Assembly (NCBI GenBank): GCA_001457715.1
Contig: CVRF01000002.1
Location: 1 to 64,000 of the forward strand
Length of the DNA stretch: 64,000 nucleotides
From: Candidatus Providencia siddallii
Lineage (GTDB): Bacteria; Pseudomonadota; Gammaproteobacteria; Enterobacterales; Enterobacteriaceae
Direction of reading: 5' to 3'
The notes beneath the pieces are model-generated. The model was not told the origin of the DNA, did no database searches, and worked only from the letters and a program-made list of their open reading frames with translations. Positions 1-64,000 of this stretch are shown here, in pieces (positions within the stretch are counted from its first letter, which is position 1; each line of letters begins with the position of its first letter). Position numbers and translations under genes: made by a program.

Positions 1-626
1 ATTAATTAGTATTTAAAAAATATAAATATAAAATGATAAAATAATAAATATTTATATATGATGATAATTTAAAATTATTAATTTATAATATTTTATTGTA
101 AATTTTTATTTACATATAATATTAATTAATTAGTAAAATGAATTATAATATCTTTAATAAAAATAACAGAAATTGTTTTTAATTAAATAATTATACAAAA
201 AATTATACTTAAATTAACATAACTATATATTGATCAGATATAGTTTTTTATTTAATGTTTATGATAATATTTATATCATTATTAGCTTTTATGTTTTTAT
301 CAATTAAATATTATGTTTTATCTAGTATGTTATTAAATATTTTTTATGAAAATTTTAAATTTTGAATATATAAATAAATTTTATTTTATTTATTAATAAA
401 TAATAGATTTTGAATTAGATTTTATTAAAGAATTTTAAATAAATTTATTATATTTAAAATTTTTGATTTTTTGTAAAAATTGTTGTAATAATATTATTGT
501 TAATAATATATTAAATATTTAATAAATATTTAATATATATTATTTTTTTGATTGATTTTCTATAAAAAAAAATAATAAAATCTATTTACGTTTACAATTT
601 AAATTGTTATTTTGAATAAGGAAAAT
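1..626. other. AT-rich spacer upstream of ytfB
   Basis: Almost pure A/T sequence with no credible reading frame, tRNA or recognisable gene remnant. In E. coli fklB lies divergently beyond ytfB; I looked for the Gly/Pro-rich FKBP end on the minus strand and saw nothing. A ribosome-binding site for ytfB, AAGGA at about 618-622, closes the region. Confidence 0.6.
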
Positions 627-1163
627 ATGTTAAAAATTCCAAAATTTCACAGTTATACTATTTTTGTTTTATTGATATTCATCGTTGTTTTATTGTCTTT
701 ACCGACATGTATTAAAAATATAGCTTTATCAAAAAATAAATCAAAATCGATTATAATTAAACCATTATTTAGAAAAAATCCTGCTTTAAATTTAAATACC
801 ATGTCGTCACCGTTATCATATAATAATGAATCTATTCATAAAATAACAACACAGGAACAAAATTCTCTTTCTTTTATAAAAAAAAAATATTTATTAGATA
901 ATAATTGGCAGAATTTTAGAATTAAAAAAGGGGGAACTCTTGCACAGCTTTTTCGTGATAATAAATTACAGGTTAATGATGCTTTTAATATGGCAAATAT
1001 TGAAGGATCAAAGAAAATATTAAGCAACTTATATAAAGGTCAAAAAATTCGTTTAATATCTAATAAAAAAGGTGACGTTTATATATTAGAAACAATAGAT
1101 TTAAATGGTAAAATTTATAGTTTTTTAAGATCTAATACTGGTAATTATTATATAGCGTCATAG
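627..1163 (+). CDS. ytfB: YtfB/OapA family cell-envelope protein
   Basis: A 178-residue membrane-anchored envelope protein of the OapA/YtfB family; in E. coli YtfB is linked to cell division and to peptidoglycan or glycan binding. One membrane segment lies at about residues 10-27 after a short basic N-terminus. A low-complexity linker follows, then the OapA/LysM-like domain at about 91-178, with NWQNFRIKKGGTLAQLFRD matching NQWRSYRVEPGKTMAQLFRD of E. coli. The N-terminal half is shorter than in E. coli. I chose the ATG at 627, five bases after AAGGA, over an in-frame TTG at 612. The gene converges on rplI as in E. coli, which supports orthology. It ends in TAG. Confidence 0.85.
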   Translation: MLKIPKFHSYTIFVLLIFIVVLLSLPTCIKNIALSKNKSKSIIIKPLFRKNPALNLNTMSSPLSYNNESIHKITTQEQNSLSFIKKKYLLDNNWQNFRIKKGGTLAQLFRDNKLQVNDAFNMANIEGSKKILSNLYKGQKIRLISNKKGDVYILETIDLNGKIYSFLRSNTGNYYIAS

Positions 1164-1277
1164 TATTTATTAATTAGTTTAATAAAAAAATAATATATTT
1201 TATTATTATAATAATTTGTAATTATTAATAAGATTAATAAATTATATATTTTAAATATATTTTTATATAAAAATATA

Positions 1278-1727
1278 TTATTTAGCAGCAATAATTATAT
1301 TTAATTTTGCAGTGACTTCACTATGTAATTGAAAATCAACTTTATATTGACCAATACTACGTAATAACTTATTTTTAAGTCTAACTTCATTTTTTGTAAT
1401 TTTAATTCCTGCTGATGCGATTGCTTCAACAATATCACGGGTTCCTATGGAACCAAATAATTTTCCTTCATCACCAGCTTTGGAATATATAGTAATTGAT
1501 CTGAGTTCAGTAATTGCTAAAGCACGAGATTTAGCTTCTGAAAGAATATTCGCCAATTCAGTTTTTAATTCAGTACGTTTTTTTTTAAAAATATCAATAT
1601 TTTTTTTTGTTGCTGTAATAGCTTTACCTTGTGGTATTAAATAGTTTCGTGCATAACCAGATCTAACATTAGCTAGATTTCCTAAATCTCCTAATTTTTT
1701 TATTTTATCGAGTAAAATAATTTTCAT
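1278..1727 (-). CDS. rplI: 50S ribosomal protein bL9
   Basis: Large-subunit protein bL9, which binds 23S rRNA near the L1 stalk and helps keep frame. It has 149 residues, the usual length. The N-terminal domain begins MKIILLDKIKKLGDLGNL, with the conserved Gly-rich loop and the GYARNYLIP segment at about residues 24-32. A long connecting helix and the C-terminal RNA-binding domain follow. It is the last gene of the rpsF-rpsR-rplI operon, 28 bases after rpsR, with ATTTCCTTAA-type sequence carrying the ribosome-binding site upstream. All domains appear intact. Confidence 0.97.
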   Translation of the reverse strand: MKIILLDKIKKLGDLGNLANVRSGYARNYLIPQGKAITATKKNIDIFKKKRTELKTELANILSEAKSRALAITELRSITIYSKAGDEGKLFGSIGTRDIVEAIASAGIKITKNEVRLKNKLLRSIGQYKVDFQLHSEVTAKLNIIIAAK

Positions 1728-1755
1728 TTTTATTTATTTCCTTAAAGATAATAAA

Positions 1756-1983
1756 TTATTGATGAGAATCAGTATATGGTAAAAGAGATAAATACCTAGC
1801 ACGTTTAATAGCTTTAGTTAGCTGACGTTGATATTTAGATCTAGTTCCTGTGATGCGGCTTGGTACAATTTTACCACTTTCAGTAATAAAGTTTTTTAAA
1901 GTTATAATATCTTTATAGTCGATTTCCTGAATACCTTCTGCTGTAAAACGGCAGTACTTACGTCGACGAAAATAACGCGCCAT
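1756..1983 (-). CDS. rpsR: 30S ribosomal protein bS18
   Basis: Small-subunit protein bS18, which pairs with bS6 on the 30S platform. It has 75 residues, as in E. coli. The start [17 protein letters not shown] and the internal [18 protein letters not shown] segment are near-identical to the enterobacterial protein. The upstream gap to rpsF is about 258 bases; in E. coli this position holds priB, which I could not recognise here. A GGAG ribosome-binding site precedes the ATG. The gene is co-oriented with rpsF and rplI. Confidence 0.97.
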
Positions 1984-2241
1984 ATATTATTCTCCATAAT
2001 TTATTGAATAAATTAATTTAAAATTTATATTTTATATTTATCAATAAATAATATGTGTATATAAATTGATTTTTTTTTACTTTAGTTAAAAATATTTTCA
2101 CACTATGATTTTTTGTTAATTATTTTAAGTTTTTATAAATTGTATTTTTAATATACAATAATAAAATGTAATATTTGATTAAATTGATTTTTCTTATTAT
2201 TTTGGTATGAATCATAGTATATATTATTAAGTGATTAGTGT

Positions 2242-2643
2242 TTATTTATGTAATTTATTTTCTGTATCAACTATTTCTTCATCTTGATATTCTTCAATCG
2301 CTTCAGATTCATTACTATGATCTTCTTTAATTTTAATCATTGGAGAAACTTCTGTTATTGCTCGTTTAACTCGTATTATTATGTTGCGAATGATTGCATC
2401 ATTAAATTTAAAGTTAGTTTCTAGTTCGTCAATTACTTTTTGAGAAACTTCTATATTAAGAAGAATATAATGAGCTTTATACAGCTTATTAATTGGATAA
2501 GCAAGTTGTCTGCGACCCCAATCTTCTTGTCGATGAATTTTACCTTTTGCAGTTGTTATAATTGATTTATAACGATCGATTATTGATGGAACCTGTTCGC
2601 TTTGATCAGGATGAATCATTAAAAGAATTTCATAATGACGCAT
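2242..2643 (-). CDS. rpsF: 30S ribosomal protein bS6
   Basis: Small-subunit protein bS6, partner of bS18. It has 133 residues. The start [19 protein letters not shown] and the core [16 protein letters not shown] are typical. The C-terminal tail is acidic ([17 protein letters not shown]), recalling the E. coli tail that RimK modifies with Glu; rimK is not in this window. The ATG follows a strong AAGGAG ribosome-binding site. It is first in the rpsF-rpsR-rplI operon, and a promoter-like pair lies 86-113 bases upstream. Confidence 0.97.
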
Positions 2644-2728
2644 TAATAACTGCTCCTTATGGATTATAGGATTATCTTTTTAAGTGTTAATTAAAAATTT
2701 AAGAAACTAATTTTTGTTGATTTTACGC

Positions 2729-2756
2729 ATAATAACATTTTTAAAAAAGAACTCAA
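2729..2756 (-). promoter_or_regulatory. Candidate sigma-70 promoter for rpsF-rpsR-rplI
   Basis: On the minus strand, TTGAGT and TATTAT are separated by 16 bases, with the -10 box about 86 bases before the rpsF ATG. The -10 matches consensus at five of six positions and the -35 at four. It falls in the gap between rlmB and rpsF, where an operon promoter is expected. Chance matches are common in DNA this AT-rich. Confidence 0.45.
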
Positions 2757-2779
2757 GTGGTTATGTATAATATAATTAT

Positions 2780-3520
2780 TTAATTGTATAATCTTTGTCG
2801 AAGTGCTTCAAATAAGCATACTCCAGTAGCTACAGAAACATTTAATGAATTGATAGATCCAATCATTGGAATATTAATTAATTCGTTACAATGAACGCGA
2901 GTTAGACGACGAATACCTTTGTTTTCTTCTCCAACAATTATAGTTATAGATCCTGTTAGATTACTTTGATATAAAGTGTTATTAGTTATTTCACTAGTTG
3001 TTCCTAATATTCGTATATTGTTGTCTTTTAAAAAACATAAAGTTCTTACGAGGTTTGTTACGTGAAATATTGGTATATATTCAGCTGCTCCGCATGCAAC
3101 TTTTTTTGCTATAGCATTCAATTGCGCTGATTTATTTTTAGGGATAATAACTGCATCTATTCCAGCTGCTTCAGCACTGCGTAAACATGCTCCTAAATTA
3201 TGAGGATCCGTTATACAATCGAGAGCTAACAAGAATAATTCTTGTTTATGTTTTAAGAAGTTAATTAATTCATTTTCTTTATAGAATTTATTTGGTAATA
3301 TTTTTGCTATACATCCCTGATGTGCAGCTTTTTTTGTTTGTTTATCCATCCATTGACGATTGACAGCTATAATAGGTATATACAGTTTTTTTATTTTTTG
3401 TATCATAGATATAATTTTGCAGTCATTACGTTCTTTTAAATAATAAAATTCTTTAATACGTTTTGGTGATCGGTTGAGTAATGCGTTTATTGTATGAATA
3501 CCATAAATAATTTCATTCAT
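2780..3520 (-). CDS. rlmB: 23S rRNA (Gm2251) 2'-O-methyltransferase RlmB
   Basis: SpoU-family methyltransferase that methylates the ribose of G2251 in the 23S rRNA P-loop using S-adenosylmethionine. It has 246 residues (E. coli 243). The N-terminal substrate-binding domain starts MNEIIYGIHTINALLNRSP. The C-terminal knot domain carries TDPHNLGACLRSAEAAG at about residue 105, GEENKGIRRL, and the final SAM-loop SINSLNVSVATG. All SpoU motifs are present. In E. coli it follows rnr; rnr and nsrR, which should lie toward purA, are gone. Confidence 0.96.
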   Translation of the reverse strand: MNEIIYGIHTINALLNRSPKRIKEFYYLKERNDCKIISMIQKIKKLYIPIIAVNRQWMDKQTKKAAHQGCIAKILPNKFYKENELINFLKHKQELFLLALDCITDPHNLGACLRSAEAAGIDAVIIPKNKSAQLNAIAKKVACGAAEYIPIFHVTNLVRTLCFLKDNNIRILGTTSEITNNTLYQSNLTGSITIIVGEENKGIRRLTRVHCNELINIPMIGSINSLNVSVATGVCLFEALRQRLYN

Positions 3521-4113
3521 AAATTTCTATTAATTTAGTTTGTATTTTATATATGTTTTATGTAATTTATATTATTTTTATTTTTAATATATTTTAAAAT
3601 AACATAGATTTTAATATAAAATTATTTATAAATAAATATATAAAAATAATTAATTAATAAATTATATTTTATATTTATTATTTATTCTTAACAAAAAAAA
3701 TATATTTTTTTTGTTTTTAAAATATTTAATTTTATAAAAATTATTTAGAATGATATAAAATCATTATTAAAATAATTATTAAATACTAAAAATAAAAATT
3801 TAAATGTATTTGTTTATATATTAAAAATTTTTAATTGAATTAGTTTTTTTGTTTTTGAATTTGATAATTTATGTAGTATTTAATACTAAATTATTAAATA
3901 ATGTTGAATATAATAAATTAAAAATAAATAATTGATAATTATTTTATATATATTTTAGTGTTTAATATTATTTTAGTGTAATTAAATCATATATTTTGTA
4001 TGATGTGTTTTATATTTTTTTATTAGTATCAATTTAATTAATTTTATTTTATATACAAAACATATATATTAATGCAGTATTAAAAATAAAATATATTTTA
4101 AATATAATATATT
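3521..4113. other. AT-rich spacer; rnr/nsrR position
   Basis: About 590 bases of A/T-dominated sequence between rlmB and purA. In E. coli this interval holds nsrR and rnr (RNase R). I saw no alignable fragment of either and no RNA gene, so the genes have probably been deleted or eroded past recognition. Confidence 0.6.
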
Positions 4114-5436
<1,323 letters not shown>

Positions 5437-5588
5437 TTATTAAAAATAAGTTTTGAATTAAATAAAATGTTTTATGATTATAATTTGTCTTTTTATATTT
5501 TAAGATAAATAATCTTTATAATATAATATTTTAGATTATTTTAAAATTGTTTATATTATACAAATATTAATTGATTTTTTTTTGAAGT

Positions 5589-6572
5589 TTAGTTTGGAGC
5601 TTTCATAAAACGTAAAAAATCAGTATTTGGAGATATTATAAATATGTCATCACCGTTTTTAAAACTTTTTTCATAAGCACGTAAACTACGTATAAATGCA
5701 TAGAATTCAGGGTCTTGTCTAAATGTATCTGCAAAAAGCTTTGTTGCTATCGCATTTCCTTCACCCATAAGTATTAATGATGCACGTTCTGCTTCAGCTA
5801 AAGTTTCAGTTACTGTTTTATCTGCAACAGCACGTATTTTTGTAGCTTCTTCTTGTCCTCGTGAGCGATGTTGACGAGCTACAGCTTCTCGTTCTGCTCT
5901 CATACGGGCGTAAATAGCATCAAAAATTTCGTTTGGAAGTTCGATTTTTTTTATACGTACATCGACAACTCTAATTCCTAATGCAGTCATGCTATTAGCG
6001 TTAACGACCGGTAATTTTATATTTATTTCTTTTTCAACGCGAGCTACAGCATTTGCAATATCAGTATCTGTTTCTTTAGTTGACTCATCTATTGATGTTC
6101 CTTTGTTTAATGCATCACGCACATCAACAGTTAAACGCCCACGAGAATCTGTTATTATATCGTTTACACTTAAACGTCCAAATTCCGAACGTAACCGATC
6201 ACTAAATTTACGTTTTAATAATGTTTCAGCTTGATAAGGTTTACCTCCACCAGTTGCTACATAATAACGACTAAAGTCTGTAACACGCCATTTTAAATAT
6301 GAATCTACCATTAAATCTTTGTTTTCGCTTGTTAAATAACGGTCTGCTTGAATTTCTAATGTTTGTATTCGTGCATCTAATATTTTTACTATTTCAATAA
6401 ATGGTATTTTAAAATGTATACCTGGTTTATAAATAATTGGTTTGTTTTCATGATCTCGTAAAACTTTTCCAAAACGTAATATAATTCCACGTTCAGTTTG
6501 ATCAATAATAAAAATAGATATATATATTATAGTTAAAATACTAATAACTATTGAGACAAATGAATGACGCAT
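5589..6572 (-). CDS. hflC: FtsH modulator HflC (SPFH family)
   Basis: Inner-membrane SPFH-domain protein that forms the HflKC cage around the FtsH protease. It has 327 residues (E. coli 334). A single N-terminal membrane anchor lies at about residues 5-24. The SPFH domain follows (QTERGIILRFGKVL onward), then a long helical region rich in Arg, Glu and Ala (about 215-275). It starts 8 bases after hflK ends, so the two are co-translated, consistent with an obligate hetero-complex. The nearby hflX has vanished and hfq survives only as a relic. Confidence 0.96.
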   Translation of the reverse strand: MRHSFVSIVISILTIIYISIFIIDQTERGIILRFGKVLRDHENKPIIYKPGIHFKIPFIEIVKILDARIQTLEIQADRYLTSENKDLMVDSYLKWRVTDFSRYYVATGGGKPYQAETLLKRKFSDRLRSEFGRLSVNDIITDSRGRLTVDVRDALNKGTSIDESTKETDTDIANAVARVEKEINIKLPVVNANSMTALGIRVVDVRIKKIELPNEIFDAIYARMRAEREAVARQHRSRGQEEATKIRAVADKTVTETLAEAERASLILMGEGNAIATKLFADTFRQDPEFYAFIRSLRAYEKSFKNGDDIFIISPNTDFLRFMKAPN

Positions 6573-6580
6573 AATTTTTA

Positions 6581-7765
6581 TTATCTTCCTATTCTAGTGG
6601 AATCATCACGAATATAGTTATTTATTTGTTGTGATGTGTTGTATGATGATTGTTTATAATCTTTTGTAATTCTGTTTAATGATGATTTTATTTTTGTATT
6701 ATTATTTTTAGAAAGAATTTGTTCAAGGGAAAAAAGTAATATGTTACTGTTTTTATCGTTTGTAATTATTTTACGTGTATTTGATAGTATATGTTCCATT
6801 GTATCAATATAAAGTCGTTCACGTGTAATTTTTGGTGCTGCGCGATATTCAGGTAATATTTTTATAAAACTTTCAATTTCACCTTCAGTTTTAAAAACTA
6901 TACTTGCTTTATAAGCTTCTGCTTCTTCAATAATTCTTTGTGCATTACCTTTAGCTAGAGGTAAAACTTCGTTACGATAAGCATGTGCTTCACGAATAGT
7001 TTTTTGTTCTTCTTCTCTTGCTGCAATTACATCATCAAATGCTGCTTTAACATCTTCAGGTGGTCGTGCTGCTTGAAAATTAACATCAAGTAATGTAATA
7101 CCCATTTTATATGGTGAAATTGTCGCTTCAAGTTCTTTTTGAGTTAAATCACGAATATAAGCGCGATTTGTAGTGAGAACTTGTTCCATAGCTGATTGAC
7201 CAATGACACCACGTACTGCGCTGTCTAAAGCTTGACGTAAGCTATTGTCAGGGTCAGTTACGCTAAATAAATATTGTATAGGATCAGTAACACGGTATTG
7301 AACGTTCATTTCAACTCTAATTACGTTTTCATCAGAAGTTAGCATCATACCATTGGTAGCTTGTTCTCGAACTGTTTCTACGTTTACTGGAATTATTTTA
7401 TCTATAAATGTTAATTTCCAATTTAATCCAGAACTTACAACATTATTATATTTTCCAAAACGTAATACTATTCCTTTATCACTTTCTTTTATAGTATAAA
7501 ATCCAGAACATATCCATATTAATGATATGATAATTAATATTATAATACTTAATCGTTTATTAATTTGAAGCTTTTGTTGATTTTTATCATTTTTTTTGTT
7601 TTGATTCATATCAAGTTTAATTATTAATTTACGAAATAAAAGATTAAAGTCGTAAATTTTACGTTTTTGAGTATTTTTATTTTTATACGGAAAAGATATT
7701 TTTTTATTTTTGTTTTTGTAAAAAATAATGTTTTTTATATTAAATTTTTGTTGATACCAAGCCAT
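6581..7765 (-). CDS. hflK: FtsH modulator HflK (SPFH family)
   Basis: Partner of HflC in the FtsH-HflKC complex. I start it at the ATG at 7765, which gives MAWYQQ like E. coli MAWNQP and follows GGAG by 7 bases; an upstream in-frame extension to 7819 has no homology. That gives 394 residues (E. coli 419). The N-terminal cytoplasmic tail is Lys/Asn-rich where E. coli has a glycine-rich tail. The membrane segment is at about 72-91, followed by SGFYTIKESDKGIVLRFGKY and the SPFH domain. VNFQAARPPEDVKAAFDD is almost identical to E. coli. It ends 8 bases before hflC. Confidence 0.95.
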   Translation of the reverse strand: MAWYQQKFNIKNIIFYKNKNKKISFPYKNKNTQKRKIYDFNLLFRKLIIKLDMNQNKKNDKNQQKLQINKRLSIIILIIISLIWICSGFYTIKESDKGIVLRFGKYNNVVSSGLNWKLTFIDKIIPVNVETVREQATNGMMLTSDENVIRVEMNVQYRVTDPIQYLFSVTDPDNSLRQALDSAVRGVIGQSAMEQVLTTNRAYIRDLTQKELEATISPYKMGITLLDVNFQAARPPEDVKAAFDDVIAAREEEQKTIREAHAYRNEVLPLAKGNAQRIIEEAEAYKASIVFKTEGEIESFIKILPEYRAAPKITRERLYIDTMEHILSNTRKIITNDKNSNILLFSLEQILSKNNNTKIKSSLNRITKDYKQSSYNTSQQINNYIRDDSTRIGR

Positions 7766-8338
7766 GCTAGGCTCCATAATTTTAATTATTTTAAAAAAAA
7801 TATGTATGTTTTTAAACAATTTAATACTGTTACAGTAATGTTTGAGTGATTTTAATAAAAAATAAAATAATTAAAAATCGAATTTAGATTAAAAATTTTT
7901 TATCTCTAATTAATTTTATATTGTATACTATATTAGTATTATTATTTTTAATTTTTATTATTAAAATTTTATAAATGTAAATTTATTTGATTTATATATA
8001 AACTTATAATTTGTATAAAATATATACTTTGCATAATTTAATAAAAAATAAAATTAAGTAATATTATATATTTGCAATACTGTATGTTTTAAAAATTGTC
8101 ATATTCTTATTAATTTTATTTGTTAAATTAAATTTATATTTATTTTTATCTTATTGATAAAATAAAATTTAGTATATTTATTATCTAATAAAAGGTTATT
8201 ATTATTGTGTGTTTTAATTATCAAATTTTTGTATGATTTTTATTTTTAAAATGTGTATAAAAAATAAAATTAGAAATATTTTTATAATTTAATATATTTT
8301 ATATTCAATAAATTTATTTTTTTTGTTAATATTTTTAA
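7766..8338. other. AT-rich spacer; hflX position
   Basis: In E. coli the order is miaA-hfq-hflX-hflK-hflC. This interval sits where the 1.3 kb hflX gene should be but is under 600 bases and holds no readable GTPase motif. The far edge toward 8280-8338 may contain the eroded second Sm motif of hfq, which I could not align with confidence. Confidence 0.55.
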
Positions 8339-8435
8339 CTGTATTTGAGTAGTAATTGATGTTATCGTTAACAATGTTTTTTCGCGACGCAAAGAGTTTA
8401 AAAAACGGATATTTTAGATATTGTCACTTAGGTAT
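8339..8435 (-). pseudogene. hfq: Relic of hfq (RNA chaperone)
   Basis: Reading the minus strand from about 8435, the codons give K-stop-QYLKYPF, and after one extra T, FLNSLRREKTLLTI. E. coli Hfq has [22 protein letters not shown] at this position. The first Sm motif is thus recognisable but broken by a UGA in place of Gly and a one-base insertion in a T run (about 8401-8405). Beyond IQ at about 8339 the homology fades. The location directly downstream of miaA is exactly that of E. coli hfq. The local patch of higher G+C (around 8381-8395) stands out from the spacer. Hfq function from this locus is lost. Confidence 0.85.
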
Positions 8436-8486
8436 TTTATCTTTCATTAATTTTAATATTTTAAAATTTTTGATTTTTTAAAATAA

Positions 8487-9434
8487 TTATTTAATATTTT
8501 GATTTATTTGTCTAATAACAGCGTTAAGAGATTGATCAATATTTTCACTATTTAATAAATAGATATTTTTCCAGTTTTTTAACCAAGTTATTTGTCGTTT
8601 TGCTAATTGTTTTGTTGCATAAATCCCTCTACGAATCATTTCGTCATAATTGATTTTACCATTTAAATATAACCACATTTGTCTATACCCTACGCAACGT
8701 ATTGAAGGTAAATCAATATGTAAGTCGTTTCTTTTATATAATGCTTTTACTTCATTTTCAAAACCTGAATCTAACATTATATAAAAACGTTTTTCGATGC
8801 GATTATATAGATATTTACGTTCTAATGGAGAAATAGCAAATTGAAGTACGTTATATTGTAATTTTTTACCTGTTTTTTTTATAAGTTCAGTTAGTGTGTA
8901 TCCTGAAATAAGATATATTTCTAATGCTCTTATCAATCTTTGTGAATCATTAGGATGTATTCTAGCAGCTGAAACAGAATCAATTTTTGATAAGCGATGA
9001 TATATTTCAGGTAATCCTTGTGTATGTATTATTTGTTTAATTTTCGTGCGAATATTAATATCACTAGAAGGTAATGGTGATAAACCATAAAGTAGTGATT
9101 TAAAATAGAGCATTGTACCACCTACTAATAATGGTATTTTACCTTTTAACAAAATTTTTTCTATTGCACTTAACGCGTCACGACAAAAATTAGCAGCTGA
9201 GTAATAATTAGATGGATCAATTATATCAATTAAATAATGAGGTATTTTTCTAAGTTGTTTATGATCTGGTTTATTTGTACCTATATCCATATCTCGATAA
9301 ATCAACGCTGAATCAACACTTATTATTTCTATAGGAAAAATTTTACATAGATCTATTACAAAAGATGTTTTTCCAGATGCTGTTGGTCCAAATAAAAATA
9401 TTATAACTTGTTTATTTTGTATTAACTTATTCAT
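8487..9434 (-). CDS. miaA: tRNA dimethylallyltransferase MiaA
   Basis: Transfers dimethylallyl to N6 of A37 in tRNAs that read codons starting with U. From the ATG at 9434 it has 315 residues (E. coli 316); the frame extends upstream to a TTG at 9482 without homology. The P-loop GPTASGKT is at residues 16-23. [16 protein letters not shown] and the substrate segment [19 protein letters not shown] are typical. The region [10 protein letters not shown] and the C-terminal [13 protein letters not shown] are intact. The upstream neighbour mutL of E. coli is absent. Confidence 0.97.
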
Positions 9435-10460
<1,026 letters not shown>

Positions 10461-10498
10461 TTAACTATTTTTTTATTTAAAAAATCAATAATGTTTTT

Positions 10499-10527
10499 AT
10501 TATATTAAATATTTTATAACATATCAA
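10499..10527 (-). promoter_or_regulatory. Strong promoter for tRNA-Gly
   Basis: On the minus strand TTGATA and a perfect TATAAT box are separated by 17 bases, with the -10 box about 39 bases upstream of the tRNA 5' end. This is the best sigma-70 match in the vicinity and in the right place for a stable-RNA gene. The -35 box lies inside the palindrome at 10519-10542. Confidence 0.7.
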
Positions 10528-10542
10528 TATGTATTGATATGT
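10519..10542. repeat. Perfect 11-bp inverted repeat over the tRNA-Gly -35 box
   Basis: ACATATCAATA, two bases, then TATTGATATGT: a perfect palindrome. It is followed on the plus strand by TTTTTGTATT and lies 97 bases beyond the orn stop. It could be a weak terminator for orn or an operator-like site on the tRNA-Gly promoter; the sequence alone does not decide. Confidence 0.6.
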
Positions 10543-10638
10543 TTTTGTATTTATAGTTATTTAATAATTAAATTATATTTTTGTTTTTAATTTTATAAAT
10601 TTTTTATTTTAACTATATTATAATTTAATAATTTGTTT

Positions 10639-11181
10639 TTATTTAAAAAAAAATTTTCTGTAATACGCTAACTCAGCTATTGATTCATGAATATCATTTA
10701 AAGCTTGATGAGTGTTATTTTTAATAAAACCAACTAATATTTCTGGTTTCCATATACGAGCTAATTCTTTTATTGTGCTGACGTCAAGGTAACGATAGTA
10801 AAAATATTTTTCTAACCTTGGCATATATTTAAATAAAAAGCGTCGATCTTGACCAATGGTGTTGCCACAAATAGGTGATTTTCCTTTTGGAACCAATTTT
10901 TTTAAAAATTTAATAGTCATTGTTTCAGCTATGCTCTCATTTATAGAACTTTTTCGAACACGGTCAATTAATTTTCCAATAGTATGTATGTTTGTATTCC
11001 ATTTATTCATAATAGCAAGTTGTTCATCTGTTTGATGAATAGCAATTACAGGTCCTTCAGCTAGAATATTTAAATTTTTATCAGTTACGATTGTTGCAAT
11101 TTCAATAATTCGATCATAGGTTGGATCAAGTCCAGTCATTTCAAGATCAATCCAAATTAAGTTATCGTTGTTTTTTTTCAT
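10639..11181 (-). CDS. orn: Oligoribonuclease
   Basis: DEDDh-family 3'-5' exoribonuclease that degrades 2-5 nt RNA oligomers to mononucleotides; essential in E. coli. It has 180 residues (E. coli 181). The first exonuclease motif [11 protein letters not shown] is at about residues 10-20. The middle motif is [19 protein letters not shown] and the last is [18 protein letters not shown], with the catalytic His and Asp present. It is divergent from psd, the E. coli arrangement with rsgA lost in between. Confidence 0.97.
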
Positions 11182-11673
11182 TGAATACCAAAATTTTAAA
11201 ATAAAAAATATGTTTTAATAAAATATAAGTATAAATAAAATAAAATAATACTATTAGATAGTAATGATATTTAATATAGTAATAATATAATATTTATTAT
11301 TATTAATTTTATGTTTATATAAATAATTATAATTTAAATTGATTATAAATATATAATATATGAAAATAATTCTTTAATGATTTATTTATTTAAATAAAAC
11401 AAATTATTTTTATTTGGTATTTTTTGTACAATAAAATTTTATATATAAAAATATTATAATATATATAAAGTTGCATAGATATAATGTATATGTACAATAA
11501 TATCTATTAATTTAAAAGATTTATAGTGATTTTTTTTTAAAAAAAATTATTTTAAATTTTTAAAATAATTTTAAAAATTATATTATATTAAATATTAAGG
11601 TTAAATTAAGAATTTAATCTATATAATAATAAAAGAATTTATTTAAATTTAATTTAAAATTTTAAGAGGTTTT
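11182..11673. other. AT-rich spacer; rsgA position
   Basis: In E. coli rsgA (ribosome-assembly GTPase) lies between orn and psd, oriented with psd. This 490-base interval has no ORF and no recognisable GTPase or Cys-rich zinc motif. An AAGAGG ribosome-binding site for psd is seen at its right edge, around 11663-11668. Confidence 0.6.
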
Positions 11674-12564
11674 ATGTTTTTTTTTATAAAACGTGCATTT
11701 AAACGATTTATTACAGAATTTTTTGGTTGGCTTGCTGATAAAAAAATAGGATTTATAACTTTTTTAGCAATTAAACTTTTTATAAAAATTTATAAAATTG
11801 ATATGAGTGAATCTAGAGAAAATAATCTTAGATTGTACTTAACATTTAATGATTTTTTTGCTCGTTCTTTGAAAATAGAAGAACGTGAATATATATTAGA
11901 AGAACAACATCTTCTACAACCGGTTGATGGTAGAGTTAGTCAAATAGGTTTAATAGATGATACTTATATGCTTCAAGCAAAAGGTCATTTTTATAATTTA
12001 AATTCTTTACTTACGAATCAAAAACATTTAATAAATAAGTTTTGTAATGGAAAATTTATTACAATTTATTTATCTCCAAGTAATTATCATCGTGTTCATA
12101 TGCCATGTGATGGTTTATTAAAAGAAATGATTTATGTTCCTGGTGAATTCTTTTCTGTTAATGCTTTTTCAGTGAAAAATATATCTAATTTATTCGCGCG
12201 TAATGAGCGGTTAATTTGTATTTTTGAAACACATATAGGTTTAATGGCACAGATTTTAGTTGGTTCTGTAATTGTAGGTAGTATTAATACAGTGTGGTGT
12301 GGATGTGTAAATACTAATAGAAATAGCGGTATTAAACGTTGGATATATCCAAATATTAATTTTGAAGGGTCTGTTTTTTTAAAAAAGGGTTGTGAAATGG
12401 GCTTATTCAAGTTAGGTTCAACTGTTATTAATTTATTTGAACCAAATAAATTGATTTTTAATTCTACATTAACCCCTGGTTTTATAACACAAGTTGGTGA
12501 ATTGCTTGCAGAACCAGTTTATGTTAAAAACGTTAAAATTGTTAATAAATTAACAGAATCATAG
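11674..12564 (+). CDS. psd: Phosphatidylserine decarboxylase proenzyme
   Basis: Makes phosphatidylethanolamine from phosphatidylserine at the inner membrane. The proenzyme cleaves itself inside LGST, found at residues 247-250 (FKLGSTVINLF), to create the pyruvoyl group. It has 296 residues against 322 in E. coli; both ends are shortened, mainly the charged C-terminal tail. The core motifs TIYLSPSNYHRVHMPCDG, YVPGEFFSVN and FARNERLICIFET match closely. The ATG follows AAGAGG. mscM begins 27 bases downstream, as in E. coli, indicating a two-gene operon. Confidence 0.97.
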   Translation: MFFFIKRAFKRFITEFFGWLADKKIGFITFLAIKLFIKIYKIDMSESRENNLRLYLTFNDFFARSLKIEEREYILEEQHLLQPVDGRVSQIGLIDDTYMLQAKGHFYNLNSLLTNQKHLINKFCNGKFITIYLSPSNYHRVHMPCDGLLKEMIYVPGEFFSVNAFSVKNISNLFARNERLICIFETHIGLMAQILVGSVIVGSINTVWCGCVNTNRNSGIKRWIYPNINFEGSVFLKKGCEMGLFKLGSTVINLFEPNKLIFNSTLTPGFITQVGELLAEPVYVKNVKIVNKLTES

Positions 12565-12591
12565 TTATGATCACTTTAAGGAACTTTTACT

Positions 12592-15500
12592 GTGTGTTTA
12601 ATTGTAGTTTTTTTGTTTAGTTTATTAATTAATACCACTTTATCTGCGATGCCAATTGTATCACAAGATGAATCACAAATTAAACATCAGCTTAAGCAAT
12701 TAGAATTAAATAAAGATTCAAAAGATGTCGAAATAATAAAAACATTGCAAAATTCATTAAAATGGATTGCTGAATTTAACGATTCAGATTCAAAATCTAA
12801 ATTTTATCAAGAAATAATTAATAATTATCCTAAAATTATTAAAGAGTTAAAACAAAAACTTTTAAAAGAAAATAATCAAATAGTTTCTACTAAAGTAGGA
12901 CTTAGTTTAAGTGAATTGGAGCAACATATTCTTAAATTAAGTAGTCAGTTACTTGATCAAGGGCGTTTGATACAACAAGAACAAGATAAAGGACGAGAGG
13001 TAACAGAATCTCTTGGTTTATTACCACAAAAATTATCTGAATCAAGACATTTACTTAACGAATCTGTAATGCGTTTTCAACATTTTGGAACACCTTCGAG
13101 TTTATTGGCGGAAGCGCAATATACTTTAATTAAGTCTGAAGTAAATGCTCGAAAATCTATGGTGAATGAGTTAGAATTAGCGCAATTATCTGCTAACAAT
13201 CGTCAAGAAATTTCTAGAATTAAATTGGAATTATATAAAAAAAGATATCATAAAATTGATCTTGAATTACAAAATCTTCGTGATTTTCAAAACTCTAAAA
13301 GACAACAAAAAGCAATTTTAGCTATTGAACACAATAAGATGTTGGCTGAACAAAGTGAATTAATTCCGTTTTTAAAAGAACATTTTTTTATTAACCATAA
13401 AATGTCGCAAGAGCTAACCAAACAGGTTAGTCGTATAAATTCAATTACATCAAGACAAAAAAAAATTTTTATTAACATTAAAGATGCACGTCAAGTTTTA
13501 ACAACAATTCGTGAACAAGCACAATGGATTAGTAGTTTCACTGCATTAGGTGAAGCTTTAAGATCTCAGCTTTTGAGATTACCTGATATCCCTAAAAGTC
13601 AACAATTAGATCATGAAATGGCATTTTTAAGAATGCAACGTTTAAATTACGAATATAATTTTGAGCATTTAAATAGTTTAAATACTTTTGAACAAAAAAA
13701 AATAAATAAGTTAACCCGAGAACAAACTCAATTTTATTTGTCTTTAATAAAAACTAGACAGGAAATATTATTATCTTTAATTTCTGGTTTAGATACAGAA
13801 ATACTTGAATTAACTAAATTAAATGTTGCAATTGGTCAATTAACTGATGTTTTAAAGGAAGTTAAAGATGCTTCAAATCGTTATCTTTTTTGGGTTGCAG
13901 ATGTTACGCCTGTTAATATTAAATATCCGTTAATATTAATTACTGATATTGGTCATTTATTATCTTTAAATATATTATCTCAGCTTGTTTGTGCTTTTAA
14001 AATAATAATGACTACACAAGATACGTTTTTGTGTTTATTAGGGTCTTTTTCTTTAGTTGTGTTTGGTTTTAATATTAGAAAACATTATCAAGCATTTTTA
14101 GATCGATCAAGTTTTAGAATAGGTAATGTTACGCAAGATCGTTTTTATTTAACTATTCGTGCTATTTTTTGGTCTATAATAGTTGCTTTGCCTTTACCTA
14201 TATTATGGTCTGCTATTGGTTATGGGTTAAAAAATGCTTGGCAATACTCTATGGCAGCTGCTATAGGTTATGGTATTACTTCTACGACACCATTATTATG
14301 GTTATTTATGATTAGTGAAACTTTTTCTCGCCAAACTGGGTTGTTTATTGCTCATTTTGGGTGGGATAAGGATTCTGTTAATCGTGCGATGCGTTATTAT
14401 CGCATGGCTATTTTTGTTATAGTACCGTTAGTTATGATAATTATTACTTTTAAACATTATGGTAATAGAGAATTTACTGCTAGTATCGGGCGTTTTTGTT
14501 TTATAATGTTATGTATTGCATTAAATTTAATAACTAATCATTTACACCGTTTACAGATTCCATTATATCTTGATAAAAATGGTTCAGGAGAAAATATTAT
14601 TAATCATGTATTATGGTGGATTGTTTTATTATCTCCAGTTTTTGCTGGTATTTTTTCAATATTTGGTTATTTATCAACATCTCAAGCACTTTTAGTGCGT
14701 TTAGAGACTTCTGTTGCAATTTGGTTTGTAATTTTAATTATTTATCACACTATTCGTCGCTGGATGTTGATACAGCGACGTAAATTAGCATTTGAACGTG
14801 CAAAACAAAAAAGAGCTGAAATTTTAGCGCAACGAGCTAAATGTGGAGAGGATAATCAATCAATAAATAGTAGCAGTAAATGTAATTTTGATATTGAAGA
14901 ACAAATGATTGATTTAAATGTTATTAGTACTCAATCTGTTAGGTTAGCAAGATCTATTTTAACAATGATAGCTTTAGTTTTATTGATTTGGTTATGGTCT
15001 GAATTGCGTACTGCGTTTGCTTTTCTTGAAAATATTCGTTTATGGGATGTTATATCTATTGTAAATGGAGTTGATACAATTAGATCTATTAGTATAAGAT
15101 CTATTTTTATAACTATTTTAATTATAATTATTACAACTCAATTAGTTAGAAATTTTCCTGCTTTGCTTGAGTTAGCGGTATTGCAACATCTAGATTTAAC
15201 CCCTGGTACAGGTTATGCGATTAGTACTTTAACAAAATATACAATTACTATTGTAGGAGCTATTATTGGTTTTTCTATGTTAGGTATTGATTGGTCAAAG
15301 TTACAATGGTTGATCGCTGCTATGGGGGTAGGGTTGGGTTTTGGATTGCAGGAGATTTTTGCTAATATAATTTCTGGATTGATTATATTATTTGAAAAAC
15401 CTATACGTATAGGTGATACAGTTACAATTCGTGATTTAACTGGTAGTGTCACAAAAATTAAAACACGTGCGACTATATTAACAGATTGGGATAGAAAAGA

Positions 15501-15921
15501 AATTATAGTTCCAAATAAAGCATTTATTACTGAGCAGTTTATTAATTGGTCTTTATCTGATACTGTTACACGTGTTGTAATGTTTATACCTGCCACTATA
15601 GATACAGATAGTAATCTAGTAACAACTACAATTTTAAAAGCAGCAGAATGTTCTAGTATGGTTTTAAATAATCCTGCCCCTGAAGTTTATTTAGTTGATT
15701 TACAAGATGGTATTCAGGTATTTGAGCTGCGTGTTTATGCAGCAGAAATGGGGCATAGATTACCGGTGAGACATGAAATTAATCAAAATATTTTAATGTT
15801 TTTTGCTGAAAATGGAATTATATTACCATTTCCTCCTTTTCAAGCTAAAGTGAATATATTAAACGCTTCAATGAAAAATAATAGATTGTATAAGAATAAT
15901 TTTTTGCGTAAATCTGGATGA
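12592..15921 (+). CDS. mscM: MscM/YjeP-type mechanosensitive channel
   Basis: Large MscS-superfamily channel (miniconductance, YjeP) that vents solutes on osmotic down-shock. It has 1109 residues, essentially full length (E. coli 1107). It carries an N-terminal signal peptide and a coiled-coil-rich periplasmic domain to about residue 440. A block of membrane helices follows (about 450-870), then the MscS core with GLGFGLQEIFANIISGLIIL and the beta domain EKPIRIGDTVTI. The start is GTG with AAGGA about 10 bases before it. It ends in TGA, with TAA four codons later. Keeping 3.3 kb of channel in a shrinking genome suggests osmotic protection matters in the host cell. Confidence 0.95.
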   Translation: MCLIVVFLFSLLINTTLSAMPIVSQDESQIKHQLKQLELNKDSKDVEIIKTLQNSLKWIAEFNDSDSKSKFYQEIINNYPKIIKELKQKLLKENNQIVSTKVGLSLSELEQHILKLSSQLLDQGRLIQQEQDKGREVTESLGLLPQKLSESRHLLNESVMRFQHFGTPSSLLAEAQYTLIKSEVNARKSMVNELELAQLSANNRQEISRIKLELYKKRYHKIDLELQNLRDFQNSKRQQKAILAIEHNKMLAEQSELIPFLKEHFFINHKMSQELTKQVSRINSITSRQKKIFINIKDARQVLTTIREQAQWISSFTALGEALRSQLLRLPDIPKSQQLDHEMAFLRMQRLNYEYNFEHLNSLNTFEQKKINKLTREQTQFYLSLIKTRQEILLSLISGLDTEILELTKLNVAIGQLTDVLKEVKDASNRYLFWVADVTPVNIKYPLILITDIGHLLSLNILSQLVCAFKIIMTTQDTFLCLLGSFSLVVFGFNIRKHYQAFLDRSSFRIGNVTQDRFYLTIRAIFWSIIVALPLPILWSAIGYGLKNAWQYSMAAAIGYGITSTTPLLWLFMISETFSRQTGLFIAHFGWDKDSVNRAMRYYRMAIFVIVPLVMIIITFKHYGNREFTASIGRFCFIMLCIALNLITNHLHRLQIPLYLDKNGSGENIINHVLWWIVLLSPVFAGIFSIFGYLSTSQALLVRLETSVAIWFVILIIYHTIRRWMLIQRRKLAFERAKQKRAEILAQRAKCGEDNQSINSSSKCNFDIEEQMIDLNVISTQSVRLARSILTMIALVLLIWLWSELRTAFAFLENIRLWDVISIVNGVDTIRSISIRSIFITILIIIITTQLVRNFPALLELAVLQHLDLTPGTGYAISTLTKYTITIVGAIIGFSMLGIDWSKLQWLIAAMGVGLGFGLQEIFANIISGLIILFEKPIRIGDTVTIRDLTGSVTKIKTRATILTDWDRKEIIVPNKAFITEQFINWSLSDTVTRVVMFIPATIDTDSNLVTTTILKAAECSSMVLNNPAPEVYLVDLQDGIQVFELRVYAAEMGHRLPVRHEINQNILMFFAENGIILPFPPFQAKVNILNASMKNNRLYKNNFLRKSG

Positions 15922-17358
15922 ACTTTAATTTCTTAAAAAATATAATTATTATATATTATGTTTTTACAAAATTAATTTAAAATATATTTTTTAATTTAAA
16001 GTGGGTTAATTTTATATTAAATAAATTAAAAATAATTAATTTCAGTTTATAATAAATTGTTTAATATTAAATATTATATTCTTAATATATACTTAATATA
16101 TAATATTAATTGTAAAAATTTTTAGTTATAAAATAAATTTATTAAGTATTATAAATAATATAATATTTAATAAATAATTTTGTGTATTTTAATCTGAATT
16201 ATTTATTATTAATTAGTTTGATATATGTTTGTTGATTTATAAATTATTTTTTATAAAATAATAAAAAAACAAATTATTAATTATTAATTGATAAATAGAC
16301 ATTTAACATATTATATAATATGTTTGTATTTATTATATAATATATATTTTCTATGTGCGAAAGATTTATTTAAAAAAAATACATAGTTGGGTTAATAATA
16401 TTAATTAATATGAAATAAATATTTTTTAAAAATATTATTTTTTATTCGTTTAATAAAACTCTAAAAATATTATTTGTAGAAATATTTTAAATTATTTTTA
16501 TATTGATAAAAATATATTTTTTATATTTTTATGTTTTTTATAGTAAAACCTAAATATTATTTTTTTTAAAAAAATACAATAATAATATATTAAAATATTG
16601 TAATTAAATTTTACAATTATAATTAACTAATTAATATGATTTTATATATAAAAAAGACATTTAAATTTATTTTAATAACTATTATTTTTATATATTAAAA
16701 ACTATATTTTTTTTATTATAAAATATTGTAAATGATATTTTTTTGATGTAAAGCTAACTAATTTTAAATTTTATCGGATGATTTATTAATTATTATTCGA
16801 ATTTATAAAAAAATATTTTCAATAATTATTATACAAAATAATTTTTATTTAATTTAACATAAATTAAAAATTTTAATTTATAAAAATATAATATATTTTT
16901 GATTTGTTAATGATATTGGTATATATAAAATATATTGTTGTATTTTTTAAAATTAATAATTTATAAATAAAATATTGATATTTAGTTAAAAAATAACTTT
17001 GCTGAACGTTATTTTTAATTACTAAAGAATTAAATTAGTTTTTAATATTTTTAGTAAATATAATTTATAGTGAAACTATAGTATTTATTTGATAAGATAT
17101 ATAGTTAAAATATCTTATATATTTGTACATAAATATTATTAAAGTTAATATATCAAGTTTGCATTTTTGATATTTAGATTAAAAATAATTGTATACAGTT
17201 TAATACGTTTATTATAAAAAGTAACAAATATTATTCTATATAAATTGTTTTAATTATTTAAATTACACATTTTTATTAAAAAATAAAATATTTTTATATA
17301 TTAAATAAAAATATTTGAACAATAAAAATGTTAAGTCAAATCAATATATTAAAGTTAT
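15922..17358. other. Longest spacer in the window (about 1.4 kb)
   Basis: Junction between the psd-mscM block and the pgsA block, which are far apart in E. coli. No ORF of note on either strand and no alignable remnant; uvrC, which precedes pgsA in E. coli, was sought and not seen. Two small hairpins sit near its right end: TATAGT/ACTATA at 17066-17080 and ATAAGATAT/ATATCTTAT at 17092-17118. Their role is unknown. Confidence 0.55.
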
Positions 17359-17904
17359 ATGAAATTTAATATACCAACGTTGTTAACATTATTTCGAGTT
17401 ATTTTAATACCATTTTTTGTGTTAGCTTTTTATCTTCCTGTTCATTGGGGGTTATTTGCGTGCGCGTTAATTTTTACTGTTGCAACAGCAACAGATTGGT
17501 TTGATGGTTTTTTAGCTAGACAATTAAGACAAACAACAAAATTTGGTGCTTTTTTAGACCCAGTTGCTGATAAAATCATAGTTGCAACAGCGTTGATATT
17601 GTTAACTGAGAGTTATAATTCGTGGTATGTAACATTACCTGCAATAATAATGATTAGCAGGGAAATAATTATTTCTTCACTTAGAGAATGGATGGCTGAG
17701 GTAGGTAGACGTAATAAAATATCTGTTTCTTGGATTAGTAAAATTAAAACAACACTTCAAATGATATCATTAGCTGGATTGTTATGGAGACCTAATTTAT
17801 TAGTTGAAAACTTTTCTATATTTTTGATGTATATTTCTGCTGTATTAACATTTTGGTCAATGTTTCGATATTTAAAAATTGCATATTTAAGTGAAATTCA
17901 GTAA
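17359..17904 (+). CDS. pgsA: CDP-diacylglycerol-glycerol-3-phosphate 3-phosphatidyltransferase
   Basis: Inner-membrane enzyme that makes phosphatidylglycerophosphate, the first committed step to phosphatidylglycerol and cardiolipin. It has 181 residues (E. coli 182). The CDP-alcohol phosphotransferase signature is complete: Asp49-Gly50, Ala53-Arg54, Gly63, Asp67 and Asp71 within [20 protein letters not shown] and its continuation. Several hydrophobic helices span the length. It sits just upstream of tRNA-Cys and tRNA-Leu as in E. coli, where glyW also lies between; glyW is missing here. No clear Shine-Dalgarno is visible before the ATG. Confidence 0.96.
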
Positions 17905-18031
17905 TTTGATTGAAAATACAACAAATGACAATTTAATTAAATTAAATTTATTGACTTGACAATGGAAATTATTAAACTTAAACAAGAAATTATTTTAATA
18001 AAATGTTTTAATTATTTATATAATTTAATAT

Positions 18032-18102
18032 GGCGCGTTAGCAGATCGGTTATGCACCGGATTGCAAATCCGTGTAGCTCGGTTCGATTCCGGGACGCGC
18101 CT
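18032..18102 (+). tRNA. tRNA-Cys (anticodon GCA)
   Basis: Begins GGCGCGTTAGCAGATCGG; the anticodon stem-loop is CGGATTGCAAATCCG and the T arm GGTTCGATTCC. The acceptor GGCGCGT pairs with ACGCGCC, with discriminator T as expected for Cys. No CCA is encoded. A TTGACTTGACA sequence at 17951-17961 could supply the -35 box; the -10 is unclear. Confidence 0.97.
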
Positions 18103-18107
18103 ATTCA

Positions 18108-18191
18108 GCCCAGGTGGTGAAATTGGTAGACACAAGGGACTTAAAATCCCTTAGGCATTTGTCTGTGCGGGTTCAAATCCCGCTCTGGGCA
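18108..18191 (+). tRNA. tRNA-Leu (anticodon TAA)
   Basis: Class II tRNA with a long variable arm. The acceptor GCCCAGG pairs with the CTGGGC side; the anticodon loop is GACTTAAAATC and the T arm GGGTTCAAATCCC. Discriminator A; CCA not encoded. It lies 5 bases after tRNA-Cys and corresponds to E. coli leuZ in the glyW-cysT-leuZ cluster. Confidence 0.97.
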
Positions 18192-18862
18192 TTTAAATAT
18201 ATTTATTTTATATGGTTAAAAATTGTATCTATTTAATTATTTAAATATTATTAAATAATATATAATTATGTTTTAATTGAAATTAAAATGTGTTTTTTTA
18301 TTAAAAAATATAAGTAAAATGTTTTTTAAATAATTTTTTGTTATTTGATATTGAAATTTTTATTAAATAAACATACTAAATAAGATTATATATATTAATA
18401 TAATAAAAATTAAAAAAAATAAATTTTAATTTTTTAAATTATTTGTGTTAATTTTTTAATAATTTCATTAAAATATTTTGATATATATGTTATATATTAT
18501 TAAATTTATTTTATATATTTTTATTAGCTTTATTTTTTTTAAAATTTAAAATAATAATGGTTAAATTAATAATTTTATAAAAGATAAAATTAATTAACAT
18601 AAATTATTTTTAATTATTAATTATTAATTATTTTTTTTTAAAATTATTTATATATTGAATTTTTCATTATATTATTTAATCAATAAAATATATTATAATT
18701 ATTAATATATAATTTATTAGTTTTATTAGAATTGTATTCTATTAGAATCAGTTATGAATATATATTTTTTTTAATTTTATTAGTTGCAATTAATATAAAA
18801 ATTTATTAAAATTCTATATAATTTTAATTAAAAGCATAAAGTTTTTTTAAATTATAAATAAT
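18192..18862. other. AT-rich spacer between tRNA-Leu and fabV
   Basis: About 670 bases with no ORF, RNA gene or remnant that I can identify. The fabV start has no obvious ribosome-binding site at its right edge. Confidence 0.6.
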
Positions 18863-20062
18863 ATGATTATTAAACCTAGGATTCGTGGATTTATTTGTAC
18901 TACTTCTCATCCAACTGGATGTGAAGCTAATGTTTGTGAACAAATTAATTATGTAAAATCGTGTAAAAATTTTAAAAATGGTCCTAAAAATGTATTAATT
19001 ATTGGCGCATCTACTGGGTATGGGTTAGCTTCTCGTATTAATGTTGCTTTTGGTTATCAAGCATCCACAATTGGTGTTTTTTTTGAAAAACCAGGTAGTA
19101 AAAATAAAACCGGATCTCCTGGTTGGTATAATTCCGCAAGTTTTGATAAAATAGCAAAAAAAGAAGGACTTTATGCAAAAAGTATTAATTGTGATGCTTT
19201 TTCTGATGTATCTCGTAATTTTGTTATTGATTTATGTAAACGCGATTTAGGTAAATTTGATCTTGTTATTTATTCAGTAGCTTCACCAAGACGTAAAATA
19301 CCTAATACCGGAAAAATTGTTTATTCAACACTAAAACCAATTGGTGAATCATATAAATCAATTTCTTTAGATACAAATAAAGATATTTTATTTAATTCTA
19401 TTGTAAAACCTGCTACTGAACAAGAAGTTATTGATACTGTTAGTGTCATGGGTGGTCAAGATTGGGAGTTATGGATGGATGCTTTATATGAAGCTGATGT
19501 TTTATCTAATTATGCAAAAACGGTTGCTTATTCTTATATAGGTACTAAAATTACATGGCCAATTTATTGGCATGGCACTTTAGGTATTGCTAAGAAAGAT
19601 TTAGAACGTGCTGCTTATGTTATTAATAAAAAAATGCGTAAAAAAGGTGGATCTGCATATATAGCTGTGTTGAAATCAGTTGTTACACAATCTTCGTCCG
19701 CTATTCCTGTTATGCCATTATATATATCTATTATTTTTAAAATAATGAAACAAAAAGGAATTCATGAAAGTTGTATTGAACAAATAGAACGTTTATTTAC
19801 TACAAAATTATATAATGAAATTAAGTTTAAAACAGATGAAAAAAATCGATTACGTTTAGACGATTTAGAGCTTCGTGACGATGTTCAAAATGATTGTCTT
19901 AAAATATGGGAAAAATTGAATAATAATAACATTAATAATCTTACTGATTATTTAGGTTATAAAACAGATTTTTTACGATTATTTGGATTTGGTATAGATG
20001 GAGTTGATTATAATATTGATTTAAGTGGGGAAATAAATTTTGATGTTGAAAATATAAATTAG
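18863..20062 (+). CDS. fabV: FabV-type enoyl-[acyl carrier protein] reductase
   Basis: NADH-dependent trans-2-enoyl-ACP reductase for the last step of each fatty-acid elongation cycle. It has 399 residues, the same as Yersinia FabV. The nucleotide-binding motif [12 protein letters not shown] is at about 47-58. The catalytic Tyr-x8-Lys pair is Tyr235 and Lys244 within [13 protein letters not shown], followed by Lys245. The N-terminus [20 protein letters not shown] is typical. It is unrelated in sequence to FabI, the usual enterobacterial enzyme, and is naturally less sensitive to triclosan. It stands alone between two spacers. It ends in TAG. Confidence 0.96.
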
Positions 20063-20429
20063 TAGTTTAATTTAGTATTTTGTATTTTTTATAGAAATAA
20101 TTAATTTATTTTTTAAGTTTAATTAATGTATTTAAATTTCAGAAAAATGTTTTTTAAAAAATAATTTAAATTAATTAAATAGAAATCTAAATATTAAGTT
20201 TATGTAAATATTTAATAAAAATCTATATATTTAATATATTGTATTAGAATTAATTTTGAGTATATATAGTATATATTTTGTAGTTAAGCTTTTTATAAGT
20301 ACTTTATTGTTAAAGTTTTGTAATAAAATTAATTTTAATAACATATTACTATATGTTGAATAACATTTATTGATTTTTTCATAAAAATTAATAGATTATT
20401 TTTGAGTAAATAAAATTTTATATAACTAT
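20063..20429. other. AT-rich spacer upstream of lolB
   Basis: In E. coli hemA is divergent from lolB. No HemA-like reading frame or fragment is visible in these 367 bases on either strand. Confidence 0.55.
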
Positions 20430-21086
20430 ATGTTTTTAATAAAAAATACAATTATAAATTTACCTGGTAAATTTATTAATATATTTAATATTGTGTGTTT
20501 ATTATTAACATCTTGTACTAATTCTCAAAATCTTTTTAAGAAAAATAGTTTGTTAAGGGATCAAAAATGGCAAGTTCATAAACAACAGTTATTATGTTTG
20601 CGTGATTATAGAATACGAGGATCGATTTTTTTTTTTATAGTAGAAAAAATAAAATTCTTCACAAGTTTTTTTTTTCAAAAACAAGTTTTACCTAAAAAAT
20701 ATCAGTTATTAATAATTGATCCGTTTGGTAATCGTATAATAGAAATTATGTTTAATCATAATTTTGCACGTTTAATAACTAAAGATGGTCAAATTTATAC
20801 AAGTGATACAATAGATAATCTTATTTATAAATTAACAGGAATAGATATACCTTTTGATGAAATAACATTATGGTTAGTAGGTTTACCTGGACATGCAATT
20901 AATTTTTCTTTTAATAAAAATAATTTATTAAAAACTATTAATTTTAAAAAAAATAATAAAATTTGGAAAATAAATTATATATCTTATAATAAAAAAATAT
21001 TTCCAGTACTACCAAATCATCTTGAATTTTATCAAGGTAATATATTGATTAAATTTAAAATATATACTTGGATGTTAAAAAGATGA
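20430..21086 (+). CDS. lolB: Outer-membrane lipoprotein receptor LolB
   Basis: Accepts lipoproteins from periplasmic LolA and inserts them in the outer membrane. It has 218 residues (E. coli 207). A signal peptide ends in the lipobox LLTSC (Cys near residue 29). Conserved blocks include DQKWQVHKQQLLCLRDYRIRG, LIIDPFGNRIIEI, YTSDTIDNLIYKLTGIDIP and LWLVGLPG, all matching E. coli LolB. The C-terminus IYTWMLKR aligns with the E. coli end MDNWIVK, so its TGA is a true stop. That TGA overlaps the ispE ATG, giving translational coupling. Sequence is divergent and Lys/Asn-rich, but the identity is clear. Confidence 0.93.
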   Translation: MFLIKNTIINLPGKFINIFNIVCLLLTSCTNSQNLFKKNSLLRDQKWQVHKQQLLCLRDYRIRGSIFFFIVEKIKFFTSFFFQKQVLPKKYQLLIIDPFGNRIIEIMFNHNFARLITKDGQIYTSDTIDNLIYKLTGIDIPFDEITLWLVGLPGHAINFSFNKNNLLKTINFKKNNKIWKINYISYNKKIFPVLPNHLEFYQGNILIKFKIYTWMLKR

Positions 21087-21958
21087 CATTGACTTGGCCT
21101 TCACCTGGAAAATTGAATTTATTTTTGTATATAAATTCTTATAGACATGATGGTTATCATGAAATACAAACTTTGTATCAATTTTTACGTTATGGTGATA
21201 AAATCACTATTACAAATCGTTTAGATAATCAATTAAACTTATTAAGTAAAATATCTGGTGTTAAATCAAAAGATAATTTAATTTTACGAGCAGCAAGATT
21301 ATTACAAAAATATTGCTATAATGTATTACATTGTAAAAAAAAATTAGGTGCTGATATTAGTTTTAAAAAATATTTACCAATAGGCGGAGGTGTTGGCGGC
21401 GGGTCTTCGAATGCTGCAACAACCTTGATTGCACTTAATGAGCATTGGGGTACTAAAATATCTGATAGTATTTTAGCTAAAATAGGTAAAATTATTGGTG
21501 CTGATGTACCGGTTTTTGTAAAAGGATACTCATGTTTTGCTGAAGGAATTGGTGAAATTTTAACTCCTATATTATTAAAAGAAAATTGGTATTTAGTTGC
21601 TAATAATGGAATTAAAATATCAACAAAAAAAATTTTTTCTGATCCTTTATTAAAAAGAAATTCCAAAAAACAAACTTTAAATGTGTTGTTGTTGTCTAAG
21701 TATTCAAATGATTGTGAGCTAACCGTAAGAAGAAATTTTTATGAGGTAGATCGGCTTATTTCTTGGTTGTTGAAATATTCACCGTCTCGTCTTACTGGTA
21801 CTGGCTCATGTGTTTTTTCTGAATTTAAAACGAAATATGATGCTATAAAGGTTTTAAATAATTCTCCGCTGTGGTTACATGGTTTTGTGGCTCAAGGAAC
21901 AAATGAATCTCCATTACATAAATTTAGAGCATTAGCAACAAATATGTTCTATAAATAA
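21083..21958 (+). CDS. ispE: 4-diphosphocytidyl-2-C-methyl-D-erythritol kinase
   Basis: GHMP-family kinase of the non-mevalonate isoprenoid pathway; it phosphorylates CDP-methylerythritol. From the ATG at 21083 it has 291 residues and begins [18 protein letters not shown], like E. coli. Five extra codons back to 21068 are inside lolB and not homologous. The ATP-binding glycine-rich loop [20 protein letters not shown] is at about residues 93-112, and [14 protein letters not shown] is the third GHMP motif. The start overlaps the lolB stop by four bases. prs follows after 49 bases, as in E. coli. Confidence 0.97.
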
Positions 21959-22007
21959 AAATAATTATTTTTTAGAAAATATTTTAAAAAAAATAAAGGT
22001 CTTTATT

Positions 22008-22955
22008 GTGCCTGATATGAAAATTTTTGCTGGTAATGCTACACCAGAATTAGCGCGACGTATTTCAAATCGTCTTTATATTAATCTTGGTGATATTTTT
22101 GTTGGTCGTTTTAGTGATGGAGAAATCAGTATTCAAATTAACGAAAACGTTCGTGGTAGTGATGTATTTATAATACAGTCCACCTGTGCTCCTACAAATG
22201 ATAATTTAATGGAATTAATTGTCATGGTTGATGCTTTACGTCGTGCATCAGCTGCTCGCGTAACAGCAGTTATACCTTATTTTGGTTATGCAAGACAAGA
22301 TCGTCGTGTACGATCTTCGCGTGTACCAATTACTGCAAAAGTTGTTGCTGATTTTTTATCTAGTGTTGGTGTTGATCGTGTTCTTACAGTTGATCTTCAT
22401 GCTGAACAGATTCAAGGTTTTTTTGATGTTCCTGTAGACAATGTATTTGGTACCCCTGTTCTTATTGAAGATATGTTACAGAAAGATTTAAAAAACCCAA
22501 TTGTAGTATCCCCAGATATTGGAGGAGTTGTCAGAGCTAGAGCAGTAGCAAAACTTCTAAATGATATTGATATGGCTATTATTGATAAACGACGTCCTAG
22601 AGTAAATACTTCACAAGTAATGAATGTTATTGGTGATGTTTATGGTCGAGATTGTATTTTAGTTGATGATATGATTGATACTGGTAGTACATTATGTAAA
22701 GCAGCAGAAGCTTTAAAAGAACGAGGAGCTAAGTGTGTTTTTGCATACGCGACTCACCCTATTTTTTCAGGTAATGCCGTAGAAAACATAAGAAATTCGA
22801 TTATTGATGAAGTTGTTGTTTGCGATACAATTCCTTTATCAAATGAAATTAAATTACTTAATAACGTTCGTACATTAACTCTTTCTATAATGTTAGCTGA
22901 AGCTTTGAGACGTATAAGTAATGAAGAATCAATTTCAGCTATGTTTAAGTATTAA
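22008..22955 (+). CDS. prs: Ribose-phosphate pyrophosphokinase
   Basis: Makes PRPP from ribose 5-phosphate and ATP for nucleotides, His and Trp. It has 315 residues, exactly the E. coli length. It starts with GTG ([15 protein letters not shown]), the same unusual start as E. coli prs, after AAAGG. Conserved are the flexible loop [18 protein letters not shown], the metal site [15 protein letters not shown], and the PRPP-binding loop [13 protein letters not shown]. It is less A/T-biased than its neighbours, as expected for a strongly constrained gene. Confidence 0.98.
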
Positions 22956-23182
22956 TTTATAAATAATTTAAAATTAATTAAATAAATTTAAATAATAGTA
23001 GATATTATATAAATGATATTGTAATTTATTTTCATATAGCTTTAGTTTTTGTAAATTTGTTATTATATCTATATGTATATAAAATTATTTTAATTAAAAT
23101 TAAAATAATTCTGTTAAAAACAATTATATTATATTTTATCAATAAAAAGTTTTCTTAAAAATATTTAAAATAAATTAATATA

Positions 23183-23779
23183 ATGAATAAAATTAAATTA
23201 ATAGTTGGGCTTGCAAACCCAGGTGTAAAATATGCTAAAACTAGACATAATATTGGATCGTTATATATTAGGTTATTAGCAAATTATTATAATAAAAAAT
23301 TAAAACAAGAATCAAAATTTTTTGGTTTTACAACATTTATTAATATTAATAATATTAATATTTATTTATTAATTCCAACAACTTTTGTTAATTTAAGTGG
23401 AAAGTCAGTTTTAGCGATGATGAATTATTATAATATAAACGCAGATGAGATTTTAATAGTGCATGATGATTTAGATTTACCCACTGGAATTGCAAAAATC
23501 AAATTTGGTGGTAGTAATGCTGGACATAATGGGTTAAAAAATATTCAAAGTAATTTAAATAATAATTCTAATTATTATAGATTACGAATTGGTATTGGAC
23601 ATCCTGGTGATAAAAATAAAGTTATTAATTATGTATTAGAAAAACCAACTATTTTTGAACAAAAATTAATTAATGATGTAATTAAAAAGGTAATTAGTTG
23701 TACAGATATTTTATTTTTTTATGATAAATATAAAGAATTGAATTATTCTCATATTTTTAAAGCAACTAATTATGAATAA
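23183..23779 (+). CDS. pth: Peptidyl-tRNA hydrolase
   Basis: Frees tRNA from prematurely released peptidyl-tRNA; essential in E. coli. It has 198 residues (E. coli 194). The motif [17 protein letters not shown] at about 9-25 contains the catalytic His22. [12 protein letters not shown] and [10 protein letters not shown] (catalytic Asp) follow, then [13 protein letters not shown]. The C-terminal lid is Lys/Asn-rich. ychF follows with a 32-base gap, as in E. coli. Confidence 0.97.
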
Positions 23780-23811
23780 TTTTGTTTAGATTTAAATCTA
23801 GAGAAAAAATA

Positions 23812-24900
23812 ATGCTAAAATGCGGTATAATTGGTCTTCCTAATGTCGGTAAATCAACATTATTTAATGCATTAACAAAATTGTCGGTTGAAGCTGCTAA
23901 TTTTCCATTTTGCACTATTGAGCCAAATAAAGGAATTGTTTTTGTACCGGATTATCGTTTGTTTCAATTATCTAAAATTGTAAAACCAAAACGTGTTTTG
24001 TTAGCAACACTTGAATTTATTGATGTCGCTGGTTTAGTAACTGGTGCATCTAAAGGTGCAGGTCTTGGTAATCATTTTTTATCTCATATTCGTTCAACTA
24101 ATTCTATTGGTCATGTTGTTCGTTGTTTTAAAAATGATAATATAATTCATGTAAATGGAGTTGTTGATCCAGTAAGTGATATTGAAATTATAAATACAGA
24201 ACTATTATTATCTGATATTGAGGTTTGTGAGCGAGCTATTCATTGTATACAAAAAGATATTAAATTAAATAATAAAAAAGAAGGATTTTTATTATTTATA
24301 TTAAATAAATGTTTTTCATATCTTAAACAATCTATTTTATTACGTACAATTGATTTATCTGCTGAAGAGATATCAGTTATATCTTATTTAAATTTTTTAA
24401 CCTTAAAACCCACAATATATATTGCGAATGTTGATGAAGATGGTTTTGATAATAATCCGTATTTAGATTCTGTGTATAAGATTGCTAAATCTGAATCTTC
24501 TATTGTAGTTCCTGTATGTGTATCTGTAGAACGTGATTTAGCTTTTTTTGACTCTAAAGAACGCACAGAATTTATATTTGATTTAGGTATTAAGAAATTT
24601 GGATTAAATTGTGTTGTTAAGGAATTATTTAGATTATTAAATCTACAAACTTATTTTACTGTCGGTAAGAACGAAATTCGTGCTTGGAAAATTCCTATTG
24701 GAATGAATGCTATACATGCAGCTGGTAAAATTCATAGTGATTTTGAAAAAGGTTTTATTCGTGTTCAAGTTATTAAATTCGAAGATTTTATTAAGTATAA
24801 CGGAGAATTATTGGCGAGAGAAAATGGGAAAATGCGAATAGAAGGTAAGAATTACATTATCAAAGATGGAGATATATTAAATTTTTTATTTAATGTTTAA
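23812..24900 (+). CDS. ychF: Redox-regulated ATPase YchF (OLA1 family)
   Basis: Obg-like P-loop protein that prefers ATP and binds ribosomes; linked to stress and oxidative responses. From the ATG at 23812 it has 362 residues (E. coli 363); an upstream in-frame codon at 23782 adds ten non-homologous residues. G1 is GLPNVGKST at 8-16. [19 protein letters not shown] is the switch II region, and the G4-like motif sits in YIANVDED, the expected YchF departure from NKxD. The C-terminal TGS domain is present ([18 protein letters not shown]). It forms a gene pair with pth. Confidence 0.96.
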
Positions 24901-25238
24901 ATCATATTTAATTTATATCAGAATTAATATAAAGATAAACGTTTTTAATTAAAAATATTATAATATCTATTATATGTTTATTACTTACAAAGTATATTTA
25001 TTTTTTGTTTGTTTATTTTTTATAGTTTAATTAAAGTTAAATGAATAATTCATTTAGTATTTTTATAAAAATTATATTAAATTAATTTTAAGAAAAAACA
25101 GCATAATATTATTTTTATATAAGTGTATTTATCGTTAATAAATAAAAATAACTTATTATATATAAATATATTAAGAATATTATATTTATATTTTATTTAA
25201 TAAATAAAAACTATTTCCATTATGGATTTATATAATAA
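24901..25238. other. AT-rich spacer; hemA position
   Basis: E. coli has hemA directly before prfA. These 338 bases carry no HemA-like frame or alignable C-terminal fragment. No RNA gene seen. Confidence 0.6.
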
Positions 25239-26315
25239 ATGAAACATTCTATTTTTATTAAGCTAAAATCATTAAAAAAACGTTATAAAGAAATTGAAAA
25301 AGAACTTAGTGATGTTAAAATTGTTGATAATCAAGCTCGTTTTCGTAATTTATCAAAGGAGTATTCACAATTATCAAATATAGTAAAGTACTTTGATTCA
25401 TGGTGTTCTATACAAGAAGATATTAAAACAGCAGAAATCATGTTGAATGATCCTGAATTAAAAATAATGGCTCAAGAAGAGTTAAAAGAGGCAAAAGTTT
25501 TTAATGAAAAACTTGAAGAAAAATTATATGCGCTTTTATCTCCTAAGGATGTTTATGATGAATATAATTGTTTTGTAGAAATTCGCGCTGGATCTGGTGG
25601 ATCAGAAGCTGCTATTTTTGTTGGTGATTTATTTCGTATGTATAGTCGTTTTGCAGAAAATAATCGATGGCATGTTGATATGATTAGTTCTCAATGTAGT
25701 GAATACGGTGGTTTTAAGGAGATTATTACAAGATTTTCAGGAATTGGTGTATATGGTTTTTTAAAATTTGAGTCTGGTGGACATCGTGTCCAACGTATTC
25801 CAGAAACAGAGTCGCAAGGTAGAATTCATACTTCTACTTGTACTGTTGCTATTTTGCCTGAAATCCCTGAAATTGAATTACCGGAAATTAATCAATCTGA
25901 TTTACGTATTGATACTTTTAAATCTTCAGGAGCAGGTGGACAGCATGTTAATACCACAGATTCAGCTATTCGTATTACACATATCCCAACTGGGATTATT
26001 GTAGAGTGTCAAGATGAACGGTCTCAGCATAAGAATAAAGCAAAAGCAATGTCGGTACTTTTCGCGCGTATTCATCAAGCAGAAAGAAATAAACGTAGAA
26101 CTGCAGAAGCTTATGAACGTCGTAATTTGCTTGGTTCAGGGAATCGTTCTGATCGCATTCGTACTTATAATTTTCCACAAGGACGAGTAACAGATCATCG
26201 TATTAATTTAACTTTGTATTCTTTAGATGATATAATATCAGGAAAATTAGAATTATTAATAGAACCTATCATTAATGAATATAGAGCTGATAAGCTAGCT
26301 GAGCTATCCGAATAA
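25239..26315 (+). CDS. prfA: Peptide chain release factor 1
   Basis: RF1, which terminates translation at UAA and UAG. It has 358 residues (E. coli 360). The stop-codon recognition tripeptide Pro188-Glu-Thr190 ([10 protein letters not shown]) and the catalytic GGQ at 233-235 ([14 protein letters not shown]) are both present. RF1 specificity is thus unchanged, and most genes here end in UAA or UAG. UGA needs RF2 (prfB), which is outside this window. prmC, the methylase of the GGQ glutamine, follows after 4 bases. Confidence 0.98.
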
Positions 26316-26319
26316 AATA

Positions 26320-27153
26320 ATGAATTATAAAGATTGGATAAGGAAAGCGATAATTAGATTATCTTTTACTAAAAATGCAAAACAAGAAGCTGAAATTTTG
26401 TTAGAATATATAACTGGTCATAATCAAGCTTATATTTTTGCTTTTAGTGAAAATGAATTAACTGGTTTTGAATTAGAAAAATTGGAGTTTTTATTGCAAC
26501 GTAGAGAAAAAGGAGAACCTATTGCTTACATAATTGGAGAATGTGAATTCTGGTCTATGCCTATTTATGTAACTCCTGCTACCATTATTCCTAGACCTGA
26601 TACTGAGTGTTTAGTTGAACAAGCTTTATTGAGGTTACCTAAACAAAAACATAGATTATTAGATCTAGGAACTGGAACTGGTGTAATTGCTTTAGCAATA
26701 GCTTCTGAATCAAAAAAGAGTTTTGTGGTTGGAGTCGATATTAATTATGAAGCAGTGTCTTTAGCAAGACAAAATCAATATAGATTAAATATTTTTAATG
26801 TATATTTCATGCAAAGTGATTGGTTTAATTCACTATTAATTCAACAATTTGATATAATTGTAAGTAATCCACCATATATAGAAGAAGATAATATTCATTT
26901 GTATAAAGGTGATCTTAGGTTCGAACCTCTTAGTGCTTTAGTTGCAAAAAACAACGGGTTATCAAATATAGAATATATTATTAAAATATCTAAGCAATAT
27001 CTTAAAAATCAAGGATGGTTAATTCTTGAACATGGTTGGAAACAAGGATTGGAAGTATGTAATTTGTTTAAAATGTATGGATACATTAATATTAAAACTT
27101 GTATTGATTATTCTAATCGAGATAGAGTTTCTTTAGCTCAGTTATATATTTAA
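26320..27153 (+). CDS. prmC: Release factor glutamine methyltransferase PrmC
   Basis: Methylates the glutamine of the GGQ motif in RF1 and RF2 and so speeds termination. It has 277 residues, as in E. coli. The N-terminal helical domain spans about 1-75. The SAM-binding motif LLDLGTGTGVIALAIASE starts near 113, and the substrate-binding NPPY is at 183-186 (VSNPPYIEED). The start is 4 bases after prfA with the ribosome-binding site inside prfA, so the two are coupled. sirB-type genes that follow in E. coli are absent. Confidence 0.97.
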   Translation: MNYKDWIRKAIIRLSFTKNAKQEAEILLEYITGHNQAYIFAFSENELTGFELEKLEFLLQRREKGEPIAYIIGECEFWSMPIYVTPATIIPRPDTECLVEQALLRLPKQKHRLLDLGTGTGVIALAIASESKKSFVVGVDINYEAVSLARQNQYRLNIFNVYFMQSDWFNSLLIQQFDIIVSNPPYIEEDNIHLYKGDLRFEPLSALVAKNNGLSNIEYIIKISKQYLKNQGWLILEHGWKQGLEVCNLFKMYGYINIKTCIDYSNRDRVSLAQLYI

Positions 27154-27209
27154 TGAAAATATGATTTTTATTGGCTATTAATTAATTTATTTATTTTTTT
27201 AAATATTGA

Positions 27210-28076
<867 letters not shown>

Positions 28077-28281
28077 TAGATTTATATTATAAATTACATT
28101 TTATATCATATTTAATGATATATGTTTTAAAATTTATTTATTAAAATATTAAAATTTTAGTTTAAATTTAAATATTATAATAAATAGTAGTTTATTAACA
28201 TTTTTAATTGATTTTATTAAATAAATAAATTTGAATATTTGGTGTTTATCTTAATTTGATAAGTTAGTATATAATTAATAA

Positions 28282-28367
28282 CGGTGAGAGAGGGATTCGA
28301 ACCCTCGATACAGTATTTGTATACACATTTTCCAAACGTGTTCCTTAATCCACTCGGGCATCTCACC
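28282..28367 (-). tRNA. tRNA-Ser (anticodon GGA)
   Basis: Class II tRNA read on the minus strand: the acceptor GGTGAGA pairs with TCTCACC, the anticodon loop is TTTGGAAAA, there is a long variable arm (GTATACAAATACTGT), and the T arm is GGTTCGAATCC. Discriminator G. No CCA encoded. E. coli serX, of the same anticodon, lies in the same broad chromosomal region as murJ. Confidence 0.96.
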
Positions 28368-28966
28368 ATATTTTTTTATAAAATATATAAAAATAATATA
28401 TAATTTATATAATTGTATTAAATAATTGTAATATAAATACAATTTAATTGTTAAGGATATTTGTATAAATCAAATTTATTATATAATCAAATAATAAAGT
28501 TAGGATTTTCATAAAATTTAAATTATAAATTTAAACGTATTTGTTTGTTTTTATTTAATATCTTAAATATATTCTAAATATAAGTAAATTAAATTTTTAA
28601 TATTTTATTATATATTTGTTTTAAATATTATTTTTTTAAAATTATATATATTATTTTTATACTTAATATGATTGTAATATGATTTATTTTGTTGTATACT
28701 TTTCAAGTTTATATATAATTTTTTTATTTATTAGAAATATTAAACAATAAAATTGTTATTTATATATTTTATATATTGAAATATCTTTAAAATATATATA
28801 AATATAAAATAATTTATTACATATATTTGTATATTAAATTATATATTTTAATAAAAATAAAGTTAGGTAATATTATAAATAATGAAATTTAATTTAATTA
28901 TTGGTTTTATTTTTAGAATTAAATTCTAAATAAAAATTGATATTTTTACTAATGTGTTTTTAAAAT
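28368..28966. other. AT-rich spacer upstream of murJ
   Basis: Around 600 bases of A/T-rich sequence with no frame, RNA gene or remnant I can recognise. No clear ribosome-binding site precedes the murJ ATG. Confidence 0.6.
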
Positions 28967-30505
28967 ATGAACTTATTTAGATTATTTGCAAAAATAAGTT
29001 TTATGACTGTAACATCTCGTTTGTTTGGGTTTATTCGTGATTCTATTATCGCACAAGTATATGGTGCCGGTATTTCAGCAGATGCTTTTTTTATAGCATT
29101 TAAGATTCCTAATTTATTACGTAGAATTTTTGCTGAAGGTGCATTCTCACAAGCATTCATACCAATACTCACTGAGTATAAAAATCAGCAAGGAAAAGAA
29201 GCAACTCGTACTTTTATTGCGTATATAGCTGGAACTTTAACTATAGCTCTTGCTATAGTTACAATGGTTGGTGTTATTTGTGCCCCGTGGATTATTCATA
29301 TCACAGCACCAGGTATTATAAAAAATTATAATAAATTTACATTAACAGTGGATTTATTACGTATTATATTTCCTTATATATTTTTAATCTCTTTGTCAGC
29401 ACTTGTTGGAGCTATTCTTAATACTTGGAATCGATTTATTGTTCCAGCATTTGCGCCTACATTACTAAATATTAGTATAATTTTATTCTCTATTTTTGTG
29501 TCTCAGTATTTTAATCCACCAATAATTTCATTAGCATGGTCAGTTGTGTTAGGTGGTTTTTTACAATTTATATATCAGCTACCTTATCTTAAAAAAATTG
29601 GTATGTTAGTATTACCACGATTTTTATTTATGGATAGTGGTGTTTGGAGAGTAATAAAAATGATGTGGCCTGTAATTATTGGTGTATCTGTGTCACAAAT
29701 TTCATTAATCATCAATACGATATTTGCTTCTTTTTTGCAATCAGGATCAGTTTCTTGGATGTATTATGCGGACAGATTAATAGAATTACCTTTGGGGATT
29801 TTGGGTGTTACATTTGGAACTGTTTTATTGCCTTTATTAACGAAAAGTTTTATTGATGGCGATCAAGTTAAATATCAGCAATTAATGGATTGGTGTTTGC
29901 GTTTATGTTTAATGCTTACATTACCTTGTGTAATAGGTTTAATTATATTATCTGAAGCATTAACTGTTTCATTGTTTCAATATGGTAATTTTACTGCCTA
30001 TGATTCATTAATGACTCAATATGCTATTAAAGCATATTGTATAGGTTTGACAGGTATGGTTTTAGTTAAAATATTAGTACCTGGTTTTTATTCGCGTCAA
30101 GATACACATACTCCGGTAAGAATAGCAATTGTAACGTTAATCTTAACTCAATTAATGAATGGAGTATTTATTGTTCCGTTAAGACATGCTGGTCTTGCTC
30201 TTTCTATAGGTTTAGCTGCTTGTTTTAATGCTAGTTTACTTTTTTGGAGGTTATATAAAAAAAAAATTTTTCAACCAGTTAAAGGTTGGAAAATATTTTT
30301 TTTAAAATTATTTTTAGCTTTATTAGTAATGTGTTTTGTTTTATTTACTATATTAAACTTTATGCCGTTATGGAATGAAGGACATATGCTAATTAGAATT
30401 TTACGGTTAATTGTAGTTATAGTTGCTGGAGCATTAAGTTATTTTATTACATTATTTGTGTTAGGATTTAGATTTTATGATTTTTTTAAATTTAATATAA
30501 ATTAA
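28967..30505 (+). CDS. murJ: Lipid II flippase MurJ
   Basis: MOP-superfamily transporter that flips lipid II across the inner membrane for peptidoglycan synthesis. It has 512 residues (E. coli 511) with about fourteen hydrophobic helices. The conserved N-terminus runs [20 protein letters not shown] and [20 protein letters not shown], with the functional Arg residues in the central cavity (near 18, 24 and 52), and [16 protein letters not shown] follows. It argues, with the transglycosylase and LolB/BamD, for a real cell wall and outer membrane. Confidence 0.97.
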
Positions 30506-30575
30506 TTAAAATATATTTTTTAGTAGCAATTTTATATAGTATAAATATTTTTATAAAATATATACAGTTTATAAA

Positions 30576-32303
30576 TTACATTTTTTCGATAGTTTCAATT
30601 CCTAATAAATTTAAACCTGTTTTTAATGTTTTTTGTGTTAATAAAGCAAGTTTTAATCTACTTTGTTTTTGTTCTTTATTGTTTACTGATAAAACAGGAC
30701 AGTTTTCATAAAATTTAGAAAATAATACTGCTATATCATATAAATAGGAACACATAATATGTGGTATTCCTTCTTGTGCAACTATAAAAATAGTTTCTTC
30801 AAATTGAATTAAGCGTGTTGCTAATGATATTTCATATTGCGAATACAATAAAATTGGTAAAATTAAATCTGATTTAATTATATTTGCTTTTTTAAAGATA
30901 GATGTAATACGAGTATAAGCGTATTGTAAATATGGAGCAGTATTCCCTTCAAAAGACAACATTTTATCCCAATCAAATGTGTAATCTGTTATACGATTTT
31001 TTGATAAATCAGCATATTTAATAGCACCTATTCCTATAACATTAGCTAAATGTAATAAATCAGTTTTTTTTATATTTGGTTTTTTTTTGTTTATTATATT
31101 TTTAGCTCTATTAATCGCTTCATCTAATAAATCAGATAAAAAAATTGTATTACCTGAACGTGTTTTAAACGGTTTTCCATTTTTTCCTAAAACCATTCCA
31201 AACATATGATGTTCAAGGGTCATAGAATTTGAAACATAGTTAGCTTTTCGTGCTATAGCCCATGCTTGTTTTAAATGTTGGCTTTGTCTCGAGTCTATAT
31301 AATATAAAGAACGATCTGCATGTAATACTTCATATCTATATTTAGCGCAAGCAATATCAGTTGTTGTATACAAAAAAGCACCATCGTTTTTTTGAATAAT
31401 TACTCCCATAACTTCACCTTTTTTATTCTTGAATTCATCAAGAAATACAACAACTGCTCCGTTGTTTTCTACAGCTATACCTTTATTTTTTAAATCAGAA
31501 ACTATTTCTTTAAGCATATTATTATACAGACTTTCACCCATAATATCATTTTCTGTTAATGTAATATTAAGTCTGTTATAGATTTTTTGATTTTGTTGCA
31601 TTGTAATATAAACTAATTTACTCCATATTTTACGACAATATTTATCACCAGATTGTAATTTAACAACATATATACGAGATCTGATTGCAAAATTTTCATC
31701 TTTATCATATTTTTCTTTTGCTTCTCGGTAAAATTTTTCAAGATTTGTAAGTAGAATATCTTTAATTTCTTTATTTTCTAAATCTTCTAGATAGGCAATT
31801 AACATACCAAATTGAGTACCCCAATCACCAATATGATTAGCACGAATAACTTTATGACCTATAAATTCTAGAGTTCTAGCTACTGCATCTCCTATAATAG
31901 TTGAACGTAAATGTCCAACATGCATTTGTTTTGCAATATTAGGAGAGGAATAGTCTATTACAATAATTTTTTGGTGTACTTTTGTTATACTAAGATGTTT
32001 ATTTTTTAATGCTTTTTCTGCTTGTTCTGCTATCCAGATAGGGTTAAGAAGTATATTTATAAAACCTGGATCAGTAATTTCTATTTTACTAGTAATATTT
32101 TTAAAATCTAATTTATTAGCAATTTTTTTAGCTAACACCTGTGGTGTTATTTTCATTTTTTTAGCTGCGTTCATTATTCCGTTAGCTTGATAATCATATT
32201 TTTTTTTTGTTAGACGTATAAGCGCAGCATCGCAATCTTTTGGTGCTCCGATTGATATTAACGCAGAAGTTATTTCATTTGATATAAAAGAATAGATATT
32301 CAT
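30576..32303 (-). CDS. argS: Arginyl-tRNA synthetase
   Basis: Class I synthetase that charges tRNA-Arg. It has 575 residues (E. coli 577). The N-terminal additional domain spans about 1-110. The HIGH-type motif is HVGH at 128-131 ([16 protein letters not shown]). The second motif lies in [18 protein letters not shown], as usual for ArgRS without a canonical KMSKS. The DALR-type anticodon domain ends the protein. It converges on murJ with about 70 bases between and is divergent from aspS; in E. coli argS and aspS are also oppositely oriented, with several now-missing genes between. Confidence 0.98.
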
Positions 32304-32796
32304 ATGTATAAATAAGTTATTAATTTGTAGTTAATTATTTTAATATTAAATTTAATAGAATATTTATAAATTAGTTTTTTATTAAATTTAAATTATTTTT
32401 AATAAAACTTTAAAAGTTTAAATTTAAAAAATTATAAATATTTTTTATATGTATAATGTTATTTATTACATAATATTGTATAAATATAATTTAGTTAAAT
32501 TTTATTTGTATTGTCAAGTTTTATAAAAAAATATTATTTTTAATATAATTTATATTGTTTTAATAAGTATTAACAATATATCATATACTTTTGATTAACA
32601 TAATATTTTGTTATTAAAACAATAGTTTTTTTAAAATAAATATAAATTTATAGATATTTATTTATGGTATTAATTTAATTAATTATCTATAGTTTTACAA
32701 AAAATCTTAAAATGTTTATAAAAAAGCTTAATAATAATTGTTTTTTAATAAAATTTAATTTTTTAAAATAAAATACTGTATTTAAAAGGATATTTT
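32304..32796. other. Divergent spacer between argS and aspS
   Basis: About 490 bases between two divergent synthetase genes. E. coli has cutC, cmoA and cmoB in this interval; I see none of them. It contains a good promoter candidate for aspS (listed separately) and an AAAAGGAT ribosome-binding site before aspS. Confidence 0.6.
32694..32722 (+). promoter_or_regulatory. Candidate promoter for aspS
   Basis: TTTACA and TATAAA spaced by 17 bases, each five of six to consensus, about 75 bases before the aspS ATG. Position and spacing are right; AT bias makes chance matches likely. Confidence 0.5.
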
Positions 32797-34509
32797 ATGC
32801 GTACTAATTATTGTGGTCGATTAGGTTTAAGTAATAAAGGAGAAAAAGTTACCGTTTGCGGATGGGTGGATTGTTATCGTAATTTTGGTAGATTTATATT
32901 TCTTAATTTACGTGATTGTGATGGTGTAATACAAATTTTTTTTGATTCTAAAAATAATGAGTTATTTAAAAAAGCAAGTAAATTACGAAACGAATTTTGT
33001 GTTAAAATTATAGGTATAATACGTGCTCGTAAAGAACATCAAAAAAATAATAATATGAATACAGGTGAAATAGAAATAATTGCTGAAGATATTGAAATTT
33101 TTAATGAAGCAAAACCTTTACCATTAGATAATAATCAAATTAATACAGAAGAACTTCGTTTAAAATATCGATATTTAGATTTACGGCGTCCTGATATGTT
33201 TAAACGATTATATACTCGTGCAAAAGTTACTAATTTTATACGTAATTTTATGAATGAAGAAAATTTTTTGGATATTGAAACCCCTCTTCTTACAAAATCA
33301 ACTCCAGAAGGAGCTAGAGATTATTTAGTACCAAGTCGTATACATAAAGGTAAATTTTATGCATTACCACAATCGCCACAAATATTAAAACAATTGCTTA
33401 TGGTATCAGGCGTTGATCGTTATTATCAAATTGTAAAATGTTTTCGAGATGAAGATTTACGTTCTGATCGTCAACCTGAATTCACTCAAGTTGATATTGA
33501 AGCTTCTTTTATTACTGCAGAACAAATTATAAAAATAGTTGAACGTTTGATTCGTGGTTTATGGCTTAATGTAAAAAATATTGATTTAGGAGTTTTCCCA
33601 ATAATTACATTTTCAGAAGTTATGCGACGTTATGGTTCAGATAAACCTGATTTACGTAACCCAATGGAATTGGTTGATATTAATGATATATTTAAAAATT
33701 TTAAATATAATATATTTTCAGAACATATTAATAACTCTAAATCCCGTATTATTGCATTAAAAGTACCTGGTGGGTCAACTCTTAGTCGTAAGAGAATTAA
33801 TGAATATAGTAGTTTTATTAGTGAAGATTTATTTTGGATAAAAGTTAATGAACAGAAAAATGATTTAATAAAAATTCAAAGTTCAGTAGGGAAGTTGTTA
33901 AATAATAATGTTGTAAAACAATTAATTGATCGTACTAAAGCTATAAATGGTGATATTATTTTGTTTAGTGCTGGAATAAATAAAGATATAACAAATTCAA
34001 TGGGTGTATTACGTTCAAAAATTGGTTGTGACTTAAAATTAATAAATATTAATGAATGGAAACCATTATGGATTATTGATTTTCCTATGTTTAAAAATGA
34101 CGGTAAAAAAGGTTTAACATCAATGCATCACCCTTTTACATCTCCAAAAGGAGTTACTATAGAAGATTTTAAAAAAAAACCTGCAGCATCAATAGCTAAT
34201 TCTTATGATATAATTATAAATGGATATGAAATAGGTGGAGGTTCAGTACGTATTCATCATTCTAAAATGCAGAAAGCTGTATTTGATATTTTAGGGATTA
34301 GTAAAAACAAACAGCGTGAAAAATTTGGTTTTTTACTTGATGCATTAGAATATGGTGCGCCACCACACGCAGGTTTAGCATTTGGTTTGGATCGTTTAGT
34401 GATGATGTTAACTGGAGCTAATAATATTCGTGATGTTATTGCTTTCCCAAAAAGTACTTCTGCGTCATGTTTAATGACTGACGCTCCTAGTAACTTAAGT
34501 ATAGATTAG
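32797..34509 (+). CDS. aspS: Aspartyl-tRNA synthetase
   Basis: Class IIb synthetase charging tRNA-Asp. It has 570 residues (E. coli 590). The N-terminal OB-fold anticodon domain reads [18 protein letters not shown] to about residue 105. The catalytic domain has motif 1 at [20 protein letters not shown], motif 2 at [17 protein letters not shown], and motif 3 at [18 protein letters not shown]. The bacterial insertion domain is shortened and rich in Asn/Lys. AAAAGGAT precedes the ATG. It ends in TAG. Confidence 0.98.
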
Positions 34510-34718
34510 TTATTTAATATTTCTGTTATAGTTGATAAAAATGAAGATAGTAGTAAAATAGTCATAAAAATATTTTAGAAAAAATTAGCTAAAATTTTCT
34601 TGAGTGTTATATACATAGAAATATATTTTAATGATTATCAATTTATTTTAATATAAATTGATTTTTTATTTAAAAATAAAATAATTAAGTTTGTTTTTTT
34701 TGATTTTGTATCTGTTTT

Positions 34719-35498
34719 TTATGTTTTAATAAATAAACTAATGATAAATAAAAAAGTAGAACAGATTACTACTGATGGTCCAACTGGTGTATCGTAGTAT
34801 GCTGAAAATATTAATCCAGTTGTAATAGAGATTACACCTAACAGTATTGCGATAAATGACATTTGTTCAGGAGTGTTAGAGAATCGTCTTGCAGCTGATG
34901 GTGGAATAATTAATAATGAAGTAATTATTAACGCCCCAACAAATTTCATTGATATACTAATCGTCAGTGCTATCATTAACATTAACAATAAATTATTTTT
35001 TTGAATATTAATTCCATCAGAAAAAGCTAATTCGTGATTTATAGTTACTGATAAGAGACTTTTCCAATTAAAAAATAATAATATTGAATTAATTAAAACT
35101 CCTATTAGAAGAATAATAATATCTTTATAATCTACTGATAACAAATCACCGAATAAATAAGATATTAGTTCTACACGAATATTTTTCATAAAACTAATTA
35201 TCACAAGACCAATTGACAAAGATGAATGAGCTATAATTCCAAGCATGGAATCAGTAGTAAATTCTGGATTTTTTTCTAGTAAAACTAATATAAAAGTTAA
35301 TAATAATGTTACTACTATTATAGTAAAAAAAGGATTTATATTTAATAGTAATCCAAGTGAAATTCCCAATAAAGATGCATGAGCGAGCGTATCACCGAAA
35401 TATGACATGTGTCTCCAAATGATAAATGATCCTAATGGACCAGCGGCAATAGATAACAATACACCAGTGATTCATCCTGGAATTAATAATTCAATCAT
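34719..35498 (-). CDS. znuB: Zinc ABC transporter permease ZnuB, with in-frame UGA at codon 9
   Basis: Membrane permease of the high-affinity zinc importer. From the ATG at 35498 the frame gives MIELLIPG, then UGA at 35472-35474, then [16 protein letters not shown] to the end; E. coli has MIELLFPGWLAGIMLA, so UGA falls on the conserved Trp9. Apart from this codon the gene is whole: about 259 codons, multiple membrane helices, [17 protein letters not shown] and [20 protein letters not shown] intact. Three readings are possible: UGA read through, restart at the TTG at 35459 (losing 13 residues), or a young null allele. It lies 29 bases after znuC. I see no strong Shine-Dalgarno before 35498. 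Confidence 0.85.
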
Positions 35499-35527
35499 AA
35501 TAGTTATTTACTGATTAGGTTATATTA

Positions 35528-36244
35528 TTAAAAGTGATGCTTGTTTTTGTGTTTATGACGGTATATTCCAAATTGCTTAAAATTATTATCGTTAAACATA
35601 TTAATGAATTCTGGGTGATTATATATAGTATCAGGTGTTCCTGAACAACATATATGTTTATTAATACATAATACTTTATTTGTTTTTGCCATTACAAGGT
35701 GTAGATCATGCGAAATCATTAAAATAGAACAAATAAATTTAGTTTTTAATTTATAAATTAATTCATATAAAGCAATTTGTCCTATAATATCAACTCCTTG
35801 AGCAGGTTCATCAAGTAATATCAGATCCGGTTTGTTTAATATTGCACGTGCTAATAACACCCGTTGCATTTCTCCGTTTGATAGTTTTTGCATTTGTTGA
35901 TTGATTAAATGTACAGCATCTACTTGTTTAAGTGCAAATAATATAATATCGTAATGTACCTTTGGTTTTAACATTATAAAACGTTTAACTGTTAAAGGTA
36001 TTGTTTTATTTATTTGTATTTTTTGTGGAACATAACCTATAACTATGTTATATTTTTTATTTATTAAACCTGAGGTTGGTTTTAGAAACCCTAAAATAAT
36101 ACGAATAATAGTTGTTTTACCAGCACCATTTGGTCCTAAAAGTGTAATAATTTCTCCTTTGTTTAAATTAAATGTGATATCTTTAAGAACCTCTTTTTTC
36201 CCGAAAGATACAGAAATTTTATTTAATGTAACTAATGTATTCAT
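35528..36244 (-). CDS. znuC: Zinc ABC transporter ATP-binding protein ZnuC
   Basis: ATPase of the ZnuABC importer. It has 238 residues (E. coli 251). Walker A is GPNGAGKTT at 37-45. The Q-loop is in GYVPQKIQINKTIPLTVKRF, the signature LSNGEMQ (LSGGETQ in E. coli), Walker B LILLDEPAQGVD, and the switch His is in MISHDLHLVM. It ends in a His/Lys-rich tail. It is divergent from znuA across a 59-base control region and upstream of znuB, as in E. coli. Confidence 0.97.
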   Translation of the reverse strand: MNTLVTLNKISVSFGKKEVLKDITFNLNKGEIITLLGPNGAGKTTIIRIILGFLKPTSGLINKKYNIVIGYVPQKIQINKTIPLTVKRFIMLKPKVHYDIILFALKQVDAVHLINQQMQKLSNGEMQRVLLARAILNKPDLILLDEPAQGVDIIGQIALYELIYKLKTKFICSILMISHDLHLVMAKTNKVLCINKHICCSGTPDTIYNHPEFINMFNDNNFKQFGIYRHKHKNKHHF

Positions 36245-36269
36245 ATAAAGTACATTGTATAATGATACT

Positions 36270-36282
36270 GTAATAATATAAT
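36270..36282. promoter_or_regulatory. Possible Zur operator between znuA and znuC
   Basis: The 59-base divergent region contains GTAATAATATAAT, matching 10 of 12 fixed positions of the gammaproteobacterial Zur core GTTATANTATAAC from my memory of that consensus. It overlaps the place where E. coli has its Zur box. A TATAAT lies beside it at 36258-36263. The match is weakened by the AT-rich background, and whether zur is kept cannot be seen here. Confidence 0.35.
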
Positions 36283-36303
36283 TAATATTATAAGGAAACT
36301 AAT

Positions 36304-37257
36304 ATGATATATAAATTTAGATGTTTTATTTGTAAACTTTTTTTTTATTCTATTATATCTTCTATAATAAATTCAACAATTTTGTTTATTGCACAAGCTG
36401 ATATAGTAACGTCGATTCGACCGTTAGCTTTTATTATTGCTGGAGTAGCTGATGGTGTCTCTAATATTCAGATTTTAATTCCAGATGGTTCATCACCGCA
36501 TGATTATTCGCTTAAACTAAGTGATTTTAAAAAAATTAAACAAGCAGATTTAGTAGTATTTATCGGACCTGATATGGAATTTTTTTTAAAAAATATTAAT
36601 AAATTATTACCAGCAAAAAAACAATTAGTTTTATCAGAAGAAATTAATATTAAACGATTATTATTATCTAGTTTTAGTAAAAAACCTGAGTTTAATCATA
36701 TTAGTGATTATAGTAACGAAAATCATTACAAACATCATCATTCTGAATATAATATGCATATATGGCTTTCTCCAAAAATAGCAAATATTGCAGCACATAA
36801 TATTTATAATCGTCTGATAAAAATTTATCCAAAACAAAAACAAAAATTAATTTTAAATCTTTATAATTTTAAAAAAAATATAACACAAAACGATAAGAAA
36901 ATTACAAATATTTTAAAATCATCAAAAAATAAAGGTTATTATGTTTTTCACGATGCTTATAATTATTTTGAAAAATACTATATGTTATCTCCATTAGGTT
37001 ATTTTACAATAAATCCTGAAATACAACCAGGAGCTAAAAAATTATATGAAATAAAAACTCAACTTATAAAAAATAAAGTGAAATGCATATTTTTAGAGCC
37101 TCAATTCAAACCTAATGTTATTAATACTATATCTCGTAATACAAAAGTTAATTTTGGTACATTAGATCCACTTGGTGTTGGAATAGAAATAAGACAAGAT
37201 AGTTATATGAAATTTTTGGTAAAATTATCAGAACAGTATGCTAGTTGTTTAAATTGA
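36304..37257 (+). CDS. znuA: Periplasmic zinc-binding protein ZnuA
   Basis: Captures zinc and delivers it to ZnuBC. It has 317 residues (E. coli 310). A long signal peptide reaches about residue 35 (cut near FIAQA). The first metal His lies in DGSSPHDYSL, followed by a His-rich loop ENHYKHHHSEYNMHIW, shorter than the His/Asp-rich loop of E. coli. FHDAYNYFEKYY and the Glu/Asp-containing C-terminal segment complete the site. AAGGA at 36291-36295 precedes the ATG. It ends in TGA after ASCLN, where E. coli ends ASCLKGD, with TAA two codons later. Confidence 0.96.
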   Translation: MIYKFRCFICKLFFYSIISSIINSTILFIAQADIVTSIRPLAFIIAGVADGVSNIQILIPDGSSPHDYSLKLSDFKKIKQADLVVFIGPDMEFFLKNINKLLPAKKQLVLSEEINIKRLLLSSFSKKPEFNHISDYSNENHYKHHHSEYNMHIWLSPKIANIAAHNIYNRLIKIYPKQKQKLILNLYNFKKNITQNDKKITNILKSSKNKGYYVFHDAYNYFEKYYMLSPLGYFTINPEIQPGAKKLYEIKTQLIKNKVKCIFLEPQFKPNVINTISRNTKVNFGTLDPLGVGIEIRQDSYMKFLVKLSEQYASCLN

Positions 37258-37715
37258 ATATAATAGAGAATTTAAAAATTATTAATAATTTATTTATATG
37301 ATTAATTACGACTGTTATAATTTAACAGTCGATTTTATTTTTATTTATAAAAAATATAATTTAAATTATTTTTATAAAAAATAATTTAATATTAATGTGA
37401 ATGAATTTTTAGTTTTAAAAAAATAAATTCTCTTATAAAAAATTATACTTAATTTTTATTAAAATTAATATAACTATAACTAGTATTCGTTTTTTTATTG
37501 AAAAATACAAATAAAAATTTTTATATAATTAGAATAATTTATAAATTTAAAGTTATTTTTTTTGTATTTAAAAATTAATAAATTAAGTTTGTATATTAAC
37601 TATAAGTTAATATAAATTATTAAAAAATAATTTTAAATTTGAATAAATTATTTTTTTAAATATTTTGTTAAAAACGATAAATAGATAAATATATATTATT
37701 TATTTTATAAATAAA
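37258..37715. other. Convergent spacer between znuA and pykA
   Basis: E. coli has mepM and lpxM between znuA and pykA; neither leaves a readable trace in these 458 bases. The terminator at 37309-37345 is the only feature seen. Confidence 0.6.
37309..37345 (+). terminator. Rho-independent terminator of znuA
   Basis: Perfect 9-bp stem CGACTGTTA / TAACAGTCG with a 5-base loop (37309-37331), followed by ATTTTATTTTTATTT. It lies 52 bases after the znuA stop. One of the clearest intrinsic terminators in the window. Confidence 0.85.
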
Positions 37716-39152
37716 TTATTTCACTTCTAATATACGACATGTATTAGTACTACCTATTGTTCCCATTAGATCCCCCTGAGTAACTAATACTAAATCATTT
37801 GTTATTAAATAACCGCTATTACGTAATTTAGTTATTGCTTCATTAGCAGCTGTGATACCATCATTACGAATGTTACAATGTATAGGAGTAACACCTCGAT
37901 ATAGAGCACATTGATTTAATGTTTTATTATGACGTGAAATTGCAAATATAGGTAATTCAGAGCTAATGCGAGACATCATTCTAACTGTACGTCCTGATTC
38001 TGTCATTGCTATGATAGCTTTAATATTCTTGAGATGATTGGCTGTATACATTGTTGCCATTGCAATAGCTTCTTCAGTGCTTTTAAATAGATAATCTAAA
38101 CTATGTTTTTCAGTTAAATCTGGTATTTTTTCTGCACCAAAACATACTTTAGACATCGCTTTTACTGTTTCAGATGGATATTGACCAGTTGCAGTTTCTG
38201 CTGATAACATAACAGCATCTGTACCATCAAGTACAGCATTAGCAACATCCATAACTTCAGCTCTAGTCGGCATTGGATTTGTTGTCATTGATTCCATCAT
38301 TTGAGTTGCAGTTATAACAACACGGTTTAATTGACGTGCCCGGCGAATTATTTTTTTTTGCATAGCAATTAATTCAGCGTCTCCTATTTCAATACCTAAA
38401 TCTCCGCGTGCTATCATTATAGCGTCAGAGGCTAAAATTACTTCATCTATTATTTTATCGTTTGCTACTGCTTCTGCTCTTTCAATTTTTGCTATAATTT
38501 GACATTTACAACCAGATTTATATGCTAAATTTCGAGTATAATATAGATCTTCTGCAGAACGAGGAAAAGATACAGCTAAGTAATCAACATCAATTTTTGC
38601 TGCTATTTTTATATCTTCTATATCTTTATTTGTTAATAAATTAGCAGATAAACCTCCACCAAATTTATTAATTCCTTTATTATTGGATAATTCTCCACCA
38701 ACTATAACGTTAGTTAAAATTTGAAAATCATGTATTTCACGTACTTTTAATTGTATACGACCATCATCAAGTAATAAAATATCATTTGGAAAAATATCAG
38801 AAGTTAGATTTATGTAGTTAACTCCTATTCTTTTTTGATTGCCAACTTCTTTTGTTTTAGTGTCTAAAATAAATTCATCATTAATTTTGAGAAAAATTTT
38901 ACCTTTTTCAAATGTAGAAATTCTTATTTTTGGTCCTTGTAAATCACCTATTATAGCGATATGTTTTTTTAAATCCGCCGCTATTTTACGTGCTTTATTT
39001 GCACGTTCAATATGATCAGATGAAGCACCATGAGAAAAATTAAGTCTAATAACGTTAGCACCGTTATTAATAATTTTTTCTATGTTGTGATTACTATCAG
39101 TGGCAGGCCCAAGAGTTGTAATAATTTTTGTTCTTCTGAATCTTTTTAACAT
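37716..39152 (-). CDS. pykA: Pyruvate kinase II
   Basis: Converts phosphoenolpyruvate and ADP to pyruvate and ATP. It has 478 residues (E. coli PykA 480). [20 protein letters not shown] and [15 protein letters not shown] are at the N-terminus. [11 protein letters not shown], the metal-binding [16 protein letters not shown], and [20 protein letters not shown] follow. The C-terminal allosteric domain is kept ([16 protein letters not shown]). The start [10 protein letters not shown] and the length fit PykA rather than PykF. AAGGA precedes the ATG. hexR and zwf, next to pykA in E. coli, are absent. Confidence 0.97.
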
Positions 39153-39699
39153 ATATTATTCCTTAAGAATATTACTTTTATATGAATATAAATATATTTT
39201 TTGATTTTAATTCTTTAGTATGTTTAAAAATTGCTTAATAAATAGTTAGTGGTGAAATATTCATATATAATTTATTATAGTATTATTAAATATATTTTGT
39301 ATTACATATAAAATTTATATTTTTTAAAATTTTAAAAAAAATAAATATGAAATATAAAAAATTTTTTGATAAAAATATATTTTATATAGAATATATTTTT
39401 GTATAATAAATAAAAAAAATTAATTTATTTAAAAATAATTTTTTATTAAAAATAAATATTAAGTTTTTATGATATAATATTTTTTGAAAAAAAAACAATA
39501 ACTTTAAACATTAATAATAACATTATCAATGTTTAATTATGAGAAAAATCTGTTTTTTATTAATAAAATTCTGATTTTTTTATAAAAATATTTTTAATTT
39601 TAATTAAGAATTAATAATTTATAATTATCATAATTAAAAATTATATTTTATAATATAATAAAATATAATTTTTGTTTTATATTAAATTATGGTTATAGT
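39153..39699. other. Divergent spacer between pykA and tsaB
   Basis: About 550 bases between divergent genes; zwf/edd-region genes of E. coli would lie here. No frame, RNA gene or remnant seen. Confidence 0.6.
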
Positions 39700-40371
39700 A
39701 TGTCAAAACGATTTCTTTCTATCGATACTTCCACAGATGCTTGTTCAGTAGCCTTAATAGATAATAATAGAATTATTTCAAGATTTGCTATCTCTTTTCG
39801 TAAACATGAACAAAAAATTTTACCAATGGTTGAGGAAGTTTTATCTCAAGTAAAAATAACTTTATCTCAATTAGATGCGTTAATTTTTAACAAAGGTCCT
39901 GGAAGTTTCACTGGTGTTCGTGTTGGTATAGGTGTATCACAAGGACTTGCACTTGGAGCTAATTTACCTTTAATTGGTGTTTCATCGTTGATGACGCTTG
40001 CTGAAGGTGCTTATCGTGTTACTGGTCAATCGAAAATTTTAACAATAATTAATGCTAGTGCGTCTAAAGTTTATTATGCACAGTATGAACGTGATAAGAA
40101 TGGAATATGGTTAGGTGAAGAAACAGAAGTTTTACTTACTGAAGAGTGTGTTAAAATAAAACTTATTTCTTTAAGTGGTTTATGGAGTTATGCCGGGAAT
40201 TGCTGGCTTACTTATCAAAAATTTTTTAAAAATAATCCATTTATTAAAAATAGTAAAATTATATTATCAAATGCACAAGATATGTTACCAATTGCAAATA
40301 ATTTATGGTCTCAAGGTAAAATTATAAAGATTGAAAATGCAAAAGCAACTTATTTATGTAATATAATATAA
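39700..40371 (+). CDS. tsaB: tRNA threonylcarbamoyladenosine biosynthesis protein TsaB
   Basis: Partner of TsaD in making t6A37 in ANN-decoding tRNAs. It has 223 residues (E. coli 231). The ASKHA-fold N-terminus MSKRFLSIDTSTDACSVALI and the motif GPGSFTGVRVGIGVSQGLAL are near-identical to E. coli. GVSSLMTLAEGA follows. The C-terminal third is Lys/Asn-rich and slightly short. No obvious ribosome-binding site before the ATG. Essential in E. coli, so likely functional. tsaC, tsaD and tsaE are not in this window. Confidence 0.96.
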   Translation: MSKRFLSIDTSTDACSVALIDNNRIISRFAISFRKHEQKILPMVEEVLSQVKITLSQLDALIFNKGPGSFTGVRVGIGVSQGLALGANLPLIGVSSLMTLAEGAYRVTGQSKILTIINASASKVYYAQYERDKNGIWLGEETEVLLTEECVKIKLISLSGLWSYAGNCWLTYQKFFKNNPFIKNSKIILSNAQDMLPIANNLWSQGKIIKIENAKATYLCNII

Positions 40372-41049
40372 TTAAAATATTATGTGTTATTAATACTGTT
40401 AATAATTTTTATTTAGTATTTTATTTAAAAAATTCAATTGTTTATTTATAAAAAATATTTAAACGGATATTTGTCGTTATTTTATATAATATATTTTTTA
40501 CATATGAGTTTTTATGAAATTATATAAAAATTATTAGATTAATCTAAATGAAAATATATTTTTTATATGTAATTTTGTATAAAAAATATTTATAAGTATA
40601 AATTTAATTTTTATTATGTTTATAATTTTATATTATATTCTAGTTAATTATATATAATATATAATAATTAATATATAATTATTGTAAATAAAATTTTATT
40701 TGTTAAATCTTTTAAAGATTATTTGTTTATTGGTTTAATAGATGAATTCTTAATAAAGATAAAATAATATATTAAATTTAATTTATAAACACATATAATA
40801 TATTAATTATTTTAATATATATAAAATAGTGATTTATTTAAATTAATATTTAAACTGAATTCTAATAGACATAATATATTACGATATAATTAAATAATTA
40901 TATTTAATATATATAAAGTAAATATTTATATAATATATAAATATTTAAATATTAATTTTATTGTTTAGTATTTATAAAAATAAATTTTATTTTTATATAA
41001 AATAAAATTTATATATATTAAAATATATAGTTATTTAAGGAATAAAAAA
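40372..41049. other. AT-rich spacer between tsaB and the transglycosylase gene
   Basis: About 680 bases; joins regions not adjacent in E. coli. No frame or remnant seen. An AAGGAA ribosome-binding site for the next gene is at its right edge. Confidence 0.6.
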
Positions 41050-42099
41050 ATGAAATTTAATATATATGTAATTATTATTAATTTAATGCTTTTAGGTTGT
41101 ACAACGAAAAAAATAGATAATAACAAAATATTAAATATAAAAAATTCAATGAAATTAGATAAAGTTTTTCCGTATAACGAAAGAAGTTATTCTCAATATT
41201 ATTTATATGTAGATTTTTTAAAAGAACTTGCGATATCTAAAGGAATTTCACAATCAACAATTGATCGGAGTTTTACTAATGTTAAATATATTGAAAGTAC
41301 GGTAAAAAGTGATAAAGGACAATATGAAAAAAAAAAATCAGGAACTTTAACAGATTATTTAAAAAAAGTTTTATCTGAATCACGTATTAGATTTGCTATT
41401 AAGAAATATTTAGAAAATAAATATATAATTGATTCTATTAGTAAAATGTATGGTGTTCCACAACAGTATATTTTATCTTTATGGGGGTTAGAAAGTGATT
41501 TTGGACGATATCAAGGGGAAGAGGATGTAATTTCTGCTTTAATAACACTTTCATTTGAAGGTCGCCGTGAATCTTTTTTTGTTAAACAATTATTTTCCGC
41601 TCTTGAAATAATAGATAAAGAGTATGTTTCAAAAGATTTTAAATTAAACGGATCTTGGGCTGGAGCAATGGGACAAGTACAGTTTATGCCAACTTCTTAT
41701 TTATTTTATGCAGTAGATGGTGATGGTGATGGTAAAATAGATATATGGAATAATAAATCTGATATTTTTTCTTCTATTGCTAATTATTTAGCAATTAAAG
41801 GTTGGGATTCTCAATTTTCTTGGGGGTGTCAAGTTTCAGTATCACCGTCTTTTAATTTAAAATCTGAAGATTTAAAGAAAGGAAAAACAGTTAATGAATG
41901 GAAGCAATTAGGCGTTAAAATCCCTTTATTTATAAAATTACCTTCAAATTTAAAAACATGGATTGTGATTGTAAATGATTTAGAGAAAAAAATATATTTG
42001 GTTACAAAAAATTTTTATTCAATTATGAATTGGAATAATTCATATTATTTCGCATTAAGTGTTTGCATAATGTCTGATATTATTTTAAATAATTTATAA
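41050..42099 (+). CDS. MltB-like lytic murein transglycosylase lipoprotein
   Basis: Peptidoglycan-cleaving lytic transglycosylase of glycoside hydrolase family 103. It has 349 residues. The signal peptide ends in lipobox LLGC near residue 17, so it is an outer-membrane lipoprotein. The catalytic Glu is in LWGLESDFGR, and SWAGAMGQVQFMPTSYLFYA matches the family core. An Asp-rich loop VDGDGDGKIDIW resembles the MltB calcium-binding loop, and IANYLAIKGW follows. The motif spellings look closer to the MltB_2 subgroup than to classical E. coli MltB (GVETRWGR, AGAMGYGQFMP). The gene is preceded by AAGGAA. No operon partner. Confidence 0.88.
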   Translation: MKFNIYVIIINLMLLGCTTKKIDNNKILNIKNSMKLDKVFPYNERSYSQYYLYVDFLKELAISKGISQSTIDRSFTNVKYIESTVKSDKGQYEKKKSGTLTDYLKKVLSESRIRFAIKKYLENKYIIDSISKMYGVPQQYILSLWGLESDFGRYQGEEDVISALITLSFEGRRESFFVKQLFSALEIIDKEYVSKDFKLNGSWAGAMGQVQFMPTSYLFYAVDGDGDGKIDIWNNKSDIFSSIANYLAIKGWDSQFSWGCQVSVSPSFNLKSEDLKKGKTVNEWKQLGVKIPLFIKLPSNLKTWIVIVNDLEKKIYLVTKNFYSIMNWNNSYYFALSVCIMSDIILNNL

Positions 42100-42639
42100 T
42101 TTTAATATTTACTATAATTAAGTATTTTAAAATTTAAATTTTTATTTTAATTAAGTAATTATATTTTATAATTTAATTTAGTATTAATAGCGTTGTTTAT
42201 AAAATTTTTAATAGATAGCAAAACACAAAATGATGTCATAGTACTTTAAAGTGAAAATATTAACTTATTATTTTATTAATAAATTTTGATTTAGATAATA
42301 ATATTATTTAATTTTTGAATTATTTTAATATAATATATAAAATATTTTATATATATTATATAATTATATATAAAAATAAAAAAGATAAATTAGTATTTTT
42401 TCTTTTAAAAAAAAATAGTTATGTAATATCAAGTTTTAAATAAATTTAAATATAAAAATTTTCAATTAAATTTAATTTAATTGAAAATCAATAAATTTAT
42501 GTTATGATATAAATCATATATAAAATATAAAATTAGTTATATTTAAATTTCATGTATTATTGTTTGATTAAAAATAAAATCTAATTTAAGTATTTTTAAA
42601 AAGTATTGTGATTTAAGAGGTTAAAAAAATAAAATAAAT
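42100..42639. other. AT-rich spacer upstream of hrpA
   Basis: About 530 bases with no frame. It contains a 13-bp inverted repeat with a 5-base loop at 42458-42488 (ATTTTCAATTAAA and its complement) without a clear T tail. AAGAGG at 42615-42620 is the probable ribosome-binding site of hrpA. Remnants of HrpA's missing N-terminal 50 or so residues were sought and not recognised. Confidence 0.55.
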
Positions 42640-45600
42640 ATTAAGTTAGATAAACAAATAGTTTCTGAAAAAAATTTAAATTTTAAAAAAAAATTATGTC
42701 AAAGTGTTTTACCTATTGATCAGAAAAAAAAAATAATCATAGATTTAATTAAAAATAATCAAGTGGTTATTATTACAGGTGATACAGGTTCAGGTAAGAC
42801 AACTCAAATACCTAGGTTTTGTTTAGAAATAGGTAGAGGTGTAAATGGTATAATTGGTCATACTCAACCTAGACGTTTAGCTACTTGTTCTGTTGCGGAA
42901 TATCTAGCTAAAAAATTAAATTGTAAATTAGGTACAAATGTTGGATATAAAATTCGTTTTGACGATAAAACAAGTGAAAATACTCAAATAAAACTTATGA
43001 CAGATGGTATCTTATTGTCTGAGTTAAAAAAAGATAAATTATTGTTGAAGTATGATACGATTATAATAGATGAAGCTCATGAAAGAAGTTTAAATATTGA
43101 TTTTATTTTAGGATATTTGCGTCAAATTTTATTAAAACGACATGATTTAAAAGTAATAATAACCTCAGCAACAATTGATCCAGAAAGTTTTTCTCATCAT
43201 TTTTTTAATGCTCCGATTATTGATGTTTCTAATAGGGTTTATCATATTGAAACACGATATCGTGCAATTATTAATAATAAAACTAAAAAACTATTTAATC
43301 AGGTTAATGCTATTATTAATGCTATAAATGAGTTAACTATTGAAGATAGTGGGAATATTCTAGTTTTTATGAGTGGTGAGCGTGAAATTTTTGTAGCTTT
43401 TAATATGTTATCTAAGTTACAATTATATAATACGGAGATTTTACCTTTATTTTCATCTCTTTCAAATTATGAACAAAATAAAATTTTTTTACAAAATTTT
43501 AAAAGAAAGATAATATTATCAACTAATATTGCTGAAACATCAATAACAATACCTGGTATTAAACATGTTATTGACACAGGTTACGCACGTATTAATCGTT
43601 ATATTTCTCGTACTAAAATAAATAAATTAGAAATTGAGACTATTTCTCAAGCATCTGCAAATCAAAGAAAAGGAAGATGTGGTCGGTTATCTAATGGAAT
43701 ATGCATTCGTTTATATTCAGAAAAAGATTTTTTTTCTCGTTCTAAATTTACTGATCCAGAATATTTAAGAACTAATTTAGCGTCAGTAATTTTACAGATA
43801 ATTTATATAGGTTTTAATGATATTACAAAATTTCCATTTATTGAAGCTCCTGATAAAAAAGCAATACAAGATGGTATAAAACATTTAGAAGAATTAAATG
43901 CTATTAAATCTAAACAAAATATAAATAATGGTTATCAATTAACCAGTATTGGAGAGGCGTTAGTTGAATTTCCTATTGAACCTAGATTTGCTCGTATTAT
44001 AATAGAAGCAAAAAAATACAATGCATTGCATGAAATAATTATTATTGTTTCTGCGCTTTCAATTAAAGATCCAAGAGAAAGTATATTATATAAACAAAAG
44101 ATTTCATATGAAAAACACAGGCGTTTTCATGATAAAAAATCTGATTTTTTATCATTTTTAAATCTTTGGAATTTTTTAAAAGAAAATCAAGATAATTTAT
44201 CAAATATAGAATTTAAAGAGTTATGTAAAAAAAATTTTTTAAATTATCTGTTAATTTGTGAGTGGCAAAATTTATATTTAAAATTAAAGCAAATTATAGA
44301 AGAACAAGGAATTAAGGTTAATAATATACAAGCTAGTTATCATGATATTCATATATCATTATTAGTTGGTTTTCTTTCGTGTATTGCTAAAAAAAATATT
44401 AATAAATTTGAATTTATTGGGATAAGGAATATACGCTTTATAATTTTTCCTGGTTCTGTTTTATCTAAAAAATCACCGAAGTGGATTGTTGTATCTGAAA
44501 TTTTTAAAACATCAAGGTTGTGGGGAAAATTCGCTGCATTAATACAACCAGAATGGATTGAACCGTTAGCTAAACATTTAATTAAAAAATCTTATAGTAA
44601 TCCACACTGGTCTAAATTAAAAAAAACTGTGGTTGCCTTGGAGAAGGTTTCTTTATATGGTTTAGATATTATAGAATCAAGATTAGTTGATTATAGTAAT
44701 ATAGAACCAATATTATGTCGTGAATTATTTATTAAACATGCTTTAATTTATGCTGAATTTGATTTTGATTATGTTTTTTTAAAAAAAAATTTAGAATTAA
44801 TATCTGAAGTTAAGGAATTAGAAAATAAATTACGAAGTAAAAATATTTTGATTAGCGATAAAGATTTATTTAATTTTTATGATCAGAATATTCCTAAAAA
44901 TATTATTTCATTATTTGATTTTGATCAATGGTGGAAAATAATATCAGAAAAAAATCCAGATTTATTGAATTTTAAAAAAAATATGCTTATAAAAAAAGGA
45001 ATAATTAATTTATCAACGATAAATTACCCTAATTATTGGCAACAGGAGAATTTAATTTTCAAGATTACTTATAAATTTAAGCCTGGTGATATTTGTGATG
45101 GAATAAGTGTACACATTCCATTAATTATTTTAAATCAAGTTAAAAATATTGGTTTTGATTGGTTAGTTCCTTGTTTAAGATATGAACTTATTGTTACTTT
45201 AATAAAATTATTACCAAAATATGCTCGCTGTCATTTTAGTCAAGTATCAAAGTATGCTTCTGTTTTTATTGAAAAATATTCCTCTATAGAAGGTAAAGTT
45301 TTAGATAAATTAGAATTTGAGTTCTATCAAATGACTGGTATAAAAATAAATAGAAAAAATTGGAGATTAGATAAGTTGCCTATGCATTTAAAAATTACAT
45401 TTTGTATTATAGATTGTGAGAATAAAAAAATTATTGAAGGTAAAGATCTTACAATATTAAAAGATTCTTTAAAAGAAAAATTTAAAGAAATTATTTTTAA
45501 AACTATTAAATGTAATTTTATTAAAACAGGTTTATCTACATGGAATTTTGGTGATTTACAAAAATGTTATGAAGAAAAATATAATGATTTATTAATTAAA

Positions 45601-46389
45601 ATTTATCCAGCATTAATTGATGAAAAATTTAGTGTTGGAATTTGTATATTTTGCACAGAATTTGAACAAAAACAATCAATGTTAAAAGGAATACGTAGAT
45701 TATTATTATTGAGTATTCCAATTTTAGTAAAAAAAATACATAAAAAACCTTTATATAAATATAAGTTAGAAATGTATAACAATTACTATGATAGTACATC
45801 AGAATTAATTAATGATTGTATCTTATGTGGTATTAATGAATTAATCGAAAAATTCGGTGGTTTAGTTTGGACTGAAAAAGAATTTAAGAAATTACAAAAA
45901 TATGTAATAGAAGAATTAGATGAAATTGTTCTAAATATAAATTTTAATGTTGAAAAAATTTTAATGATTGCTTTTGTAATTAATAAAGAATTAAAAAAAT
46001 GTATTGATGTTTCAATGATATATGCTTTGTCAGATTTAAAAACACAGATATCTTATTTATTATTTAAAGGGTTTATAGCTAAGCATGGAAGTAAAAGGTT
46101 ATTTGATATCATTAGATATTTGAATGGAATAAAAATAAGATTGGAAAAATTATTTTTAAATTTAAATAACGATAAAATACAATTAGATAAAATATTGCAA
46201 GTACAAAATATGTGGCAGAAGTTGATTGATGGATGCAAGGAATCGCAAGAATTATTTTTTGATTTACAAGAAATCCGTTGGATGATTGAAGAGTTTAGAA
46301 TTAGTATTTTTGCTCAGAAATTAGGTACTAAGTATAGTATATCAGATAAAAGAATTATGAAAACAATAAAAAAAATAAATTGTAAATAA
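42640..46389 (+). CDS. hrpA: ATP-dependent RNA helicase HrpA (start uncertain)
   Basis: DEAH-box helicase linked to mRNA processing and rescue of stalled ribosomes. About 1250 codons against 1300 in E. coli. Motif I GDTGSGKTTQ, motif II IIIDEAHERSLN, motif III TSATIDPE and motif VI QRKGRCGR are intact. The HrpA-specific C-terminal region matches throughout, ending KEIRWMIEEFR-like. Homology (LPIDQKKKIIIDLIKNNQVV) runs upstream of the first GTG at 42763, yet no ATG, GTG or TTG exists back to the stop at 42622. I placed the start at an ATT (42640); ATA at 42634 is the alternative. AAGAGG lies at 42615-42620. Confidence 0.88.
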   Translation: MKLDKQIVSEKNLNFKKKLCQSVLPIDQKKKIIIDLIKNNQVVIITGDTGSGKTTQIPRFCLEIGRGVNGIIGHTQPRRLATCSVAEYLAKKLNCKLGTNVGYKIRFDDKTSENTQIKLMTDGILLSELKKDKLLLKYDTIIIDEAHERSLNIDFILGYLRQILLKRHDLKVIITSATIDPESFSHHFFNAPIIDVSNRVYHIETRYRAIINNKTKKLFNQVNAIINAINELTIEDSGNILVFMSGEREIFVAFNMLSKLQLYNTEILPLFSSLSNYEQNKIFLQNFKRKIILSTNIAETSITIPGIKHVIDTGYARINRYISRTKINKLEIETISQASANQRKGRCGRLSNGICIRLYSEKDFFSRSKFTDPEYLRTNLASVILQIIYIGFNDITKFPFIEAPDKKAIQDGIKHLEELNAIKSKQNINNGYQLTSIGEALVEFPIEPRFARIIIEAKKYNALHEIIIIVSALSIKDPRESILYKQKISYEKHRRFHDKKSDFLSFLNLWNFLKENQDNLSNIEFKELCKKNFLNYLLICEWQNLYLKLKQIIEEQGIKVNNIQASYHDIHISLLVGFLSCIAKKNINKFEFIGIRNIRFIIFPGSVLSKKSPKWIVVSEIFKTSRLWGKFAALIQPEWIEPLAKHLIKKSYSNPHWSKLKKTVVALEKVSLYGLDIIESRLVDYSNIEPILCRELFIKHALIYAEFDFDYVFLKKNLELISEVKELENKLRSKNILISDKDLFNFYDQNIPKNIISLFDFDQWWKIISEKNPDLLNFKKNMLIKKGIINLSTINYPNYWQQENLIFKITYKFKPGDICDGISVHIPLIILNQVKNIGFDWLVPCLRYELIVTLIKLLPKYARCHFSQVSKYASVFIEKYSSIEGKVLDKLEFEFYQMTGIKINRKNWRLDKLPMHLKITFCIIDCENKKIIEGKDLTILKDSLKEKFKEIIFKTIKCNFIKTGLSTWNFGDLQKCYEEKYNDLLIKIYPALIDEKFSVGICIFCTEFEQKQSMLKGIRRLLLLSIPILVKKIHKKPLYKYKLEMYNNYYDSTSELINDCILCGINELIEKFGGLVWTEKEFKKLQKYVIEELDEIVLNINFNVEKILMIAFVINKELKKCIDVSMIYALSDLKTQISYLLFKGFIAKHGSKRLFDIIRYLNGIKIRLEKLFLNLNNDKIQLDKILQVQNMWQKLIDGCKESQELFFDLQEIRWMIEEFRISIFAQKLGTKYSISDKRIMKTIKKINCK

Positions 46390-46469
46390 TTTAAGTAAAA
46401 TACTTTGAAATTAATTTAAATTACATAATTAAAATTGTATTAAATTTATGTTTTTACTTTATATAAAGT

Positions 46470-47864
46470 TTATTGATTTATTAAATAAATAGTAGTTGGG
46501 ATTGCAGTGATAATTATCAATATTGATATCATTTTTTCAAAAAATTTTAAAGGTGTTTTTATTGAAAACTGTGAACGTGTGTATAGAAAAATTAAAATTC
46601 CTGGTGCATATAATATAAGAGAAAAAAGTAAATTCATTATACCAGATGCATATATTAACCATAATCCATATAAGCTAGCAGCAAAACCAATTCCTAATAA
46701 TTTTTTGTTTTTTGTTTTAAAAGCTGTTTTTGTTAAAAAAGCACCTACTAAAAAATATGGAATTAATATCATTTCTGATGAAATTAATAATAGTGTATTA
46801 TAGTTGCTACCACTAATCCATATTAGTATCAATGAAATTTGTATAGCAATATTAGTTAACCATAAAGATGAATATGGTGTATTATTAGAATTTAATTTAC
46901 TAAAAATATTAGGAAACGATTTGTGTTTTGATGCGATATATGGAACTTCGGTTGCCATAATAATCCAGCTTAAATAAGCGCCACAAACAGAAATGATCAA
47001 TCCTGAAGCAATAACGATATTACCTGTGGGACCAATTAATTCAACCATTAAACCTGCCATTGATGGATTTTTGATTCCTGCTAACTCCTCTCGAGGTAAA
47101 ATTCCTAATGATAATAATGTAACTAGCATATAAACTATTAATGCGCAACTAACAGCAAATATTGTTGCTAAGCCAACATCATGACGGTTTTTAGCTTTTT
47201 CAGAGACAACAACAGCTCCTTCAATTCCTATAAACACCCACAATGTTATTAGCATTGCTCGTTTTACTTGTTCCCATATAGGAATTCCTAGTTCAATACC
47301 TGTGAAATCAGAATTAAAAATCTTAATTTTAAAAGAAAAAATTCCTAGAATTATAAATAACCCTAATGGAATTAATTTAGCTATAGTTGTAATTTTGTTA
47401 ACAAGAGAAGCGGTTTGTACACCTTGTAATACAAGGTAATGTACAAACCATAATAATATTGATTCACCAATTAATGCTTTCCAAGTATTTCCATCACCGA
47501 AAATAATATTATGATTGATATCAGTAAAAAAACTAATAGTAGCAAAAACTATTACTAAATATGAAACATTAGCTATAACTGCGCATAACCAGTATCCCCA
47601 GGCTGAACAAAAACCAATAAGTTCACCAAACCCTTCTTTTGCATAAGTAAATATTCCTCCGTCTAAATCAGGGCGAATTCTAGATAAAAATAATAAAGCT
47701 AAGGCTAAAAATAAAATACCTATACCTGTTATACTCCAACCTATAATTAAAGCAACAGGACTAGCTGCAGCTGCCATATTTTGCGGTAAGCTGAATATAC
47801 CAGCCCCGACCATTGAACTTAATACAAGTGCTGTTAAAGCGGTAAGAGTTAAAGTGTTTTTCAA
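46470..47864 (-). CDS. ydgI: YdgI/ArcD-type amino-acid antiporter
   Basis: APC-family inner-membrane transporter, a likely arginine:ornithine or similar basic amino-acid exchanger. It has 464 residues (E. coli YdgI 460) and about twelve hydrophobic helices. ALTALVLSSMVGAGIFSLPQ and ELIGFCSAWGYWLCAVIANV are near-identical to E. coli YdgI. ITLWVFIGIEGAVVVSEKA follows. The start is TTG (MKNTLTLTAL), which lines up with the E. coli start MEKKLGLSAL. In E. coli ydgI is also near pntAB. No arginine deiminase genes are in this window, so the substrate in this organism is open. Confidence 0.92.
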   Translation of the reverse strand: MKNTLTLTALTALVLSSMVGAGIFSLPQNMAAAASPVALIIGWSITGIGILFLALALLFLSRIRPDLDGGIFTYAKEGFGELIGFCSAWGYWLCAVIANVSYLVIVFATISFFTDINHNIIFGDGNTWKALIGESILLWFVHYLVLQGVQTASLVNKITTIAKLIPLGLFIILGIFSFKIKIFNSDFTGIELGIPIWEQVKRAMLITLWVFIGIEGAVVVSEKAKNRHDVGLATIFAVSCALIVYMLVTLLSLGILPREELAGIKNPSMAGLMVELIGPTGNIVIASGLIISVCGAYLSWIIMATEVPYIASKHKSFPNIFSKLNSNNTPYSSLWLTNIAIQISLILIWISGSNYNTLLLISSEMILIPYFLVGAFLTKTAFKTKNKKLLGIGFAASLYGLWLIYASGIMNLLFSLILYAPGILIFLYTRSQFSIKTPLKFFEKMISILIIITAIPTTIYLINQ

Positions 47865-48094
47865 TGTTAAACCAATTTTTTTTATAAAAAATAACGGAGA
47901 ATATACTATTATTAAAATAATTTAAATATAATTTTTAAATTAAAATATATAATATAATACAGATTATCAATCTATATTTTTAAATTCAGAAATAAGATAT
48001 ATATTAAGATTGTTTAAATAATTTTTAGTGTTTTAGTAAAGTTTAAAGTGTATATTATAAGTAATAGTAAAATTAAATTTTACATGAGGAAATT

Positions 48095-49627
48095 ATGATT
48101 ATTGGTATACCGAAAGAACGATTTTCTAATGAGGCACGAGTTGCCGCTACCCCTTTTACGGTTAACGAATTGTTAAAATTAGGTTTTTCTGTTTGTGTAG
48201 AGAGTAATGCTGGAGTGTTGGCAAATTTTAATAATTTAGACTATGAAAAAGTAAATGCTAAAATCGTCGATCGTGATACTGTATTTGCTTCTGATATTAT
48301 TTTAAAAGTTAATGCTCCATTGTTTGATGAAGTTGATTTATTTAAACACGATAGCACATTAATTAGTTTTATTTATCCAGAGCAAAATTCTATTTTAATA
48401 GAATCTTTAAAAAATCGCAATATAAATGTGATAGCGATGGATGCTGCTCCTCATATTTCACGAGCTCAATCTATTGATGCTTTAAGATCTATGGCTAATA
48501 TTACTGGTTATAAGGCTGTTATAGAAGCTGCTCATGAATTTGGAAAATGTTTTACTGGTCAGGTTACTGCATCAGGAAAAATATATCCTGCAAAAGTTAT
48601 GGTTATTGGTGCTGATGTTGCTGGATTTTCAGCAATTCGGACAGCTAAAAATCTTGGAGCTTTTGTTCGTGTGTTTGATACACGTAAAGAATTAGAAGAA
48701 CAAGTTAAAAGTTTAGGGGTTGAATTTATATTGTTAGATTTTTATGATAAAATTGATATTTCTGATAGTTATACAAAAATAATTTCAAGAAATTTTTTGG
48801 ATAAAGAGATTAAATTATTTACTCATCAAATTAAAAATATTGATATTATAATAACGTCGGTTGTAATTAATAGAAATATTGCACCAAAATTTCTTACAAA
48901 AGAAATGATTAATTTAATGAAGCCAGGAGGTATTATTGTTGATTTAGCTGTTTTATATGGAGGTAATTGTGAATTAACACAATCTGATAAATTAATTACT
49001 ACTGATAATGGTATAAAGATTATTGGTTATACTGATTTCCCAAGTCGCTTGTCTCCTCAATCTTCACAATTATATTCAATTAATATTTTGAATTTAATAA
49101 AATTCTTGTGTAAAGATAAAAATGGTCAAATAGACATTGATTTTAATGATTCAATTATTCGTTGTGTGACTATAGTTAAACAAAGTAAAATTACCTGGGT
49201 TCCTCCGATAATTGAAAAGAATTGTAGATTAGAAGTAAATGAACATATAGTTAAAGAAAATAAAAAACCAAAAAAGAAAAATAAATTATTAATAATAAAA
49301 TATAGTCTATTTGTTTTTACTATTGGGTTATTTGGATGGTTAATTGATTCTTTGCCAAATGAATTTTTATCTCACTTCACTATTTTTCTTTTATCATGTA
49401 TAGTTGGGAATTATGCTGTTCGGAATGTTGCTTATATTTTACACACACCATTAATGTTTGTTACAAACGCAATTTCCGGAATTTTGATTCTTGGTGCATT
49501 AATGCAAATTAATAACGGTGGTTTTGTTGGTTTTTTATCTTTTATTGCGATACTAATAACTAGTATTAATATTTTTGGTGGTTTTGTAATAACTCATCGA
49601 ATATTAAAAATGTTTCATAAAAAATAA
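48095..49627 (+). CDS. pntA: NAD(P) transhydrogenase subunit alpha
   Basis: Alpha subunit of the proton-translocating transhydrogenase, which makes NADPH from NADH using the proton-motive force. It has 510 residues, as in E. coli. The NAD-binding domain I spans about 1-380 with [40 protein letters not shown] and [18 protein letters not shown] Lys-rich linker ([11 protein letters not shown]) precedes about four C-terminal membrane helices. GAGGA precedes the ATG. pntB starts 10 bases after the stop. With zwf apparently absent from its usual place, PntAB may be a main NADPH source (inference). Confidence 0.97.
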
Positions 49628-49637
49628 AGGTGTTATT

Positions 49638-51029
49638 ATGTTGTCTAATGGAATTTTGACAGCATCTTATATCGTTGCTGCTATTTTATTTATATTTAGT
49701 TTATCATGTTTATCTAACTATGAAACTTCACAAAGAGGGAAAAAATATGCTATAATTGGAATGACAATAGCATTAGTTTCAACTATTGTTACTATGTATA
49801 ATACAAATATTAAATGGATAATTATTGCTATTGTTATAGGTGCTGTTATTGGTATTCGTTTGGCAAAAAAAGTAAAAATTATTAATTTACCTGAAATGAT
49901 AGTTATTTTATATAGTTTTGTTGGTTTATCAGCTATAATTATTAGTTTTAATAGTTTTATTGAAATAAATATATATGATGATTCGATTATAAATCGAATA
50001 CATTTAATTGTGGTTTTTTTTGGTGTTTTTATTGGTTCTTTGACGTTTACAGGTTCTATTGTAGCATATAATAAATTGTTAGGTAAAATATCTTCTAAAT
50101 CGATAGTTCTTGAAAATCTAAATAAATTAAATTTATCTGCGATAGCAGCAACAGTGCTTTTATTGTTTATTTTTGTTAAAACAGATAGTTTTATATTGCA
50201 GCTTTTTACATTATTAATTTCTACAATAATATCATTAGTAATTGGTTGGCGTTTTGTTATATCAATTAGAGGTTCAGATATTCCTATTGTTATATCAATT
50301 CTTAATTTTTATTCAGGCTTGTCTGCAGCTTTGGTGGGTTTTATATTATATAATAATTTATTGATTATAATTGGAGCACTTGTTTGCTCTTCTGGAGCAA
50401 TATTATCATATATTATGTGTAAATCAATGAACCGGTCTTTTATTAGTGTTATTACAGGTAGATTTAGAAAAGATAATTGTTTATTAGATAGAAAAAAAAA
50501 TTTTGCTGAACTTACTGAAACAACAGTAGAAAAAGTCGTAGAAATTCTTAAAAGTTCTGAGTCTGTTATTATAACTATTGGATATGGTTTAATTGCTTCA
50601 CAAGCACAGAAGTCTATTTTTGGTATAACAAAAAAATTATTAGAATATGGGATTAAAGTTGGTTTTGCTATTAATTCAACTACAGGGAAGATGCCGGGAC
50701 ATATGAATGTGTTATTGGCAGAAGCAAAAATTCCTTATGATATTGTATTTAGTTTAGATGAGATAAATTATGATTTTTCATCTACTGATACAGTTTTGGT
50801 TATATTGGATAATGATGAAATTGATCCTGATTCTCAAGATAATAAAAATAGCTATATAGTTAGTATGCCGATGTTAGAGGTTTGGAAAGCTAATAATGTA
50901 ATTTTATTTAAACAGTCAATGAATACTTGTTGTATTAATATACAAAATCCATTATTTTTTAAAGAAAATACACAAATTTTGTTTGGTGACTTTAAAAATG
51001 GTCTTGATGCTATTTTACGTATTATTTAA
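49638..51029 (+). CDS. pntB: NAD(P) transhydrogenase subunit beta
   Basis: Beta subunit of the transhydrogenase, with the membrane channel and the NADP-binding domain III. It has 463 residues (E. coli 462). About nine membrane helices cover 1-265. Domain III has VIITIGYGLIASQAQKSIF, FAINSTTGKMPGHMNVLLAE and VILDNDEIDPDSQD-type blocks. MPMLEVWKANNVILFKQSMN keeps the lid region, though the usual Arg/Lys-rich NADP-loop is partly replaced (E. coli KRSM). AAAGG precedes the ATG. Confidence 0.97.
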   Translation: MLSNGILTASYIVAAILFIFSLSCLSNYETSQRGKKYAIIGMTIALVSTIVTMYNTNIKWIIIAIVIGAVIGIRLAKKVKIINLPEMIVILYSFVGLSAIIISFNSFIEINIYDDSIINRIHLIVVFFGVFIGSLTFTGSIVAYNKLLGKISSKSIVLENLNKLNLSAIAATVLLLFIFVKTDSFILQLFTLLISTIISLVIGWRFVISIRGSDIPIVISILNFYSGLSAALVGFILYNNLLIIIGALVCSSGAILSYIMCKSMNRSFISVITGRFRKDNCLLDRKKNFAELTETTVEKVVEILKSSESVIITIGYGLIASQAQKSIFGITKKLLEYGIKVGFAINSTTGKMPGHMNVLLAEAKIPYDIVFSLDEINYDFSSTDTVLVILDNDEIDPDSQDNKNSYIVSMPMLEVWKANNVILFKQSMNTCCINIQNPLFFKENTQILFGDFKNGLDAILRII

Positions 51030-51122
51030 TATATAATAATTTATCATATGTAAAAATTTAATTTTTTATGGAAATAAATTAAATACATATAAAATCAATA
51101 TTAAAAATATTTAAAACGAAAC

Positions 51123-51199
51123 TGGTAGGCTTGAGTGGACTTGAACCACCGACCTCACCCTTATCAGGGGTGTGCTCTAACCAACTGAGCTACAAGCCT
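51123..51199 (-). tRNA. tRNA-Ile (anticodon GAT), solitary
   Basis: On the minus strand AGGCTTGTAGCTCAGTTGG; the anticodon loop is CCTGATAAG and the T arm GGTTCAAGTCC, with encoded CCA (51123-51125). This is the tRNA normally found in the 16S-23S spacer of rRNA operons. Here no 16S, tRNA-Ala or 23S sequence lies beside it. It sits downstream of clpB on the same strand, the position of rrnG in E. coli. Confidence 0.97.
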
Positions 51200-51344
51200 A
51201 TTAAATTATATTTGAAATTATTTATTTTAACTGAACTGCTATTAATTAATATTTTGATTAATGTGTTTTTAAATTTATGAAGATTGAATATAAAAATATT
51301 TTTTATAATTTAAATCTGTTTTTTAAAGATTTTTAAAAAAAAAT

Positions 51345-51373
51345 ATGATAATTTATTTTATATAAATAGTCAA
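51345..51373 (-). promoter_or_regulatory. rrn-like promoter upstream of tRNA-Ile
   Basis: On the minus strand TTGACT and TATCAT are separated by 17 bases, about 146 bases before the tRNA 5' end. TTGACT is the -35 sequence of the E. coli rrn P2 promoters. The spacing and both hexamers are very good. It may be a left-over of an rRNA operon promoter that still drives the tRNA. Confidence 0.6.
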
Positions 51374-51438
51374 CTTTTTATTATGTATTTAAATAACATA
51401 TCAAAATATATTTATTTTAAAATAAATATATTTTATAT

Positions 51439-53571
51439 TTATTGTTTTATAGTAAATTCATTATTCTCAACATCTAAAATAATTGGTTTTCCAATCAATA
51501 AATGACCAGATATAATTTTTTTTGCTAACATATTTTCAATTTTTTGTTGAATTTCACGTTTTAATGGTCTAGCTCCAAAAATTGGATTAAACCCATCTTT
51601 ACTAATTTTTTCTAATGCTGTTAATGTTGTTTTTACTTTATAACCGTGTTCTTCTAAGCGTTTGTATAAACGAGTTAGTTGAATATTTGCTATAATAGAG
51701 ATATGATTTTTATTTAATTGATGAAATACAACAATCTCATCAATACGATTAATAAATTCAGGTTTAAAATTTTCTGAAACAATATTCATTATTATATTTT
51801 TAATTTTTATATAAGTATTTATATTAAATTGTTCTTGAATTAATTTAGAACCTAAATTAGAAGTCATAATAATTATTGTGTTTCGAAAATCAATAGTTTT
51901 CCCGTGTCCATTAGTTAAACGACCGTCATCTAGTACTTGTAGTAAAATATTAAAAATATCATGGTGTGCTTTTTCAATTTCATCTAACAATACAATTGAA
52001 TATGGACGACGTTTTATTGATTCAGTTAAGTAACCACTATCCTCATATCCTATATATCCTGGAGGAGCTCCAATTAAACGAGATACTGAATGTTTTTCCA
52101 TAAATTCTGACATGTCTATTCGCACTATTGCATCATCACTGTTAAACATAAAATTTGCTAAAGCTTTACATAATTCAGTTTTACCAACTCCGGTTGGACC
52201 TAGAAACATAAAAGATCCAATTGGTCGATTTGGATCGGATAATCCAACACGGTTACGTCTAATTGCATTTGAAACTGCTGAGATAGCTTCATCTTGACCA
52301 ACTATACGTTTATGTAATTCTTGTTCTATACGTATTAATTTTTTAATTTCATTTTCTAACATTGATGAAATAGGAATTCCAGTCCAACGTGATAAAATTT
52401 CAGTTATCTCAACATCAGTAACTTTATTTCTTAAAAGTTTTATATTTTTATATTCAATTTTATTTGCTGTATTAAGTTGTTTTTCTAAATCCGGAATAAT
52501 ACCATATTGTAATTCAGACATTTTTTCTAAATCACCTAGCCTTCTTGCTTTTTCAATACTAATACGGGCATTGTCTAATTTAGTTTTAATTCGCTGCGTA
52601 TCAGTTAATGAATCTTTTTCTGTTTTCCATTTTTTATTTAATAAAGAATATTCATATTCTTTTTCTAGTAATTCTGTTTCTAATGTTTTAAGTCTTTTTT
52701 TACTTATATCATCTAATTCTTTTTTTAAAGCTTGTTGCTCTAATTTTAATTGAATGATTTTACGTTCTAATCTATCTAAACACTCTGGTTTAGAGTCTAT
52801 TTGCATACGTAAGCTAGCTCCAGCTTCATCTATTAAGTCTATTGCTTTATCTGGTAACATGCGATCAGTTATATATCGATGTGATAATGTAGAAGCTGCA
52901 ACAATTGCTGGATCTGTAATTTGCACATGATGATGTAGCTCATAACGTTCTTTTAAACCACGTAAGATTGCAATTGTATCTTCAATAGAAGGTTCTATTA
53001 TGTATACTTTTTGAAAGCGGCGTTCTAAGGCTGGATTTTTTTCAATATTTTGACGGTATTCGTCTGATGTAGTAGCTCCAACACAATGTAGTTCACCACG
53101 TGCTAAGGCTGGTTTTAACATATTACTTATGTCTAATGTATTATCAGTGGTTTTTCCAGTTCCTACTATTGTATGTATTTCATCGATAAATAAAATAATG
53201 TTACCTGATTGTTTGGAAATGTTTTTTAGAATTTTTTTTAAGCGCTCTTCAAGTTCGCCACGATATTTTGCTCCAGCAATTAATGATCCGATATCTAGTG
53301 ATAATATTCGTTTATTTTTTAAACCTTCAGGAATTTCATTATTTATAATTCTTTGTGCTAATCCTTCTACTATAGCTGTTTTACCTACCCCTGGTTCTCC
53401 GATTAATACTGGGTTATTTTTAGTTCGTCGTTGTAGTACTTGTATTGTACGACGAATTTCTTCGTCACGTCCTATGACAGGATCTAATTTTCCTTGTTCT
53501 GCTAATTCTGTTAAGTCGATAGTAAAATTTTTTAATGTTTGCTGTAGATCTTCAGCATTTTCATTATTCAT
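51439..53571 (-). CDS. clpB: ClpB disaggregase lacking the N-terminal domain
   Basis: Hsp100 disaggregase that works with DnaK. Only 710 residues against 857 in E. coli. It begins [16 protein letters not shown], and this Met aligns with Val149 of E. coli, the internal start that makes the natural short form ClpB-80. Both AAA modules are whole: Walker A GEPGVGKT at 58-65 and GPTGVGKT in the second module, with the coiled-coil M domain between. The ATG has GGAG 5 bases upstream. Upstream the frame is broken (see relic), so the long form cannot be made. ClpB-80 remains active in E. coli, though the N-domain helps on some substrates. Confidence 0.96.
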
Positions 53572-54000
53572 TTTTTCTCCATCACGAATATATTTTATTA
53601 CATTTATTAAATTGTTTTTTATTAATACTTAATTTTTTAAGTATATTTGATATATGTTGTGTTTATTCAAGAATTGCAAGAAAAATTAACTCTGAAAAAA
53701 TAAATGTATCTCTTTTTTTGTGATAAATTTTTACAAAATTAAAATGATATATTAAGTAGCTAGATAATTGTATTTTATATATTATTAAGTTTGTGGTAGA
53801 ACACACAATTTATTTTGAATTTTTTGTTTAAATTATATTATATTTATTTTTAATATTTTTAATAAATAATTAATTGTATTATTTTTTGTTTTGATAAAGA
53901 ATTTAATAAATATATTGGTTCGATAAATTGATTTTTATTTTCAAAATTAAAATTTAGCACTTTCTGTACCATGTTTAAGGTTATTTGTAAATTAATATAA
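53572..54000 (-). pseudogene. clpB: Degraded N-terminal domain of clpB
   Basis: The gap between clpB and rluD still reads as the ClpB N-domain in pieces. In order: NQFIEPIYLLNSL (near 53895-53933; E. coli NQFIEPLHLMSALL), IQNKLCVLPQT (E. coli INQALNRLPQV), FCKNLSQKK (LCDKLAQKR), FSELIFLAILE (SSELFVLAALE), NILKKLS (DILKAAG) and [10 protein letters not shown] just before the new ATG. Pieces lie in different frames: there is a slip in the T run at about 53695-53700, another in an A run near 53615, and several stop codons. The domain is dead while the rest of the gene is clean. Confidence 0.9.
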
Positions 54001-54046
54001 TATAATGATATATATTATATAATAATTAAAAATACTTAATACAATT

Positions 54047-55027
54047 TTATTGTATATTTTTTTTGTAAAATTTAGTATCATTTTTTAATGATTTAATAAG
54101 TTTAACCATATCATTTGGTAATGGTGCATGAAGTTCAATTTGTTTTTTTGTAAAAGGATGATAAAATCTCAACATGCTTGCATGTAAAGCTTGTCTATTA
54201 AATGCACTTATTATTTCAAAGTTTTTTTTAGTTATTTCGTTTATATGTCGATAAGCCCCTCCATATAATGAATTACCTAATAAAGGATGTTTAATATAGG
54301 ACATATGAACAAGAATTTGATGAGTTCTTCCTGTTTCTAATCTAATAAGTAATTGTGTATGAGCTCTAAAATGCTTAGTTATACGGTAGTAAGTAATTGC
54401 AGGCCTGCCTTTTATATTAACAGACATTTTAGTTCTTTTTATTGGATGTCTGGAAATCGGTTTATTTATAACACCTCCACTAGTCATTTTTCCTATTACT
54501 ATCGCATCATATTCTCTAGTGATTTGCCTTAATTGTAAAGATTTTATTAAATACATATGAGCTAAATTGTTTTTTGCAATTATCATTAATCCAGTTGTAT
54601 TTTTATCTAAACGATGAATAATTCCTGCTCTTGGGATGTTATTTATTTCAGGATATAGATATAATAATGCATTAAGGATTGTTCCATCTGTATTATTTAC
54701 ACCTGGATGAACAACTAAATTACAAGGTTTGTTAATAACAAGTATATGTTCATCTTCAAAAATAATGTTAAGTGGTATATTTTGTGGTTTATGGCAAATA
54801 TCATTGTTTTTAGTGATAAAATTTATCGAAATATGTTCTTTACCGAAAATTTTTGTTTTTGGTTTGTTTATATTTTTATTGTTAACATTTACATTATTAT
54901 GCAAAATCATTTCTTTTATTTTAGATCTTGTAAAATTTGGTAATAAATTTACTAATGCATTATCTAAACGCATTCCGATTTGTGATTTTGTAGTAATTAG
55001 GTTAATTTTTATGTGTTTTTTAATCAT
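54047..55027 (-). CDS. rluD: 23S rRNA pseudouridine(1911/1915/1917) synthase RluD
   Basis: Makes three pseudouridines in helix 69 of 23S rRNA, at the decoding-site bridge. It has 326 residues, as in E. coli. The S4 RNA-binding domain is at about 15-75 (GMRLDNALVNLLPNFTRSKI). The catalytic Asp is in AGIIHRLDKNTTGLMIIAKN. Family motifs RLETGRTHQILVHMSYI and HASMLRFYHP are present. Divergent from bamD with about 80 bases between, as in E. coli. pgeF (yfiH), which normally sits between rluD and clpB, is gone. Confidence 0.97.
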   Translation of the reverse strand: MIKKHIKINLITTKSQIGMRLDNALVNLLPNFTRSKIKEMILHNNVNVNNKNINKPKTKIFGKEHISINFITKNNDICHKPQNIPLNIIFEDEHILVINKPCNLVVHPGVNNTDGTILNALLYLYPEINNIPRAGIIHRLDKNTTGLMIIAKNNLAHMYLIKSLQLRQITREYDAIVIGKMTSGGVINKPISRHPIKRTKMSVNIKGRPAITYYRITKHFRAHTQLLIRLETGRTHQILVHMSYIKHPLLGNSLYGGAYRHINEITKKNFEIISAFNRQALHASMLRFYHPFTKKQIELHAPLPNDMVKLIKSLKNDTKFYKKNIQ

Positions 55028-55106
55028 ATTATATTTATGGTTAATGGCATATAGTTATTTATAGTGTATAGTATTATTGTTTTTATTTATTTTAGAGAAC
55101 ATTAAG

Positions 55107-55856
55107 ATGTTTAATCAATGTTATATTATGATAAATATAAAATACATTTTAATAATTTTTTTACTAAATATTATTACTGCTGGATGTAGTAATAATCATG
55201 AATCTAATTCTGATGATTCTATAATTAAAATTTATAATTTTGGACAACAAAAATTACATAATGGTGAGTTTAGAGACGCAATAAAACAATTTGAGATATT
55301 AAATAATGATTACCCATTTAGTTTGTATGCTGATCAAGTTCAGTTGAATTTAATTTATGCTTATTATAAATCATATGAATTATTATCAGCAATAAATATT
55401 ATTGATCGTTTTATTAGTTTAAATCCAGTTCATACAAATCTAGATTACGTAATTTATATGCGTGGGCTTATAGCTATGGATTTAGATGACGATTTTTTGC
55501 ATAGTTTTTTTGGTCTTAAGAATTATAACAGGAATACTCAGTATGTGAGTACTGCATTCAAATATTTTCGTCAATTAGTTTTTTATTATCCTAATAGTTT
55601 GTATGTTGCTGATGCTGGTAAAAGATTAATTTATTTAAAAAATCGTTTAGCAAATTTCGATTTTTCAGTAATAAAGTATTATAATGAAATAGAGGCTTAT
55701 GTAGCAATAATTAATCGTGTTAATCAAATGTTACAAGATCATCCATATGCAGAAGCCACGTTTAATTCATTGAAATACATGAGAACAGCATACGAAAAGC
55801 TCGGTTTGAATGAAGAAGCAAATAAAGTTAATAATATTATTATGTTTAATAAATAA
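55107..55856 (+). CDS. bamD: Outer-membrane assembly lipoprotein BamD
   Basis: Essential lipoprotein of the Bam machine that folds outer-membrane beta-barrels. From the ATG at 55107 it has about 249 residues (E. coli 245); MINIKYIL at 55128 is another possible start, and the frame runs back to a TTG at 55077. The lipobox is ITAGC. TPR-like helices follow: FGQQKLHNGEFRDAIKQFE, QVQLNLIYAYYKSYE, and RFISLNPVHTNLDYVIYMRG. Matches E. coli along its length. Its presence means outer-membrane proteins are still assembled. Confidence 0.95.
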   Translation: MFNQCYIMINIKYILIIFLLNIITAGCSNNHESNSDDSIIKIYNFGQQKLHNGEFRDAIKQFEILNNDYPFSLYADQVQLNLIYAYYKSYELLSAINIIDRFISLNPVHTNLDYVIYMRGLIAMDLDDDFLHSFFGLKNYNRNTQYVSTAFKYFRQLVFYYPNSLYVADAGKRLIYLKNRLANFDFSVIKYYNEIEAYVAIINRVNQMLQDHPYAEATFNSLKYMRTAYEKLGLNEEANKVNNIIMFNK

Positions 55857-56212
55857 AAATAAAGAATTTTATTTATTATTTTAAGTAATACTATATTTTT
55901 ATATGGCATATTTATTATTTTTGATACAAATTGTTTTCATATTTTATATTTGTATTATTATTTTATATTTTTTATTAAAAAGGTATAAGTTATTGGAATT
56001 TATTTTTAATTATTTATACTAAATATAACTAAATATAAAATATTTAGTTATATTAAAATCTTAATTTGTTAAAAAAAATAAGTATTTGTTTAATAATAAA
56101 ATGATAATTATTAATAAGTTAATTTTATATATGTTTATATTAATTAATAAATTATTTGTTTTAAAAAAATATTTAATATCAACAAAATATAAAATTGTAT
56201 TTTTTTAGTTTA
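55857..56212. other. Convergent spacer between bamD and rplS
   Basis: About 356 bases between converging genes, with no frame. It holds the 13-bp inverted repeat at 56024-56052, a likely shared terminator region. Confidence 0.6.
56024..56052. terminator. Inverted repeat between bamD and rplS, possible two-way terminator
   Basis: TATAACTAAATAT, loop AAA, then the exact complement: a 13-bp perfect stem in the convergent gap. The stem is A/T-rich and the following tracts (TTAAAATCTT on plus; TTTAGTATAA on minus) are poor T tails, so termination strength is doubtful. Confidence 0.45.
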
Positions 56213-56566
56213 TTATTTATAATTCAAACGTTCTTTAATACGCGCTGCTTTACCAGAAAGTTTACGTAAATAATATAATTTTGATCTTCGAACTAGACCG
56301 TAACGAATAATAGTGATACTATCTATTATTGGTGAGTGAGTTTGAAATACACGTTCAACACCTTCTCCATTAGAAACTTTACGAACTGTAAACGCAGATT
56401 GCAAACCACGATTACGAATTGCGATTACTATTCCTTCAAATGATTGTATTCGTTTTTTTGATCCCTCCACAACCCATATTTTAATTTCTACAGTATCACC
56501 TTGGCGGAATTTAGGTATTTCTTTTTTTATTTGTTTTTGTTCAATTTGTTCAATAAAATTATTCAT
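56213..56566 (-). CDS. rplS: 50S ribosomal protein bL19
   Basis: Large-subunit protein at the 30S-50S interface. It has 117 residues (E. coli 115). [35 protein letters not shown] and the C-terminal [20 protein letters not shown] are almost identical to E. coli. Last gene of the rpsP-rimM-trmD-rplS operon, 42 bases after trmD. Confidence 0.98.
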
Positions 56567-56608
56567 AATTAACCACTTTATATGTTTTAATATAAAATCA
56601 ATAATCGT

Positions 56609-57361
56609 TTATTTTTTTTGGTGTTCATAGTATTCTTGTTGAAATTCAGATAGTAATTTTTTTTGATTATTTGTTAAACATAACTTTTTTAAAAGTTCAG
56701 GTCTTTTGAGCCAAGTTCTGCCAAGAGATTGTTTCATTCTCCAAATATTTATTTTAAGATGATTTCCAGATAGAATAACAAAAGGTACTGCTATTCCATT
56801 TAGTATTTTTGGGCGAGTGTAATGAGGGCAATCTAATAAACCATTAGAAAAAGAATCTTTTTTCGCTGAATGTTTATGATTTAGTGTTCCAGGAATAAAT
56901 CTAGAAATAGCATCTATTAATACCATAGCTGCTAACTCTCCTCCACTAAGTATGTAATCGCCTATTGACCACTCTTCATCAATTTCAGTTTGAATAAATC
57001 GATCGTCAATACCTTTATATCTACCACAAACAAGAATAATTTTTTTATTTTTTACTAGTTCATGAACTCCATTTTGGTTTAGTTTTTTTCCTTGAGGTGA
57101 AAGATAAACAACTTTTGTTTTTATACCTAAATTAGTTTTTGCGGAATTTATTGCGTTTTTTAATGGTTGACCCATCATTAGCATCCCAGGTCCTCCGCCG
57201 TATGGACGAGCATCAACATTTTTATATTTATTTTTAGCAAAATTTCGCGGATTCCAATGTTTTATAACAAGTAATTTATTTTTTACTGCTTTACCGGTTA
57301 TACCATAGTTTGTTATTGCACGAAACATTTCTGGAAATAAACTGATTATATCAATAAACAT
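56609..57361 (-). CDS. trmD: tRNA (guanine37-N1)-methyltransferase TrmD
   Basis: Makes m1G37, which prevents frameshifting; essential. It has 250 residues (E. coli 255). [20 protein letters not shown] at the start, [18 protein letters not shown], and the knot segment [20 protein letters not shown] are all present, with [11 protein letters not shown]. The C-terminal domain is intact. Starts 22 bases after the true rimM stop. Confidence 0.98.
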
Positions 57362-57383
57362 AATTTATTTTTAAACGAAATAA

Positions 57384-57929
57384 TTAAAAATTAGGATCCC
57401 AATCTACTATTATGATTTTTGTGTTTAGGTTAACTTCTTTAATAATTGATTTATTGAGAAATGGAATTAATCTTTCTTTAATATTAAAGTAATCTTTTAG
57501 ATTTGTTTTAATAACTAACACATCGTTTGAATTTGTTTCTATTATACTATTAACAATACCGAGATTGTATCCGTTTAATGTTAAAACTTGACAACCAATT
57601 ATATCTTTTCAATAGTATTCTTCTTTTAGATTTGGAAGAACATTAGAATCAATATTGATTTCAAGATTAGTTAATAAATCCGCAGAATTTTTATTATTAA
57701 TTTCACTAAATTTTGTAATAATACATTTATTATTGTTTTTCCAATTTTCAATTTTAATAATTTCCCATATATTTATTCGTTTAATAAACCAAGGTTTATA
57801 ACAAAAAATATCTTCAGGGATTTTTGTGAATGAAAAAATTTTAATCCAACCACGAGTGCTATATGCAGCTCCAAGCTTACCTAAAATAATTGGGTTAATA
57901 GGTGATATTATTTTTTTTAGCTTGTTCAT
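57384..57929 (-). pseudogene. rimM: 16S rRNA processing protein RimM, interrupted by in-frame UGA at codon 107
   Basis: Assists assembly of the 30S head by binding uS19. The frame from the ATG at 57929 gives 106 residues ending NLKEEYY, then UGA at 57609-57611, then [17 protein letters not shown] without a break to [21 protein letters not shown] and TAA at 57384. E. coli has DYYWKDLMGCQV here, so UGA replaces a fully conserved Trp. The total of 180 sense codons equals the family length (E. coli 182), and both the RimM barrel and the PRC-like domain are otherwise sound. Either UGA is read through or the gene was recently disabled, leaving only the N-terminal domain. It lies 10 bases after rpsP. 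Confidence 0.85.
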
Positions 57930-57939
57930 TTCATATATA

Positions 57940-58200
57940 TTAATTTGATTTTTCAGCTTGTTTAATCAATTGTGTTACACGATTGGAAACGGTAGCACCT
58001 GTACTAATCCAGTGTTTGATGCGATTTAAATCTAAACGAAGTTCTTTTTCTTTAGATATAGAAGTAGGATTAAAAAAACCAATACGTTCTATAAAACGTC
58101 CATCGCGTGGACAACGATTGTCTGTTACAATTATTTGATAAAACGGACATTTTTTATTTCCGCTACGAGATAAACGTATTGTCACCATGATTAACCTCAT
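57940..58200 (-). CDS. rpsP: 30S ribosomal protein bS16
   Basis: Early-assembling small-subunit protein. It has 86 residues from the ATG at 58200 ([17 protein letters not shown]); the ATG four codons in ([10 protein letters not shown]) matches the E. coli start and may be the real one. [20 protein letters not shown] and RIGFFNPTS are typical. First gene of the rpsP-rimM-trmD-rplS operon. Confidence 0.96.
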
Positions 58201-58305
58201 TTTAGGTTATAAATTTTGTTAAGTTTAATATAAAAAAATTTATTGATCTTAACATAAAAATTAATCAAAAAGAATTTTATTTGAATTTTTATTAATTTTG
58301 GTAGG

Positions 58306-59658
58306 TTAAAAACCAGGACGCATTATTTTTTTTATGTTAAATATCATTTTGTTTAATCCTGTTTTTTTTATTTTTTTTATCATGCGTTGTAAAATATTAA
58401 ATTGTTTTAATAAGTTATTAACTTCTTGCACTGTTGTGCCTGATCCCGTTGCGATACGACGCTTACGAGATCCATTAATAATTTCAGGTTGTTCACGTTC
58501 TTTATGTGTCATGGAGTTAATTATTGCTTTCATACTTGTTATTGATTTATCATTTAACTGTGACACTGTAGTATTAGATAATTGTTGTATTTTTGGAATC
58601 TTATTTATAATATTATTTATTCCACCTAAATTTTGCATTTGTTTTAATTGTATTAAAAAATCATTTAAATTAAAATTGGCTCCATTGTTTATTTTTTTAG
58701 TTAGTTTTTTATTTTCAATATTAAAAGTTTTATTTTCAATTTCTTCTATTAAAGAAATAAAATCTCCCATTCCTAGGATTCGTGAAGCAATGCGATCTGG
58801 GTAGAACGGTTCTAAATCATCGATTTTTTCACCGGTACCTAAGAATTTGATTGGTTTATTAGTTATAGCACGAATAGATAAAGCAGCTCCGCCTCGTGCG
58901 TCGCTATCAATTTTTGTTAAAATAATTCCAGTTAACGTAAATACTTCATTAAAAGTTTTTGCTATATTAGCAGAATCTTGTCCAGTCATAGCATCAATAA
59001 CAAGTAGAGTTTCTATTGGTTTTATGATATTGTGAATTTTTTTTATTTCTTCCATTATTGGTTTATTTGTATGTAAACAACCAGCCGTATCCACAAGTAG
59101 TACGTCATAAAATTGAATTTGTGCATATTTTATTGCTTTTTGTATTATATCAATTGGTTTTTCTTGTTTATTTGATGAAAAAATGTTAATTTCGATGTTT
59201 TTTGCTAAAATTTCTAATTGTTTGATTGCTGCAGGGCGATAAATATCTATTGAAACTATTAATATTTTTTTCTTTTGTTTTTCTTTTAATATTTTACCTA
59301 GTTTTATAATAGTAGTTGTTTTACCTGTTCCAGGTAAACCTGTTATTAATATAATAGCAGGTGGTTTAGTAGATAAATTTAGTTGATTATTTTTTTCTCC
59401 TAATGTTTTTGTTAATTCATCACGAACAATTTTAATAAATTTTTGACCTGGTGTTAAACTTTTATTTATATTTTGACCTATTGCGTTTTTTTTTATTTTT
59501 TGGATAAATTCTGATATCACTTGTAATGAAACATCTGCTTCTAAAAGAGCAACACGGACTTCACGTAATACGTCTTTGATATTGTTTTCAGTTAAACGTC
59601 CGCGTCCACTAATATTGCGTAAAATTAATGATAATTTTTTGGTTAATTCATCGAACAT
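58306..59658 (-). CDS. ffh: Signal recognition particle protein Ffh
   Basis: SRP54 GTPase that binds signal sequences and 4.5S RNA and docks with FtsY. It has 450 residues (E. coli 453). N domain at about 1-85. The G domain has G1 GLPGTGKTTT at 107-116, DTAG and TKIDSDARGGAALS. The methionine-rich M domain from about 320 includes RKRRIATGSGTTVQEVN for RNA binding. It lies just before the rpsP operon, as in E. coli. The 4.5S RNA gene is not in this window. Confidence 0.98.
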   Translation of the reverse strand: MFDELTKKLSLILRNISGRGRLTENNIKDVLREVRVALLEADVSLQVISEFIQKIKKNAIGQNINKSLTPGQKFIKIVRDELTKTLGEKNNQLNLSTKPPAIILITGLPGTGKTTTIIKLGKILKEKQKKKILIVSIDIYRPAAIKQLEILAKNIEINIFSSNKQEKPIDIIQKAIKYAQIQFYDVLLVDTAGCLHTNKPIMEEIKKIHNIIKPIETLLVIDAMTGQDSANIAKTFNEVFTLTGIILTKIDSDARGGAALSIRAITNKPIKFLGTGEKIDDLEPFYPDRIASRILGMGDFISLIEEIENKTFNIENKKLTKKINNGANFNLNDFLIQLKQMQNLGGINNIINKIPKIQQLSNTTVSQLNDKSITSMKAIINSMTHKEREQPEIINGSRKRRIATGSGTTVQEVNNLLKQFNILQRMIKKIKKTGLNKMIFNIKKIMRPGF

Positions 59659-60017
59659 ATATTTTATTTGAATTTTGTTTATTAAGTATAATTAGTTATC
59701 TATAATTGTTGATTATAGATTGTTTTTTATATGGATGTAGGAATATTAATATAATAACATTATATATATTAATTATAATTTGTATGAAACTTAAATTTTA
59801 TTTTATAATATCTATATATTATATATGATTATAATTCTATTTAATTTTATAAATATATTTATAAAATAATTATGTGTATTTATATATAAGTTTTAAAATT
59901 AGATTTAAATAACAAATTTATAAATTAAATTAATATTTAATTTTTATATTAAATATTTTTAAATTTTAAAACATATAATTCTTGTCAAAAAAAATCTTTT
60001 TTGTTTATAATAAAATA
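59659..60017. other. AT-rich spacer between luxS and ffh
   Basis: About 360 bases. It contains one inverted repeat in the ffh leader, ATCTATAAT / ATTATAGAT at 59698-59720, some 40 bases before the ffh ATG. Otherwise nothing recognisable. Confidence 0.55.
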
Positions 60018-60548
60018 TTAAATTTTTTGAATATCTTTGTTTATATTTTTACATTTATCTAATGAAAACTTTAGTTCATAATTTTTAATTATTTTAATTT
60101 TTGAATTAATAATTTTGTAAGCAATTTGTTTTGCTTCTTTTAAGGAATGCATTTTATAATTTCCACATTGATAAATGTTTAATCCAGGTATTTTATTTTG
60201 ATCTTGAATTGTTAAAATATTTTGCATTGCTGATATCCATGTATAAATTATATTTTTTTTATCTAATTTTCCTATTAAACTCATATAGAAACCTGTTCTA
60301 CATCCCATTGGTGATATATCAATAATTTTTATTGTATCTGTATTTATATGATTATACATATAGTTAACGAAAAAATGTTCAATTGTATGCATTCCAGATT
60401 CAGGCATTATTTCTTTATTTGGTGTTGTAAACCGTAAATCGAATACACTTATAATATCATTATTATGTGTTTGAATTGTTTTTGCTACACGGATACTAGG
60501 AGCTGTTATACGTGTGTGATCAATAGTAAAACTGTTTAATATCATCAT
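60018..60548 (-). CDS. luxS: S-ribosylhomocysteine lyase LuxS
   Basis: Splits S-ribosylhomocysteine to homocysteine and the AI-2 precursor, the recycling arm of the activated methyl cycle. It has 176 residues (E. coli 171). Metal ligands His54 and His58 are in HTIEH, and Cys128 is in NIYQCGNY. Catalytic Glu57 and Cys83 (SPMGCRTGFYMSL) are present. The C-terminus is longer and Lys-rich. It follows gshA as in E. coli. In a symbiont the metabolic role is more likely than signalling (inference). Confidence 0.97.
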   Translation of the reverse strand: MMILNSFTIDHTRITAPSIRVAKTIQTHNNDIISVFDLRFTTPNKEIMPESGMHTIEHFFVNYMYNHINTDTIKIIDISPMGCRTGFYMSLIGKLDKKNIIYTWISAMQNILTIQDQNKIPGLNIYQCGNYKMHSLKEAKQIAYKIINSKIKIIKNYELKFSLDKCKNINKDIQKI

Positions 60549-60623
60549 ATAAAAATAATTTATTAAAGTATTAAAGTTAATAATAATTTTTAAAATTAAA
60601 TATTTATTTTAATATTTGTGTTT

Positions 60624-62186
60624 TTATGTTAAACGTGATGTATATGTGCGTAAATATTCTTCAAAACTTTTTTTTTCATTTTGTTCCATTATATTTTGTT
60701 TTTTTATTGAATCCAATTTAGCTTTCTCAAATTGTTCTTTTGTAATTATTTCGTATTTTTCATTAATTAATTGATTAAAATATTTTTTAGATAATTCTAA
60801 TCCATAATTATTAATTCCTTTTTCTAATATTTCATTTAATACTAATGATGAGTATGTTAACGAAGGATTTTCAATCATTAAATTAAGTTTATGACATGTA
60901 TTTTGATATAAATTTGTTTTATAACATATATCTAATACTTTTGCAATACGTGCTAGATCATCAAATAATTGCTTTCCAATATTAGTTATCGATTTATTTT
61001 TATTTTTATAATTAATTGTTTGATCTGGTTTACGACCTTTAGTTGTTATAAAATTCCAATTTTGTTTACATCTGTTAAATTCTTTATTGCTAATTTTTGG
61101 AGTTTTCGCAATAGCACACCATATCAAAAATATTTCTATAAAACTAGCCTGTGTTTCATTAATACCAATTGCACTAAATGGGTTAACATCAAGAGAACGA
61201 ACTTCAACATATTCGATACCTTTGTTTAAAAACGCTTCTAACATAAAATCATTATTTTTTAATACTCTTTTAGGACGAATTGGTGTATATAGTTCGTTTT
61301 CGATTTGAAGTATGTTTGTATTTAATTGTATATATTTGCCATTGCGTTTTATTCCTAATTTTTTAAATTTAGATGATGATTTAGAAAGAGCTTTTTTTAC
61401 ACTAAGTATATAACTATCTAAGTTATTAAAAGTAATATTTAAATTATTTTGAGATTTATTTGTATAACCGAAATCACTGATACGTAACGAAGTAGCATAA
61501 GGAAGATAGCATTCCTTATGATTTAAAAAAATCATAGGATTTTTGTTTTTAATAAAAGATTTCCATATTACTGGTGATGCTCCAAATAAATATGAAATTA
61601 TCCAACCAAATCTGTAATAATTTCTAATTAAATGTAAATAACCTTCAGAAATTTGTTCTTTTCCGCTTTTTATATTATCGATAGACGCTTTTGAATTCCA
61701 AAATTCAATAGGTAGTGAAAAATTATAATGGACTCCTGCTATTGTTTGCATAAGTGCACCATATCGATTTTTAAGACCTTCGCGATATATGGATTTAAAG
61801 CGGCCTAGATTTGAAGTTCCATATTGAGCGATGATAATTTTATCTTCATTTTCAATAAAACATGGTATGCTAAGTGGCCATATTCTGTCATTTTTTAAGC
61901 AAATACTTGCATGACGATGAAGATCTCTAAGAAAAGATAAAGTATTTTTAATACTATTATCAGCAGGAGTGATAAATTCTAATAAAGATTCTGTAAAGTC
62001 TGTTGTTATCCATTTATGTGTTAGCGCTTTTCCTAATTCTTCTGTATGCGGTGTATCTGAAATAAATCCTGATTTAGTAATTCGTAAAGCTTCGCGTTCA
62101 ATACCACGTTGAATACCATTTAATATCTCAGGGCGAGATTCTAACCATAAAAGTTCTTTTGATATATTAGGAAACATATTTGCCAT
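60624..62186 (-). CDS. gshA: Glutamate-cysteine ligase GshA
   Basis: First step of glutathione synthesis. It has 520 residues from the ATG at 62186 (E. coli 518); MFPNISKE at 62177 is an equally good start. Family blocks GIQRGIEREALRI, HKWITTDFTESLLEFITPA, AGVHYNFSLP, and EYVEVRSLDVNPFSAIGI are intact. The C-terminal 60 residues are Lys-rich. gshB is not in this window. The order luxS-gshA-tRNAs-csrA-alaS is as in E. coli, with yqaA-region genes lost. Confidence 0.97.
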   Translation of the reverse strand: MANMFPNISKELLWLESRPEILNGIQRGIEREALRITKSGFISDTPHTEELGKALTHKWITTDFTESLLEFITPADNSIKNTLSFLRDLHRHASICLKNDRIWPLSIPCFIENEDKIIIAQYGTSNLGRFKSIYREGLKNRYGALMQTIAGVHYNFSLPIEFWNSKASIDNIKSGKEQISEGYLHLIRNYYRFGWIISYLFGASPVIWKSFIKNKNPMIFLNHKECYLPYATSLRISDFGYTNKSQNNLNITFNNLDSYILSVKKALSKSSSKFKKLGIKRNGKYIQLNTNILQIENELYTPIRPKRVLKNNDFMLEAFLNKGIEYVEVRSLDVNPFSAIGINETQASFIEIFLIWCAIAKTPKISNKEFNRCKQNWNFITTKGRKPDQTINYKNKNKSITNIGKQLFDDLARIAKVLDICYKTNLYQNTCHKLNLMIENPSLTYSSLVLNEILEKGINNYGLELSKKYFNQLINEKYEIITKEQFEKAKLDSIKKQNIMEQNEKKSFEEYLRTYTSRLT

Positions 62187-62254
62187 CTCACTGTTATGTA
62201 AAGTTATTAATGGCTTATTTAATAATAGTTTAAATTTTATAATTAATTATTTTA

Positions 62255-62331
62255 TGGCGCATCCAGGAGGATTCGAACCTCCGACCGCTCGGTTCGTAGC
62301 CGAGTACTCTATCCATCTGAGCTACGGATGC
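62255..62331 (-). tRNA. tRNA-Arg (anticodon ACG)
   Basis: On the minus strand GCATCCGTAGCTCAGATGG; the anticodon loop is GCTACGAAC, the T arm GGTTCGAATCC and the acceptor end GGATGC. Discriminator is G, followed by encoded CCA (62255-62257). It corresponds to the argV cluster of E. coli (four copies there, one here). A34 must be converted to inosine by TadA. Confidence 0.97.
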
Positions 62332-62349
62332 ATTAAATTTGATAAATAA

Positions 62350-62438
62350 CGGCGAGGGAGGGATTCGAACCCTCGATGCGTTTTAATCGCATACTCTCTT
62401 AGCAGGGGAGCGCCTTAAACCCACTCGGCCACCTCACC
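62350..62438 (-). tRNA. tRNA-Ser (anticodon GCT)
   Basis: Class II tRNA on the minus strand beginning GGTGAGGTGGCCGAGTGG; the anticodon loop is CTGCTAAG, the variable arm is long and the T arm is GGTTCGAATCC. The acceptor has one G-T pair. No CCA encoded. It is 18 bases upstream of tRNA-Arg and co-transcribed, as serV-argV in E. coli. Confidence 0.97.
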
Positions 62439-62496
62439 TAGTGGTAGGTTTATCAATAAAACAATTGAAAATTTTATTCTAATAAAAATTTATTTG

Positions 62497-62525
62497 TATA
62501 TAACTTTTTTAAAAGTATAAGTCAA
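62497..62525 (-). promoter_or_regulatory. Promoter for the tRNA-Ser/tRNA-Arg pair
   Basis: On the minus strand TTGACT and TATATA are separated by 17 bases, the -10 box about 59 bases before the tRNA-Ser 5' end. The -35 matches five of six. Good position for a stable-RNA operon promoter between the csrA hairpin and the tRNAs. Confidence 0.65.
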
Positions 62526-62603
62526 ATACTTTTTTAAAAATTTATGTAATAAAAGCATTAAAATAATTTTACTGAATAATATTTTAAATATAAAAGTTTA
62601 GAA

Positions 62604-62633
62604 TAAGCGTCCAAAATTTTAAATGGACGCTTA
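62604..62633 (-). terminator. Terminator hairpin after csrA
   Basis: Perfect 9-bp stem TAAGCGTCC / GGACGCTTA with a 12-base A/T loop, starting 8 bases past the csrA stop. It is far more G+C-rich than its surroundings. The downstream T tract (TTCTAAACTTTT) is weak. Confidence 0.7.
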
Positions 62634-62640
62634 GTTATAT

Positions 62641-62823
62641 TTAAGTATTTGTTTGATCTTTTTCAGATTGAATTCGTTGATAAATCTCTTCACGATGAAC
62701 AGAAACTTCTTTTGGTGCGTTAACTCCAATACGCACTTGATTTCCCTTTATCCCTAAAACAGTAACTGCTACATTATTACCTATCATAAGAGTTTCACCA
62801 ACTCGACGAGTTAGAATAAGCAT
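62641..62823 (-). CDS. csrA: Carbon storage regulator CsrA
   Basis: Small RNA-binding translational regulator that blocks or stabilises mRNAs at GGA motifs. It has 60 residues (E. coli 61). [15 protein letters not shown] carries the key Arg in the first strand, and [10 protein letters not shown] includes Arg44, both needed for RNA binding. The sequence is nearly identical to E. coli. AAGGAG precedes the ATG. One of few regulators kept in the window. Whether csrB/C exist cannot be seen. Confidence 0.98.
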
Positions 62824-62902
62824 TCTTTGCTCCTTGAAATATTTAAAGATGCGATTTTCTAGATATTCCAGATATTATCTCGTAAAAACATAAACCCATA
62901 AC

Positions 62903-62930
62903 GTTTTACTTAGTGATTTGACTCTGTCAA
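62903..62930 (-). promoter_or_regulatory. Candidate csrA promoter
   Basis: On the minus strand a perfect TTGACA lies 16 bases before TAAAAC, about 80 bases upstream of the csrA ATG. The -10 is only a fair match. It sits in the alaS-csrA gap, where E. coli csrA has promoters. Confidence 0.45.
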
Positions 62931-62966
62931 GGATAAAGTTTTATGTATGTGTAAGCATAGTGTTTG

Positions 62967-64000
62967 TTATAATTGTAAATTAACCCATTCTTCAACGCTC
63001 TCTAATGCATTTGGTAATGCTTCGATGTTTGTTCCTCCACCTTGAGCTATATCATTTCGTCCACCACCTTTACCATCTATTTGTTTAGCTATATAAGAAA
63101 TTAAATCATCTGCTTTTATTTTATTTGTTAATTCATTAGTAATACCGACAATTATATTAATTTTATCATTATTTATTGTAGAAAGAACAACAATTGCTGA
63201 TTTTAATTGATTTTTTATTCTTATAACCATCGATTTTAATAAATCATGACTTACACAATTTAATTGTGTAACTAGTAATTTAACATTTTTTATATTTTTT
63301 GCTTCATTACTTAATAAAATGCATTTTTGAAATGATTCTTTTTCTTTTAATTGTAAAATTGTTTTTTCTAGTTGAAATGATTTTTTTAATAAAAATTTTA
63401 CTTTTTCAACAATATTATTTGTATCTATTTTTAATATGTTTTTAATTATTAAAAATTGTTTTGATAGATTATGTATATTTTTAATAGCTTCTTCACCTGT
63501 TATTGCTTCTATACGTCGTATTCCAGCAGAAATACTATATTCATTTAAAATATGAAATAAACCGATATTACCAGTATAATCTACATGAGTTCCGCAACAT
63601 AATTCCATAGAAAAATTATCTATATTAATAACACGTACATATTTTTCATATTTATTATTTAATAAAGATATGATATCTTTAGTTTTTGCTTCCTTTAAAC
63701 TCATTAATTCAGTTTTAATTTTTAAATTATTACGTATTTGTTCGTTGATAATAATTTCTATTTGTTGCAATTGTTCTTGCGTTAAAGCTTTAAAATGTGA
63801 GAAATCAAATCTTAAAATTTTATCATTTATTAATGATCCTTTTTGAAAAACATGTTTTCCTAAAATTATACGTAATACCGTGTGTAATAAATGAGTTGCA
63901 GAATGATTTATAGAAATATTAATACGTCTTTTATTATTGATTTCAGCAGAAACAAATTCTTTAACTGATAATAAACCAGAATCAATTTTTCCAAAATGTA
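62967..64000 (-). CDS. alaS: Alanyl-tRNA synthetase, C-terminal part (runs off the window)
   Basis: Charges tRNA-Ala. The frame is open to the end of the window; about 344 of some 876 residues are seen. The visible part starts in the linker before the editing domain (HFGKIDSGLLSVKEFVS). The editing zinc site is HSATHLLH, with the second pair in MELCCGTHVDYTG. RRIEAITGEEAI ends the editing domain. A coiled coil and the C-Ala domain KGGGRNDIAQGGG follow, ending VEEWVNLQL. The catalytic domain lies beyond 64000. csrA follows downstream, as in E. coli. Confidence 0.97.
   Translation of the reverse strand, partial: HFGKIDSGLLSVKEFVSAEINNKRRINISINHSATHLLHTVLRIILGKHVFQKGSLINDKILRFDFSHFKALTQEQLQQIEIIINEQIRNNLKIKTELMSLKEAKTKDIISLLNNKYEKYVRVINIDNFSMELCCGTHVDYTGNIGLFHILNEYSISAGIRRIEAITGEEAIKNIHNLSKQFLIIKNILKIDTNNIVEKVKFLLKKSFQLEKTILQLKEKESFQKCILLSNEAKNIKNVKLLVTQLNCVSHDLLKSMVIRIKNQLKSAIVVLSTINNDKINIIVGITNELTNKIKADDLISYIAKQIDGKGGGRNDIAQGGGTNIEALPNALESVEEWVNLQL

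Follow-up and report, generated by a model that had tools for sequence, protein, structure and literature searches.

The tRNA-Ile(GAU) gene (trnI) that stands alone downstream of clpB in Candidatus Providencia siddallii is very probably the residue of an rRNA operon once located downstream of clpB, in which the rRNA genes were deleted in place while the P2 promoter and the tRNA gene were kept. The locus was examined in a window of 64,000 nucleotides (64 kb), the whole stretch of DNA analysed, which carries the following features around trnI:

49638..51029, plus strand: pntB, the present far-side gene, which is not among the genes neighbouring E. coli rrn operons
51123..51199, minus strand: tRNA-Ile(GAU) gene with an encoded CCA, identified by ARAGORN and Rfam; the sole copy found in the genome
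51239..51304, minus strand: 66-nt stretch resembling a pre-16S leader, from comparison with three leaders of one genus
51323..51329, minus strand: weak boxA-like word TCTTTAA, not convincing alone
51345..51373, minus strand: rrn P2-like promoter TTGACT-17-TATCAT, from motif, position, and conservation
51403..51434, minus strand: inverted repeat of A+T only, directly after clpB
51439..53571, minus strand: clpB, encoding a short ClpB80-like form; it marks the upstream side of the rrnG site
54047..55027, minus strand: rluD, further synteny of the rrnG side
55077..55856, plus strand: bamD, further synteny of the rrnG side

ARAGORN assigned the anticodon GAT (Ile) to trnI, and Rfam also called a tRNA there, with the highest score (72.3 bits) among the seven tRNAs of the window. 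The gene has a canonical fold and is 96% identical to the rrn spacer copies of three other genomes (G002, G005, and G010). The search of the genome yielded no second tRNA-Ile(GAU); its other matches, at 76-79% identity, were two tRNA-Met genes and one tRNA-Gly gene, and no rRNA remnant was matched anywhere in the 64-kb window. These results confirmed the initial annotation in describing a lone tRNA-Ile(GAU) on the clpB strand. The gene follows clpB on the same strand after a gap of 239 bp and is itself followed by pntB on the opposite strand. Unlike the copy in the window, the tRNA-Ile of G001, the only other member of the genus compared (L039:10225-10300), has no encoded CCA, and alignments of many other small-genome trnI copies likewise end at base 74-75 of 77.

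The position of trnI, downstream of clpB and on its strand with rluD and bamD beyond, is that of rrnG in E. coli and of the clpB-linked rrn operons of Enterobacteriaceae, which are alike also in their TTGACT P2. The 16S, 23S, 5S, and tRNA-Ala genes are absent here, and without 16S, 23S, and 5S at clpB the locus is a remnant rather than an operon. On the far side, pntB occurs in place of the kgtP found beside E. coli rrnG, indicating that a rearrangement has its breakpoint here as well. Thus, the earlier identification of this place with that of rrnG was correct in that rrnG adjoins clpB, but it does not extend to the tRNA, because the rrnG spacer carries tRNA-Glu (gltW) and not tRNA-Ile.

ClpB was searched for in 295 genomes of the family, 230 of which matched at a strict threshold. 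The DNA downstream of clpB was then read in 46 larger genomes (those with clpB near contig ends and G032, G063, G215, G234, G244, and G281 were set aside) and in E. coli K-12 and Yersinia aleksiciae, giving 48 loci; genomes of up to about 2.4 Mb were classed as small, and this split was made by size alone. A full-length 16S gene stood downstream of clpB on the same strand at 43 of the 48 loci, the other five having a partial one or none. Of these 43 intact clpB-linked operons, 30, including E. coli rrnG, had a Glu spacer and 13 an Ile-Ala spacer, and in 41 TTGACT occurred upstream of 16S (200-275 nt). The presence of 16S at clpB in most relatives, together with TTGACT and both kinds of spacer, indicated that this is an ancestral rrn site of variable spacer type and that TTGACT is its regular P2 -35 element. 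With 13 of 43 intact operons of Ile-Ala type, an Ile-type operon at clpB is ordinary; that the ancestor of the present locus was of this type must be assumed, as 30 of the 43 carry Glu.

Intermediate states of decay were found at clpB in the small genomes, of which 34 loci were surveyed, G089 and G231 being left out. An intact 16S-Ile-Ala-23S operon followed clpB at two loci (G180 and G042), while an intact operon (G199) and a tRNA-Glu-23S unit (G092) were each found once on the opposite strand. Parts or remnants of rRNA genes remained at five loci (G157, G075, G126, G104, and G022), and at two others tRNA-Ile-tRNA-Ala stood without rRNA (G038 and G048). At four more (G088, and G252, G165, and G007 of one genus) the genes after clpB were tRNA-Asp-tRNA-Trp, which in rrnC of E. 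coli are the distal tRNAs, and no rRNA was found. Nothing rrn-like was seen in the stretch read at the remaining 19 loci, two of which (G129 and G302) were cut by a contig end. In G038 the sequence TTGACT-16-TATTAT lies ahead of trnI in a clpB-trnI gap free of N, and in G048 a TTGACT promoter occurs about 1.5 kb ahead of trnI. In G038 the search yielded neither a 16S nor a 23S gene that was nearly complete; the only 16S sequence consisted of 5′ ends lying at the two termini of a single contig, which suggests that the assembly is interrupted at the rRNA genes of this genome. In a ClpB tree made by a quick method, with long compositionally biased branches and used solely for this separation, G038 and G048 fell with larger-genome relatives, apart from the window's genome (G000) and G001. 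The latter, a one-contig genome, has the same order as the window, namely clpB, trnI, and pntB, with about 109 bp between the first two.

The initial annotation had likened the sequence TTGACT-17-TATCAT ahead of trnI to an rrn P2 promoter, and this sequence does match P2 in its -35 hexamer and position and has a conserved counterpart in G001. In E. coli, the hexamer TTGACT belongs to P2. Both here and in G001 the spacer measures 17 nt, compared with 16 nt in E. coli and G038. The clpB-trnI site is the only match to TTGACT-N15-18-TANNAT on both strands of the 64 kb; given that shuffles of the whole window contained a mean of 2.12 matches, the significance of the motif lies in its place, not in its existence. 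Supportively, a Markov simulation of the 239-bp gap yielded such a promoter site in 0.06% of sequences. A plain sigma-70 consensus scan detected no excess (8 promoter-like sites in 800 bp versus 9.0 in shuffles), and the promoter assignment is therefore founded on the particular -35 hexamer, on where it lies, and on its conservation rather than on a generic promoter score. Transcription is predicted to start at about 51337-51339 on the minus strand. As for the boxA-like word, a chance occurrence of about 3% was obtained in the gap simulation, and none was seen in the clpB-trnI gap of G001.

These data also bear on whether tRNA-Ile could have reached clpB by copying or transfer from an operon elsewhere, with an independent origin of the TTGACT promoter. 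The genome has indeed been rearranged, with pntB replacing kgtP and with trnA, 16S, and 23S at other sites, and promoter-like sites arise readily in A+T-rich gaps. However, a relocated gene would have had to land by chance at an ancestral rrn site, on the matching strand and with a P2 -35 sequence, whereas the promoter pattern occurs nowhere else in the window and is kept in G001, and relatives show the intermediate decay described above. We therefore consider such a relocation very improbable. It is also conceivable that the clpB transcript extends over the 239 bp to trnI, which is on the same strand, and ends with this gene, the promoter-like site being idle. Against this, the inverted repeat lies between the two genes, and the motif TTGACT-17-TATAAT has been kept in the G001 gap although the remainder diverged and the gap shortened to about 109 bp, making dependence on read-through unlikely. 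The inverted repeat is possibly the clpB terminator; a terminator scan requiring G-C pairs found none.

Next to the promoter, part of a 16S leader may also have been preserved. When the clpB-trnI gaps of G000, G001, G038, and G048 were compared with ten leaders or spacers, 9 of the 40 comparisons, which are non-independent and uncorrected, reached p≤0.05 against shuffles where 2 were expected, and the rest were not significant. For the window's genome, comparing its 16S leader with its clpB-trnI gap gave no match, as about 73% of shuffles scored as high. In a wider comparison, 5 of 46 leaders beat 95% of shuffles for this gap. Three of the five, belonging to intact clpB-linked operons of one genus, gave the 66-nt match, whose top score of 38 was reached by 2 of 300 shuffles and by none of 300 random window stretches. 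The other two had short matches elsewhere in the gap, which were attributed to chance. With scores averaged over 48 leaders, the G000 gap was exceeded by 8 of 200 shuffles with the promoter included or not, and the G001 gap by 1 of 200 with the promoter and 30 of 200 without it. A 16S remnant was not found in the G048 gap (score 25 versus a shuffled maximum of 32). The order in the window's gap, namely P2, weak boxA-like word, leader piece, and tRNA, is that of an operon minus its 16S gene.

The genome comprises 843,819 bases in four contigs and is 96.44% complete; its family also includes genomes close to E. coli. Its single 16S, its trnE-23S-5S unit, trnI, and trnA occupy four separate sites. 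The 16S gene lies between uvrD and asd, as it does in G001, and the 23S gene 77 kb from it, both on another contig than the window; trnE accompanies the 23S gene, which is followed by a 5S-like sequence recognized by eye. The tRNA-Ala(UGC) gene trnA (L230:6464-6538) stands alone between mnmG and lysC-pgi. Gene names around 16S, 23S, and trnA were taken from reading the translations. With respect to the four-contig assembly, the one-contig G001 showed the same gene set, with single copies of 16S, 23S, trnI, and trnA, the 23S gene being preceded by trnE at a distance of 169 bp. A promoter-like site, TTGACT-16-TACCAT, was also noted 240 nt upstream of trnE in the trnE-23S-5S unit (L040:10374-10447 and upstream).

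Thus, an intact 16S-Ile-Ala-23S operon was not found elsewhere in the genome, and rrn synteny at clpB does exist in relatives. This synteny, the P2 motif, and the decay states in relatives support the proposal of the initial annotation that an operon was deleted around its tRNA. We propose that several rrn operons were reduced to single rRNA genes during genome shrinkage, and that the 16S, tRNA-Ala, 23S, and 5S genes of the clpB copy would have been deleted in place, leaving tRNA-Ile and the P2 promoter, perhaps together with a portion of the 16S leader. The tRNA gene would have been kept because no other copy remained, and the loss would have stayed incomplete because the surviving 23S unit has the other spacer type (tRNA-Glu). 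At present trnI is probably transcribed alone from the old P2, and its transcript would be trimmed by the usual tRNA enzymes.

Orphan trnI genes were surveyed in 80 small genomes; about 20 others, in which ClpB had no match, were not included. At the threshold used, trnI was found in 71 of the 80, giving 73 copies, of which 47 lay within 500 bp downstream of a 16S match and 26 did not. Three of these 26 orphans were at clpB, and 12 of the other 23 occurred within 1.2 kb of a gene flanking one of the other six E. coli rrn operons, with orientations that on reading agreed in all 12 cases. Random points at control loci gave 10% for such flank genes; the corresponding figure in a tRNA control was 12 of 43, but that control was not clean, as a single tRNA cluster, which in E. 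coli adjoins rrnB, supplied all 12. A TTGACT-type promoter within 400 nt was present at only 4 of 27 orphan trnI genes, and no P2-like promoter was found within 400 nt before the genome's trnA, indicating that promoter retention is not general.

The surroundings of trnA are themselves reminiscent of rrn flanks. In E. coli, a distance of 18.7 kb separates rrnE from lysC and pgi on its downstream side, and mnmG is located on the upstream side of rrnC, about 16 kb away. The relative orientations of mnmG and lysC-pgi around trnA match these rrnC-upstream and rrnE-downstream sides; the neighbours of trnA are identical in G001 if its contig is circular. If the intervening genes were lost, trnA is possibly a second operon ghost with hybrid rrnC/rrnE flanks, an interpretation made after the fact. 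Similarly, the same-strand genes after clpB, itself a marker of the rrnG side, are murB-birA from the rrnB side in G009, G067, G139, and G238, whereas in G075 a 23S remnant and dsbA-polA from the rrnA side are found there (loci L150, L172, L174, L175, and L162). These arrangements may be scars left by an exchange between rrn operons in which the operon itself disappeared. The orphan trnI sites of G104, G058, and G056 also join the flanks of two operons, which we take as the mark of such an exchange. All these hybrid flanks favor a variant of the main reading in which an exchange between operons came first and the rRNA was lost then or later. At clpB in the window itself, however, no hybrid is present, since the E. 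coli rrn neighbors examined do not include pntB; for this locus we thus regard a preceding exchange as possible but rather doubtful.

In-place loss around a retained tRNA-Ile may be related to the existence of two spacer types. Among the seven E. coli rrn spacers, those of rrnB, rrnC, rrnE, and rrnG hold Glu and those of rrnA, rrnD, and rrnH hold Ile plus Ala, never both, so that one surviving operon cannot hold both tRNA types. Spacer tRNAs were tallied in 52 small genomes with a single 16S, a single 23S, and both tRNA matches, 24 of 76 being excluded by copy number or a missing tRNA match. The tally omitted partial rRNA matches in G022, G143, G067, G064, G104, G075, G048, and G126 and dropped five genomes without 16S and trnI matches; G143, with a decayed 16S, counts as 16S-linked in the trnI survey and as orphan here. 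In 16 of the 52 genomes 16S and 23S were linked, and all 16 had an orphan spacer tRNA (Ile in eight, Glu in seven, and both in one). In the 36 with 16S and 23S split, complementary 16S-Ile and Glu-23S fragments occurred in 24, many of which may, judged from size only, be one clade. Three others, G000, G001, and G009, combined an orphan Ile with Glu-23S, and the rest had Ile at 16S with Glu orphan (six), Ile orphan with Glu at 16S (two), or both orphan (one). These counts are of genomes, not of independent events. We hold with about even confidence that the two spacer types force the outcome: shrinkage to single rRNA genes would leave either a ghost at an old operon site or a split operon keeping 16S-Ile and Glu-23S, and the split operons of insect symbionts would be a by-product of keeping both tRNAs rather than of relaxed ribosome regulation. 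Such a constraint would explain the frequency of these ghosts and give a concrete reason why rRNA operons fragment in shrinking genomes.

Separation of 16S from 23S in Buchnera and other symbionts is cited in the parts of PMC7761764 consulted. As in Buchnera, 16S and 23S are far apart here; the present genome differs in that its Ile and Ala spacer tRNAs are separated too, each at a further site of its own, and in the P2-like promoter retained by trnI. The fate of spacer tRNAs is untreated in those parts of PMC7761764 and among the literature matches listed, which are mostly from non-subscription journals and hence no proof of novelty. Dispersed rRNA genes in symbionts are thus known, and the rescue of a tRNA in place with its promoter appears to be new. 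According to the parts of PMC4683628 consulted, the fifth rrn deletion in E. coli needed a tRNA plasmid (ptRNA67), since all tRNA-Ile/tRNA-Ala spacer genes would otherwise have been lost; in these multiple deletion strains, spacer tRNAs become limiting or missing after operon removal and need a separate supply. The supply there is a laboratory plasmid, whereas here it is a surviving chromosomal residue, which makes the present locus a natural counterpart of those strains. Orphan spacer tRNAs should therefore mark former operon sites, by which lost operons and exchanges between operons could be mapped.

The clpB gene itself is also reduced. Its product of 710 aa is close to E. coli ClpB80 (709 aa from coordinates), and only this short form is encoded. 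Examined by eye, the ClpB N-terminal domain seems to have been left upstream as a decayed stretch with stops (within 51439-54046), and in G001 this stretch is gone. Open frames of 700-743 aa for ClpB were found in 14 of the 37 small genomes having ClpB.
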